The translations under genes and the position numbers were made by a program. DNA of 64,000 nucleotides, from assembly GCA_000697665.1 (NCBI GenBank), contig KL197709.1:1778314-1842313 (forward strand). Direction: 5' to 3'. Below are positions 1 through 64,000 of this stretch, in pieces (the first letter of the stretch is position 1; every line of letters begins with the position of its first letter). A model generated the notes under the pieces. The model had not been told where the DNA came from. It saw only the letters and a program-made list of their open reading frames with translations, and searched no databases. The stretch comes from Jaapia argillacea MUCL 33604 (Eukaryota > Basidiomycota > Agaricomycetes > Jaapiales > Jaapiaceae).

Positions 1-1131
1 CCACAAGGTAACAATGTGATGAATGACCAATTCCTTGAAATCCTTACGAGGTTTCTCTAGTCCCATCGTGAGGACAATGAGCTGTTGCAGCCAGTAGGAG
101 AACTGAACAAGATAGTAGCATTTGAGTTCTGGCTTCATCTGCCATTGCGGATAATCTAGGGGGATCCGTATTATGGGTCGTCAATCACGAAGAGGGGAAG
201 ATGTGCGTACCAAGCCAGAACCACTGCGTGTTGTACCACCATGTCTTCTGTTGAGCCATGATACGCTAGAGGCGGTTTAGCTACGTCGACAAGAGAGCTC
301 AGTATAAAATACTTACAACACCCCAAACCCCGAAGAACCCCCAATACAACCAAGCATAACCCTGTTCTCCGAATCTGTCCAACTTGGCTTCTTTCCTGAT
401 CCCAAAGTACCGCGCGATTGGCCTGAAGGTCTTCAAGGTGATGAGCTGCCTGATGAATGACCAAACGACCACGTAGTATATGATGAACAAAAAGTCATTG
501 TAGCCCTTCTGGTATCGCGGATCATCTGGGGCCGACGTCGGGATATAGTGAGAGATAAAGAGCAGTGGAGCAAAAGGGTTGGGTAGGTCTGGGGCGACGA
601 AGGGAGCCATGATTGACCAATTGGCCCACAGAATGACGGGTATCATGAGCATTTTGAATGAGGACTCTACAAGACAAGAGTTGTGAGTTGACAGGCAACG
701 AACGTGTAGTAGTGCGTACCCGGTACAACAACCCATTGTAAGCTGCATAAGTCTGCCAAGAAACCACCAGAGGAAGGTGTATCTCCCTGCGCTCCCTCAA
801 CCGCACGCTTCCGCTTTCCGTTGGCAACGCCGTTCGGGGGTGTAGGACTATTGGACGCGATAGGGCTAATAAAACTTAGCCAAAGAGTTACGATGACAAC
901 GACGCGTGAACCTACGTTTGGGGCGTGAACCCGCCCACAACATGATGAGATGGGTCGGTCCTGCTCAGTGAGGAGGGACATATATAATGTGTTGGAGAAG
1001 TGTTGCGAAACGTGGACGTACTCAATCTTTTGGAGAGATTCTTGGATCGAACCTGCTCGAGGCCGGCGTTTGGTGGCGTTGTGCCCTGCCATGTCTTTGC
1101 CAGGTAAACGCTCAAGAGCTGACACTGACAA
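1..1131 (-). CDS. LAG1: Ceramide synthase, LAG1/LAC1 type (3' end outside window)
   Basis: Acyl-CoA-dependent ceramide synthase, which N-acylates sphingoid bases in the ER membrane. Four exons are readable: about 1131-720, 666-317, 265-211 and 155-1, where the gene leaves the window. The exon-2 protein has hydrophobic stretches and the family segment DDPRYQKGYNDFLFIIYY, then RPIARYFGIRKEAKLDRFGEQ. Exon 3 gives TWWYNTQWFW and exon 4 gives MKPELKCYYLVQFSYWLQQ and DFKELVIHHIVTLW. The two histidines of the TLC/Lag1 active site lie at the window edge; the acidic Lag1 motif and C-terminus are missing only because of the cut. The start is uncertain: 1131, 1092 or 981 are all possible and the N-terminus is poorly conserved. 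Spliced junctions keep frame (GTACGC donor, TAG acceptor). Confidence 0.88.
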
Positions 1132-1508
1132 GAAGCAAGAGGTGAATGTTTCGACCTGCGCCGCTGGCTGTTACCAAAAAGTTGGCGTCGCTTAGCTCTT
1201 TCCGTTTAGGGAACTCACCTCCGCCACGGTGCCATCTGATACGACAAATCCATTTTCATACGACTTCATATGTCGACGAGATGTCGTCGAGAGAGGCATA
1301 TGGTGGATATGATAACAACGACGGCGACTCCAGCTCCCCATCAGATACATATATCTCTGGTATCTATTACTCTAATGGTATATGGCTCTCTAGGATGACC
1401 CAGGGGTGGCAAGGTCGGCGCCCGATGACGCCGTGCTCAGAACTAGTATCGGGTCTGGCTGGGATCAAGCCCAATGAGTTTGTCGGTCAGCTAAACGAAA
1501 CGCATGGA

Positions 1509-2470
1509 TCAGCTTGATTCAATGGCGACCATTGCTTGGCATGCAAAATTGGAAGATACATGTACCATGACTTGGAAATACAAGCTCCAGGCTGACTCCA
1601 TTTCCCACTTCAATTCCAGCTTGTTGACACGCCCATCCAGTCTCGTCAGCGCAACATCGAAATCGATGATGACCACTCTGCCGTCAGCAAGCACAAGGTG
1701 ATTTCGGGGATTGATATCACGGTGGTGAATTCCAGCTTCGTGGACTCGAGCGAGACTGCGCAAGGCGTTCTGAGCGACAGGAACAGTGATGTTACTGACA
1801 TTAAGTCTCGAAGCGTCAGGGAAATATTCGAGGAGGATGGCGTTGGGGGGGATGGGATCGGCAAGGAATGAAACAAGCCAGCCGGCGTCCTCGTCGACGT
1901 GGAGCTTGAACCAGCCGTAACACTTGGGCACGAAGCCCTTGGCAGAAACACCGTAGTGTAGCAGATGCTCGTAAACTCGTCGTTCATTCTCAAAGCGTGA
2001 TTTTCCATCCAACCCATGCTGCGCAAGTTTCTGAATGGCTGGATCGCGCTCGTGACTTCGGTACTGGACAATCGGTTAGGTGTGAATAGTGACAGTGTTA
2101 AACGGACACTCACAACTTTCAGAATGCAAACCTGATTGCGGTAACGGACCTTAAAATCGCCCGAATCATAGTAGGCTTCCGAATTAAAGCCACCACCCAT
2201 ATCCTGGAGGCAGGTCAACTCCGAACACTCTATCGCAAGCTCCGCCAGCGGGGGCACAGGATCAGAGAGGACGGGGAAATGATGAATTCGAGGATCGGGG
2301 CGCTTATGCTGTTTCCAAACGACGTGGAATGGGTTATCCCCATAAACAGGGAAGTTATTCAGAGGGTTATCGCGAGTTTGCGCCCACTCCCGACGCGCAT
2401 TCGCGACTGCCTCTGGGTTAGCATAGCGAGGGTCGGGGAGGTGACTCTTGATAGCAGAAAAATCGTGCAT
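1509..2470 (-). CDS. Protein kinase-like domain protein (fungal family)
   Basis: Two exons: 2470-2114 and 2063-1509, joined by a 50-nt GTGAGT...CAG intron. The second exon carries a kinase-fold C-lobe: EAGIHHRDINPRNHLVL around the catalytic loop (HRD-x4-N) followed by VVIIDFDVAL, where DFD replaces the usual DFG. The first exon ends in a basic strand (VRYRNQVCILKVV) that may supply the beta-3 lysine. It is shorter than a canonical kinase and resembles the many small kinase-like proteins of basidiomycetes, some of which may be pseudokinases. Substrate and role cannot be told. It is divergent from the exonuclease gene at 2951. The minus strand beyond 1509 up to the LAG1 start shows no exon I can support. 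Confidence 0.7.
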
Positions 2471-2950
2471 CGTAGGGTTGGAGGGAAAAGATAGTATTAG
2501 AGGCTAAAAGACAGGGATGGATATAAACATAGTTGAAACGAGAGGTAACGGTATGCCGATGTCCGATGAACCCGGCAGTCGCAAGAGAAGGGCGGTGATC
2601 CACTGAGACGGTTAGGCGCCCCACAGCGAATGCCTCGTCCGGTGGAGATGGGATCCTCGCACTGGCACAGACGGTTCCCGTAGCGTCGAAAACCAGCCAT
2701 CGATCCTCGTCTCTTTCTTGAAATGTGTCGCATCTTCAGCTCCTTGCTCCACAGAATCGGCGAGGCAAGCCAGCTGATAAGTAGTCCGCAAACGAGAAGC
2801 AAAGATGAGCGCCGTGTGTCACCCAAAATAATGATCATATGAACTTCTGATCGCGTGCACGCGTTTCTCTCTCGGCCTCCTTACACATTTTGCACCTCAG
2901 CCTTTGACGATTTCGTCGACGTCTCCGAAGGCCCAGGGAAGACAATAGAA
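2471..2950. other. Intergenic, divergent promoter region
   Basis: 480 bases between the starts of the kinase-like gene (-) and the REX3-type gene (+). Minus-strand open frames here (e.g. 2497-2838) lack family resemblance and codon character, so I see no gene. Confidence 0.5.
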
Positions 2951-4895
2951 ATGTTCTCAGTACTGGGATTGTTCCACAAACTACCATGTCCAGAAAAGAA
3001 TAACTGCAAACGGCCAAACTGTATCTTCTCGCACAGACCAGACGTGCCAGAACCTCCACCCATTCACATTCCAGTTTACGAGCCAAAACCCATTGCATCT
3101 ACTTCGACGTCTAGTTCGTCTTCGTCTCCAAAGACTAGCGTGGTCCCCGTGAAACGTCCCGTTGTAAACGAGACACCACCCAAGTCGCCCTATATCCCCA
3201 ACGGAACCTTTAATGGAGAACCACCTCGCAAGCTCCAAAGGGTCGGCACGACTCAGAAATCAATAGCGGTGCCCACTGCGAGGGCTACCTCGGTAAGTCA
3301 TTGGCAATGGTATCCAGACCTTACGACGGATCAATGACCCACCAAAGACTGGTGTCCCTATCCTCAAAGTCAATGCGGCGACCTCTACTGTCGCGATTCC
3401 TGTTAGGCAGGTAAGTTGTCTTAGTTCGGACTCCTTGTTTATGAAATGACCGCCCTGCACATCCAGGCAATGCTCAAGACACTATATGAGCATTTCGCGG
3501 TGCTCTACCAACAGATCCTTCCCATGGATCCAACTCTCGCATCAGAACATGCTTTGAAGCAAGAAGAAGAAGTCTACAAGAAATCCATGAAACTGACTTA
3601 CCGTAATGTACGGGTTCCCCTTGTCTGGCATTCATCGTGCTGATTCTCCCGACTCTCTAGGCTGTGATCTCGTCTGTAGCTGCACTGAAACGACGGGCGG
3701 TCCCAGACTCTATATCACACCCCTCAGTCGGAACAGAAGACGAAATAGCAGCACGTGAAGCCACACGCAAGTCATTGCAAGCCCTCCGTCTCACAAGAGC
3801 CCACTTGGAAGTCCTGTTACTGTCCTTAGATGATATGAAGAAGTGGGGTTATATCGTTGATGTGCCAGAAGGTGTGGTAGGAGGATCCCGGCCCAGCGAA
3901 GAGGGGAATATCACAAAATGCGAACGATGTGGCGAACAATTCAAAGTCAAACGTCGCGAGGAAGCTGATGAATGTAACTTCCATTGGGGTCGACCTTACT
4001 CCAAGACAGTGAATGGTATGTTCGAACTGGGGTAAATTTCTGGATATTAATGGGATTTGATAGGCGAGAAGATGCGGTTATACAGCTGTTGCTCGAGACC
4101 AACCAGTTCCGACGAAACTTGTGCCCGAGGGCCTCACGTATTCTACGAATCGAGCCCTGAGGCTCTGCATAGTCGCCATCCATTCTCTCCTACCCGGCCT
4201 TCCACTACCGCAAATGGGCGGGATACTGCCTTGGAAGTGGTTGCACTGGACTGTGAAATGATTTACACCACCGGTGGCATGAGAGTTGCCCGCGTATCGG
4301 TAGTCGACGGACACGGAAAAGAAGTCTTTGACGAGCAAGTCAGAATGGATGATGGAGTTGAGATCATGTTCGTCCCTTCTCTTCTCCTGTCATCTGCGTT
4401 TCTGTATGACGTCTGATTACAGAGACTACAACACTCGCTTCTCCGGAATAACCGAGGAAGAGCACTCCAAGGCCCTTTTGCCACTTGCATCGATAAGAAA
4501 ATCTCTCGACGCATTCATCAGTTCCCAGACTATTCTGGTTGGTCATGCTCTCGAGAACGATCTGAAAACCTTGCGCATGATACATCATCGTTGCGTGGAC
4601 ACAGCAATACTGTTCCCCCACCAAGCCGGGGCCCCGTACCGTCGTTCCCTGAGAGATTTGTCTGTTCCGTTCAGTCTAATGGTTGTGACATTTAACTGAC
4701 GCCTCCGATAGGGTGAAGCAGCATCTGGGAAAGGTCATTCAAGCTGGAGGTGGTACATCCGGCCACTCTTCACTGGAAGATTCGATTGCGACCTTAGACC
4801 TCGTCCGATGGTTCGTCTTGAACAAGCCAAAACCGACACCCAAACCAACGCCAAAGCCAACGGAAAATACCCTCTCCTCTCTTTCGGACCTTTAA
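2951..4895 (+). CDS. REX3: RNA exonuclease, REX3/REX1 type
   Basis: DEDDh 3'-5' exonuclease for RNA end processing, probably nuclear. Seven exons: 2951-3292, 3318-3410, 3467-3607, 3661-4015, 4064-4367, 4423-4659, 4712-4895. The N-terminus has a CCCH-like zinc finger (LPCPEKNNCKRPNCIFSHRP) and a Ser/Pro linker. The middle has a second cysteine cluster (KCERCGEQF, later LYSCCSRP). The exonuclease domain shows motif I VVALDCEMIYTTGG (D and E), motif II in LVGHALENDLKTLRM (D), and motif III near the C-terminus in GHSSLEDSIATLDLVRW (D, with the preceding H). The protein ends in a PKPTPKPTPKPT repeat. The start is the ATG that opens the zinc-finger exon. All junctions are in frame and give family sequence such as DYNTRFSGIT across the 4367/4423 splice. 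Confidence 0.9.
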
Positions 4896-5262
4896 TGGAC
4901 ACAATCTGCATCATGTACCATACCCATTATCCACCAGATACCTGTATTACATCATGATAAACTCGTGAAGACCGCGTCGATCGGGGCTGTGAAGGAGGAT
5001 CGTCTGCGGTTTGTCTCTTCTCCAACCGAATGACCGATTGAATCCAGCTCAGGAACGCGCAAAGTTGGCACCTAATACAAGTGCAAAACGACGATCAACG
5101 AACGTTGCGTATTCGTCACATCATTAATGCATCATTCCTGTTGTAATTAGAATCTTGGGGTACATGAATGGCTGCCAACTCACCAACACGGGACCCTAAT
5201 CTCGCCATAGTGTCCTCGCTGTTCTCCTGTTCTTCGATACCATCAGACTGGGTAACCTGCAT
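4896..5262. other. Convergent 3' regions
   Basis: 367 bases between the stop codons of REX3-type (+) and AP-1 sigma (-). It holds only 3' untranslated sequence as far as I can see. Confidence 0.5.
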
Positions 5263-5985
5263 TCAAGAGAGGGCGTCGGTGTTGAATTCAACGATAGACG
5301 ATGATCTAGAACGGACCACCCTCAGAACAGACTTCTTGGATGATTCCTGTAGCTCGCCAGAGATGATCAACTCGTCGAGGATCTGTGGAATAATGAGTGA
5401 TATTTAATAACGGTAGTGGCAACGCATACGGCATAGGCTTTCTGGAAGTTGAAAATCCTGTTGATAGAAATGCATTGGGATGGGACTCCGGACGTTACTA
5501 GCTCACGCGAGTCTCTTACAGGTCAAGTTCGCAAACCTAGCATGTGAGGATTAAGGCAAGCCACAAAACAGTCAAGGAACGAAGACGCACATTCCCAAAG
5601 TATCTGTCCAACACCTCCACGTAACGATGAATTATCTCCAGAGTGATCAGTTCGTTGTCGGCTGCGCCGATACCGCATACAAAAAACAGGGAGGCGTAGC
5701 GTCGGTAGACAACCTTCGAGTCTTATGAAGGTTAAGTATCCTGTAGACGAATACGAACAAATGACTGTACCCTTGTATTCCAGGAAGTTACACATCCGTG
5801 TCCGTCGAGCGAGGACAAGTTGGGTCACATCCTTGACAATCTTAGCCTTCTGCTTTGGGGGCATGGTAACGAACCATTTCGCCAGACGAACTTTGCCTAA
5901 GATAACACAGAACGTCACAGTCTGCAACGGATATCAAGGTGGTTGACAGGCCTTGACGAGAAACAAGCAAGATGTAGCTGATCAT
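5263..5985 (-). CDS. APS1: AP-1 clathrin adaptor complex, sigma subunit
   Basis: Small subunit of the AP-1 adaptor that packages cargo between the trans-Golgi and endosomes. Exons: 5985-5952, 5896-5771, 5721-5591, then short exons near 5547-5523, 5454-5430 and about 5380-5263. Spliced protein begins [20 protein letters not shown] and continues [71 protein letters not shown]. The whole is the clathrin adaptor longin fold at the usual length of about 160 residues. The tail after [10 protein letters not shown] is less conserved, so the last exon end could differ slightly. The first intron seems to use a GC donor (see findings). It is convergent with REX3 and lies 300 bases from the VID27 stop. 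Confidence 0.92.
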
Positions 5986-6284
5986 GGTGGACGAAGTCAA
6001 GTACTGTGCGGCACGTGCTACTTCAAGTTATGCACATGTGGAATCCATGGATGCGCATTGTGCAGCGAAGATAGAGATGCGGAACGAAGGATTTCTCCAA
6101 ACTCATAGGCGGGGAATACAACCAGGTGTCTTATGATTGCAATAATGGGATACAGGGGATATCATCATACATGAGTACAACTTCGTCACTTCCAAAATCC
6201 GGATCAGCCAGGGGGCTCGTAGTAATACGACGTCGACAAACCGACAGTATACACGATTCTAGACAGACTTCTAACCAAATGCGT

Positions 6285-9200
6285 CTAGTACGGGGTGTTG
6301 ACGATCCCAGATCGGCTACGCGAGGAGTGTCCACCGGGAGCGAGGGACACGCGGGAGGGTTTAAGTAGATTTCGCTTGTTAACGGCCAGAACATTGTTCT
6401 GCAGGGCAATAATCTGTTCGGGGTGTCAGGCTTGTGATCCTTGTAATCCACGGCAGAACGAGAATGAACGTACAATCTCTTTGTCGTCTCCGAACTTGAA
6501 GTTATCTTGGACAACCAAATCTTCGTATCTGGGAAGAAATTGTCAGTGGGCGAGGCAAAACTTCAGGGGACGATTTAACGCACTTCTTGATTTCATATTT
6601 ATCAAGTTGTCCCTTCTTCACCTTCTTGAAGTCCCACATGATGACGTACTGTCCGGTGGACGTGACAATTGCACTCTCTTCTTGGCCTTCACCAGCATTG
6701 AATCTGCGGATAACAGTCAACCTTCCACTGAAGAATAGTTCGAGCAGATGACAAACCGAGCAGGTGTGAAAGAAACCTCATTGCCCATATAGACAACATG
6801 CTCAGAACGAAGCTGCAGCCTCTTAGGAATAGGCTTCGCGCTCGCAGGGAAGCTCCTATCAAAGCCCAAACTGCCGGTGTACCTCCCTTCTCCAATGAGA
6901 GTGTCGATGAGTAAAAGATAAGTCTTGGTGGTAGCAATGAGGTATCGTCCATTTGCGGTGACATCGACGCCAAGTATAGGATCTCCGAGTGGCGGCAAGG
7001 CAGTCTTTGCATTCTTCCCGATGGAGTCGAATAGTCGAATGTCCCCCTTCTCGCTTGCAACTGCAAGCTGACCAGAGGCAGTGGTAGCCACGTCCGAGAA
7101 CTTGTTCTTGGATACATATTGTTTCAATTGAGAGTCAACCATCTTGTTACCAGAGACACGGGGATCGATCCGGAAAAGAGCATTGTGAGAGGCACCGACG
7201 AGTGTCTGCTCTCGGGTCGTTTGGGCAAATTTGGTGTCGGGAGCGATGTGGTCGACTGTAATGCTGTCATGGACCTTCCACTCTTCGACAATCTTCCCTC
7301 GCTCGATATCCATGCTAAAGAGCGAGTTGGGTTCGGCTGGGTTCATCACGACCATCTTGGTGTCTTGGTCGTGCAGCATGACCTGAAGCAGAGCGTCAGA
7401 TCATACAGACTTATGGCATGAAAAAGCAGTACCTTCTTCGGTTTGAACTCTTTGCCTTTGGGGGTGGCAAGATTACTGATCGTCGCATTGTACTTGACTT
7501 GGTTCTCGCCAGAATAGCTGAAGACTCCAATCTTGTTTCCTCGTACAACGTACGATCTATCACCCTTGTAACCAACCATCAACTGCGAGTTACGTTCACC
7601 CTTGGTAAGGGGTTGTGGGAGATCATCTTCGTCAGGCTGAGGCTCATCCTCTTCCGATCCGTCCTCACTTTTGTCTATAAAACGGTAATCAGCACCACGG
7701 GGTCAAAAGATCAAAGTGGCGTCGCCAACCTTCCAATACATCCTCGACTTGGTCCTCCTCATCTTCGCTGTCTTCCTCACCGTCCTCCATCTCCACATCC
7801 TCGGTGTTGGAGCTTGTGACATAGGCTTGTTCGTCAGCCTGTCGACATATTTCACTTCCATACAACCGAGCGAACAGCGTAACCACGCACCTTCATCTTA
7901 TCCCAAGGATACTGGTGTAAAGTCTCCCACAAAACCCTCGTAAACGCATTGCCAAAGCCCTCAAAAGCTTCCGCGTCCTCGATCCTCACACACCAACTAC
8001 TCTGCCTATTCTCCGATAGATAATTCCAAGTGAGCGACTGCATCTTGTGAGACCACCGCTGATTCATATCGCTCGTGATCTTATGCATGAGTAATTGACC
8101 ATCCTCGTTTGACGCAGTCAGCAAATACTCGAAACCGGCGTTTGGTCGATGAACAATGCGAGCGACAACGTCAGCTTGTTTCATGAAACCCTCTTCTTGG
8201 AGATCCCACAAGTAGAGCTGGGCTTCGGCTTCTGCGATCACAGGGAATACTGAGGCGGCAGCAGCTTTCTTGGGCTGCACAGGGGGTTTTGGTGGAGATA
8301 CTGGTGCCTTCCGAGGAGGAGATGTGGGCTGCCTTTGTGGAGCGGGTTCCTTGACGGAAAGGGATTGCATGGGATCATTCAATGATGTCTCATCCTTCGA
8401 TTTCGCCTTGGACCTAGAAGTAGCTTTCCCCTTGCCCTTCTTCACCGGTGGACTGAATCAAACGAACAGGTTCAGCTTCAAATGGTTACTTATGAAGCAA
8501 GATCACTCACTGCCAAATGAACTCTTGTAACTCAGCATCGGTCGCAGTATCACCACCTCTCCTGTACTTCCTCTCAAACATGGCCTGATACATACAAGTC
8601 TCAAAGAACGCTCGAGTGGGTTCGTTCGTCCCTGTAGCCTTGAATTCATAGACTTCATCGACGTCCCCATCAAGATCTCTCCAGACCAACGTTGGCTCTC
8701 CCTCCATCTCGCCAGTTCGGAACTCCAATTCTTCGCTTATAAGGAACGTCTTTTCGGGCTCGTCTGCTAGAATAGATTAATATCGCATCAATAAGTATAT
8801 GGAGTGAGATGTTGAATGTCGGTTACACCGAAGTGGCAACAAGAGCGGAGTGGGATAAAAGCGGATGATGAATACGCACTCTCGTCTGTATCGTCTAACA
8901 ACTCTTGATCGCCATCTTCGTATACACGGGCTATCACGAGCTGAAAGTTGTGTTCCAAAGAGGGAACACGACGGATGGTCGCCATCGCATCAGGGTAACT
9001 AGTGCCCCAGTTATCAGTTCACCCAATTTGCACTTGAGATTCGGAGACATACATGCATTCTCTAGAAGAGCGGATGTTCCCTGGTCTAACGAGGAACAGC
9101 TCGCCAGTCGAGATCTTGACGACCTCCGCAGCGTTGGTGTCCTCTGCAACCAAGATCGGGTTAGCGTCCCAAGTTTCACCCGCGGAAAGAACTCACGCCA

Positions 9201-9285
9201 GACTTTGCCAAGCACTGTGATAGAGCTGAGTTCTGAAGCTGAGTGCATAATGGCAGAGATACTCACAACTTCTAAAGATGTTCAT
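6285..9285 (-). CDS. VID27: VID27 family protein
   Basis: Homologue of yeast Vid27, a cytoplasmic protein named for vacuolar import and degradation of gluconeogenic enzymes; its biochemical role is unclear. About twelve exons. Exon 1 is 9285-9267 (MNIFRS), exon 2 is 9238-9197 (SELSSITVLGKVW), then AEVVKISTGELFLVRPGNIR and IRRVPSLEHNFQLVIARVYE form the PH-like N-terminus. A basic/proline-rich linker (KKGKGKATSRSKAKSK) and an acidic segment (VEMEDGEEDSEDEEDQVE, near 7790) precede the C-terminal WD40-like half, with ERGKIVEEWKVHD, NALFRIDPRVSGNKMVDS and YVIMWDFKKVKKGQLDKYEI, then YEDLVVQDNFKFGDDKEI. The stop is at 6287-6285. Length and order agree with the family. Confidence 0.92.
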
Positions 9286-9521
9286 GGTGGTGGTGGGTCG
9301 TGGAGATGGTGGTAAAGAACAAAAGCAGGGGAAACCGGACAAGGAGGCGCGCCGTGACTCCAAACCGCGTGACGTCACACTGGAAACGCGTCCAACTCTA
9401 ACCAACACATTGCCATAGCGTTTCCACTTTGACTGGCAAGGGTCACTCATGTCTTTCTCTCCACGTTCGCCAGTGACACCTGGTTCGGGTATTTTCCTAC
9501 TTGATCACATAAATCTTGTGC

Positions 9522-9896
9522 TTACCCACCTTTGAAGGGAGCCACAACGACCCCGTGACTCCAGAGTCGCAATTCCGAAGTAGACGAACATTCCCTTCCA
9601 GCCTTCACGTCGCAGGCGAGGTTCATATTATCATTCCTCTCATTATTCCCAGCTCCTCTGACCCAATACATATCGAAATGACAGTACACCCAATCATCCG
9701 ACAACTCGCCCACATCTTCCACCTTTTCGACGAGCAGTAGCACCCGCCAGGCCGACCCTCTCACTTCATCCCTCACGCGACCATCCTTCCGAACGAGTAC
9801 CATGCTTCCATTCTCTACTCCTCCTGGACCTTTTGGTGGCAAGCTGATCATTCGTTCGGATCCCTCATTGGTGACTTGTTTTGATCCCGCGGACAA
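9522..9896. other. Possible small gene, strand unresolved
   Basis: A 124-codon open frame on the minus strand (9896-9522) overlaps a plus-strand reading that ends LIIRSDPSLVTCFDPADKEL and stops at 9927-9929. Both look moderately protein-like and neither is recognised. The plus reading would need at least one intron upstream, possibly from a GTACAC donor near 9685. I can only say that coding potential exists here. Confidence 0.25.
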
Positions 9897-9929
9897 AGAG
9901 CTCTATGCTCTTTGGGCGCCGAAGAAGTA

Positions 9930-10707
9930 GGCTTTTTGTATGTTTGTCGACAACCTGCGACATTTGTGCAGTGATTATTAAGTTGCCATCCATTTTTTGT
10001 GATGAGCATGATGATTACAACAGTTCCCAGCCGTTTTAGTTTAGTACTCGACAAGGAGGTTATCTTTCACGACATCGGATGCTCCAAGGGGCACAAATCT
10101 TCCCTCGAGGGATCTTTTCGCGTCACCTGTACTCGCTAGAGAAAAGATGGTTGTCTGGTCGAAGCCATAGCCAATCCACTGGTTACTTGTTTCTTATCCG
10201 GCCTCTCAGGCACGTCTCCCCCCTCCTCAATTCTGAGCTCGATAAGCCATCAAGTAACCCACGATCTACTACTAGTAGAGTGAGGTATGTATGGATCCCG
10301 CGACGTCCCTTGAGGTCTGAGACGTTGGTTCGTAGACCGCTGAACAGTGGGTGTGCAACCTTCCGACTGAGACACTCGCTGTGAAGGTCGAAGCTGTGGT
10401 CACCCTGAAGGTATTGGCATCTTTGACCGGAATCTTTGATGGCTCTGACTCGGGAACGGCTGTCGGGCGAGGAGGTGCATGCAATAGACGACATTTCCCC
10501 TTGCGTGTCGCCTAAGGCGTATCGTCCGTTTATGTAACATGTACTCGACCGTTGTAGGCGTCTCTCATACGTGGAACTCAATGGCCTAGCAAAATGGCTG
10601 AGCCGTTGTAACGTTCGCAGCTCGGCGCAAAGAAGTTGTGACATGACAAATGGTGACCTTCACCGCTTCGTCCAATGGCTTTTCCGGCCAAGTCCCCCTT
10701 TTCACAG
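9930..10707. other. No gene recognised
   Basis: About 780 bases with short overlapping open frames on both strands, none with family resemblance or consistent splice signals. It may hold the 3' region of the minus-strand gene that ends at 10708. Confidence 0.4.
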
Positions 10708-11474
10708 TCATTTCACGAGCCATTGTGCATTCGCGAAGCCACTGCACCCTCGCGGAAATTCGCAGAGAACCTTGATATCCCCGTTGGCAATCGTCCAAGG
10801 ATATAGAGAAGTGCATTCGATCACTCCGTGAACGGGAATACTGTATTTGGCCTAAGATCCTCCATTGCGCTGAGTTAATCACTCCTTCACTGGACACCTC
10901 GTCGCTGTGAAGAATTCAATCCAAAAGATATACAAAAGGGGATCTCTCGGTTTGCGCTTGACGCGAATGGGATCGCAGCAAATGGCTTCGACATCCAAAG
11001 TCTTCCCTTCTCGTTCGACTCTTACACCTTGAAAGGGATTCTGCTCGTACCACGCGTCTTTTATGGAGTCCTGGACATTTCGGTCACATTAATATTATAT
11101 CCCTGTGGTATGTGCACACAAGTTGTCTCATATTTTCGAGCTAACTCATGATGAATAGTGAATCTCGGAAGGGATGCTGGACTTCTCAACAGGTACTCGT
11201 TCTCATGCAGATGCACGAGAATGACTCCTGTGCAGATACCTTTCACCAAATCCTTCCCCCTTGCATTGGTGGTGAGATGCATGCGCAAATTGATGAGATT
11301 GACTTGTCCCCTCCTCCCCCCTTCTAGGAAGACGCCTTTTCTTTCGTTTATGAAGCAGGTGTTTTTCACCGTGATGTCACGATTGGTTTCCAGACCATCG
11401 TCAGCCACCAGAGACTGGTATAAGTTCGAGTTCCCAATTTGGTACTTCCCCCCAGCTTGAAGTTGAACAACCAT
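10708..11474 (-). CDS. Hypothetical protein, three exons
   Basis: Not recognised. Three blocks look coding and can be joined in frame. Exon 1 runs from 11474 (MVVQLQAGGKYQIGN) to about 11124. Exon 2 starts after a CCAG acceptor near 11077 (DSIKDAWYEQNPFQGVRVER, VKRKPRDPLLYIFWIEFF). Exon 3 starts near 10851 (AKYSIPVHGVIECTSLYPWT) and stops at 10710-10708. The introns are short (about 47 and 39 nt) with weak donors (GTGCAC, GTGAAG), so the exact junctions are tentative. The protein would be about 220 residues, soluble, with no signal peptide or membrane segment. Its start codon overlaps that of the gene at 11473 on the other strand, so one of the two starts may lie elsewhere. Confidence 0.5.
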
Positions 11475-13639
11475 GTCGACTCCAACAACCCCACTTCACA
11501 AACTCACTCCCAATCACCCTTCCACTCCTTCTCGCTGGAAACAGCTTCTTCCAAGTAAACCCCCTTACCCGCCACCCGCCCGCCCTCAGCGCGATCCTTC
11601 TCGCGAATCTCGACAACAATTCGAAGAGAGAAGGGACCAAAGACGGAAGGAAATGGATAAGATACGGAAGTCGCATGCCCAGAAGAAGGAGTATATGGCG
11701 TGGGTGGAGTCCCGGTCGCCTTCTGAGAAACTTGTTGCGGATGCTCGAAGAATCGTTTGGAATGGGAGTCGTGACCCTTCCCCCGAGCATCCATTCGTCC
11801 CTTGCAACAGGTCCTCTTTGAAGCGACGGAGGCCTTCCGATGGCCTCGGCGAGCCAGATGCAACTGATCTGGCTGCCTTGGGACCCCGACCGTGCGTCGT
11901 CTCACCGCCGTAGTGAGTTGATTCCGTTCCGTCAACCTTCCCGAGCCCACTTTCTGATGTACAAAAGGCCGACCATGTGTTACGGCGCAGATACGATTAC
12001 TTCTCGGCGATAGGGTCTATTGCTCGCCAACATACAGCTCAGGTAAGCTCTTCTACAAATAGATGGCAACCATTGTCTGACATTTGGAACGAAGGTTGAA
12101 TTTACAGCCGCCCTCCATCATTTGGCGATGGGTGTCGTCCAGAGTGCGACAGAGTTGTTCCGACAATTGTCGACTACTATGCCCTTTCCGTTGGAAAGTT
12201 ATCACGTCTTATTGAGACAATGGCGCAACGCCACGACCCAAGAAGGTGACGGAAAACCACTGCAATCACCAATAGAACCAAAACAATTACCACCCCTAAC
12301 GAAGCGACACATTCGGCGTTCGCGTCGATATCGCCCGTACCCGAAGAATCGAACGGATATGTCGGGACCACGACGTCGGTCCTCTTCCACCGTCGATGCC
12401 CCTCTGATCGATGTCTTCGACATGTTAGAAGTCATCATTCTGTTCCAACGCTGTACGCTTGGAGATACTTCACCACATTTCGACCCTGTTCAGCCCTGCC
12501 GCTCGGCCGCCTCCATGCCTTTCAGTGCCTTCGGCGACGCCCATCACGTTGGACCACTGCGCGATCTGACGAACCTGCCTGATGAATCGACCCCCTTGAC
12601 GGTGTCCTATTCATTCGACGACGAGGCCGATATTACACTCGTCGGGACAGAGCCGATCCTCATCGACTCGCCCTCTTTCGAAGATGTCAAGGCTATCTCG
12701 AAACGTATGGCTCATTTGTCCATCCACCCCGATTCCGATGGAAATTCGCTCGTTGACGACGAGATGAACACCGAGGGTTTATTCTCTGTTGACCCAGGCG
12801 CCCGGTCTCCGTTGCAAATGCTGGACCATTCAATGGATTGGAAACCTACGAACACATGCGATCCAATCGCTGCGACGGAGTCGATGTCAGGCGTGACTCC
12901 CACCCCTCAGCACATCCAGTGTTCCTCATCGGTGTTGTCCGACATGCACGCAGAGGAAGTTGTTGGTCACGTTGTTTCGTCCTATCAACACGAGACCGAG
13001 CAAGACCGGGCACAAGAATCACTCGATCCATTCTACAACACACTGCACACCCTCAGCACCGTTCCAAGGCGCAATCGACCACGCATCAGGCTGCGATTTG
13101 CCGACCATTCCGTCGTACTTCCTGGGGATGGGAGCAAAGCAATTGTTCATGCTATTCAGTTCTCTGCCCCCCGTGGAGCCAATGAAGGAGAGGGAATGGA
13201 TGTAGATTCGTTTGATGATTGGGAAACTCCTGAATCGCCCAAAGGAACAATGGGAGGGCCTGGAGTCGAGGAGGGAGAAGATGTCGAAGAGGAAGTGGAG
13301 GAGGAGGAGGAGGAGGAAGGAGGAAGTCCTGGGATGGGTGTGGAGGATGAGGATGCGGTTGGAGAGGAGGACGAGGATGGGGATAACGATGAGGATGAGG
13401 ATGTGGATGAAGATGAGGGTGAGGAAGAAGATGACGACGAGGATGGCGAGCAGAAGGCCGAGGTGCATGAGGGAGAGGATGACGACGAAAGAGAAGAGGA
13501 AGATGAAGATGAAGATGAAGAAAAAGAAACTGATAAGGCATTGCAAGAAAACCAGAGAAAATTGTTGCAAATGATGAAGGATTTGGAGGCGTTGAAAAGA
13601 GCGAGGAAGGTTTACCTTGAGATTCAAGAGCCCGGATGA
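11473..13639 (+). CDS. Hypothetical protein with long acidic tract and C-terminal coiled coil
   Basis: Not recognised. Probably three exons. The first (from 11473) encodes a proline-rich start, then a charged helix (FEERRDQRRKEMDKIRKSHA). The second carries ADHVLRRRYDYFSAIGSIAR up to the GTAAGC donor near 12032. The third starts at a GAAG acceptor near 12094 with VEFTAALHHLAMGVVQSATE and runs open to 13639. The third exon has a Ser/Pro-rich middle with basic RRSRRYRPYPKNR, an almost purely Glu/Asp tract (about 13260-13530) and a final helix KLLQMMKDLEALKRARKVYL. The acidic tail and basic patch suggest a nuclear or chromatin-associated protein, but that is only inference from composition. The first intron is ambiguous: a CC|GTGCGT donor with a CCCGAG acceptor keeps frame. 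Confidence 0.65.
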
Positions 13640-13889
13640 CATTGCCAGGTGCGTCCACTATCTTATCCCCCATCGTCATCCGCTTGACAGTTGTTGCATT
13701 CTTTGATGCAGATTGCGAACGTCATCTCGAGATTTCACTTTTTTATTTTGTCCCAGAGCATTCAAACTTTTCTTTCGACGGACGTCAAACACCCAGATCA
13801 ATCGTCTCATTTCTTTTTTTATTATTCTCCACTTGGCATATCTGCCTTTCGACTTCCTTCTACCCGAGAACCGTGATATCCTCCGAGCG

Positions 13890-14405
13890 ATATTTCCTGT
13901 GGTGTCGACGAGCCCAGAGCCAAGTTACCACGACATACGAAGCACTGGCCACCACTGGACATTCTCTCGCGGCGGCGAGCTCTTCACCTCTCCTGGCAGC
14001 AAGAAGGCCCATGGTTCGAGCTAGTTGTCTTCAGTATCGACGAGCCCAGCACAGGATTTCACGACACTCCTCGTGCTGAGCTCGAGTCCAAAGTCCTTCG
14101 ACGCAAAGTTCTTGTGGTTTCGACAAGTCCAGAGCCGAGTTATCACGACACGACGCTCTGCCTACCACAAGACCATTTTATCGACGCAGCAACACTCCGT
14201 AGCTCAGCTATTCGCAAATCCAGAGCGGAGTTATCACGACGCAACACTCTGGCTACCACCAGGTCTTTCCTCAACACAGAAACTCCCTGTAGCTCATCCG
14301 TCTGCAAGTCCAGAGCCGAGTTATCACGACGCAACGCTCTGGCAACTGCCATATATTGGATTTCGTGGCGTCGACAAGCCCCAAGACCACTAATCACGAT
14401 TAGGT
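13890..14405 (+). repeat. Degenerate tandem repeat with hairpin-forming units
   Basis: About six imperfect copies of a unit whose core reads CCAGAGCCGAGTTATCACGA, at about 13914, 14046, 14129, 14220, 14310 and 14380. The three best copies are spaced 90-91 bases apart; older copies are more diverged and less regular. In the best copies the core is followed by GCTCTGG, the inverse complement of its first seven bases, so each unit can fold into a stem with a loop of roughly 18-20 bases. Two overlapping plus-strand frames run through it, one giving repeated KSRAELSRRN peptides, but I do not regard either as established coding. Confidence 0.75.
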
Positions 14406-14716
14406 GGCCGCCACTTGGTCTTTCGAGCTTACGACTGCACCCTCCCCTGCTACGACCTGAAGAGATTCGCACGTTCCTCAAGCGATCTTTTGTGGTGTTG
14501 AAGAGAACATCGCCTACTTGAACAAGACTGCCTCGGACACTCAATATACCAATTCCACGCTTAACCTTGGCACTGCTACTACTACCCTTATTTCTGGCGC
14601 TGCTTTTCTTTTTGCCCTCGGCTACACTTGCCCGTTTCTACTTCTACTTGCCCCTGTTTCAGTCTATGTTCCTATCTTCCTGTCGACCCAACATCTCTGG
14701 CCTTGGCTGCTTGACT

Positions 14717-15134
14717 ATGTCCTTTCCACGCACTGGATTTCTCGAGGAAACTTTCTGGTCATATCCCACCGGACTCCACTTGCCGGTGACTCAACCACTT
14801 CAGACTTCACAATCAACCTGGTCCTCAAACCCACCCCAAAGCACCCTATATCCCGCCCAGCCACAACCACAACGACTACAACAATATTACTATCCCAACA
14901 ACGACAACCTTCTCATCAATCCTCGCACACAAACATACAGTACTCCCTTCGGCCGTCATCAATTTGCCTTGCCGGATCAGCGAAGCCAACTGCAGCGCGC
15001 ACATGTGTAAGGGTACCAAGGCTGAGCTCTAACCAATTTTTTCCGCGATACAGGATCCTGAGACGGTGGCTTTGGGCATGTATGGCTGGCAGCAAGAAAT
15101 GGAGCGTTCGTGGTTGGACGCCTTGGGCCTTTGA
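14717..15134 (+). CDS. Possible small hypothetical gene
   Basis: Not recognised. Two exons, 14717-15004 and 15054-15134, joined in phase 0 by a 49-nt intron with a GTGTAA donor, CTAAC branch signal and ACAG acceptor. The protein of 122 residues is Gln/Pro/Ser/Tyr-rich (TLYPAQPQPQRLQQYYYPNN) and ends DPETVALGMYGWQQEMERSW. The frame stays protein-like after the TGA (RVEEGMLESLVDL) up to a clean GTGAGT donor, so the stop may be a nonsense change in a longer gene or a sequencing error. Composition suggests a disordered protein. Confidence 0.35.
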
Positions 15135-16230
15135 AGAGTCGAGGAAGGGATGCTGGAGAGTCTAGTTGATTTGGTGAGTGTCTTTATTGTTTGGAATCAT
15201 GTATTTGTTGGATGCTGACTTCTTCACCGGCTTTTGTAAAGACATGAGCGCTCTGGTTTCTGACTCGGTTGATGTCCGTTGAGGCAGTTCTCGTCGTTCT
15301 CGTTACGGTGAGTATTTGCGATTCTATGCGCCATTGCCATTCGCTAACTAGTGGTGGTTCTTGGGCGGAGGGCAATGTGGTCGTCACGATCACGTTGCCC
15401 TCTTTGTAGTATTCTCGCCTGGGTACTGGTGAGGACTTTCTCTAGACTGAGTTACCGACCAGGTACGCCTCCCTTCCCACTCCTACTTCATCACCACCTA
15501 ACCACCCCTCACTCCAGATGTAGCTCGCCGTCATCCAACTAGAATATGAAAACCTCGGCAAGCCCGGAGGAGAAGGTGACGACCGCGAACACCACCAACG
15601 CCGCTGCCCCATTGCCTATATGCCACTGTCTATGACGGACCCCCGTGTAAGTATCGTGGATTCTTTGTGAGCCGTGATGCCAAAGTATCCTTTTTCGCTT
15701 GTGTTGTTGCTGTTTTTGTTGGGGGAGTTGGTTTTGGTGGGGGCGAGGAGATGAGGGTTGAGGGGGTTGCGATGATGAGTTTGGGCACATTGCTATGCTG
15801 GGTTTATAACGACATTTCTATGGCTGGGGGTTGGTGGTTTGGGATTGTGATTGGGATTGGGAGAGGTGGTCTGGATGTGTTTGTTGAGGGAACGAGATTT
15901 GTGGACGACGGTGGCTTGATAGCTTGTCAGGGCCGGTGTGGGAGATCTGGACGGGGATCTAAGGCGACGTTGGAGAGGTCGATGGGGTTTTGTTTCATGC
16001 CTATGGCACACGTATACCTATTTTTCTTTGACATTTATCATTTTACCTTTTGCACGTCAGATCGACCTTACATACATTGTGAACGTTTCCTTTGAATTGT
16101 ATAGAATGAAAATAAAGCCTTTCATGAGCACGATATATGCATGGACAGGAAACGAAAATCTAATAGAGTACATAAAGAGTACAACGTTCTTCATGATCTA
16201 CAACTCAAAGTACATGTCGACAGTCCACCT
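15135..16230. other. Exon-like fragments, no resolved gene
   Basis: Several plus-strand blocks have intron-like flanks. One is near 15522-15652 and reads VIQLEYENLGKPGGEGDDRE before a GTAAGT donor. Another, near 15241-15300, ends at a GTGAGT donor. I could not join them into one frame without stops. A decayed gene or an unresolved multi-exon gene is possible. The last part (about 16085-16230) is the 3' untranslated region of the SDT1-like gene. Confidence 0.3.
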
Positions 16231-17283
16231 CTACTCTTTCTTGAAAATATCAGACCAGACGACCCTCAACTCCTCCAACGTGGAGACAACGACCAATTTG
16301 TCGTCCTCCTCAGCATCAACCCCACTCCCACCATCCAACCGTTCATTGTCAATCTCCCTAATCCTACCACCTTCTACAATCTCCAAGCCATGTTCGCTAA
16401 AATGGACACAGCGAGACCAGCCTGCACGTTTGGCTGCTTCTACGTTGGCGCGGTTGTCGTCTATGAAGAGGGATTTTTGGGGGGTTGTTTGTGCGATCTG
16501 GAGGGCCTTTGTTGGGGGATAATGTGAGACGAGAAGGGAATGGGTAAATGAGGGAAGGGGAATGAGTACCTGGTCGTAAAACTCTTTTTCTGGTTTGCAG
16601 TAAAAGTTGGGTTGGGCGTAATCGCAGTATACTAGGCCTTCTATTAGGTCGTCGATGCCGAGGATCCGGAGGACTCGTTGTGCGTGCTATTTCAAGAGAG
16701 CGTGTTATATAACGATGGGTTGAGGGTAAATGGAAGAATGGACTTACTGTGCGGTAGGCGTTCGTCAATGCCCAAACACGGACCCTTGTGCGATCGATAT
16801 CCTCGAATAGTTTTCGGAGGCCGGGGTCTGGTTTGATCATTTCTTCAAGGGGAAGAGATCCATCGCATTTCGCATCAAAGTCGAATGGATCTATGACGAT
16901 TCAAAGTATGGGGCGCCTTGGTCAGTAAAGACCATGTTGGACACCAAAAGAAAAAGGATTACTTTACCAATGTCGTGATGACGGACGAGACCTCGAATGG
17001 CAAGACCGTACTGGGCGTAATAGCGGAGATGGAGTTCGGAGGCTTCGTGTTGGTCAAACCCCATCTGCAGGAAATAACCTGGGGGGTGTTAGAGGGTGAG
17101 ATGGGGGGTGGGGAGGTGGGACAGACCGAGGATGCGTTTGCCCATTGCCTGAGAGATCTTCGAGCTCGCCGAATACAGCGTGTTGTCAATGTCGAACCAC
17201 ACGACTAGCCGCTCGTCCTGGGGTGCCCCGTTGACTTGCGTGGTCACGCCATTGATATGCACGGCAGCTCCGTTGACTTGCAT
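16231..17283 (-). CDS. SDT1: HAD-superfamily pyrimidine 5'-nucleotidase, SDT1/SSM1 type
   Basis: Haloacid dehalogenase-fold phosphatase acting on pyrimidine nucleotides in yeast homologues. Five exons: 17283-17127, 17078-16968, 16890-16748, 16686-16570 and about 16512-16231. Motif I is VVWFDIDNTLYSAS (two catalytic Asp), followed by the cap segment GYFLQMGFDQHEASELHLRY, the family signature DFDAKCDGSLPLEEMI, motif II ALTNAYRT, YCDYAQPNFYCKPEKEFYDQ with the motif III lysine, and motif IV KSLFIDDNRANVEAAKRAGW. The start is the ATG of MQVNGAAV; the leader of about 25 residues repeats the element VNGA. The final segment, GSGVDAEEDDKLVVV to the stop, and the 3' untranslated region recur as a partial copy at 63.25 kb. 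Confidence 0.9.
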
Positions 17284-17642
17284 GGTTGTGGTATAGATGG
17301 ACACGTTGGTGGTGCAAGTGTGAAAGTGATGACACAAAGATATGACACATGCTACTATCACGTGAATAACCCTAACCTCGATATGGCCTGCATCCAATCG
17401 GGGAACGCCGAAGGATAGAGCAGCACACCCCGCCCAGCAGCGCTCAACGTCAAGACTATCCTCAAGACCGACATAGTGAGTATTGCCCGCCCATTTTACT
17501 GTGCCAGCATGCTCTGGGAGGTGTCTACGGTGCATCTGTCCCTTTGGATCGAGCGAATGGAGCGACAAACAGGGTGGATGGCTCCAGTCACCTCCAGATG
17601 CACTTGGCCACTTGGGTAACTTCAGCTAACGCCCCCTTACAG
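17284..17642. other. Divergent promoter of SDT1-like and eL6 genes
   Basis: 359 bases between two start codons. A TTACAG acceptor directly abuts the eL6 ATG, with GCTAAC 16 bases upstream as a branch signal, so an intron in the eL6 5' leader probably lies here. Confidence 0.45.
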
Positions 17643-18317
17643 ATGGCCCGCACAAAGCAAGACACACCCGCCACCAAAGAAGTCAAGGTCGGCGGCGACA
17701 AGAACGGCTCCACCCGCCTCATTCCCACATCCAAAGCCCCCCGTTACTACCCAGCAGAAGACGTCCACCAACCAAAGAAATCACGAAAAGTCCCTAAACC
17801 ATCCAACCTCCGCTCATCCATCACTCCCGGTACCGTCTTGATCTTGCTCGCTGGCAGGTTTAGGGGAAAGCGGGTTGTCTTCTTGAAGCAGTTGGAGAGC
17901 GGCCTTTTGTTGGTCACTGGCCCTTACAAGGTTAATGGCGTCCCTCTGCGACGAGTTAGCCAGGCCTACGTTATCGCTACCTCCACCAAAGTTGACTTGG
18001 GCGACTTCAAGGTCTGTCTTTTTTCTCCGATTTCCCTTTTTCCTTGGGTCCTCAAATCGGAATAGGTCAATACCAAGATCAACGACGCTTACTTTGGCAA
18101 ATCAAAAGCCAAGGGTTCCGTCTCAGCAGAACACGAGTTCTTCGAGGATGGAAAGGCAAAGGAGAAGGAGGCTTTCCCCGAATCAAAGGCTGCAGATCAA
18201 AAGGAGGTTGACAAGGCCGTCATTGCTGGTATCAAAAAGACCGAGCATTTGGCAAAGTACTTGAAGGCCACTTGGGGGTTATCCAAGGGTCAGTTCCCTC
18301 ATAGTATGGCGTTCTGA
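17643..18317 (+). CDS. RPL6: 60S ribosomal protein eL6
   Basis: Protein of the large cytoplasmic ribosomal subunit. Two coding exons, 17643-18011 and 18066-18317, with a 54-nt GTCTGT...TAG intron. Family landmarks are the KOW-like core [60 protein letters not shown], and after the splice [14 protein letters not shown], ending [13 protein letters not shown]. Length of about 206 residues fits fungal eL6. The ATG immediately follows an intron acceptor, suggesting a leader intron, as is common for fungal ribosomal protein genes. Confidence 0.95.
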
Positions 18318-18657
18318 TTCTGTGGCTGGGGTGGATTGGATTAGAGGGAGATAGAGGTTGAGGGAACCCCCCGCTTTGGTGGTCGTACTCGTACTCGTCA
18401 TCCTCTTACTTTTGATTCGTTGGGTGGGCGGTTGGGGTCGCTTCCTTCTATGCTATGCTTTGCGTCGTCGTACTTCATGACCACCATTTGTCCGTCTATG
18501 CTATGATGACAAAAACATCCCATGATCTCGCATCCATGGCGAGTTGTATTTTCGAGGTGCATCCGACGAAATGGCACGGTAGCCAAACAAGGTGGACAGT
18601 AACCAAGTTTCATATTCAACGCAACACAGGTATTCGAACAAGTACCCCAATTCCACT
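18318..18657. other. Convergent 3' region
   Basis: 340 bases between the stops of eL6 (+) and the amine oxidase (-). Nothing else seen. Confidence 0.5.
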
Positions 18658-21600
18658 CTAAAACTCCAACTTAATCCTATGATACAACTCCGCCTCCCTC
18701 CTCATCTCCTCAATCCCCATACCCTCCTTAACCTTCCCATCAACCCCAAAAGCAGTCAACCCCCCATACTCAAACTCTCCCACCTTCTCCGGCACACAAT
18801 TCTCCGGCTTCACTCCATAATCATCAAAAGTGAACGGAGCGCCGGGTGTGACGGGTGCACGGAGTAAGATGGCGTTGATGGATTCGAGAGAGACGTCAGT
18901 ATCGAAATAGTTGAGAGGTGTTAGGAAGAATGAGGAGGCTGCCATGTTGGTGCGGGTGTTGGGGACGTCTTCGGCTTGGGGCTGGTCAAATCCATTAGTC
19001 AGAGTTAAGAGAGGAGGGAAGGAAATAGGTACCAAGTGGTGCATCCCGACGTTCACCCAAGCAACCAAATCCTCCTGAGTGATATTCTCCCCATCAAAGA
19101 ACTTGTGGAAATCCACAACAGGGTCCCCAGGCAAGTTCATATTCCACATACTACTCGAAGTAGGCTCCGTCTCCTTCCTCTTGGACACCGCAAGGTTATA
19201 CCTCGCCCAATTCGCATTGTTCAACAGGCGTTTAGAGCCAACCACAGTCTACGATCAAGCGAGGGGAGTTAGAATCCCGAGCGACATGCTTATGCTGTGA
19301 GAAGGGCAACGTACGTTCCGAATCGGCGAATACCCAGGATGAATAGCATACCCCCTAGGGTTCCCCCACGAGTTCTTCTCCTCACTATTAACAAACGCAT
19401 ATCCACCCTGGAAATTCTCCGGCCAATTCAACAACGCCCCATCCTCATTCTCAATAATCTCTCTATTAATCTTTTGTTGGATAACTTCCGTTCCCCAATC
19501 TTCATCGAGCCACGGGTGCTCGACATGTTCGACGTGAGTCGTAGTGGAGAGGAGAGAGTTGGATAAGCCTGCTACGTCTAGATCGACCTTGTAGTTGATG
19601 ACGTGATCGTGGAGGGAACCCACTGTGCAGAGGTTAGGAGTTAGGTCGTGTATGAGAGGAGAGGGAACGAACTGGATGTATCACGGATCTGGGAACCGTA
19701 TCCTGCTTGGAGGGGCTCCCAGTAGCCTCCTTGCAAGTAACCAGAGGCGGATAGGCGGACTTCGATAGTACCATCAAAGTGGAACATGTAGTCAAACTAC
19801 AAACAAGCACGCCCATCAGTAAAATTCATGATCCGTCTTCAAGGGACTTACGACTGGAGACAAAACAGAGCGCCACGATGTTTAACATGGGCTGTAGTCT
19901 GATGCAAGAGTGTGACTTACGATAGTCATAACTGATCAAGTCCACATCAGTCCAAATTCCTCCAACATCAACGAACGCACTCACTTTCCGACAGTACTGA
20001 TACTCCTAATGGTCAAGACATACCCTCTAATCGATCCAAATTCGCCATCCATATACCCCGTGTGTCTAGAAATCGGTCTCCCACTATCCTGTTCGAAAAT
20101 ACAAATCGCGCGATCTCGAGAGATGCTGCCCAGAGGAGAATGGGTTGTGGCAGGGAGGTAGACCGCTTCGTAAGGACAGTCGTAGCCTGGGATCATGTCT
20201 CGGACAGCTTGGCCCATGCCGAAGAATCGATCGAGCCAGGCGGTTGTGGCTTGCATCGGGTCGTTGCCGGCTAGAAAACGGGTTAGTTAGTGCAAGAGGA
20301 GGAAATACCTGGGGGCCGTACCGTATTGCGCGAGGGCTTCTTGAGGTGCCAGCTGAACATTAGTAGGTTAGAACGCGCAACAACGAAACCATGGAGCGAG
20401 CGACGGTACCTCGTAGACCAGTCTCTCGTTCTTAAACCTGATATCCCAAAGACTCAATCCCATATCCCTATCGAAAGTTTAAGGTTAGACGCTAACTGGG
20501 TGGAGTGAACCACGAGGCTGACCTGTTGAAACCAAGGTATAATCCCCAACCCATCCAGCTGACATACTGTAACGTCCTGTCGACCCTGAACCTCAGGCCA
20601 GCGAAGGAAACTGAACGAGGTCCTGGGAGATGGTCAAGATCGCGAGGCTCCCCGATACGGTGCCTTGCGCTCCAAGAAAGGTCTTGTGTATCTCTCTGAT
20701 CCGGACGATCAGGAAGTCGCTTCAATGTTCCGTTGTGGAAAGCATCCATGAAAGACTCCACCGAAGGGAAAACTTGGTGGTTATACACAATCTGCCAGAG
20801 GGCATATGAGGAACACCGCTTATGTCGATTTGGAATGGACTCACTTTGAGGAGGCTCCATTGAGAAGGATCGGTGCCGCTGACGTCCACGTAGTGGAAGA
20901 AGTTGATCGGGTGCAACCAAGGTCCAGGGATATTTCGTCGCCATGAGACCCACAATCGACGGAAGGAGCCATCGAAGCTGAACGGAGCACTCGCTCCTGC
21001 GATAAGGGTATCGTTGGGCAATCCGAGTGCCACACCGCCAAATAGTTCCTTTTTTGACGTCAAGACATCAGCGAGATGACTTGGGATGACGGGGACGATA
21101 TACCGACCTGAGTGGCCTCGGCTAGAAGGGGCATGTACTTGCCAGCCAAAGGAGTCAGCTCCGTTCCTCGAACGAAGCCACGGGCATGGTAAGGTATTTC
21201 ATCGCGATGATAAATGTCCTTGAGTTCCTCCAGGCTTGTCTTTGAGGAAATCGGGAGCGGCCCAACGAGGTAGTCTTTAATGACAGGAACTGATCCATAA
21301 TGGACAGTAACCCGCGCGTACTTGTCGGGAGGAGGGATCGTAGAAGGTGAGTTCAAGTATGCAACCGCCGCAGCCTTTGGTGGCTGATAGACCTCGATAA
21401 GGTAGATGAAGTTATCCGTGAGTTCTGCGAGGTCACTTTGAGTCAAATTCAACCCTCTATCCGGAGATTCGAGCCATGATTGAATCTCCACAGTCTCGTT
21501 GACTGTTAGTGATGCCCAAATATTCACAGGCGCAGGGGCGGAAGCAGCAGGTGGGAGCCCCGACGCGCAGGCTTTGAGAGGCTTTGAGTCGGATCCTAGA

Positions 21601-21803
21601 AGCCCTGGAATTGTCTCCCCTGGCTGCGACAATGAGTGCGCGGAGAATGGGGAGGAGATGTACACCAAGGAGAGAGTGATCGCGCCGATAATGGCGAGGG
21701 CGCCGTAGCCCGCACGTCGACTGAAGCCCGGCCTGGCCCTCATCTGAGGGTCGACACTTCCATCTGGAAGATCAGACTGCTTCAAGGGCTGATAGCTGGC
21801 CAT
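18658..21803 (-). CDS. Copper amine oxidase, topaquinone type, with N-terminal membrane anchor
   Basis: Oxidises primary amines to aldehydes with release of ammonia and H2O2, using copper and a tyrosine-derived topaquinone. Exon 1 (21803-21108) has a cytoplasmic start MASYQPLKQSDLPDG and one hydrophobic segment (AGYGALAIIGAITLSLVYIS, residues about 40-60), so the enzyme is probably a type II membrane or secretory-pathway protein. N2/N3 domains follow. The catalytic domain includes GWGLYLGFNR, YDCPYEAVYLPATTHS, RHTGYMDGEFGSIRGYVLTI, then STVGNYDYLFDYMFHFDGTI with the topaquinone Tyr in NYDY. Copper ligands appear as HDHVINYKVDLDV and VNVGMHHLPQAEDVPNTRT. The protein ends ELYHRIKLEF. More than ten exons, among them an 11-nt and a 2-nt exon at the active-site motif (separate entries). 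Confidence 0.93.
19852..19853 (-). other. Putative 2-nt microexon
   Basis: The bases TC sit between a TCTCCAG acceptor and a GTAAGT donor. They are needed to complete a Leu codon (C+TC) and restore frame between the 11-nt exon and TTT GAC TAC, giving NYDYLFDY. Flanking introns are 67 nt and 55 nt (19797-19851). Without these two bases the next exon reads straight into TGA. Confidence 0.7.
19921..19931 (-). other. 11-nt microexon carrying the topaquinone tyrosine
   Basis: TTATGACTATC lies between a GATCAG acceptor and a GTAAGT donor. Joined to the preceding ...GGAAA it gives GGA AAT TAT GAC TAT C, the N-Y-D-Y motif. The flanking introns are 53 nt (19932-19984) and 67 nt (19854-19920). Confidence 0.85.
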
Positions 21804-22094
21804 CTTGCAGGGCTCGGTGGGTGAGCACAAGAGGGATGGTATTCCTGAGAATGCAGGTGGGCGACATAAATATACACATCGAGAGAAAGCCGAGTTCCCG
21901 ATAGTGGAATGCCATAGACGAGATAAGGAGGAGTCAGACTGATAAGTACGGGGCTGCTAAAGATATCGTTGGATCAGGTCCTCGTGCCAGTGGGTGTTCG
22001 GTGCAGAATTGCCTCGGATATTTGGAACCGGAAAAGGCAATCGAAGTGAAACCTACTCTGGCGAATGAAGTTCTGTCCGACGAGTCCGTCGACG

Positions 22095-23241
22095 ATGTTG
22101 GCGTTGAGGCGTACTCGTCCATTCTACCAACATTCTCTACCTCTGAGGAGGTCGGCGTTGAACAATGGGAGCCACGCTGGTGCTCGCTCACAAAGAACCC
22201 TCTTCACATCCACAATCCAGTCCCTTTCCAACGAATTCTTGGACTTGGCAATTGCCCTACCTTTTCCCGCTTCATGGCCTGCATACTCTTCGACGATTAT
22301 TCTCGTCACCATTGTTAGTAGGCTGGTACTAACTGTTCCGTTTTCAATATGGGTATGATTTCACAGTGAATGTTCACGAGCCCGTCTTGATGTCTACTCC
22401 GATTTCAGGCAAAGAAGCGACAATGGAGAGCTGAGGAACTCGTAATTCCTCACCTCCAGGAGTTACAGCCCAAGGTGGCCCAAGCCGTGTACAATGAGAT
22501 GAAGAAGGCGGGGATCCGAGGTCCAAAAGAGAAGCTCCAAGCATACCACAGCCATAAAGTCAAACAACTGGTACTCCCTTCTCCATATCCCTTTGGACCG
22601 TGTCTAATATTCAACCGAGCAGCTGTCGACTCGTAGAAAGCAGCTATACTCCGAACACCATTGTTCACCCATCACTACCATGGCCATACCCGTTGCAACC
22701 CAACTGCCTCTCTTCGCCGCCACTTCCTTGGTTCTCTCCAACATCTCGCACGCACCAACACCCCTCGACTCGGAATCTTTTCTCACCCTTACTTCACTGG
22801 CGCATGCCGATCCAACCGCAACACTCCCTATTGCTCTCGGATTGATTACTCTTGCCAACGTGGACGCGTCAAGATGGTTCATCAGCGAGGAGAAGCGAGA
22901 ACAGCAACTCAAGGTTGAAAAGCAAGATGAAGCCAAGCGCGCTCGAGGCGAGCTCGTCCTGAAACCAATGAAAATGGTGCAATCTGGGTTGAGAATCTTG
23001 GCTGTTGGACGTATCCTCGTCGGTGCGCTTGTCCCTGGAGTGAGTCCATCTCCCGCATGACTACATTTGTGGCGACTGAGTGTCCTTTTAGGGCGTCGTA
23101 ATCTACTGGGTAACCTCAGCTGCCTTTGGTCTGATCCAATCTTGGGTTTTTGACTTCTGGGAATATCGGCGGGACAAGTCGAGACGAGCGCTGAAGTCAC
23201 AAAGCGAATCTGCATCTCCTACGTCTCCGTCAGTTAAATGA
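22095..23241 (+). CDS. COX18: Mitochondrial inner-membrane insertase, COX18/OXA1 family
   Basis: YidC/Oxa1/Alb3-type insertase; COX18 homologues export the C-terminal tail of Cox2. Four exons: 22095-22352, 22409-22570, 22623-23040, 23093-23241. The start MLALRRTRPFYQHSLPLRRS looks like a mitochondrial presequence; an upstream in-frame ATG at 22065 is also possible. Membrane segments: SSTIILVTIVSRLVLTVPFS with the insertase arginine, AIPVATQLPLFAATSLVLSN, IALGLITLANVDASRWFI, MVQSGLRILAVGRILVGALV and GVVIYWVTSAAFGLIQSW. The coiled-coil stretch between TM1 and TM2 (ELQPKVAQAVYNEMKKAG) and the late GVVIYWVTSAAFGL are family-typical. It is divergent from the amine oxidase (292 bases between starts). 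Confidence 0.88.
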
Positions 23242-23790
23242 GGTTGTTATATGGAATAGAAGATAGACTTCGCCTCTGTTGGGAATTTGCGGAAGGTGAG
23301 TTTGTCTCATAGCTCCTCCATTTTTTCTTCGAGTTGCGTGATTACAAAAAGTGGTTGAGGGAACCCTATTTCGTTGCCTTCTGGTGAACTGAATGTCGGT
23401 GTCCCGTGAAGTTTTATCTTGATCTAATATGATGCCTCCTGAGTCTCTTTGTGCTCCGACGAACCCAAGCTGACATCGTTTTGTTGAAGCTTCATCAAAA
23501 CAACGTGGCTGTGGCCGAGTCGTTGTACTTGTACCCATGATTCTGCAAGACGGGCCTGGGTAAAACACAGCAAAGCCACCTATGCTAACAACCATCTTAC
23601 AATTGTTGCAACTTCCGAAGCAACCGCGCATCTTGTACCAGAAACCTTCGGTCTCGGGTGAAACAAACCGCGAATTTTCATGGCAATGCCATAGGTTATG
23701 GATTTATTATTCCACACCGCGGATTATTGCGTATTATATGCATTGCGATGTCCGTTCAAGAATGTTCCATGAATACTCCAACGTGACTCT
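23242..23790. other. Convergent 3' region
   Basis: About 550 bases between the stops of the COX18 gene (+) and the DUF7704 gene (-). Short open frames only; no gene seen. Confidence 0.45.
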
Positions 23791-24352
23791 TCAAAACCTC
23801 TTCTCTGTGCGCCCATCTCTCTTGTCGACATATCGTCCGATCCCCAAATGCCAAGTAATTCTTGGGATCATTAGGCTGGCCCCCAATACTACCGTGAGCC
23901 ATAACATTGGACTCCATCTCGCGATATCCCACCTCTCCTCTCCCAAAGCCCACAAGGTGACGTATAGATGCATAAAGTCCCCAATAAGCAATGGCTTGAG
24001 CAAGGCGGAAACTATGTTCTCTTGCACAGCTGGTTGAGAGCGCAGGTATTTGCGAGCAGCGGATAGGACGAAGAAATTGACGAGGCCCATAAGAGCACAA
24101 ACGTGGGCGAGTTGAACGATCGTCACGAAGGTCGCTAGAGGCAACGGGCCGGACGGTGGAGCGTCATTAGGCCAAGGTGCCTGTGCATCATGAGTCTGAA
24201 GAGCGATCAGATGCTGGCACTGCGCAAACGGACGGTGTGCTTACTTTCTTTGGGTCAGCAATGGCGCCCAACAAGCCCAAGATTGTGATGAGGGGCTCGT
24301 AGAAGCCAAATATCGCATAGTAAATATTTGGGATGGCGCTGGGAGTGGTCAT
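23791..24352 (-). CDS. DUF7704-like membrane protein
   Basis: Small fungal membrane protein of unknown function. Exon 1 begins at 24352 (MTTPSAIPNIYYAIFGFYEP) and ends at a GTAAGC donor near 24246. Exon 2 begins with THDAQAPWPNDAPPSGPLPL and runs to 23791. Hydrophobic stretches: PLITILGLLGAIA, TIVQLAHVCALMGLVNFFVL, ALLKPLLIGDFMHLYVTLWA and SPMLWLTVVLGASLMIPRIT, so four membrane passes. The FYEP segment near the start and GDFMHL in the third helix are features I associate with this family, which is abundant in basidiomycetes; the assignment is from memory of the pattern. Confidence 0.75.
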
Positions 24353-25131
24353 GGTCGGACGGCGTGTGTTTCAAAGTTGAGGGAAAGGAGTTTTGGTTGA
24401 GATGACGCCTTGCAGCATCGCCTCACACTCAATCAAACCTTCCAGCCTTCACGAGAAGTAACGCAGGGAGGGATCTGAAAGGGGCATTCCGGAAAGCGCA
24501 AGGCAACCTGGCAAATAAAGCCCATACTAAGGGCGACAGGAATAGCTTGATCGGCAAATGGTAACAACCCACTCCCAACCCTCCTTCCAATCGGAGGACA
24601 CCTAGTCCCCGCTGGGATCCCACACAAAAGACATTGTGTTGGAAAACAATCTCGGAAATGAGTTATTCCAGTGAGTTCGGAACCGTGCTCATGTGGTAAC
24701 TTGTGTGGCTTCGTAGGCGAAAGCAACGAGATATGGACAGCGACGACTAAGCAAGAAGGACTCAGCAGGAATATTAATGAGAGTCAGCTTTGTACCGATG
24801 CGCCTGCCCTGAAGTGAGATGGTTATCCTCCAAAATTTTGAACTTCAAACTCTTCATCTTACAATCACGGTCGTTGCTATTTGCTGGTGGTCACCTTTGT
24901 CGTCCGAGTGGCTGCCATAACGAGGACCAAGAGAGCACTTCGTGAAGATTGGAATTCTAATGCTCATCTCCTTCTCTTCTCCAAAGTGACACGAGCTTCG
25001 CTTTTTCCTAACATGCCTCTAGTCCGGTGTCGCGAACGTGTAGACATGTCCATAATATTAGTACGATACTCTCTTCAATATATGACACGTTGAAAATGCT
25101 GGGTATAAAGGGGTTTAGAGTCGCTCGAATC
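24353..25131. other. No gene recognised
   Basis: About 780 bases between the start of the DUF7704 gene and the stop of the ketosphinganine reductase gene. Minus-strand open frames of 60-100 codons near 24430-24730 have no recognisable content. Confidence 0.4.
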
Positions 25132-26527
25132 TTATGACGAATCTTGGCCAATGTGTTCCTCCAGCTCTTCCAGCTTGAACACGGCCTTTTGCTCCAAATA
25201 TTGCTGGTGTTGCGAGCGATGTCCACGGACAGTGGCATCCACTGATTGCCGCCAGACGGGGAGTGCAATCTAACCAGATGATGAATAATGAACGATGAAG
25301 GTAAAACCAGATGAGCTCACCCAACCAATGAGACTGTAGATGGCATCAACTACCACGTTGTTCTGGGGTGTTGACCCTCGTGTAGACGATCGGAATACAT
25401 TCGTTATGAAGTCCGGGGTGATGTGGAAATTTCCCTTCTCAACGCCTGAACAACATGTCAAGTTGACGCATTTATGATCGAACTCGTTAGAACGCACCTC
25501 GGAGAAGGGCTTTCGCTGCATCCTCTGGCTTCAGGCCGCCATCAGTCTCTTCAATTTTCAGAGTGATTGCAGGCTTAGTCTTGTTCTCTTCTTCATAGCC
25601 AGGGCTGTAGATTGTCGCAGGGAAGAAGATATGGACGCCGATGCCGTAGAGTATCAACTCCGACCTTAGTGTCTCCGCGAGGCCTTGCGCGGGGTGAAAG
25701 AGTATTCTGAAAAATATACGGAAAACACATACCTCTCAAAGCGAACTTTCCGGGTGAATACGTCGAGTATCCAATCATGGACATGTATCCCAAAACAGAT
25801 GACACAAAGACAATGCGACCTTGGAAATGATCTCTAGCCATCCGCTTGGCCGCTGCCTATGCACAAGTGTATGAGTGAAATCTCAGGATGCGAAACTGAA
25901 GTTTCTCACCAGAGCTGAGAAGGCTTGGACGAAATATGTGTCGTCCATGCCCCTCCTCACAGTAGTTTCATCTTCTTCGACCCAAAACCCAGGCGTCGAT
26001 TTGCCCGCGCATAGAAAGACTGCGTCGGGGCAGCGACCTCCGTGGTCCTTGCAAGCGGCATCTAGCGCCTCCTTCGCCGTCGAAGCTGTTGTCAGCGAGA
26101 ATGAATACGCCTTCAGAAGTTGGTTGGGTGTTTGTCGGACGGCCTGCGCGTACGACGCAGGTCAGATGAAAGAGCAAGAAAAGCGCAACGAACGCAGATT
26201 CTTCGTACCTCCAGCTGCGCCAATGCCTTCTGCAATCGTCCCTCGTTCCGTGCAACAATGGACACGTCAGCACCTTTTTTAGTGAGGAGGACGGCCAAGG
26301 ATAGCCCAAGACCCGCAGAACCTCCCGTCACATAGCAATGCTACGCGCAAAGGTGAGTTTCGACGAGGAAGCACAGGGGACGGAGGACGTACTTTCCCCT
26401 TGACATCCCAATTCTTTTGCCAGAACATAGGGAAGGCTGCAGCAACCAGTAGCGTTGACACCAGCACCAGCACCAGAGTAACTGACCCGGGGATACTGAG
26501 CTCGAAGACGTTCAACTGAGAAGCCAT
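25132..26527 (-). CDS. TSC10: 3-ketodihydrosphingosine reductase (TSC10/KDSR type)
   Basis: NADPH-dependent SDR that reduces 3-ketosphinganine to dihydrosphingosine in the ER, one step upstream of ceramide synthase. Exon 1 (26527 to about 26397) has a membrane segment (VTLVLVLVSTLLVAAAF). The Rossmann start HCYVTGGSAGLGLSLAVLL contains TGxxxGxG. LCAGKSTPGFW holds the NNAG-equivalent position. The catalytic Ser and Y-x3-K are in VFVSSVLGYMSMIGYSTYSP and the following GKFAL. The C-terminal part (GNFHITPDFITNVFRSSTRG, VVDAIYSLIGW) is followed by a last exon ending LEELEEHIGQDSS at 25132. About seven exons. The start is only 64 bases from that of the fluoride exporter on the other strand. Confidence 0.9.
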
Positions 26528-26591
26528 AAATAGCCGAGGTTGCCTGCGACAAACTTGCCGTCACGAACCTTGATATGGCCTGCGACTATCA

Positions 26592-27962
26592 TTGCTGCAC
26601 GACTACGATTCGCCCTCCATGCCCAACGATGAGAACAATGCGGGGATAATTCCTCTCCATCGCACGAAGACGGCTAGTCGCTCGTCATCACAGTCCATTA
26701 TCAACGAGACCCCCGAGTCTATGACGCCGAAAAACCCAACCGCCATAGTTCACACACACAGCGATATCGGAGCTGCCCTCGCTCGACATGAAACAGTTGC
26801 AGATGCATCTTCTCTTGCGTCTCTTGATCGACCTCCGGGTGCCGATGACTCCCTCCCGCCTTCAAAGATCTACCACCCTTTGTCGTTTCCCGTTCTCGCC
26901 TTGCTCATGCCAGCATCCGTCTTCGGGGTCTTGACAAGGCTTGGTTTGCAGGCTTTGGCTACCTATCAAGGGCAGAGTATCTTTCCTCTGGCTTATGCCC
27001 AGGCTTTTGGGTGTTTTGTCATGGGTTTCACTCTTCAGTTCAAAGAGCCTATCGGTCAATTGTGAGTGTGGTTCGAAGCTTGAGTGTGTCTAGATTATCC
27101 TGATCACGGAACCAGTTATGGACCCTTGTACACAGCGATTACTACTGGTGAGTTCCCCTAACTATATGTATTTGAGTGTCGGGTTGACTCTATTTCCAGG
27201 TTTCTGTGGCTCTGTCACAACGTTTTCCGGGTGGGAGCTAGACGTTTTCAGTTCTTGGGTTAATGCTACGCAAGCTCACAGAGGCGGTCTTCGAGATGTA
27301 TGCTGTTTCCCCTCCTTTTAATGCATGACCGATGACCGTGACGCATCCAGGTGGTGGACGGTCTCACGAAAACTATCTTCACGCTCATCATCTCCCTTTC
27401 CTCGATGTCCTTTGGGGCACATGTTGGGTCTCTTTTACGTCCATACGCGCCAAAGAGGCGGTTGCCTAGACGTCCCATTCGATATACATTTTCGGCCGTC
27501 GCGGTCCTGATATATGCTGCGACCCTCCCCGCTTATTTCCGCCTCTCAGCTGACTACCGCCACCAAGCGACTGCTGCCCTTCTCTTCTCGTTCCCGGGCA
27601 CCCTCACTCGATATCTCTTATCTTACCACCTCAATCCCCGACTCAAACGCTTCCCTCTTGGTACTTACACCGCCAATTCTCTCGGAACAGCTTTTCTTGG
27701 GGCGTTTCACGTCCTTCAAAGTGTCACGACTCCGCTTTCCCTGGGTTCGTGCGCTATCTTGCAGGGTCTAGCGGATGGGTACTGCGGTTGTCTGACCACG
27801 GTCAGCACGTTTGCTGCAGAGGTGGATGCGTCTCGGGATGCGAGCGGGTATTTCTACGTCGCGCTGAGTTGGGGAACGGGGCAGTTGTTGCTCCTCTTGA
27901 TCCTGGGTTCGTCGTATTGGGCGGGGCATATTAGTGAACAAGTAACTTGTAGATATGCTTGA
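26592..27962 (+). CDS. FEX1: Fluoride exporter, FEX/CrcB family (two-domain)
   Basis: Fungal fluoride channel that protects the cell from cytoplasmic fluoride, probably at the plasma membrane. A cytoplasmic N-terminus of about 95 residues precedes two CrcB repeats. Repeat 1: LMPASVFGVLTRLGLQALAT, YAQAFGCFVMGF, then across two splices FYGPLYTAITTGFCGSVTTF. Repeat 2: FSFPGTLTRYLLSYHLNP, GTYTANSLGTAFLGAFHVL and LADGYCGCLTTVSTFAAEVD, followed by a last helix GQLLLLLILGSSYW. Both repeats keep the CrcB glycine-rich T-T-[FV]-S turn. Four exons; joints at 27061, 27116-27148, 27200-27298 and 27351 keep frame. The first ATG is used; an internal ATG at 26619 is an alternative. Confidence 0.9.
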
Positions 27963-28150
27963 TCATATACATGTTGTCCATCTACTGTAATCTCTACATA
28001 ATCTTGCATACCTATAAGAACCCTAACCAGCTGTCGACTCAGAATGAGGGTTGCGGAGATTGAAAAGGGGCACAACGTGTTTGCGGTCTGTTTTTGGGCA
28101 CTTGTACTGTTTCTTCGTTTGCACAGGGTTGCCGCCTCCGGTCTCTTACC

Positions 28151-29896
28151 ATGTCGCGGCAGCCACAACCTCCGCCTGTCGAGGCTGATCAAGCGGAACT
28201 CGAGGACGACGAGGAGGCTATCAGCGCTGAGGGTGACGAGGTTATGCAGGAAGCCGAGGATCAAGAGGGTTACAGTACGCATCTACTTTCAGTAATCGTG
28301 GATCCACCGGGACCCTGCCTTGTTCCCTCTTTCGTCCTTCTTGATTTTATGTTCAGAATACCTGGTGACTGAACCTGACCACCTATGCCATCTTCTTCAG
28401 CCTCTTCGACGCCGACATCCACACTCACATGGATCAGTTGGTTTTGTTCATTACCCGGACATGAGTACTTCTGCGAAGTACAGGAAGATTTCATCGAAGA
28501 CGATTTCAACTTGACGGGCCTGAATTCGTTGGTTCCTTTTTGGAAGGAGGCCATGGAGATGGTTTTGGATGTCGAACCAGGTGTGCATCATTTGGCTTGG
28601 GAGTTTCCTCGATAGTGACGCGACATACCCTGCGTTGTGCAGACGAGGATTCTTCAAAGATCCCGGATGTTTCGATTGTGGAAGCGTCAGCCGAGTTGCT
28701 TTACGGTCTCGTACACCAACGCTATATCATTACGCGACAAGGGCTTCAAGCAATGGTGAGCACTACGCTATACTCATCGCCCCACAACCGTGCGCTGATT
28801 GTCGATGCGTAGGCTGATAAGTACGAAGGCGGTATCTTCGGATCTTGTCCGAGAGTTTACTGCCAGGGTTGCTATGTGGTGCCGTGCGGCCGCTCTGATC
28901 TACCTGGTCTCGATACAGTAAAACTCTACTGTCCCAACTGCCACGACATATATGTGCCGCCGAGTAGTCGATTCCAAGGTGTAGATGGTATGTTGTTACT
29001 ACTTGGGTCAGTATCAGCGTGACCCGTGGTTAATTTAGCTTTGCCAGGCGCTTTCTTTGGGACAACCTTCGCCCACCTCTTCTTCCAGAGCTACCGGGAA
29101 CTTGCCCCTGCACCATTCTACAAACCACCGACAGCGACATCCCCTGGGCGTTCCCCACATAGCAACGGTTCGGAAAGTGTGTCGTCTCACGACGAACCGT
29201 TTGTGAATCCCAATCCATACGGCGGTCAAAAGCGTGCCGCCGGCAAAGTCTATGTTCCCCGCATATATGGTTTCCGAGTGAGCGAGCGGGCAAAGAGCGG
29301 ACCTCGGATGTTTTGGCTGAGATTAAGACCTGAGAATCATGAAGAACTTGACATGGTGGATTGGAGAGGTAGATGGATAGACGAAGTTGATGATGATGAT
29401 GACTTCGATGAAGACGACGATGAGGATGATAGACCTATGGAAGACTTTGATCCGGTGAGTAAATGATTGGATCATTATGAAGCCTGCTCAAAGGCTCGTG
29501 ATTTCATATCTAACTAGTAAATGTCTGGCTGTTTAGGCAGGAGGGGAGGGCGATGACATCGACGAGGAAGAGGAGGAAGAAGAAGAGACCCCTGGTGCTT
29601 CACGAGCAGGCCAGTCATCAGCAACAGCATCCACATCCAACCCACGAGGTCGACGCCATGAATCCAACTCCCTTGGTGCCCTTGATTCAACCGATCTCCC
29701 TACACATATACTTTCTAACCCCACATCTCCACTATCGAGCGCCCCTCCTCACACTCCCGAGCCCGTTCCCATGTCGAACTCGACAAATACTACACACAAC
29801 ATTTTCGCGAAGGCTTCCACTGGTTTTGGAGGCGGTAAAGTGAGGGTGGTCCGCCAGTGGGCTGGTACCGCCGACAGAGACCATCTGTGGGCTTGA
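28151..29896 (+). CDS. CKB1: Casein kinase 2, regulatory beta subunit
   Basis: Regulatory subunit of the CK2 holoenzyme. After an acidic start ([20 protein letters not shown]) a splice leads into [20 protein letters not shown] and [20 protein letters not shown], the canonical N-lobe. Next come [20 protein letters not shown] and the dimerising zinc finger [20 protein letters not shown] with LYCPNC (four structural cysteines). [16 protein letters not shown] and [17 protein letters not shown] close the conserved domain. The last exons add acidic runs (29390-29450 and 29545-29590) and a Ser/Thr/Pro tail ending DRDHLWA, longer than in animals but usual for fungi. About six exons. Confidence 0.95.
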
Positions 29897-30187
29897 ATGT
29901 TGACTGGACCTTGTTTCTGAATTCGTATTCGTTGTGCAACACAGGTGGATGTTTATTGGCATAGCTGACGTAGTATTTTCCTTTTAACACTGTACATATT
30001 TTGCATAACTTAGAGGAAATCAACTCTCCGCACTCTGAAGACACGTTCGTGGGAGTAACATACCAGATTGGTATAACTGTACAGAATCAAGCCACAAGGT
30101 TTGCTGGTCACGAGTGTGACGCACCCATATTCTGTGAAGACAGTCGAATCGACAAGGCCGCCCACCACTCCTCAAGACTTCAACAAA

Positions 30188-30781
30188 ATGGCCCGAACAA
30201 GTGCGTACTCGATTCTATACAGATATTCAACCCCAAAGCTGATAGATCTGCTGTGTCCTCGCCTGGACGATCTTTGAACTGCTACTACAGACCTGCGATA
30301 TGGTGCTAACCATGGCCACCCCACGACTCCCATCGAGAAGACTCTCCGCCCCAGTCAGCGCAAGGGTGTACAGAGCAACAGGACGAAATTTGTGAGGAGT
30401 GTTATTAGGGAGGTTGTTGGATTCTCGCCTTATGAGAGGAGAGTTATGGAGTTGTTGAGGAACTCCAAAGTGAGTCCATGTTTCAATCCTGTATTGCTTG
30501 GCAGAGCTTGGTTCGGGAGATGGACTGGCGACAGAAATTGGGATGGATATCGACTGCGGGGGACGGGATGTGTTTCTGTATCAAATATCTGACCCGCTAC
30601 TTCTCTTCATAGGATAAGAAGGCGAGGAAATTGACAAAGAAGCGGGTGAGCTCAGTCGCACACCATTTCATCAGAGCATTGTTTTTGACATCCAACGTAG
30701 CTGGGTACTCTCCTCCGCTCGAAGCGCAAGCTCGAGGAACTCGGTACCATCATTGCGGAGAGCAGGAGGACTGGTCACTAA
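30188..30781 (+). CDS. RPL36: 60S ribosomal protein eL36
   Basis: Large-subunit ribosomal protein, about 100 residues. Four exons: a 13-nt first exon (MART plus one base, 30188-30200), then NLRYGANHGHPTTPIEKTLR to FSPYERRVMELLRNSK (about 30292-30471), DKKARKLTKKR (about 30614-30646) and LGTLLRSKRKLEELGTIIAE to the stop (about 30700-30781). All junctions are GT-AG and in frame, and every segment matches the eL36 family. It is in tandem with the CK2 beta gene, with 291 bases between. Confidence 0.93.
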
Positions 30782-31032
30782 AATGTCTCGGGCTCCGACT
30801 TCGTCATTATGCTCATGTTGCTTTTCCGAGACTGGATTTCGTGCGTCAGGCGACCAATCCGGCCCTTATGCGAAGATGTATATCTATGGTTTATCATGAT
30901 AGTACGCCAACTCTCGTCCATCTTTGCCTTGTTGTCCTTGGCATGTCGAAGATACCTCTCCGTCACTCCAGCGACGGAAGCATTGCCATTTCCAGTTCGC
31001 AGCCTGCGTGGAGGTGGGTACTGGTGTTCCAT

Positions 31033-31870
31033 TTATATCTGGATGATGAGGTCAAGCTGCTCCGATGGAGGCGTTACATGACGACGACATGTCTCATCGC
31101 TATTGTCGCTGGCGAGAAGGACGCGAGATACAACTCTAGCTGCCTCTGGGGCTGAAGCAAGGGCATGAGGGACACTATTTACGGAGTGGTGAAGCACCAC
31201 TATCTGGGTCCGAGAATCGAGAATCGGAACCGTGGAAATGATGAGGTTATCCGATAAGATGTACAAGCTTCGGCGCCCAGCAAGAGGCCGAGATGGGTCG
31301 AGTGCGCAATGACTCTGAGTTGGCTGACTAGCTGCGGCCCTGTAACGAAAGACCTGTACGGGAAAGAAGCAGTCGAGGATCCAATCAACATGCTGCATCC
31401 ACGGTACCGCAAAGTAGCGCAAAGTCTGCTGCGAGACAGGTGACCAGGCTTGGCGTGCATCGCGGCGAGTGGCGGAGATGACAGATCCATGCTTTGTACT
31501 GCGCTGAGTAGTGATTGATCAGAAATGCATCTTGATACATGCCGGAAGGCGACGTACATACAATCGTTTGCCCCGGATAACCCAGTTGGGCATCCGGTGT
31601 TTCTTGTCGAAGCCGACGATGCCCGGTTGGACTTGAAGTGCTATGCCTGCTTGGCAGGAGCAAGTGCAGCCCTTTACTATGCTAATTATAACAGGATATC
31701 GTCGAGGGTGACGAGTGGCTGTCGAGGATGGAGACTGGGTGATTACGATTCTAGGTCGACGATCGGGCCGTGCGACAACAAAACGCTTACGCAGTTCGCT
31801 TACCTGAGCATTCGGCAAAGTCTAAAAGTTCGATTTCCGACTTCGGGTGAAACGGTGTTGTTTCTCGCAT
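31033..31870 (-). CDS. Candidate hypothetical gene, structure unresolved
   Basis: Not recognised. Blocks with protein-like composition and splice signals lie in order on the minus strand. They are MRETTPFHPKSEIELLDFAE (from 31870, ending at a GTAAGC donor), GIVGFDKKHRMPNWVIRGKR (near 31590), VSQQTLRYFAVPWMQHVDWI (near 31400) and SLYILSDNLIISTVPILDSR (near 31230). I could not join all of them without a frame conflict between the first and second block. The start would be divergent from the TVP38-like gene with 39 bases between ATGs. Treat as a possible gene only. Confidence 0.3.
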
Positions 31871-31909
31871 TTCCGCTTTTTATGCCCTCCTTGCTTTGAA
31901 TATTCCATT

Positions 31910-33450
31910 ATGTTCTCCTCCTCTGAGTCCTGTCCTGCGTCCCTCGCCCCCATACCCCCTGCGAATCGCCACAGAGCTTCGTCCACAAATATCCGTCCCG
32001 CACTCACGATCCAAACTCTGGGCTCTCGGGTGAGGTCCTCATCCCTTCTGGGCATGCCACCTCCGACACCGTCGCCACCGTCTGCAAAGATCAAGTCGAA
32101 TCCTCTCGACATTGCAGCTGATCCTCCTCCGGGAGCTTTGGCATTGCTGGTGTCGAGATGTATACAACTGCTACATCTACACTCGAAGCACGCGAGTCTA
32201 ATGGATTCGAACCCGTCGTCGCCGCGGTCCAGCACAGACGACCCAATCCTCCCCTTGTCGGCTTCACCCTCGCAGACGACCTTTGGTGATGTTTTCAGTG
32301 AGAAATCATCACCGTTAAAATCCCAGGTGCCCTCACATTCTGGCTGGCGGATCCCTTCTGTACGTAAAATTCCCTATCACGCGAGAGGCTCCGAATATCA
32401 ACTTGTTTTTTTGTGTATTCAAGGTACATACCCCCATCCTCTTTGTCGTATCCCTGTTCCCAATTTCGACTGCCCTCGTCCTATTTTGTTTTTGGACTCT
32501 TCCAATTACTGGGTCGTGGCCACGCACTCTGACCGATCTAGCGCAGATGGGTCGGGAGTTGCATGGTTACTGTCTGAGCGGCCCCGGTCCTATGGCACAT
32601 GTTTTGGGTGTTCTGAGTATCACGGCTGTATGGAACCATGCGTGGAGCATACCTGGTAGCGTGTTATGGGTAAGTTCACCCCGCTCCATCAAATTCATGA
32701 ATCAAACTCAATCTTTCTTATCCGCTGTAGAATGTCCTCGCGGGGGCTTTGTTTTCGCCTGCGCTTGCCACGTTGCTCTTAACAGCACTCACGACTATTG
32801 GCTCGATCTTTGCCTCACTTTTGTCAGCTCCGTTGTCGCCGTTCCTGACTCGGGTGTTCCCTCGAGCCTTGGATATGACCCGCAGCGCTCTCGAAGGCTC
32901 ATCTGCCGTCTCTGAGACATCAGGTAAAGACTCGAGTCGTTCGCCTGCTTGGGTCCGTTTATCGGTCCTACGGCTGATCGGCATCGTGCCGTGGTCAGGC
33001 ATCAATATCGCCTGCGGCGTTACTGGAGTGCCCCTATGGGATTGCGTTTTGGGCAGCTTCATTGGCGGCCTACCATGGACTGCAGTGACCTGCCAAATTG
33101 GAGATATTCTACAAACCATCACATCCACACCTTCCCTTCATCAAAACCAGACGATTTCCGATTTATTGACGTCACCCGACATGGTCGTCAAGTTGGTGTT
33201 CTTGTCATTCCTCTCCGCCGCACCGGTTTTGGGCAGGGATTATCTACGACAATGGATGGCCGACTCTGTTCGGAGTAGCCAGGATCTCGACGGTCGGAGG
33301 TGGCAATGGGTGAAGGGATTGGGTACGAAGGTCAGCACGAAGATTCGCATCCACTCGCGATCCCAATCGAGAGAGCGGATTGAAAGTGAGAGGGAACTGA
33401 ATGGCCTGATTGACGAGAAAAGGAAGATTGAGTTGGATGCGGAGGCGTGA
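31910..33450 (+). CDS. SNARE-associated/VTT domain membrane protein (TVP38/TMEM64 type)
   Basis: DedA/VTT-fold membrane protein, in fungi typically of Golgi or vesicle membranes. Three exons: 31910-32359, 32424-32669, 32731-33450. A long Ser/Pro-rich cytoplasmic N-terminus precedes helices ILFVVSLFPISTALVLFCFW and LSITAVWNHAWSIPGSVLW. The VTT domain follows with NVLAGALFSPALATLLLTAL, LRLIGIVPWSGINIACGVTG (family motif with Arg and VPW) and WDCVLGSFIGGLPWTAVTCQ. A basic, charged tail with RSQSRERIESERELNGLIDE ends the protein. Its position next to an unresolved gene gives no clue to role. Confidence 0.82.
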
Positions 33451-34782
33451 TGTCTCCTCGCTCATGACAGCGTCGCAAATAGGGCTTTGCGCCGCTCGTC
33501 CACATGAATTTTGGGCCGCCGACGCTGCGATACCCTTCTTTGCTTCAAGCAAATGGCTGCCCGACCCTTTTCGGCTTCGAGGCTTACTCGTGCGCTCTCC
33601 TTGGCATTGCATTCAATTGTGCACAATTGTTATCATACTTGCATATTTATCGCCGCCACGCAATCATTCACGCTCACTCACGCGTTTCACGTCCATCATT
33701 GTCTACATCCGCCGCCACCCCTTTTTTCCTCCCCACCGCCAGCCACTTCGTTCCCGTCGAACCGAAACGAACCCAGGAACGAAATTTCGCATTCACATCA
33801 CCTCCCATCGCCACTCCTCTCTCGTCTCCAATTCCCTGCACATCATTGATACCCGTTTCGTTCTTCACGACCCACCACACACAATCACACCATACACGAT
33901 TGCAAGCTTTTGTTTATCGTCGACCGCCGCCCGTTAATGCTGGATCTTATCACCCTTGCCGTCTTCTTTTCCTTGCTTGCAATTGCTGTTCATCTTCAAG
34001 TATTTATGTATTTACGACGCCGTTAATGACTTCCTTTCTTTATTCACTACCGTGGTTAGTTTTGGGTGTTGGTAATGGAGGATGTTTCTGTGGGGCCCGG
34101 TGCTACTGTCACACATTTGTATCGTAGTTTAGGGCTGGAATGAAAATCGAAGAATACGAACGCAAAAATGTTGTCTGATTCGAAACGAAGCGGAACACTA
34201 GTGCTAGTACTTACTGTGGTTGTGTGGCAGTAGATCCAGTGGAAGTCGTCACCCCATCGCTTCGTCTCATCCAAAAGGGAAGCATTTATTGCTTCTTCTT
34301 CGCGACTTTCATGACTCGGATGCAGCTTCAAATGCGTCATGAATAGAGTTGCAGCCTGTTGCAGCCAGTCCCAGACAACGAGGACATCTCGAGGAATTTT
34401 TCCTAACCATTTTCGGGATACTCTTCCTTGGTCAGCTCTCCTGCGCTTTCCCTCGAGGCTCTGAGGTCTCCCCTCGGAAAGATTCTTTGACTAGATTCGC
34501 CCCCCCAACAAGCTCTTGGTCCTCAAAATCAACTTTCTGCCTCCACCAAATGAGTCTTTGTGGAGGATACAGCCTCGCGATCGAGCAGAGTACTCTTTGT
34601 TTCTGTGGCTTTGGTGTGCCACCATCCTCAAGACAATGGTGTGGCCGCAGCGCTGTTGCTTTGAGTCGCGTTTCACCCACACGACCAGTACTTAAAACCC
34701 ACCATGGATCCTCGTGGTCGTCCAAACGAGCCACCAGAACTTTCTCCCCCTCCCTCCTCTCCTCTCCTCTGCTGGACCAGAC
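33451..34782. other. No gene recognised; pyrimidine-rich
   Basis: About 1.3 kb. Strongly pyrimidine-biased plus strand between 33640 and 33960 (C/T/A-rich, few G). Open frames of 110-210 codons exist on the plus strand but have low-complexity Ser/Pro/His composition and no intron logic. A short upstream open frame starting MDPRGRPNEPPEL at 34705 overlaps the start of the next gene and could be an uORF. Confidence 0.4.
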
Positions 34783-36240
34783 ATGAACCATAGATTGTCA
34801 AACACATCGCCTTTGGCTTTCACCCGTTCTTTACCTCCCCTCACCACCCGCGGTGCCGATACGCTGTCTGGGATTCCAAGTCCAGACCCGCTGTCGTTCT
34901 CCCTATCTGCCATCTCATCGCCACGACCAACGGGGAGGAGAGATCCGGGTTGGAGGAAACCTGTACCAAAGTACATCCCATCGCCGCCGCCATCGCCACC
35001 GCCGTCCTCTCCGATCTCCGAAGTTCCATTCCACAATCTTTCACTGGCGTTTGCTGGTGCCGCACTGGGAAGCGATGATTTGCCCCCCGTAAGTTCCCTC
35101 TCTTTTTATTCTGCTACCATGGACAAGCACTCGTGCTCATGTTCTTTTCTTCCTCTGTTAGCTGCCAGTTGACTGGCGGGACGCCATTGAGCGCGCTCTG
35201 ACCCGTGATCGATGGACGAAGAAAGGGGATTGCTTCGTACTCGAAGACGACATGGATTTCTTCTGGAGTCCTCCTGTATCCCCGACATTATCTGATAATG
35301 AGGGAGGCGGACTCGACCGACCGACCACTATGGCGTTAGACTTACGCCTACACTATGCTCCCGCCACCCAAAGGATGTTTTCTGATGGTCCAATATCGCC
35401 TCTCCAATTCTCTCCCCCACTTTCGCCCGCTCCACCTCCAAAGAGCCCTCCAACAGCCTTTAGACATTCTCATCACGTGAGTATGATCCGGAGTATTGCT
35501 TGCGATTGTATTCTCAACTCATGATGTGGTTCTATAAGACGTTCCGCCCGCCAACACCACCAGTTCCTGCACATTATCGAAAACGACGAGTGCCCAGTAA
35601 CGACCCCGGAATGGCATCTCCGTTGAGCAAGCCGTATCGTATTAGTGTAATGGGCTTTAATCGTCTCTCAATATTCACTACTAATGATTGATGCTCATTT
35701 CAGATATTTCCCGATGCACCCATGGTGGCGGGGAGCCAGGATACTGTCCGAGAAACCCGACGACAGGTGGATCTTCCTCCCTTGCCCTCTTCGACATCAA
35801 TAAATCCCTCACGACCCAGACCCGAGACGCAATTCTTGCCTCCAAACACGTTCGGTGTTGAGTGGGACGTGCCCATGTTACCTTTTGTTCTGGCTGGACC
35901 ATCCCTTCCCAATACCATCACGACCCAAAGGTCTGATCCTTCCATCGCGACGACTAAAGTGGAACATTCTTCACGATCATCTGCATCGGATGGGTCGTCT
36001 TCGTTTTTCAGTATGTTGTTTTGCATTCGACGGCGGCCCAAGGCCAAGGAGATTCCAGAGGACTGGTTCGATGTGCACGCTAGCCTTCCAACCTACCACC
36101 GTCGAGATTCAATCGGTTCCACGTTGGTGCATCAGGAGCATCAGCACTCTGCCTCGGTATTTCAAGCGGTGTGGGGGTATATCAAGGGACTTGGCCATTT
36201 CTTTGCGGTGAAGCCCGAGGACGCGTCAGATAAGGCTTGA
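34783..36240 (+). CDS. Hypothetical Ser/Pro-rich protein
   Basis: Not recognised. Four exons: 34783 to about 35090, about 35161-35478, about 35539-35646 and about 35704-36240, joined by GTAAGT/TTAG, GTGAGT/TAAG and GTAATG/TCAG introns. The protein is disordered and Pro/Ser-rich (YIPSPPPSPPPSSPISE, SPPLSPAPPPKSPPTAFRHS) with one more ordered segment after the first intron (LPVDWRDAIERALTRDRWTK, FVLEDDMDFFWSPP). That segment and the C-terminal helix (SVFQAVWGYIKGLGHFFAV) are the best places to look for homology. Many S/T-P sites suggest a phosphorylated regulator, which is only inference. Confidence 0.65.
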
Positions 36241-36658
36241 GGTCTTTTCTCAGACACCGTATCTATCAAATCTTTAATGTCTGTAGCTCTACTACCATCT
36301 CCTACCAGTGTATCATACAGTAATCAGTATCCAACAAGGGAAGCATCCCGAGGCTATTACTTTGGTCCCGATCCGGCAGGCCGGCGGATACGCGACAGAA
36401 AAAATACAATCACCCACACACGGTGACGTCGTAATGTCCACTGCCTGTCCATAACCTCCACCGTGTCCATCCTCATTGAGGATTACGTCCCCGTATCCAG
36501 AAATGAGAGTCTGAGAGCGGGGCCCTCCTCTCCTCAGCAACTGACCTGCCACTTCCACTTTCACCCTCGTCGGTTGTTATCTCTGGCACACACGGACGCG
36601 ATCGGAAAAGCGACTTGCGCGAGGTGTATCTTTGGTACATACTATCTATCTTTCCCTC
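36241..36658. other. Intergenic
   Basis: 418 bases between two plus-strand genes; presumably terminator of the first and promoter of the carrier gene. Nothing further seen. Confidence 0.45.
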
Positions 36659-39100
36659 ATGGGCGAACTGGCCGACCAGAATCGTCTCCCCTCCAAAAGA
36701 GAGCTTTTCGAAGCAACCTTTTCCGGAGCTCAGGACCGCCCATTTATACCCCGCTTACGATCGGACCCTCCGGCATATCACCCACTACCTCACAGTCTCT
36801 TAGAGTTCCGGAGCGGAGAAGGCAGAGAGGAGAGAGAGAAATGGCTGCATCTCTTGTGGAAGCGCCTACCGAAACGATCAGCACCTTTATCGGATGATGA
36901 AGAGATTGCGAGGTTGAATCCGGTGAAGGACCATGCGTCGTTGACCCAGGAAAAGGCAGAGAAATTGCAGCAGATGTATGAAGACGAGTTATTGGGTCGA
37001 TGTAATACGCATTCGTTGGCGCCATCGAAAGCTCATATTACTTGGAAGGATTTCAAGAAGTACGCAGAGGCCAAGGAGGCTGGTGCGTGATATCCATAGA
37101 CTTGCCCTGCCGATGACATTCCGACAATATCTTGTGTCAGAATTATGGAATATTTTCCATGATGAACTGGATCTAGATGGCAACGGTCATCTTGATGCGG
37201 ACGAGCTTCAAATCGCTTTAAGCAAAGCTGGTGAGCAGCACAGTATCCTTTATCTTTATCACACTAACAGTGCTTGTAGGCGTCGCGCTATCGCCTTCCA
37301 CCCTATCAGAGTTTATGACGGCCCTGACCTCCTCGCCTCACTCGCACGCCATCTCTTTCCGAGAGTTCCGAGACTTTCTTTTGCTTCTTCCCCGGAAAGT
37401 ATCGACAGAGGAGATTTATCGGTACTATGAAGTGAGGAAGTACTTCGGAGACGACGGGAGGGGAGCTGCGCGCCTGACGATGGAAGGTCAGTCCGCCCCT
37501 ATCCTGCGTGTTCCTCTTGCCTGACGGATTTCATGTGGCGGAAGGTGATGTCAGCTTGAGCGCTGAAGACAAACCTCCGAGCATCTACCTGATGTCAAGA
37601 ACAATCCACCACCCCCATTCCGCAACACCAGTCGACCATCGGTCAACAGTAGAACAAGGGGAGGAGGATGACTATGAGTACGACCAGGAGTACGACGACG
37701 AAGAAGAGGAGGAAGAGGAAGTCCACCACAGTCTCGGGGGTAGTACGGCCGTCAAGTTCCTCCTCGCAGGCGGTATCGCTGGCGCTTGTAAGACCACACA
37801 CACACTGACGGCGGAATGCGTGCTAAAGTTTGATACAGTTTCGCGGACATGCACAGCTCCATTCGATCGTCTGAAGATATTCCTCATCACTCGACCACCT
37901 GATCTCGGAGGCACATCCTTGAATCCTCAGGCTCCTGTAAGAGGCTTCAAGGCAATAGTTGGAGCTGTGGGACGCATATATGCTGAAAACGGCGTATTGG
38001 GCTTCTGGATAGGTAACGGCCTCTCGGTCACGAAGATCTTTCCAGAATCTGCAATAAAGTTCTTGGCATACGAGTCTGCGGTTAGTCCATACCATATCAT
38101 CGCAAGACCAGTGCTTACTCTCCCTCCTTGCACTGACCTTGTACCTCGGCAGAAACGGATGTTCGCTACATATGTCGATCATGTAGAAGATCCGAGAGAA
38201 ATCAGTGGGACCAGTCGCTTCCTGTCAGGCGGGCTTGGAGGCATATCGAGTCAACTCTGTGGGTGTGTTTTTTCCGCCTCATAGTCCACCTTCAATTTCA
38301 ACTGTTTCGCGTCGCCTTATAGCCATCTATCCCATTGAGACACTGAAGGTGAGAGCTGTAATCATCTTATGCATATAACCCTGCTGATTCGTCTGCCTCG
38401 CATAGACTCAAATGATGAGCTCAACGGGGGACAAGAACCGGACGTTGTCGACCGCTGCTCGCCGGCTTTGGAAGTTGGGAGGTGTTCGTGCATACTACCG
38501 TGGCTTGACTGTATGTACGTGTTCTTTCGGCCTTACAACTGGTTGACTGATCTCCACTAATCCAGATCGGACTCATCGGAGTATTTCCGTGCGTTGCTGA
38601 TTGCGGCTCTCTGTTCGCTTTCTCTGACTTGCGCCCCTAGCTATTCTGCCATTGACATGAGTACATTCGAGGCCCTGAAACTTGCCTACCTACGATCAAC
38701 AGGCAAAGACGAGCCGGGCGTTCTGGCATTGCTCGCGTTTGGAAGTGTGTCTGGCAGTGTAGGCGCAACTAGCGTCTACCCCTTGAACCTCGTCAGAACG
38801 AGGCTGCAAGCGTCAGGTTCATCCGGTCACCCCCAAAAGTATAATGGAATATTCGATGTGGTTTCAAAAACCTATGAGCGGGATGGATGGAGAGGGTTTT
38901 ATCGTGGCCTGTTTCCTACGTTGGCGAAGGTGAGTTATTTTGCTAGTTCGCCTGTGACGATTCTTGTCCCTGATTATCTACTATAGGTCGTCCCTGCCGT
39001 CTCGATATCGTACGTGGTATATGAGCACACGAAACGAAAGTGAGTTGGTCACCTCCGACGTCTTTCTCATGTCTGACCTTCCCCCAGACTCGGTGTATAG
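36659..39100 (+). CDS. Mitochondrial carrier with EF-hand N-terminus (SCaMC/SAL1-like)
   Basis: Solute carrier of the mitochondrial inner membrane with a regulatory N-terminus; the family exchanges ATP-Mg for phosphate under Ca2+ control. Start [20 protein letters not shown]; one clear EF-hand loop [13 protein letters not shown] (near 37170-37210) and a weaker partner. A very acidic insert ([20 protein letters not shown], near 37660-37715) precedes the carrier domain. Three repeats carry the signatures [21 protein letters not shown] and [11 protein letters not shown], with the last repeat ending [20 protein letters not shown] and [13 protein letters not shown] at 39100. About twelve exons, including several short ones between 38320 and 38680. 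The in-frame ATG at 36632 is an alternative start. Confidence 0.88.
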
Positions 39101-39347
39101 CTCGTCCTCTGGTTCGATCATCCCGTCATCCTTTCTAATTGCATAGACGACACCTCCAACTATAACTACGACCCGCCGTGCAACTTACAATGTATCTTTT
39201 ACTCAGGACAGAACTATCGGACCGGAAAGTAGATTGATTCCCCCCCTTCGATGTGCATTGTCCATGTATGATCCGTGCCCACATCGCCAATAATCGAGTA
39301 GATTACACAGCATCCTCCGTTGTGCTGGCTTCTGGGCTTGAATGTGG

Positions 39348-39845
39348 TCAGAGGTCGATACCGGATTCCTCTGTTGGTGGGGTTTGTGGAGTTCCCGCAG
39401 ATTCAGTATGACACGGGGGATGTTGGGTGTGTGTCGATGTGTGCAAATCGTAGTGGCTACTTGCAATGATTCCTTTGTGCGATAATGCAACTTTGAGGAT
39501 GCCGACCCGCTCTTCCTGAGATCCTCTGCATCGAGGCTTCAGATTGTCAGACGGAAAGATGAGAAATGGACATACATGACTTGGGAGTTCTCTGCAAATG
39601 CCTCCTCGATATCATTGTCTGGAGTGGAAGAGGAGGTGATATAATCACGGAGCTCGTCTTGTGTTCTCCTCAGATGTTGGAGAGAGTGTTGAAGACGTGT
39701 GATTTCTGGGGAGAGATTATTCAGGCAACAGACATGCTGGAACACGAGAAATCGTGTAGGGAGGACCTTGCGTTATTGTGGGAATATCAAGTAGGACGGC
39801 CTCTGCCAATGTGAAGGGCTGAGAGTAGCGAGGTTTGTATTCCAT
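39348..39845 (-). CDS. Small conserved coiled-coil protein, function unknown
   Basis: Three exons. Exon 1 from 39845: MEYKPRYSQPFTLAEAVLLD to ITQ. Exon 2 after CCCCAG near 39704: EITRLQHSLQHLRRTQDELR to AFAENSQVM. Exon 3 near 39525: GSQEERVGILKVALSHKGI and a variable tail stopping at 39350-39348. The pattern EN-x-x-V-[IM]-G-S-Q-E-E-R followed by L-K-x-A-L recurs, as I remember it, in uncharacterised fungal proteins of about 110-140 residues. It is a single helix-rich domain without membrane segment. It is divergent from the TspO gene, 187 bases between starts. Confidence 0.65.
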
Positions 39846-40031
39846 GTGTTATAATCTGTGTCGTGAAGTCTGTAGTGGTACGAAGCGAGGAGATACGACG
39901 GATCCGTGGTGCACCGCCACCGATGAGCTGCCCACTTCGTGACATCACCAGAACTGTCAATCGCAATGGCCCAAGCCCAACAATTGCCAGCTGGCCGTCG
40001 CCATTCTCCCCACTTCGTCATCTGAACTGGT

Positions 40032-40867
40032 ATGTCCTTTGTCGACCTTCCAAGCCTCCTGCTTGCGATTCCCCGCAACTCGATCACCGCAGTTGGTCTT
40101 CCTCTGGCACTCGGTGTCTTGAGCGGGAAACACACTGGAAAAGTGGTGCGATCTCAATGGTATAACGTATGTTCAGTCCTTGCTGGTGTGGCGTGTGGTA
40201 CACCTGACCCAGCGAAATAAGACCTTGTACATGCCGAGGGTTCGCCCGCCCAATTATGTCTTCCCCATCGTGTGGCCGCTCCTATACATTTGTGAGTTCA
40301 GTGCTCCGCACCTCAAACGCATCTCTGAATTTATCCGTAAACCCGCCAGCCATGGGTTATGCTTCCCATTTAGCCGTCAAGGCACTCGACACGAGTACCG
40401 CTGAAACTGCGAGGTGGGTAGTGTTGAATTGGTTATTCACGTTCCTTACTCAACTGGAAGCAGGGCTGGTGCATCGCTCGGACTCTCCCTATACTACGCA
40501 CAGCTGGCGCTGAATGTCGCTTGGAGTCCGCTGTTCTTTGGAATGAAGCAGGTATGCATCATATTATCGACCGGCGCCCATTGTGATCTCTAACCGGATT
40601 TCTTCAACTTGTAGGTGGGATGGGCTCTTGTCGACAGCCTTCTACTTGCTGGTACTACGTTTTATATGACCGTAAGGATATCGTCGTTTCATTCTTAAAT
40701 CCGGTGCTAATGACCCGCCCCACCAACAGAAAACCCTGGATAGTTGCACGGAATCCAAGTCCACCTACTTGCTCCTGCCATACTGTGCCTGGCTATGCTT
40801 TGCCACGTACTTGAATGGTAGCATTTGGTGGCTCAACCGGGGTCGCACTCTCAATAAGAACATGTAA
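40032..40867 (+). CDS. TspO/MBR family membrane protein
   Basis: Five-helix membrane protein related to the translocator protein and bacterial TspO, which bind porphyrins and sterols. The first exon MSFVDLPSLLLAIPRNSITA, VGLPLALGVLSG is helix 1. The second, TLYMPRVRPPNYVFPIVWPL, holds the family signature (R-P-P-x-x-x-F-P-x-V-W). Later exons give MGYASHLAVKALD, LGLSLYYAQLALNVAWSPLF, GMKQ|VGWALVDSLLLAGTTFYM and YLLLPYCAWLCFATYLNGSI, WWLNRGRTLNKNM. The aromatic N-x-x-W-S-P-x-F-F motif of helix 4 and W-x-x-Y/F of helix 5 are present. About six exons; the stop is at 40865-40867. Confidence 0.85.
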
Positions 40868-41122
40868 TCATACAAACCACGTTTGATTTTGTCGCCCTGC
40901 ATTGCGGCGGGTAATGTTACACGTACAAAATGGCGGAACTGCCAGTTCTAGAGGACAGGTGAAGTGACACAACAAGAGGGTACCAAGTCCAGGGAAAGCG
41001 AGCAAGAAGAGTGCAATACACAGGAGTCCGTTTGGGCAGGGAACGAAGCGAGAACTTTTCTGTTATTTGTTTTTGAAGAGATGGCAATCTTGGGAGCGAA
41101 AGGCGAACAGGTACAAGAGGCT

Positions 41123-44100
41123 TCAACGACGTCTTCTGGTTTTGGCTTTGGCAGTGGGATCCGCGACTGGTTTCTCTGACTTGCGAGGGGCCGCTTTCTG
41201 CGGTGGATTCAGCGAACAATAGGACCATGTAAGGTCGAGAAACTTGGGAGCCTACCGCTCGACGACTGGGTCTTCCACTTTCAGCGCGATCTTCTTCTGG
41301 GGGATGAGCTCCTCGCTCTCTCTTGCCGAGTGTACCGGGGCGATTCATCAGTGGGATGTCATCAAAGTCTAAGATGTCGTCGCCATCCGCTGACAGAGCG
41401 CGAAACGTGCGTTTTCCCGGAGTCATTGTATGGGCTAGAGCGGCCTTTGATGGCCCTGCTGTTTGGTTGAACTGACGGGGTGTAGTGGGCTCGTTGAGAA
41501 CAGGAGGTTCCACGACTTGACCTGGCCGAATGGGAGTGATCTTCTTCGTATTGTTAATCAGGGCTGAACCGGGGACTGCAACTGGGGGAGCCGGAGTTCT
41601 GTGTCTAATCGAGGGGGAATCCAAGTCGTCGTTCGTCGACTGCATGAGAGGTAAGCCACCGAGCCACTTCCAGCTACAGATCACTCACAGGGCCATCTCT
41701 ATCCGGAGCTTGAGGACCGGAGGAGGAAAAGGGAGAGCTGGTAAGTTGAGATGACATCCATTCTTTCAAGTCAATCATAGATCGGCCTTCCGTCGCTCCA
41801 TCATTCCTTGCTTTCGCCTGTGTAACTATTGGTTAATCGACAAGAGGATGCAAATGAACGGTGAGCAGTACCTGCGTGTCGAGATGACGAGCGAGAGTCG
41901 ACTCCAAAAGGCTCACCCGATTTTGAAGTATCTTGACGGTGTTATCGCGCTAATGATCCATGAGTTCAAGTTGTCTGGCGGAGGCTCAACGACAGAGTTC
42001 ACCATCCGCAATTCGTTACCTTGAGCGACGAGCTTTTCCTCATAAATGAGTTGGGTGGATTGGACGAGGCTGCTTGTAAAAGTCTTTTCGCTGTCGGTCT
42101 AGATTTTGTGTCAGTTTGCCACTGGCAATGTCGAAGGAAATCAGCACACCAAGTCGTTGGTCTTGTATCGAACACTAAGTGTGTTGGCCCGCATCTCGTG
42201 GTGATCATTGTCAGATTGCATCCGATGAAGTGAATGCCTAAGGCTCTCGGCTTCTGTCCCGAGTCCAGAAATTGTCTGTTTCGCTTCTTGAAGGTGCTGC
42301 GTGAGCTCGTCGCAGCGAGCCTGAAGGATCTTTGTCTCCGAGGCGGGTGCGTGCTGCAGTTGCGACACGAGATCTTCCGCTGCTTTGAGTTTCTCCTGAT
42401 GCAAACGGTCTCGGACCTGTGCGTCATCTTGTAACTTTGTCACTTGTAGCTCCAAAATGGCGATCCGCGCCGACGCCATGGCTTCATGGTCGACAAGATC
42501 GCACCGTGATTTTGCGAGAGAGTTCTCAGTAGTCGACTTTTGCTCTTGTAGGACCCGTATGTCGCCATTAAGGCGGCCAGAGTTTGCCTCAAGGTCACGC
42601 TAGACCTCTGTCAGCGTATGACAGCGAAATCGGGACATGAACACATACAGCAAAGGTACGTTCAGCCGTAGTCAGTTGTTCCTGTTTACACGCTACAGAT
42701 GAGTTGCCATGAATGTGACGGCTGAGATACCTGAAGGTCCCCATTGGCTTCCTTCGTGATTCGGAGGGTGACGGATTGATCCTCGAAGCGTTCTTGAAGA
42801 ATCTGCACCATCTGTCAGAAAGACCAACCAAAAACAATGGTTAATTCCTGCCTGATATTGCATGCTTGAACTCCGAAACCTTGATGGAGCATTTAGATTG
42901 ACGAGGCACGCAGAAAAGGATGGCGTACTCCGATAGGCAACTCTCATGCTGTGCGCTCTTGTCGGACAACTGAGTCTGAAGGCCGCATAGTCGCCGTTCC
43001 AAGGCAAGATTATCCGAAGTCATTTTTTCTAGTTGACCAGCAACGGAAGTTTCGAGTGAATTGCTCTGTTGGAGCTCGCTTCTCAACCTCTGAACTTCTT
43101 GGGTGGCAGAAATGACTTCTCCTTCAGCTACTAGAAGCCTGGAAAGGGTGAGAAATACGCAGTTTTCAGCATCTAGATGGCTACCTCGCTTTCAACTCAG
43201 AGGCGACATTTTGCTCGGCCGCATGAGAAATCTCAGCGATGCCAATTCTTGTATCGCGCTCATGGAGGCTCTTCTTGCAAATTTGGAGCCTGTAGTAGAC
43301 ATACTCTATCAGGTAGAAACGATTGGTATGTGTTGAACCACACGTACTCATCTTGCAAGGGTTTCAACGTCGACAATTGGGTTTCGTAGAGGACCACTTG
43401 AGCTTGAAGTAAAGAAAACCTAGGAGATGTGCATAAGTCGATGGAGATCCGGGGCAGAGAGAGACCCCTCACTCGATCCTTAAGGTTCGTCCATATTCAA
43501 TCTCGGATTCTTTTTCCTGAAGCAAGGTTTCCAACTGATGGACCCTGTGTGGACAGCCAGTCATTGGGTGTTGCACAGGTGCCGCAGATGGGTGGCGATA
43601 GGAGATGCACGAACTGCTCTTCCATACTCGACAGGCGACCTTCTCCTTTAGCGCTATTGACAAGGGCATTGCGAAGCTCATCCTTCTGCGCATTGAGGGC
43701 GTCGGACAAGTTAGAAGCTCGGAGGGCTAAATTGCACGAAGGCCACTCAGTATTGAAGGCCCGAAACGCTGGGCTAACCCTCACTCATAATTGCGAGTTC
43801 TTTCGATGAGCTTCGAAGTTCTTCTCGATCCTTGATCCAATTTCCTTCAAGGTCGACTACCCGATGCTGCGATTCCGCCAATTCACATCCGAGCCCCTCC
43901 AGTCGATCTCGAAGGAGGTCAATGACATGCTGTGCTGCAAGAAATCCAGAGTGTAAGACCCTGATGGTTAATGATATTGGGGGGCCATACATTGCGTAGT
44001 TTGTGATTGGAACTGATTGACGATGTCCATGGTCTCCGCCCGTTTCATTAAGTTCCCTCCTTCGTCCAGCAATGGCTCAATCCCTAAAACGCGAACGTGA

Positions 44101-45276
44101 GCATGTCGAGGAGGGTCATCTGATCGTCTTACTTTTGAGGGAATCCGACATATCTTTTCGCGATTCTGCAAGTTCGGCCAATGAGCTTCGAATCTCGGAG
44201 ACAGAAGCGAACGATGAGCGAGATTGAGATTCCAAGGTGCCAACGACAGTTTGCAACTCATCCAACCTAATACTGCACATAAGACAAGGCCGACGGAGGA
44301 AGTAGATCGTACCTTTGGGCGGCTGAGGTGATCCCCTTTTTCGCTGTTGCCTTGACGGTTTCGAGCCGTTGCAACAGGTCCGCTTTTTCATTCGTAGCAG
44401 AGTTAAGCTGTGATTGTAACTGTGCAATATGACGTCGCTTTCAGACAGAGCGTTAGTAGGTGCGGTCTTTCCCACTGATTTTGGGGGAAATCAATGTGGC
44501 ACCTGCTCCCCCAATTCGATTTTCGATTTTCTCAAGTCCGCCGCCCACCTCATAACTATGCTTTCACTTTCCTCTTCGAAAAATCCGGCAGCAGACCTGG
44601 TGGAAGAGCGATCGGGGTATGGGGGATTCGAGTCTACTGCTAATGGCGAAGAGTCCCTTGCTTGAGACGAAGACGACGCCCTGGGATACGCTGATGCACA
44701 TAGTGAGGGAGCGGTCAAATTGAACTAACATACATGCGACTCACAAGACATCTTCGTGGCAATATCTTCTGCTACCAGCAAAGCCGGCAGAACCATACCT
44801 GTGTTAGATCCTGAGCTTGCATCTAGCGTCTGATGACTGTACTTGGGAAGGGACGTGGCTTGAAGGGAAGAGAGCGAGTCGGATGGTTGCGCAAAGAAGA
44901 ACTTTTGCGGATTGGTTGAGTCCAAATTTCGGAAGGGAGGTTGGGAGACAGGTGGAAACACGGTGCTCGGCTTGGAACCGAGGCTTGGTCGACCTCTTTG
45001 GGGGTCACTGCGGCGAGCTGCTCCGTGAGTAGAGTCAGGTCGAAGAAGATTGGATCCAGCTCTACTGCCCAGGGATGAGCCTGTATTTCCACTAGCCTTC
45101 ACTTCTAGTGAACGAGGACTCCGCAAAGGCTGCATGGTGGATTCATTTCCTCCGTGAATGGATGATTGGAAAAATGAAAGACACGGTTGTCGCCTGAGAG
45201 AGACTGAAGTTTGAGACTGGTGAAACTCAGATTCTAGCATGTCGTCGGAGGTATGAAGTCTCGAAGAGCCGCTCAT
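41123..45276 (-). CDS. Large coiled-coil protein, function unknown
   Basis: Not recognised by name. Many exons on the minus strand, from MSGSSRLHTSDDMLESEFHQ at 45276 to a basic end KAAPRKSEKPVADPTAKAKT plus RRRR at 41123. The N-terminal 170 residues are Ser-rich and disordered; the middle (about 44.5-41.9 kb) is almost continuous heptad-rich coiled coil, e.g. LEQVRSEL-type segments such as RIAILELQVTKLQDDAQVRD and LDELQTVVGTLESQSRSSFA. The C-terminal part is disordered with ILDFDDIPLMNRPGTLGKRE and a probable nuclear localisation signal. Size and layout would suit a structural protein of chromosome axis, spindle pole or septum, which sequence alone cannot decide. Individual exon borders in the coiled-coil part were not all resolved. 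Confidence 0.6.
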
Positions 45277-45468
45277 CGTGAAATAGCGACGACGCGAAGG
45301 CACAAGATTCGTATGTAGGACGCGACAAAATGATCAGGTGAATGTGACGAAGCGTGACAACGACATCATGAGCATACAGCTAACATACAGCATCGTACAG
45401 GTAGGTCAGATAAGCAAGTACATGGAAACAGCAGTACGACAACAGAAAACATTGCGACAAGTGAACGT

Positions 45469-48400
45469 TTAAGAGAAATACATGACTGTGGCCATATTCT
45501 TGTGTAGGGGCTTGAACCCTCTCTTGAATGCATCCAAGGTCCGATCTGCCTGGGAGTCGTCCAAGTTGGTGGCGGAGTCCGAGAAATCAACGCCTCCCTG
45601 GGGGTCATAGTGGTTCTTGGCCCGAGTACAGACGATGTCGGCATCTGACCAAGCGAAGTTAGTATCACCCCAGCGCCAGAAAGGTAGCAGCTCACAGTAT
45701 ACCGGCGCGGGGATGGAGACCGAACGAGTTGAACGCGCGTACACATGGCACAAGGCGAAGGAGAGCGCTTGAAGACCGTCGGGCCTAGGTATGTATCGTT
45801 ATTAGAGCGGCACGATGATGGCAGCGTGCTATCACTTACGAGAAGTTATTCTCATCGTAGAGTACGTTATAATGAGCTGGACGAGATGTCCCCAATAGGC
45901 CTCCGTGAGACTGGAGGTAAAAATCGAACTCTGTGGGATGTGCGACCTCTCGATCCACGACGGTCCCGGCGGGGCAGTTACCACTTCTATCTCCCTCTCT
46001 CTCGTTGACGGGGAAGAACCGCACATGATGCCTCTTGCCGACGACGATTACGGTGATGGAGGGATTGATGTTCAGCTCTTCGCAGGCGGCTGTGAAAAGT
46101 ACATGAAGAAGGGCAAGCTGAATACCAGATCTTGCGCATACCTTTCAGCAGTGGCAACTCTAGGGACGGACGATAGACAATCAGACAACGAGAAATGGAA
46201 TAATCAAGATGCCCACCTTGTTCAAGAACTTGTTTGAACTGCCCTTCGGACACTCCATCTACGCAAATAGGGTGATCAGACGAAAAAGACGGACGCTAAC
46301 ATTGAGACTCACCTCGATAGAATATGATCCTCTTCGGCGCGGCATTTGCCTTCCTCTCCGCGTTGCGTCGATAGGCCATATACATGGTGAGCATGTGCTA
46401 CATCCAGATGTCAAAACTGTCGCCCGTGTATAGGTAGGGCTCCGAATACCTTAGCCATCTCCTGCAAATCCTCGATCATCTCTTTGCGTGAAGTTTGTAC
46501 GCGGGAGTCGGCGATATATTTCGCGGTGTCCGAGTCCACGTTGGCGACTAGGGACGTAAAGGAGGGCCTACCCTCAGATCCAGGGGCAGGGTGGATAACA
46601 TCCGCACCTTAACGGTGTTTAGGGAAGGAGCGCGAAGAATGGAATTGACGCTACACTCACCCATGACAATCGTGGGCTTCTCGGGATCGGTCAAAATGGA
46701 GACCGACGAGGGGTCGGGAATAGTGTTGATTCCTCCGAGTTTCACATTCATCCTGGAAACGAATCATTATGGTAGGAATAGAATGCAATGGGACGGAACG
46801 AGACCGACTTCAAGCAAACATTAGCCCAGTATTGGGGCTTTGCTCTGAAGCACTTGGATGACTTGAGGCATTGGGTTGCAACGCCCATCTAATACAGCAT
46901 CAATGAATGGACGTCTCAAGAAGACGAGGAGATCGACTCACGGTGATATCGCCAAAGCTTCGCCCAACGCAATGATCGTAAGGTAAGGATTGCCATGGCC
47001 ACAACTAGAACGAGCTTACTGTTTCACTGCCGTGTAAATGTCTGTCCCTCCTTCAGGGAGCACGACGACGATAAGGTTTGGAACGTGCCCAGTTTTCTGC
47101 CTGCACGCCATACCCGCCGCTCGCAGTTGCTAAAACATCGCAAAATTAGAAAACAGATGGTGAGAGGGGATGAATGCCCACATCAGCAATTTTTCCTTGG
47201 CCATTCTCCCATTGAAAGTATGGATTTGGATCGGTCACGCCCATCCCTGCGAATGGATGCAAGTTGTGACTCTGGCATTGACAAGCAGATGAATGTTCCA
47301 TACCAACAGATTTACAAGCTTGGACTAATCCAGCTATCAAATCTTGGACATTGTTGTCGTTGAAGCGCTGCCTCCTTTCGTAGATAATGACGGCCCATTG
47401 ATTGATGTTCGCTGGACGAAAGAATTTCTTATCGACCCTAAATATACCATCATGAGTAAGAACTTTCAAAGCGATGAGGATATGCACACATATTCCATGA
47501 TCCATTGGATGGGGTCTAAATGACGGGGAGAAATGAGTGCATGTGGCGGCGGATCATACATATGTCACCCACCACATCAGTTTGTGCGCGACCTCCAGTG
47601 CCGCCATACTTGAGTGTCGGCGGCTGAAGAACTCGCGCCCCGAGTTTAAGGGCGCCACCCGTTTCGTTAACCACCATTCCAAATTGTCTGACATACTCGG
47701 ATTGACCGTATTGCAAAACCTGCAAAGACAATGAGTGATCCTTTGCGAACGACGTTGTTCACGAGATACATACTCCGAGACCATTCCTAATGCTGGCGAG
47801 CCGATCCTGAGGTTTCTTAGTCGCAAAATCCAAAACATCCTTGGTCTTCTCGGGAGGGACCTGCTTTCGCATGATCTGTCCAGGAGGCACACGGCACAAT
47901 TCTAAGGGGATTAAGGCACCAGAACCGACCTGTGGAGACTATGAGAACGGGACAAAAACTATCTCGTATGACAGACTCACCTCAACACACAGGACGCCAG
48001 GATACTGCAAGGGCCTGTTTTGTGTTCGGCGGAAGTAATCCGCCACAGTCAGACTGCCGCCCTCGCGCATTGTAAAGGTCAAGTCGCTTGCCCCGGCTGA
48101 TGAGAGTTTCTTGATGACACGGGGAGTGCGCGAGACGGCGGTGGGGTCTGCGGAAACAGTGATAACCCGAATTCCTGTAATAAACCTCTGCAGTCTAATC
48201 CTTTCTCGATCGGGGAGACCTCGGGCAGGCGCAAGCGCGAGAGGTTGACCGGATCGGCCGAGGAACTCTAGACATAAATCGAGCAATGGTCCCGGTTTGT
48301 ACATCGTGCCCGTAGATATATCAACGTTGATGAGCATTTGCTGGATTCCAGGCCGTACGGACTGGAAGTACCCTCGCCATAGGATCAGGCCGGATCCTAT

Positions 48401-49329
48401 GTCTTTCGTCTCTCTGTCTGTGAAGAACGAACGGACATTAAAAGGGTAATTGAGGGTTGGCTCCATCCGGATAACAACGTTCAAAGCCTGCGAGATCATT
48501 CAGCAATGGCAACATGTTTGAACAGAAAAGCGCCCACAGTGATGGCGGTCAGCACCGCGTTATCGTGTGACTGCTTCCCTTCGAGGAAGCGCGCAAGAAC
48601 CCTGGAGGAGTGTATCAGCCCATGTGAGGATGAGGGGAATGAGAAACATACTCTGGATTGATTTCAGCGACTTTTGTAAGCCTGATCCTGTATGGCTTCG
48701 GCCCCTTTCCCTCTACAGGCGCCTTAGGTCCATTTCCCGAGAGAATTACTTCAAACTATTGGGAGACATTATAAACGAGTAACATCAATGAGGAATGCCG
48801 TACCTCTCGGCTGCCCGTATCACCAAAGGGGAGCTCCCGCGCCGCAAAGAGATTTTTGCGACCATCATACACCGCCTTGGGCGTGAAGATATCGGGGGCC
48901 ACAACACGTTGCAGTTGGGTGATCAGCTCCATGTTTAATCTTGCAGGAAGCGTCTTCTCGGAAGGGGATATAACTGCATTGCAATGAGACTCGTATGCTT
49001 CGACAGATCGTAATGCCACTCACCGACTGAGAACAATATCACATTTAGTTTGAGTAGTACCGGGCAAATCGGTGAATAAACGATCAACACATACCGTCAT
49101 AGTGATGGATGACGGCCTCAGGAATCTTGACCGAGAAGTGGTTCGTGAAGACTTCAAGTCTACGACCAGCAACGCCAAATCCAGATCTCTTCACACCGAC
49201 CGTGGTGATATGAGGGGAGGTGGCGTAGGCGGCTCCGCCGCCGCCTGTTCCACCACCCGCCGCTCCTCCACGAGGTGGACCTCCTCTAGCCCCGCCACGG
49301 CCTCTTGGTCCGGCTCCTCTAGGTGCCAT
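45469..49329 (-). CDS. Argonaute protein (QDE2/AGO family)
   Basis: Small-RNA-guided silencing protein, core of RISC. Start [20 protein letters not shown] is an RGG-rich leader. N domain: [20 protein letters not shown] (across a 3-nt exon). Linker 1 and [177 protein letters not shown] with [12 protein letters not shown], and a C-terminus ending [10 protein letters not shown]. The slicer tetrad D-E-D-H appears complete: D in GADVIHP (codon 46602-46600), a Glu in the KEMIEDL region, D in FYRDGV (codon split by an intron) and H in SRPAHYNV. About 17 exons. Confidence 0.93.
49024..49026 (-). other. Putative 3-nt microexon in Argonaute
   Basis: TCG lies between a TTCTCAG acceptor and a GTGAGT donor. 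Flanking introns are 68 nt (49027-49094) and 50 nt (48974-49023). Inclusion gives HHYDVVISPSEK; skipping it leaves the frame intact as HHYDVISPSEK. A single intron across the whole stretch would be 121 nt, twice the usual size here. Confidence 0.6.
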
Positions 49330-50208
49330 GTAACGATAATGAAGTGTGATGGGGGTGAAAGAAACTTAGGAAAGGCACCTCAGCTAGAGTTCCACAATTC
49401 GAGGTCGCGTTATGATCGTGACAGCCATGTCACGTGTCACTACAAGGCTATCGATGACACGTTTCCGGCTGGCTTTCATCTTCTTTCAAGTTCTTTGTTC
49501 TGCAGTCCTGTTCTGTTCCAGGCATTGCCCTTCGAGAGTGCCATTGTGCCGTTGTGCCTGCAATCTAACCTCTCTCAGCTTTGCCTCCTACTCTTTTACG
49601 AAACCCCGGAGAGCTTCCGCCAGTCAGATGCTCAACCTTGCTCAGCCCGCGAACTTCAATCGTGACGCGATGATCATTGAGACTTTTAAGTATGGTAGGA
49701 GGTTTCCCTGGTTTGCCTCTGGTTCAATCGATCCCTTGCCTTCTTCTGCCGTCTCAGCCGGATGTCAATTCACAATACAGGGGCCTTGATCATCCATTGA
49801 CAGATTTCCTTCCCCTTTCCCCAGGAGTACATGTTTCCCGCGTGATTTGCCTTACATGCTTCTGGGTCACTTTCTAACCTTGAAGTCCCACAGTTTGGAG
49901 ACTCCCTTGACATTATCCTGGCCCAAACCAGCCTCTAACAAAATCGTGACTGCGTTGGTACGACCGATCCTAGCCCACGTATCCATATTCTATCGATTTG
50001 CTGATATCGAAAGAGAGAATCGTGCGGAGGATCGGTCGCTCCGCTGCTGCAGGAGAAGTCCAACATTGGCAACAAAACAACTCAAGTGCGCAGAGTTATC
50101 AACCCAGATTAGAGCGTGCTACATTTCCTCTAAGATGACATTGAAAGGAACTATCTCAATCTATCCGTGGTCTTTTGAACCAGCGGGACGTGCCTGAGCA
50201 ACGACAAT
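49330..50208. other. No gene recognised
   Basis: About 880 bases between the Argonaute start and the IDH1 stop. Plus-strand open frames (e.g. 49412-49789) have no family content or splice logic. A palindromic CACGTG lies at about 49432. Confidence 0.4.
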
Positions 50209-51785
50209 CTATGAGAGGTTCTTGATGATCTCGGATGTGAATTCCGAGGTGGTCGCTGAACCTGAGGGAGAGACAACCAGTTAAGGGCATTTGCGCTCAG
50301 ACAGCTGACGACGACTTACCTCCCATATCCGCTGTCCTGACCTTTCCATCGTTGATGACGCCGAAGGTGGCACTGGCGATGTTATTGGCGATGTTGTCCA
50401 GACTATACCAGAAAAAAATGGTGAGAACGGGAACACGGTACCGTAGATCAAGGAAACGTACCCAAGATGTCTCAACATCATAGTGGCACTGAGAATCATA
50501 GCAGCGGGGTTAGCCCGGTTGGTACCCATAATGTCGTTGGCAACGTGTCTGCATCCAGGTTCGAAGAGAGCGTAATCACGTCCCACATTGCATCCAGGAA
50601 CGATTCCAGGTCCACCGACAAGAGCAGCACCGATGTTCGATACAATGGCTCCGTATAAATTGGGCATGACCATAACATCGAACTGGGTGGGCTTGGCGAC
50701 AAGTTGCATCGAACTGAACACAAGGGTTCATCAGAGTTGGATTCTGAATACGGGGGAAGAAACGTACGTGTTATCTACGATCATGTCGTTGGCGATGATA
50801 CCTGTCGACTTGTACTCCTCGGCGACTTTGCGGAATGTGTTCAGGAAAAGACCATCACCGAGCTTCATGATGTTAGCCTTGTGGACACAAGTGACTTTCT
50901 AGATTCAAAAGTTAGCGAAGAGCTCTACGGCGGCCTCTCAGGCAAGACGACTGACCTTGCGCTCGTTCTTCAGCGCAAAGTCAAATGCAAATCGTGCAAT
51001 TCGCTCCGCCTTGGCTCGAGTGGACACCTTCAAACTCTCGACCACACCAGGATAGCTCTGATGCTCTAAACCGGAATACTCTCCCTCGGTGTTCTCACGA
51101 ATGATGGCAAAGTCAACATCTGAGTGGCGGGTAGGGAAACCAGGAAGGGATTTGCAGAGGACAACGGAGGCGTAGATGTCAAGTTGTTGACGCATCGCCA
51201 CGTTCCATGAAATATGACCGGATTGGGAGATGGGGGTGAAGAGGATGCCTTTCACGAAAGGTGTTCAGTCCAAAACCTAAGAGCAAAGCAAGGAAATTTG
51301 TCACCTTTGAGACCCACTCGGTTGCGTCGCAAACTTTCCAAGGCCTGCTTGAAGAGATCCTCGCCCGACGAAGACATACCGGACACGTTGTACTGTTCCC
51401 ATTCAATGGGCGCATTCACGTACTCAAAGATTTCCTTGACGGAGTCGGTAATTTCTTGACCAATACCGTCACCAGGGATGAGTGTAACCTGGAGAGTTCA
51501 GTTAGACAAATGGAGCAGCGAGAGGGAAGACATCTAACAGTGTAGACACCACCATACTTGGTGGGCATCTAGAGGCGAACAAGTCGTTAGGACACTTGCA
51601 TTGCAATAAAATTTGAATGGGAACGCACGCGCTGTGTTACTTTTGGAAATCCAGCGGAAAGAGTGGTAGCAGACCTCTGAATACAAGATCTATGATCAAG
51701 TCCAAGCCTCCAAAGAATTGCTACAGTGACTTACAGCGTTTACGAGGGCCGGGCGAGTAGCCGCAGACACAGCGTTGCGGAACAT
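50209..51785 (-). CDS. IDH1: NAD-dependent isocitrate dehydrogenase, subunit 1
   Basis: Mitochondrial TCA-cycle enzyme subunit; fungal IDH1 is the AMP-binding regulatory subunit paired with IDH2. Start [17 protein letters not shown] is a mitochondrial presequence followed by a GTAAGT donor. Then [106 protein letters not shown] and [20 protein letters not shown]. The [15 protein letters not shown] segment and the family [17 protein letters not shown] are intact. About nine exons; ends [13 protein letters not shown] at 50209. Assignment to IDH1 rather than IDH2 rests on [14 protein letters not shown] and the overall pattern. Confidence 0.92.
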
Positions 51786-52386
51786 GGCTGTCAACGACAA
51801 AGAGTGAACTGGGGAGAAATATTCAGAAAAAGTCGGGACACGCAGGAACAAGTATGGCTGGTCCCACGTGGTTACAACAATCCATCCACCCGCGTCATAG
51901 TATCGCCTTTCTCACGGTCCTGAGATACGACGCTTCTCTTTCATTGGCTCGTCGCTGTTCGTCTCCTGGCCTCCGAACCTGGCACTCGGAACGAAGCCCT
52001 GCGTCCTGGTATATTTCATCGGGGTCGATGCGATACCCCTTGCTTAATCCACCGCTTTCCTTGGACCTGCTAGAGACCCAGAGCGCTGTCATTTCGCTTT
52101 CCACTTTCCACTATCAGTTCACAGGCTCTCTGTCAGCCTTCATCGACCTGGCAGCTCCGAACGTTTCCGCTTGATGTGATTTGTGAGCCTCTGTGAACCA
52201 GTGCATACGGAAGCCATGGACGTGGGGAAATAACTCGCACGGGTCAATCAATAATCCTCGGGGTCCATCTATCGTTTAGCGGAGCGAGCCTACTCCCAGT
52301 TGTTTGCCAGAGTATTTCGATTACAACGCAAGAAGAAGGGCTACGTGACTTCGTTCCGGACTTCGTCGCCTGATGTGACATGGGTA
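51786..52386. other. No gene recognised
   Basis: About 600 bases between the IDH1 start and the amidohydrolase stop. It presumably holds the IDH1 promoter and the amidohydrolase terminator. Confidence 0.4.
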
Positions 52387-53623
52387 TCATGTATGCTCTG
52401 GTAGCAGCTTCAGGGCATTTCCTCGCATGACGTTTTCGATCTCTGTCCCAGCTTCGTAGAAATCTTCCACGTTCTTTGTGAACCACTCTATCATCTGCGT
52501 GCTGACGGCTATCTCATGCTTATGAGACCACAACATCAATCCGTTGCTAAAGCAATACTCACCAGGGAAGTCTGTGCCAAACAAGATTCGATCGGACCCC
52601 ACAAAGTTCCGCATTGCGACGAGGTTGGTTTCGTATCCCGCAAGGGCTGTGTCAAAGTAAAAGCTCTTGAAATCCTCCAAAATTTCCTCAGGGGTGAGTG
52701 GAGAGCCCATGTGTCTTGAAAGGATTGCGACTCGAGGGGCGAGGAAGACAGTTGTACCTCCGAGATGAGCCAAGATGATCTTGATGTCTGGATAGCGTCT
52801 CTTCTTGCCTGTTACAACAAGATGGGCCGCGGCTTTGTATGTTTCATTCGGTACCTAGGGTTAACTCCTATTGTCAATGTGTGCGGCAGTGAAGAAGCGA
52901 CAAAATGGACCTCAGTGATGGGAAGTCCTAGGAATGCGTGAGGGATAGGTGTAGAAGATGGCGTTTGAGCGCCGTGCAGGAAAACAACAGCGTGTCTTTT
53001 GTTCAGCTCCTCGAGGATTGGGTCGTATAAATCGTCACCCAGGTATGCTATATATATGTCGACAATCTGACCAGGATGATATCTGACTGGGGATGAACTC
53101 ACAAGCTTCACCACCATTCAAGTCAGGATAAGACGAGGTGAGGGCAATTCCATCGGCCTTGAGCTCGTCCAAGGAATACGCAATCTCACTTAATGCACCT
53201 ACTCTCGGCCATCAATACCATCTCAAAGTACACCGAGTTGGAGCGACCTACCTTCAGTATCATGTAAGTTGGGGAGCGTAGCAAAAAACCCGAATCTGCC
53301 AGGATATTCCTGACGATACTTTACAGCAAGCTCGTTGTATTGCCGTGCATCAACACGGGAATAAGAGCCCATGGGCAGCGAAAGAATAGCCTTTTCGGTG
53401 CCGATTGCGTCCATAGACTTTAGGCTCACTTCTGGACTCCATGGCATGTTTCCTTCGGGTGACTTCCATCCCACCTTGGCATTTGTCTTTGCCCGCTGCA
53501 GAGTGGATGGGAAAAAGTGGTGGTGAACGTCGATACGACGATATGTTCGGTTCTGGCCCAACAGCAGGAGTGAGCGATGTTAGAGGTGTTTTCCAGATTG
53601 ACACTCACCACGGGGGTCGACAT
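52387..53623 (-). CDS. Amidohydrolase-related decarboxylase (ACMSD-like family)
   Basis: Metal-dependent TIM-barrel amidohydrolase of the group that includes aminocarboxymuconate-semialdehyde and 6-methylsalicylate decarboxylases. A 15-nt first exon (MSTPV, 53623-53609) precedes NRTYRRIDVHHHFFPSTLQR, the metal-binding HxH strand. Later: EKAILSLPMGSYSRVDARQY, KYRQEYPGRFGFFATLPNLH, YDPILEELNKRHAVVFLHGA, YPDIKIILAHLGGTTVFLAP with the third His, and SDRILFGTDFPAVSTQMIEW with the catalytic Asp. Length of about 330 residues fits. The substrate is unknown. It sits next to an SDR gene on the same strand, which could hint at a small catabolic pair, but that is weak inference. Confidence 0.85.
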
Positions 53624-53927
53624 CTTGCACAATGAATGTACCAGCCAGCTCAACTAAGTCAATATGAATGCAAAAGAAGCGGAAGATGGAGGTCCGAAAA
53701 TGCGACGTCGAAGATCCTAGCTGATTCATCCATGTTCGAAGCTGGAAAAAGCAACAGGTGACCCTAACAGAGGTGATCTGCATCAAAGTATTTCGGGCAT
53801 TGATACAAAATTGCATTGAACTTCAAAGCTTCGTTGATCGATACAAATGAGATAGAAATAACATATCTCGCACACTCGCCTCTTTTGTTGTATTTCTTAC
53901 ACTCGCCCATATCACTGACCCGGATAT
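53624..53927. other. Intergenic
   Basis: 304 bases between the amidohydrolase start and the SDR stop, A/T-rich near 53780-53930. No gene seen. Confidence 0.45.
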
Positions 53928-54934
53928 TCACTCTCTTCGATATTCTCCACATAATTCAGAGTCCCAGCTCACAAACTGACCGCTGAGATCAGGCTCAGCG
54001 ATGAGCGCCAACTGAGCAATGACGTATCCGGAGTCTTCGGGTTTGATGAGTCGGCCTTCGGCATGAGCGTCTACGAACTTCTTGTAGTCTGCGTCCTTCA
54101 AGTGGTCCGCACCATATTCACGAAGAGCGAGTTGCATCTATGTGAAGTATTGGGTGAACGTGGAATGGTGAACACGTCGGAAGGGGACATACTGCAGTGT
54201 CGACCATTCCCGGACGAAGGGCGACAGAGATAATACCAGGTTCTTCCTGAGCGAGGGTCCTAAGCGTCCGAAGTCAATCGGTCGATCACGAGGATTGGAG
54301 TGAATGCCGCAGACCTGCAGAGACTGTTCATAGCCGCCTTACTCGCAGCATAAACACCGAAGCCGGCTGTGGCGCCAGTCGCAGCGCCTGAGCTAACCAT
54401 AACCACTCGGCCCCGAAGCTCACTCTTGCGAAGGGCGGGTAGTGTAAGCTGTAGGGCTGTGACCAAAGAGAAGAAATTGATGTCGAAATGTTCCTTCCAT
54501 TGGGCGAGGTTGGCAGTTTCGATACTGCCCAAGGGTTCCATCACTGCAGCGTTCAAGATGAGGCCGTCAATGTGCTGATAGGTCTTCTCTGCCAGAGCGA
54601 TGGCTTGGGAAAAGCCAGTCGCATCGGTACTGGATGATGAAAGCCGGTGAGACCACCATCATCCAGAGAATAGCTGCACTGGCTACTGACACGCTGCACT
54701 CTACGGTCAAGAGCGCATCCTTATTGGCTTCGACCAAAGCGACCAATTCTGGAGTTTTGGTGCGGGATATGGCCACCACATTGGCGTTCAACTCCTCGAG
54801 CAGAATCTTTGTCACTGCAAGGCCAATACCCCTAGATCAGGAGTGTCAGCAAGTGATTGTCGACCAAGATGGAACTGTGAGAACTTTGATGCTCCTGTGA
54901 TTACGACCACGGGCTTGCGAGGGGGAGGATCCAT
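53928..54934 (-). CDS. Short-chain dehydrogenase/reductase
   Basis: Cytosolic NAD(P)-dependent oxidoreductase, similar in layout to yeast IRC24-type benzil/sepiapterin-like reductases. Start MDPPPRKPVVVITGAS at 54934, then a splice into GIGLAVTKILLEELNANVVA, completing TGASxGIG. IDGLILNAAVMEPLGSIETA carries NAA(V), VVMVSSGAATGATAGFGVYA holds the catalytic Ser and the Tyr of Y-A-A-S-K. The C-terminus EEPGIISVALRPGMVDTAMQ, LKDADYKKFVDAHAEGRLIK and GQFVSWDSELCGEYRRE complete the fold. Four or five exons. Divergent from PDB1 with 224 bases between starts. Confidence 0.88.
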
Positions 54935-55158
54935 GGTTCGGAGGGGATTTATTGTGCGACAAAGTTATGTTTGGTTATGTCAACGAAAGTGAGAAAAGCG
55001 TCAGGACAGTAATTCGGACCAATCGTGGATGCTTCTGGGGTCCCACTTCAACCCCAAAAGAAAATTCGTGCCAGCATCACAGCGGCCCGACTTCACATCG
55101 GACTTGTTCAGCCTCAAATCCCCTCTTCCCCATCTCCCATCCTCCTCCCACCAAAACA

Positions 55159-56592
55159 ATGTCTGCACGGGCTGCCGTCTCTCGTTTTGCCCCTGTGCTC
55201 GCCAGCGCACGCCCCTCGGCATCGCTGCTGGCTCGTCGCGTCGCTCTGACGCGTGGATATGCCACCGAACAACATTCGGTAAGCACGTTTCGCGTCTCAC
55301 GACTCGATTTTCCATGTTTAACATGTAGGATCATAGATGACAGTCCGAGAGGCTCTCAATGTCGCCATGGAGGAGGAGATGCTCCGGGACGAGAACGTCT
55401 TCATCTTGGGTGAAGAAGTTGCCCGGTATCAGGGTGCATACAAGGTATTGCCAATCTCCACTTGCATCTGTACCATCGCACTTCATACGCCCTTCAGGTC
55501 ACCAAAGGGTTACTGGACAAGTTCGGCGAGAAGAGGGTTGTCGACACTCCAATCACAGAAATGGGCTTTGCTGGTTTGGCAGTCGGCGCGGCGCTCGCTG
55601 GGTTACGGCCCGTGTAAGCCCCCTTCTTCATGTTACATGAAGCCCACTCAAGTTCCATAACACCAGATGCGAGTTTATGACGTTCAACTTTGCCATGCAG
55701 GCTATTGACCAAATCGTCAACTCGGCAGGAAAGACATACTACATGTCTGGCGGTAACGTCCCCTGCCCAGTTGTCTTCCGTGGTCCCAACGGCGCTGCTG
55801 CCGGCGTAGCTGCTCAGCATTCACAAGATTACGCTGCGTGGTACGGTTCAGTCCCCGGTCTTAAAGTTGTCAGCCCATGGAGTGCCGAGGACTGCAAAGG
55901 CCTGCTGAAGGTGACCCAGCCAGTTAAATTTTTTTATGTACACCGGGCTGAATTTCCCTCTTCTAGTCTGCCATCCGGGATCCTAACCCTGTCGTGTTCC
56001 TGGAGAACGAGATGCTTTACGGAGTTACGTTCCCCATGTCGGAGACCGCGATGCGAGATGACTTCCTCCTCCCCATCGGAAAATGCAAAGTTGAGCGGGA
56101 AGGTAGCGACATCACTATTGTCGCTCACAGCAAAATGGTCACTCACAGTCTTGAGGCTGCTGAGGCGTTGGCCAAGGAGGGCGTCAAGGCCGAGGTGATC
56201 AACTTGCGCAGTATCCGTCCTCTGGACATTGATACAATCAAGGCCTCAGTCAAGAAGACTAACCGGTGCGTATCAATATCTCCCAAATCAGAGTCTTACT
56301 GACCTGTCCCATAGACTCGTCATCGTTGAAGGTGGTTTCCCTGCGTTTGGTGTTGGCAGTGAAATCTGTGCTCAGATCATCGAGAGCGAAGCTTTCGACT
56401 ACCTTGATGCACCTGTCGAGCGAGTTACTGGCGCTGATGTCCCCACTCCTGTTTGTGCTTTTCTTTTGCTTGTTTCTCCCCTCAACTAACCGCTGTGAAA
56501 TTTAGTATGCCACCAACCTCGAGGCTTTGGCGTTCCCCGATACCCCCCTGATCGTGAAGGTCGCCAAGCGTGCCCTCTATAGGACCAATTAA
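55159..56592 (+). CDS. PDB1: Pyruvate dehydrogenase E1 component, beta subunit
   Basis: Beta subunit of mitochondrial PDH E1, which binds thiamine diphosphate with E1 alpha. A mitochondrial presequence ([20 protein letters not shown]) precedes [100 protein letters not shown], and the C-terminal transketolase domain [40 protein letters not shown] ending [10 protein letters not shown]. The Glu that activates ThDP lies in the PITEMGFA strand. About seven exons. Convergent with HIS4, 165 bases between stops. Confidence 0.95.
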
Positions 56593-56757
56593 TTGGTCTC
56601 TCTATCTATGTTATTGGTGCTTTCGTGTTTTTCGTGGTTGCTAGACTTCAGCTTGTAGGGTCACTGGCACATTTCGTGCAATATAATTCTACACCCCCAC
56701 CACTCGTCAGATACTCGACTGCTTAAACTTCCTTGGTTTCTTCACCACTCCACCTTT

Positions 56758-59416
56758 TCACTTGGCAAGTTCCCGCAGTCGGATTCGGACGGCGTTAGCA
56801 TGAGCTTCCAACCCCTCACAATCTGCCAACGTTGCGACGATGGGGCCAAGCTCCATGAGTCCTGCGGCAGTGACTTCTTGGGAGGTGATGTGCTTCTGGA
56901 ACGACAAGGTGTTGACACCGCTGAATTGACGGGCGTAACCATTTGTAGGAAGTGTGTGGTTGGTACCCGATGCGTAGTCGCCACAACTAAAGGTACGTCA
57001 GGATTATGGAGAATGTTGCATGACGAACCAGCTGTCGACGAACCTTTCTGGAGAATATGGTCCGACAAACACGCTTCCCGCATTGTCAACCTGGGAAACC
57101 TTTTCGCTTGCATTTTTCAAGTGGATGATGAGATGCTCTGGGGCGTAGTCGTTTGAGAAACTGATGGCCTCTTCGGGGGATGACGCCTTTACGATGATGC
57201 TTTTGGCAACAGATTCTCGCACAATGCCAACTCGAGGAAGAGCATGGGCTTGCTCATCCACGGCCGTCTCGATGGCTGACAATTCCTCGTCCGACAGGTT
57301 GACTGCGACAAGAACGACCTGTGAATCCACTCCGTGTTCGGCCTGCGACAACAAATCGGCGACGACGAAAGCAGGCGTGGATGTGCAATCGGCAATGACC
57401 TGGTAGGTGCCATGAGGATCCATGCTGACCAGACGGTAGAATGGTACTTACGAGAACCTCAGATGGTCCTGCGGGCATGTCGATAGACACTAATGCGTCT
57501 GTATCATTCTGCACGAGCATTTTCGCGGCCGTCACCCACTGATTTCCTGGGCCGAAGATCTTATCCACCTTCGGAACGGTTTGCGTCCCGTATGCCATGG
57601 CTGCGACGGCTTGAGCCCCACCGGCTTTCAAAATGGCGGATGCACCAACGAGATGGGCAACGTACATCACTTCCGGCGATATGCTGCCATCCGATCGGGG
57701 AGGAGTTGCAAGGACTATCTCCTTGCACCCCGCAACTTGGGCGGGTATGCCCAGCATCAGGGCCGTCGAGGGGAGGATAGCGGTCCCCCCAGGAACATAC
57801 AACCCGACACGGGCGATAGGTCGAGCAAACCTTGAGCATGTAACGCCCGGCATGGTCTCCACAACAAGAGTGGAATTCTCGACCTGAGCTTCATGGAATT
57901 TACGGATATTGGCGTACGCTTTGTCGATTGCTATACGTACGGATTCGTCGATCTGCATCGTTTCGGAAGCGTATGGAGGGAATGTGACAACGTCTGTGAG
58001 TTTGATTTTGTCGAATTTGGCCGTCAGCTCACGCAGTGCTACGTCCCCTCGGATTCGAACGTCATCCACGATGGGCTTCACCTTGGCAATCATCTGATCT
58101 GAGTTCAACACTGGTCTGCGCAAGAGCTTCGCTCGATCAGGTTTTGAGATGTTGCCGAGGTCGTACGTGCGCATGCGGATGGGTTCGTCGGGATTAACTT
58201 CCGGTTTGGGAGGGCTACCCAAAGGTGGAGGTGACGTTTTCGTGGTCGATCTGTTCGACCACTGAGCTTTGGCGTTTCCAGGTCTCCGACTGATCCTTCT
58301 CGCCTTTTTGTCTAAGGATGCCTCGATATCCGCCAAACTGACTCCCGCCGCAACGCAACGGGTGAGGGCGAAATAGATGAGATCGGCGGCTTCAAATGAC
58401 ACGTCCTCCTTTGACTCTGCTTTGCACAACTCATCTGCCTCCTCCATGATTTTGGACCGCAGGAGGTCCGAGTCCTTGAACAACCTCTCCGTGTACGACC
58501 CGGCTGGTGCGGATACCAGACGGGATTTCAAGGTACTCTCGAGGGCTGACAATCCTGTCAAACCACCAAAACAAGAGGCTCGATTGAGGTGGCAGAAGCC
58601 AGATCCATGTTGGATGACGCTGAACTCCAGGGCATCAGTGTCGCAGTCCAAGCGAATGCTGACCACATCCTGGGTAGCACCGGACGTTTCCCCCTTCTTC
58701 CATAAACCGTGTTTACGAGAATGATATACCCCCTTCCCCGTAAGAATGCTCTCCTTGATAGATGCAACAGAAGAGTATACGAGGCCCAGGGAGCGCCCCC
58801 CTTGCAAAAATGACGATACGACGGTCGCAAAAAGACCATCAGATCGATCCGACGTGAGGGGCGTTATAAAAGCGTCCGCAACATTGATCTTTTTGTCGGA
58901 TGAGATAGAAAGGGTAAGCTGCGATGTGGGAATGACAAGGCCTGCTTTGGTGCCCCATAGATTTCGGAGCAGAGTTTGAGACGGGGATATTGGGGTCGTT
59001 GGTAGGACATATAGGGATCCCTGAGAGAAGAACCGGGAGACGGACGAAATCAAATCGGGGTCGACGGTGGGCGTCTTGATCAATACGCCTGATACCCCGT
59101 TTCTGATTCGGTCGGATACTGCGCTGGCTGCCCCGACGTCCAGGAGGAGCATCAGACGTTCCGATGGTATTATCCCGATGATATCGTTTGCCCAAGGCAA
59201 GGGTATGATGACCTTTTCAGCCCCATTGTCGAGGTAGGAAATGATCTCGTCTAAGGTAAAAGAGGAATCGTGGTCCAGAAGAATGTATCGAGAGCACGGG
59301 GGGAACGAGGACGTATCGTAGTTGGCTAGGGACGATACGATCACTGGCCCGACCCTTGCCAAAGGGGCGAGCAATTCGGCGTCGAGAGTCTCCAGCAGAG
59401 GTAAGAAAACGGACAT
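56758..59416 (-). CDS. HIS4: Trifunctional histidine biosynthesis protein (HIS4 type)
   Basis: One polypeptide with phosphoribosyl-AMP cyclohydrolase, phosphoribosyl-ATP pyrophosphohydrolase and histidinol dehydrogenase. Exons: 59416-57452, 57399 to about 57044 and about 56990-56758. The first 220 residues are a divergent N-terminal domain. Cyclohydrolase: GKGVYHSRKHGLWKKGETSG with SIRLDCDTDALEFSV. Pyrophosphohydrolase: LLRSKIMEEADELCKAESKE and AADLIYFALTRCVAAGVSLA. Histidinol dehydrogenase: YVPGGTAILPSTALMLGIPA, DKIFGPGNQWVTAAKMLVQN, SIDMPAGPSEVL|VIADCTST, ADLLSQAEHGVDSQVVLVAV and YASGTNHTLPTNGYARQFSG. The 52-nt intron falls inside histidinol dehydrogenase. A TGACTC element lies 56 bases upstream of the start. 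Confidence 0.96.
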
Positions 59417-59471
59417 GATGAGGAAAACTGTCCTCCAATTTCAGTGGACAACAGATAAGATCGGCTAAACA

Positions 59472-59477
59472 TGACTC
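59472..59477 (+). promoter_or_regulatory. TGACTC element, possible Gcn4/Cpc1 site
   Basis: TGACTC, the core of the fungal general amino acid control site, in the HIS4 promoter 56 bases from the ATG. The match is only six bases, so it could be chance; the location ahead of a histidine gene makes it plausible. Confidence 0.4.
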
Positions 59478-59552
59478 CCCAAGTTACAGGTTTCGGCGAA
59501 TCCAATCCTCAAATTCTTCTGATCTAGATGTCGAAGCCGCCGAAGACGGCAT

Positions 59553-59633
59553 GGCCTTATGGTGTAGCGGTTATCACATCGGATTCTGAAACAGGAATTT
59601 CCGGGAACCCAGGTTCGATTCCTGGTAAGGCCT
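59553..59633 (+). tRNA. tRNA-Gln (anticodon CTG), short intron
   Basis: Acceptor stem GGCCTTA pairs with TAAGGCC. The A box region TGGTGTAGCGGTTATCAC and B box GGTTCGATTCC are intact. Anticodon loop TTCTGA is followed by about 9 extra bases (an intron at position 37/38) before TCCGG, which pairs with TCGGA. A T9 tract (59641-59649) follows as pol III terminator. Confidence 0.95.
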
Positions 59634-59640
59634 AAGACAC

Positions 59641-59649
59641 TTTTTTTTT
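59641..59649 (+). terminator. RNA polymerase III terminator of tRNA-Gln copy 1
   Basis: Run of nine T starting eight bases after the tRNA end. Confidence 0.85.
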
Positions 59650-59686
59650 GTCACCCAATCGATTCCTGTGATTCAGTTTCGGACGC

Positions 59687-60672
59687 TATGGTGCGGTTCA
59701 CTTAGTCACCGCTACTTTTCTACAAAATCTTGGGAAATTCGAATAAAAATGCGAATATTATTTGGTCTTGCCAAACGACTCCTTTTGATTGGGGGAAGAG
59801 ATTGGCAAGACCGATTTTCGATTGCTATTACAGCGCTTTTCAAGAGTATGCGGAATCCGCGTTTTCTTGTTTTCCCGTTTCGCGAGTCTAAGTCCGCGAC
59901 CGACGTTTTCCTGCGGCTCTGGGCCTCAAGCCTTTGATGGACGTCGCGTGTCGTGTCGGGTTTGTCCGAACCCTCTTAGAGCGAGAATGGACTGTAATTT
60001 CTCTCCGGAGCATTTTGGAGTCGTTTACACAACTGCAGGCAGTAGAAGTGCCTCTTGGGGACTAACTGTGCACTCCAAAATTATATGGTTTTGTCACCAA
60101 GCGCATAGTTCACAATGGGTACCATTTAGTGTTGATACGCCACAGTTGCCCAAACCGGTGACATGCGTCAAGGACTGGTCTCGGGGACATTGTTGGGAGA
60201 CGTCCTAGGACTCGTCTCACGGTCCTGCTTGTGGCTGAAAGGAAAACGAAATTTCAAGTTTTCCGCAAAACGATGAAAGGCGCTGTAAATCGGTGGAGAT
60301 AGCAATTTCTCGGAGGCTCAGATTGGCCGAGGGTGACAGGACGGTCTCACCACGGCCAAATAACAGCTCCAAACCGCCATCAGGACCCATTTCAGTCATT
60401 GACAACCCGTTAAACCAAATTTGGACTGTATTTCACCCAATTTGTGTGGCAAAAATCTCAAATTTTTCTCGCAGGGAACATCCTCGACCAACAAAGGTGT
60501 GTTCCCCGTCGCGTTACGGGCTCGCAGGGGAGGTTTGAGTCAGATTTGGGGTGAAAATATACCAAAAACATCATGCAAAAGGCTCTCAGAGGTACACAAC
60601 AAAAAAAAATTCGACCTTCGGTCGATTTGGCGGCTGTACAAAGTAGGTGGTGACTAAGTGAACTGCACCATA
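59687..60672. mobile_element. MITE-like non-autonomous DNA transposon (Tc1/mariner-like, TA target)
   Basis: The 982-bp element 59689-60670 is bounded by 22-bp inverted repeats that differ at one base: left 59689-59710 begins TGGTGCGGTTCACTTAGTCA, right 60649-60670 is its complement with A for G. Similarity continues weakly inward (CTACTTT then TACA). A TA dinucleotide flanks each end (59687-59688, 60671-60672), the target duplication of Tc1/mariner elements. No open frame in it looks like a transposase; it is AT-rich and holds a small palindrome TCGACCTTCGGTCGA at 60611-60625. It lies between the two tRNA-Gln genes. Confidence 0.82.
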
Positions 60673-60702
60673 CATAGCATTGTCAAGTACTGCAAGAACA
60701 AC

Positions 60703-60782
60703 GGCCTTATGGTGTAGCGGTTATCACATCGGATTCTGAACAGGGATTTCCGGGAACCCAGGTTCGATTCCTGGTAAGGCCT
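60703..60782 (+). tRNA. tRNA-Gln (anticodon CTG), second copy
   Basis: Same acceptor, D and T arm sequences as the copy at 59553; the intron at 37/38 is one base shorter and differs slightly (ACAGGGATT against AACAGGAATT). A T5 run at 60800-60804 is the likely terminator. Confidence 0.95.
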
Positions 60783-60799
60783 CATAGTCAACATTAAGC

Positions 60800-60804
60800 T
60801 TTTT
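60800..60804 (+). terminator. RNA polymerase III terminator of tRNA-Gln copy 2
   Basis: Run of five T, 18 bases after the tRNA end. Confidence 0.6.
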
Positions 60805-61272
60805 GTTCCCCAATCCGCTGTCCCCTCGGATGGAGCACTACGTGCGCAGGAATGAGTTTGATTCCACCACGGACTTTGTAATGTGCCACTGCCACATGCC
60901 AACGCACTCCGACTTGGTGTACGAAGTGAGTTAGAGAGCGTTGGAGGAATTGAATGGATACAATCAAGAACTTCACACCCCCAAACGAAAGGTGAATTCT
61001 CGAGCGGTGGAGAAAGAGGTATCACTGCAACCGCAAGTGGCATGCATCCTACAGTCCCAGCCACGGCTTCCCTGAAATCCAGGTCGCAGTGATGTATGGA
61101 GAGCGGACCATGATAGCGACAACTAATAGCGACAAAAATACATGATGATGCTGTGTATGCAATTACTCTAAAGAACGACTGATAACGGAATAGCGACCAA
61201 GAACCCAAAAAAGTCCATCACCCAAAGCCAAACCCATCTACAACCACCACCCTCTTCACCAACCCGCTCAAA
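60805..61272. other. No gene recognised
   Basis: About 470 bases between the second tRNA and the stop of the RTA1 gene. A minus-strand open frame covers it and runs through the tRNA, so it is not credible as coding. Confidence 0.45.
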
Positions 61273-62670
61273 TCAAACCTGCGCAAGCTCCGGAGCCTTT
61301 TCCTCCTCCACATGCCCCTGCCCCGTCTCCTCCGAAGCCGTCCTCGTACTCGACACATCCTCCTCTTTCAAAAACGGTGGAATGAACCTCCCAGGCCAGA
61401 ACGGTACGTATATCGCAACTGCGATAAACAGAGGTAAGGTGTCCAAACCGTAAAAGAACCGTTCTGTCGTGGCTAGATATCCTCGGAAACCTTGGGATAA
61501 TTCGATGGTACGGTATACTGAACGGATCTATATATCAAACGGTCAGTTTACAATCAGTATCAATGTTATGAAGAGGGTGGCTTACGAGGATACCGATACA
61601 GCTGAAAATTATCGCATAGCCTAAAGTGCGCCAGTCGTGATACCATTTCTTACCCTCATCCTTTGTCCACGCTTGAGGCTCGTACTTATGGACTCGATAG
61701 AAGAAGAGGAGGTATGTGCAGGTGAAGAAGAAGAAGGAAGCTAACTGGGCGGCTAGACCTGCCAGGAAGATCTGTAAGTGAAGGGGGTCGTATTAGACTT
61801 CTGCTGGCCCGGAAGTGGGAGTTGCATACGTGAGATCCTGTTTGAGAGACGGTCACAGAGGTGGTGGCAATTTCAACTGAGCCGCCCAAAGCCTGATCAT
61901 ATCGAGGTGGAATATGTCAACGACGCACCCTTGGGAATGAACTATTGAACTCACCTGAATTAAGAATGTTGTAATGTCGGAGCAGACAAACACCAGGGTA
62001 ATTCGGGACGGCCGGATGAGCAGGTGTTTGTCACATTTGAGGTAACGGGCCAGTCGACCGAGGAGGATGTAGTCTCCTGCTATGAACGCACAAGGCTGTC
62101 CACCACAAACGAGAAATTGTATAAAATTTCTGATCCAAGGACGAACTTGAAAAAAGTGGCACTTACCGAGAGAACCACGAGTAGGTACTCGGCAATGTAG
62201 ATGCCTTTAGAATCGGGATTTTTGTGTAGACCAAATCGAAGGGCGATGCCGGTGGCGAAAGCTGCAATGAAAGCGTCTAGGGCGCGGCACAGGGTTTTGA
62301 GAGATGAAAGGACGCACTATATTCGCCGATGACCATGCACATCATCCAAATGGCGCCCCACTTCCGCATTGCGTATGATTGGAAAAGGGCACATAGGAGG
62401 ACCAGACCTGGTCGCAAACAAAGGGTCAACGCTGCACGGAAGGAAGGGGACATGGTTCTCACTGAATGCAACCGCGGTCAGAGCATTAGATGCGATATAT
62501 CTAAGAGGGTTGTACGGATCATCCTTGGGGTCAGCAAAGGGATTTGCAACGTGAGGGAGGTTAGGTTGCTTCAGTGCGTCCACTGGGGTCGATGCGATCA
62601 GAGCCACTGCGATGCAGAGAGCTGCTAGAGCAGTGGATCTGTTCCACAGCTGGCTGGTACGACCAAGCAT
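61273..62670 (-). CDS. RTA1-like membrane protein
   Basis: Fungal seven-helix protein of the lipid-translocating exporter/RTA1 family (stress and lipid-related membrane proteins such as Rsb1). Start MLGRTSQLWNRSTALAALCI, a likely signal anchor, then DPYNPLRYIASNALTAVAFS. Helices: LVLLCALFQSYAMRKWGAIW, AFIAAFATGIALRFGL, IYIAEYLLVVLS|PCAFIAGD, YILLGRLARYL, ITLVFVCSDITTFLIQALGG, FLAGLAAQLASFFFFTCTYL, TLGYAIIFSCIGILIRSVYR and TLPLFIAVAIYVPFWPGRFI. Family features kept are FVCSDITTFLIQ and IRSVYRTIELSQG. An acidic cytoplasmic tail ends EEEKAPELAQV. About seven exons. Confidence 0.88.
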
Positions 62671-63252
62671 AGTGAAGAGGGGGAATGCCAATGGGAAAGG
62701 AATGAGAAGAGAGTGTTATCGTGGTATAAAAGTACCAGCGGTGTAAGTCTTGAGCGAGGGTATGTTAAGTTGGTAATCAGACAAACCCTCAGGGAGTTCC
62801 GAGAAAAGACACATGGAAAAAGTATCTTTGGATTGCAGAGTGTGATCCGCAACAACGCACCCTTGGCAAACAGCCAGGAACTAGCCAGGAGCACGCTGGA
62901 GATCGTCAACAGCTCGTCGTTTCTGTCGGCGAGAAGCTGCCTTGACGCGATTTCGCTTACGCCAGGACGTCCGCGGGCCGTGGGGATCTGTATTTGGAGC
63001 ATCGATATCCTTATTTAGAAGGTGTGTAAGAACATTGTCGTTTGTGGCTGTGCTGCATCGAGACCAACTCCCGCGAATGTGACTGCGCGGACTCACGCGT
63101 GCCTGTGTATCAAATTAAACAGGGGACATGATAGGTTCGATGTTATTCCTCCGACATTTCCCCCACGATGAAGCCGCGCTGGCGTCAGCACCTTGCGTAA
63201 CTCCAGTTAACGTTGCTACAGTGGTTTTGCAGTGGAACTTATGGCGCAGCGA
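62671..63252. other. No gene recognised
   Basis: About 580 bases upstream of the RTA1 gene with short open frames only. Confidence 0.4.
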
Positions 63253-63492
63253 TGAGGGAGTGGGGTTGATGCTGAGGAGGACGACAAGTTGGTCGTTGTC
63301 ACCAAGTTGGAGGAGTTGAGGGTGGTTTGGCCTGATGTTTTTAGGAAAGAGTGAGGGCGGTGATGGACTGTCGTCATGTACTTTGAGTTGTAGAACTTTG
63401 CACGCTTTCTGTACTCTATTTAGATTTCGTCTCCCGTGCAAGCATATAGAGTATCGTGCTCATGAAAGGCTTTATTTCCATATTCATTCTAT
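63253..63492 (+). pseudogene. Duplicated 3' end of the SDT1-like gene
   Basis: This stretch is similar over its whole length to the inverse complement of 16098-16334. In frame it reads GSGVDAEEDDKLVVVTKLEE, LRVVWPDVFRKE and a stop at 63352-63354, against GSGVDAEEDDKLVVVSTLEE, LRVVWSDIFKKE in the intact gene. The 3' untranslated part also matches, including CATGAAAGGCTTTATTT near 63459. The catalytic HAD domain is absent, so it is a gene fragment. Upstream of about 63253 similarity stops. Confidence 0.8.
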
Positions 63493-63499
63493 ACACACT

Positions 63500-63900
63500 A
63501 CGGGAAGTAATAGCATTTATTTTGAGTGCTTCCGTCACTCTTCCACTACAAATGAGTGCTAAGTACACTGGTTTGGACGGCGCGCGAAAAGAGTGCTTCG
63601 GGGACAAGTGCTCGGGGCACTCGTACAAAAGTGTCTCTGACTAAAGTTGCAAAACAAGTGTCTGGGCCACTTCTCAGGGAAGCGGCGATGGCACTCATTT
63701 CCAAGTCGAGGGTTTGCAGTACTCGCGTCCTGAAATCGAGCTGCATCAGGAAAAGTAACCAGCGGTATGGGTTGGTATGGACCGGTCTATACCGTCGCAT
63801 ACCACGTCGTACCACCTCGCGAGATGTCTAATGTGCCCAATACGACACAATACCAGGCGACAAAGTGGAGGCAAGCCACTCCCATTGCAGTCGGAAACAA
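63500..63900. repeat. Short-motif repeat cluster
   Basis: Many copies of AGTGC(T/C) and AAGTGTCT in both orientations at 63515-63670. An inverted cluster follows at 63763-63822: GGTATGGGTTGGTATGG, then CTATACCGTCGCATACC and CGTACC. No coding frame is convincing. It could be the edge of a dispersed repeat. Confidence 0.45.
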
Positions 63901-64000
63901 GCACTAGGGCAATCAAGTGCCGTAAAGGAGCGATTAAAGCGAGAACACTAAGGTCGACAACTCAAGGCCGGAGGAGAAACTCGACGAAGTTAGAAGTTCG

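Follow-up and report, generated by a model that had tools for sequence, protein, structure and literature searches.

A probable two-nucleotide coding exon in the cofactor motif of a Jaapia argillacea copper amine oxidase gene

A probable two-base exon within a copper amine oxidase gene

In a 64,000-nt window of contig KL197709.1 of the wood-dwelling, mushroom-forming fungus Jaapia argillacea MUCL 33604 (the whole stretch of DNA that was analysed, and to which all positions refer), the bases TC at 19853-19852 on the minus strand are, judging from the sequence, very probably a coding exon of 2 nt, constitutively included, in a gene for a copper amine oxidase. The gene occupies positions 18658..21803 of the minus strand, where 12 coding exons join into a reading frame that stays open for 842 codons and ends in a stop (21803 to 18658). 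The catalytic domain of the spliced 842 aa protein matches the copper amine oxidase family model (PF01179.26, E 9.2e-122, positions 2-406 of the 407 in the profile), and the best solved relatives of the protein are 3pgb and 1rky. It contains the sequence GNYDYLFDY, which holds the N-Y-(D or E)-Y cofactor motif and aligns to NYDYMF or NYDYNF in three solved relatives. By letter comparison the spliced model is identical in 842/842 residues to the hypothetical protein JAAARDRAFT_28216 of J. argillacea MUCL 33604 (P0001, a record with ncbi, uniref and nr as its only sources), and because the two agree letter for letter, this public protein already implies the 2-nt exon. With regard to the neighbouring DNA, a plus-strand ORF adjoining the gene (17544-18062) matches part of the L6e ribosomal protein profile (PF01159), and a minus-strand ORF at 23794-24144 matches DUF7704 (PF24803).

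The exon upstream of the motif (19985..20270, like all features here on the minus strand) ends in ...ACTGTCGGAAA, encoding T V G and the first two bases of Asn, and is followed by a 53-nt phase 2 intron (19932..19984, GTGAGT...CAG) and by the 11-nt exon TTATGACTATC (19921..19931), which carries the codon of the tyrosine that we take to become topaquinone, the predicted cofactor. Next are intron 1 (19854..19920, 67 nt, phase 1, GTAAGT...TCTCCAG), the exon TC (19852..19853), which completes the leucine codon CTC, intron 2 (19797..19851, 55 nt, phase 0, GTAAGT...TTTGTAG, with a branch-like CTGAT), and the downstream exon (19673..19796), which opens with TTTGACTAC at 19796 and starts TTTGACTACATG (F D Y M). 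TC is thus flanked on both sides by GT-AG introns of workable length, and the spliced mRNA predicted from this model reads ...AATTATGACTATCTCTTTGACTAC. A sequence-only reading of this DNA had described units of 67 nt and 55 nt with GTAAGT donors and pyrimidine-AG acceptors around TC, placed in the active-site motif; all of these are present, with TC completing the codon after NYDY. Its joined frame AAT TAT GAC TAT CTC TTT GAC TAC (NYDYLFDY) was reproduced from the coordinates, and the TGA that it expected on leaving TC out is also seen, as the reading then becomes TAT CTT TGA with an in-frame stop.

The 11 introns of the gene measure 50-67 nt, and a GTAAGT donor is present in only 2/11, the pair flanking TC. 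A branch site of the form CTNAY is found in intron 2 and in the upstream intron, and is absent from intron 1. The donors of introns 1 and 2 share the 9-mer TCGTAAGTC (minus strand; 19914-19922 and 19845-19853).

Splice models and chance expectation

All GT-AG splice models with up to three introns, each of at least 40 nt, were enumerated between the codons for RSISTV and those for FDYMFHFDGT. This gave 609 models, of which 30 are open in frame, three contain NYDY and a single one contains NYDYxFDY; this is the model with the 2-nt exon, and inclusion of TC is hence needed for both the frame and the conserved motif (1/609 models). When GC donors were also allowed there were 961 models (53 open, five with NYDY), and again NYDYxFDY came from the 2-nt model only.

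The expectation by chance was determined by dinucleotide-shuffling the 124-nt interval 100,000 times, with the outer GTAAGT and TAG restored, and searching for rescue exons. Such an exon had to lie between YAG and GTRAGT, keep the frame free of stops and have an intron of 45 nt or more on either side. A rescue exon of 1-12 nt was found in 291 of the 100,000 shuffles, one of exactly 2 nt in 101, and a 2-nt exon yielding L, I or M in 47.

The cofactor motif in public orthologs

The ortholog set consisted of the best 120 of 591 protein matches, comprising 112 proteins with an ncbi name (that of Jaapia included) and eight unnamed lgn/jgi proteins. The latter are probably transcript-derived, and are called transcript-like here since their contigs, of 1.6 to 4.6 kb, are filled by long unbroken frames. 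All eight read NYDYLFDY or NYDYLFEY, with leucine at the variable position x in 8/8. By the one search pattern used for these best 120 of 591 matches, an intact motif is absent from 70/112 named orthologs versus 0/8 of the unnamed ones, and is present in 50/120 overall (42 named and eight unnamed); an alternative pattern counts 43/120 as intact, and the figures given here rest on the pattern giving 50/120. Among the 42 named proteins with an intact motif, x is L in 28, I in five, M in three, Q in two, and C, G, E and R once each; the six models with Q, C, G, E or R resemble forced frame repair.

Common faults in the ortholog models are skipping of the motif (ST/FDY, GKY/FDY; slashes mark junctions throughout) and introns that are read through. 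The division of 13 coding bases into 11 + 2 by introns is a likely cause of these broken models, and other microexon layouts would also have this effect.

Compatibility with a two-base exon in related fungi

The relatives were judged on translated ORFs and gene models, not on DNA, and since only translations were seen, the pattern reported for them is compatibility after back-translation. Scans of viral and prokaryotic contig collections yielded no relative, which was to be expected. Two short-query searches gave 31 and 92 overlapping matches, mostly short ORFs of fungal contigs, the scoring of the 92-match search being limited to the 8000 candidates sharing most words. Some of these ORFs stay in frame across intron 2. 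A glutamine corresponding to a CAG acceptor precedes the FDY motif in 27 sequences, gene models and ORFs taken together. None of the 10 gene models in this group (0/10) fits the pattern AG/TN/GT, two of these models, P0105 and P0046, look intron-retaining, and another, P0034, fits intron 2 only. Nine raw ORFs with at most 12 codons upstream were too short for the scan, leaving eight with at least 29. Seven of these eight back-translate as YAG/TN/GTRAGT or YAG/TN/GTAYGT with an intron of 50-56 nt, the one without a fit being P0162. After removal of P0152, a near copy of P0128, 6/7 independent ORFs fit, so that related genomes are, at the protein level, compatible with a 2-nt exon. Residue shuffles expect 0.10 fits (P ~1.5e-11), a value that does not come from a blind test, because the pattern was spotted by eye before it was coded (in three sequences first, and in the rest before the scan). 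Of the ORFs obtained after the pattern was known, four of the five usable ones fit.

The background of the AG/TN/GT scan was 25/1758 for six-frame stretches of the window and 18/3195 for stretches of the orthologs. Control exons on the seven ORFs gave no fits for AN, two for CN and none for GN, and control lengths of 0, 1 and 3-12 nt gave between zero and two fits each. The two fits for CN came from P0128 and P0161, as did the two for length 0, and back-translation of these two ORFs is ambiguous; the two for length 10 were P0158 and P0198.

The ORFs were assigned to their nearest protein by comparing a 39-residue coding piece (29 residues for P0198) with the 120 listed proteins, with ties being common. 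By this measure P0128 is nearest to P0005 from Phanerochaete carnosa (38/39), P0127 to P0018 from Rhodofomes roseus (36/39), P0155 to P0029 and P0025 from Phanerochaete sordida and Amylocystis (35 each), P0158 to P0017, P0104 and P0029 (33 each), P0161 to P0096 from Gymnopilus dilepis and others (34), and P0198 to P0060 and P0056 from Gelatoporia and Obba (23/29). The relatives that fit presumably represent several orders besides the Jaapiales. The jgi ORF P0198 has a degenerate coding part (SDYIVHL...LSSSGYLQLGYWERR) and yet fits AG/TN/GT, and is possibly a decaying gene copy. A named model, P0099 from Cyclocybe aegerita, apparently retains intron 1, as it fits Y/GTRAGT, 59 nt and YAG/TN/GTAYGT, and both ends of this intron fit jointly in only 2/100,000 shuffles.

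These fits suggest that a 2-nt exon of the form TN is probably common to several other Agaricomycetes. The sequence-only reading had proposed looking for the same pair of introns in Agaricomycete orthologs, and the outcome is divided: the six of seven ORFs fit TN before intron 2 and P0099 fits intron 1, TN and the following donor, while other relatives fit one of the introns or neither.

Paralogs, other intron states and intron history

A search of the Jaapia genome with PF01179 gave two further loci, L012 and L013. The first reads NYDY N/FDY and has a 50-nt phase-0 intron (L012 1934-1983) at the exact position of intron 2, with the junctions GATTACAAT/GTATGT and CAG/TTCGAC, whereas the intron of L013, read by eye, falls at another point of the motif, within the codon that follows NY. 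One of the two paralogs thus has the phase-0 position in common with the gene, which supports the placement of the second donor directly after CTC. A single DNA query with the whole region 19700-20100 matched only itself in the 43.7-Mb genome, with no other copies found.

In other relatives one or both introns appear to be lacking. A single phase-1 intron fits P0121 and P0153 (48 and 57 nt, ending YAG/TN TTY), and P0173 reads AG/T TAY GAY TAY C/GTAAGT, which has the shape of the 11-nt exon and leads into a single intron of 54 nt. Intron 2 alone fits P0034 from Fibroporia, which has NYDYL and 16 retained codons ending in Q; the upstream intron alone fits P0156, while P0129 and P0149 run through the motif without a break. 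Directly after the NYDY codons, P0053, P0084 and P0099 are compatible with a phase-1 donor of the form GTRAGT or GTAYGT, and P0046, P0057 and P0074 with a looser one; P0043, P0044, P0072, P0116 and others fit neither. We rejected deducing exon structure from broken gene models alone as too loose, since the donor fits vary with stringency. Similarly, the sign x-V-FDY (YAG/TN TTY) fits 21/22 sequences and is weak, because an NYA codon is available for many residues and the 22 include models that skip the motif.

Conservation of the 2-nt exon is patchy, as several relatives are without one or both introns, and since both intron positions recur singly, the simplest account is that of two separate introns lying two bases apart. 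We consider it likely that the 2-nt exon in the cofactor motif is old and common to several Agaricomycetes orders, where it would alternate with one-intron lineages; in the literature searched, it would be the shortest nuclear protein-coding exon reported from a fungus. An origin by tandem duplication or from an introner was rejected, as the two intron bodies are no more alike than shuffles (728/2000 score as high) and have only the donor 9-mer in common. Insertion with a 9-bp target duplication, as suggested by the presence of that 9-mer at both donors, is not favoured either, because its implied precursor would be without two coding bases.

Proposed splicing of the exon and alternative readings

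That TC is a real exon, as proposed in the sequence-only reading, is well supported: its inclusion gives the only tested model that keeps the motif, the resulting protein equals the public one, the leucine recurs in all transcript-like relatives, and the genomic read-through of relatives fits AG/TN/GT. The region would contain two ordinary short U2-type introns two bases apart, in phase 1 (C/TC) and phase 0 (CTC/TTT). Fungal introns in the size range of 50-67 nt are usually recognised across themselves, and each of the two may be defined in this way, aided by its full GTAAGT donor. The introns would be removed one after the other, and after either cut TC sits in a larger exon. Under intron definition the size of the exon would therefore be no obstacle, because the two bases join a larger exon once either intron is out. 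For the APC11 exon of 1 nt, a comparable view of splicing has been put forward (PMC4674806). A weak point of the account for Jaapia is that intron 1 contains no CTNAY branch-like site.

Inclusion of TC would be required for a working enzyme, because joint removal of both introns makes the next codon TGA, and we expect it to be constant. Regulated inclusion of a real exon, with skipping of TC leading to an immediate stop and less enzyme, is unlikely. The reading TAT CTT TGA would allow this, and a 20-nt microexon switch has been published in Trichoderma (PMC11121469), but the two full GTAAGT donors favour constant inclusion.

Less probable by a clear step, and in our view very improbable, is a single longer intron, in which the exon extends past TATC into intron 1 and joins at 19797, adding residues after NYDY. 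Two GT-AG models do keep NYDY and the frame in this way, one using the donor GTGGCG at 19876 and the other GTCTCC at 19861. Both donors depart from GTRAGT, however, and both models bypass two GTAAGT sites. They also place 15 and 20 residues between NYDY and FDY, versus one in 8/8 transcript-like relatives and in three solved relatives, and the public Jaapia protein does not have these extra residues.

An equally small chance attaches to a stwintron or zero-length recursive site, where all 124 nt would be removed in two steps with nothing kept. The second donor does lie two bases from the first acceptor, and nested introns exist in fungi (PMC5639578), but removal of all 124 nt puts TGA directly after NYDYL, and the open models with NYDY do not include this one. 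In a stwintron no exonic base lies between the introns, and at a zero-length recursive site AG/GT regenerates the donor; the arrangement here is AG/TC/GTAAGT, with two needed bases intervening. The recursive-splice intermediate that the sequence-only reading had offered as an alternative is accordingly not needed, since TC must stay in the mRNA and there is no zero-length ratchet site. Just as hard to credit is an assembly or base-call error, by which a normal intron has lost or misplaced two bases and no 2-nt exon exists: there is one assembly of J. argillacea as source, but the donor and acceptor signals of both introns are complete, their lengths are within the 50-66 nt of the other introns or one base above, relatives fit the same AG/TN/GT arrangement, and the position and phase of intron 2 are matched by the paralog L012.

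Comparison with known small exons and implications

Exons of one base have been described in plants, and the earlier characterisation of the TC exon as among the shortest imaginable is therefore fair as a statement on its size, with 1-nt exons being shorter still (PMC4674806, PMC8831610). In Arabidopsis a constitutive 1-nt exon lies between two introns of APC11 (PMC4674806); that exon was tested in vivo, whereas the exon described here is from a fungus, is 2 nt long and is predicted from sequence. A deeply conserved 1-nt microexon with GTRAGT donors is present in VPS55 of land plants, where it has been missed by reference annotations, resulting in wrong predicted proteins (PMC8831610). The main text of that paper deals with plant exons of up to 15 nt and does not contain the terms '2-nt', 'fungi' or 'fungal'; in contrast to VPS55, the Jaapia exon lies in the active-site motif of an enzyme, and its relatives display one-intron states. 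In fungi, a one-base exon has been reported between two neighbouring group II introns of the mitochondrial rnl gene (PMC12308204), which is an rRNA gene, whereas the Jaapia exon would be spliceosomal and protein-coding.

As in the fungal stwintrons, two U2 introns are packed together and would be cut in succession, but in a stwintron a splice signal of one intron is broken up by the other, leaving no exon between them (PMC5639578), whereas in Jaapia two bases stay. The microexon of Xlr2 in Trichoderma virens is likewise from a filamentous fungus and inside a key protein motif, but is 20 nt long and condition-dependent (PMC11121469), while the Jaapia exon has 2 nt and is apparently constitutive. 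The authors of that study stated that filamentous fungi had no previously described functional microexons, and noted tests in fission yeast (PMC11121469). Among the top matches in the literature searched (mostly outside subscription journals), we found no report of a 2-nt exon, nor of a 2-nt microexon in fungi; PMC7725694 was rejected as a 2-nt exon paper, as its table entry means 2 nt of exon 2. New here is the compatibility of relatives with a 2-nt exon. The exon is set apart by its location within the cofactor motif and by being probably conserved.

If confirmed by RNA, the exon would bring the size of fungal spliceosomal exons down to two bases. The absence of an intact active-site motif from 70 of the 112 listed named orthologs calls for caution when loss of amine oxidase is deduced from gene models. 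If both introns do lie two bases apart, the single-intron positions seen elsewhere would represent separate introns and not one intron that has slid, and with lineages that have one of the introns, both or neither, intron sliding can be tested directly against independent gain. The 2-nt exon may also serve as a natural and probably conserved test of an exon that is too small for two spliceosomal complexes at once.
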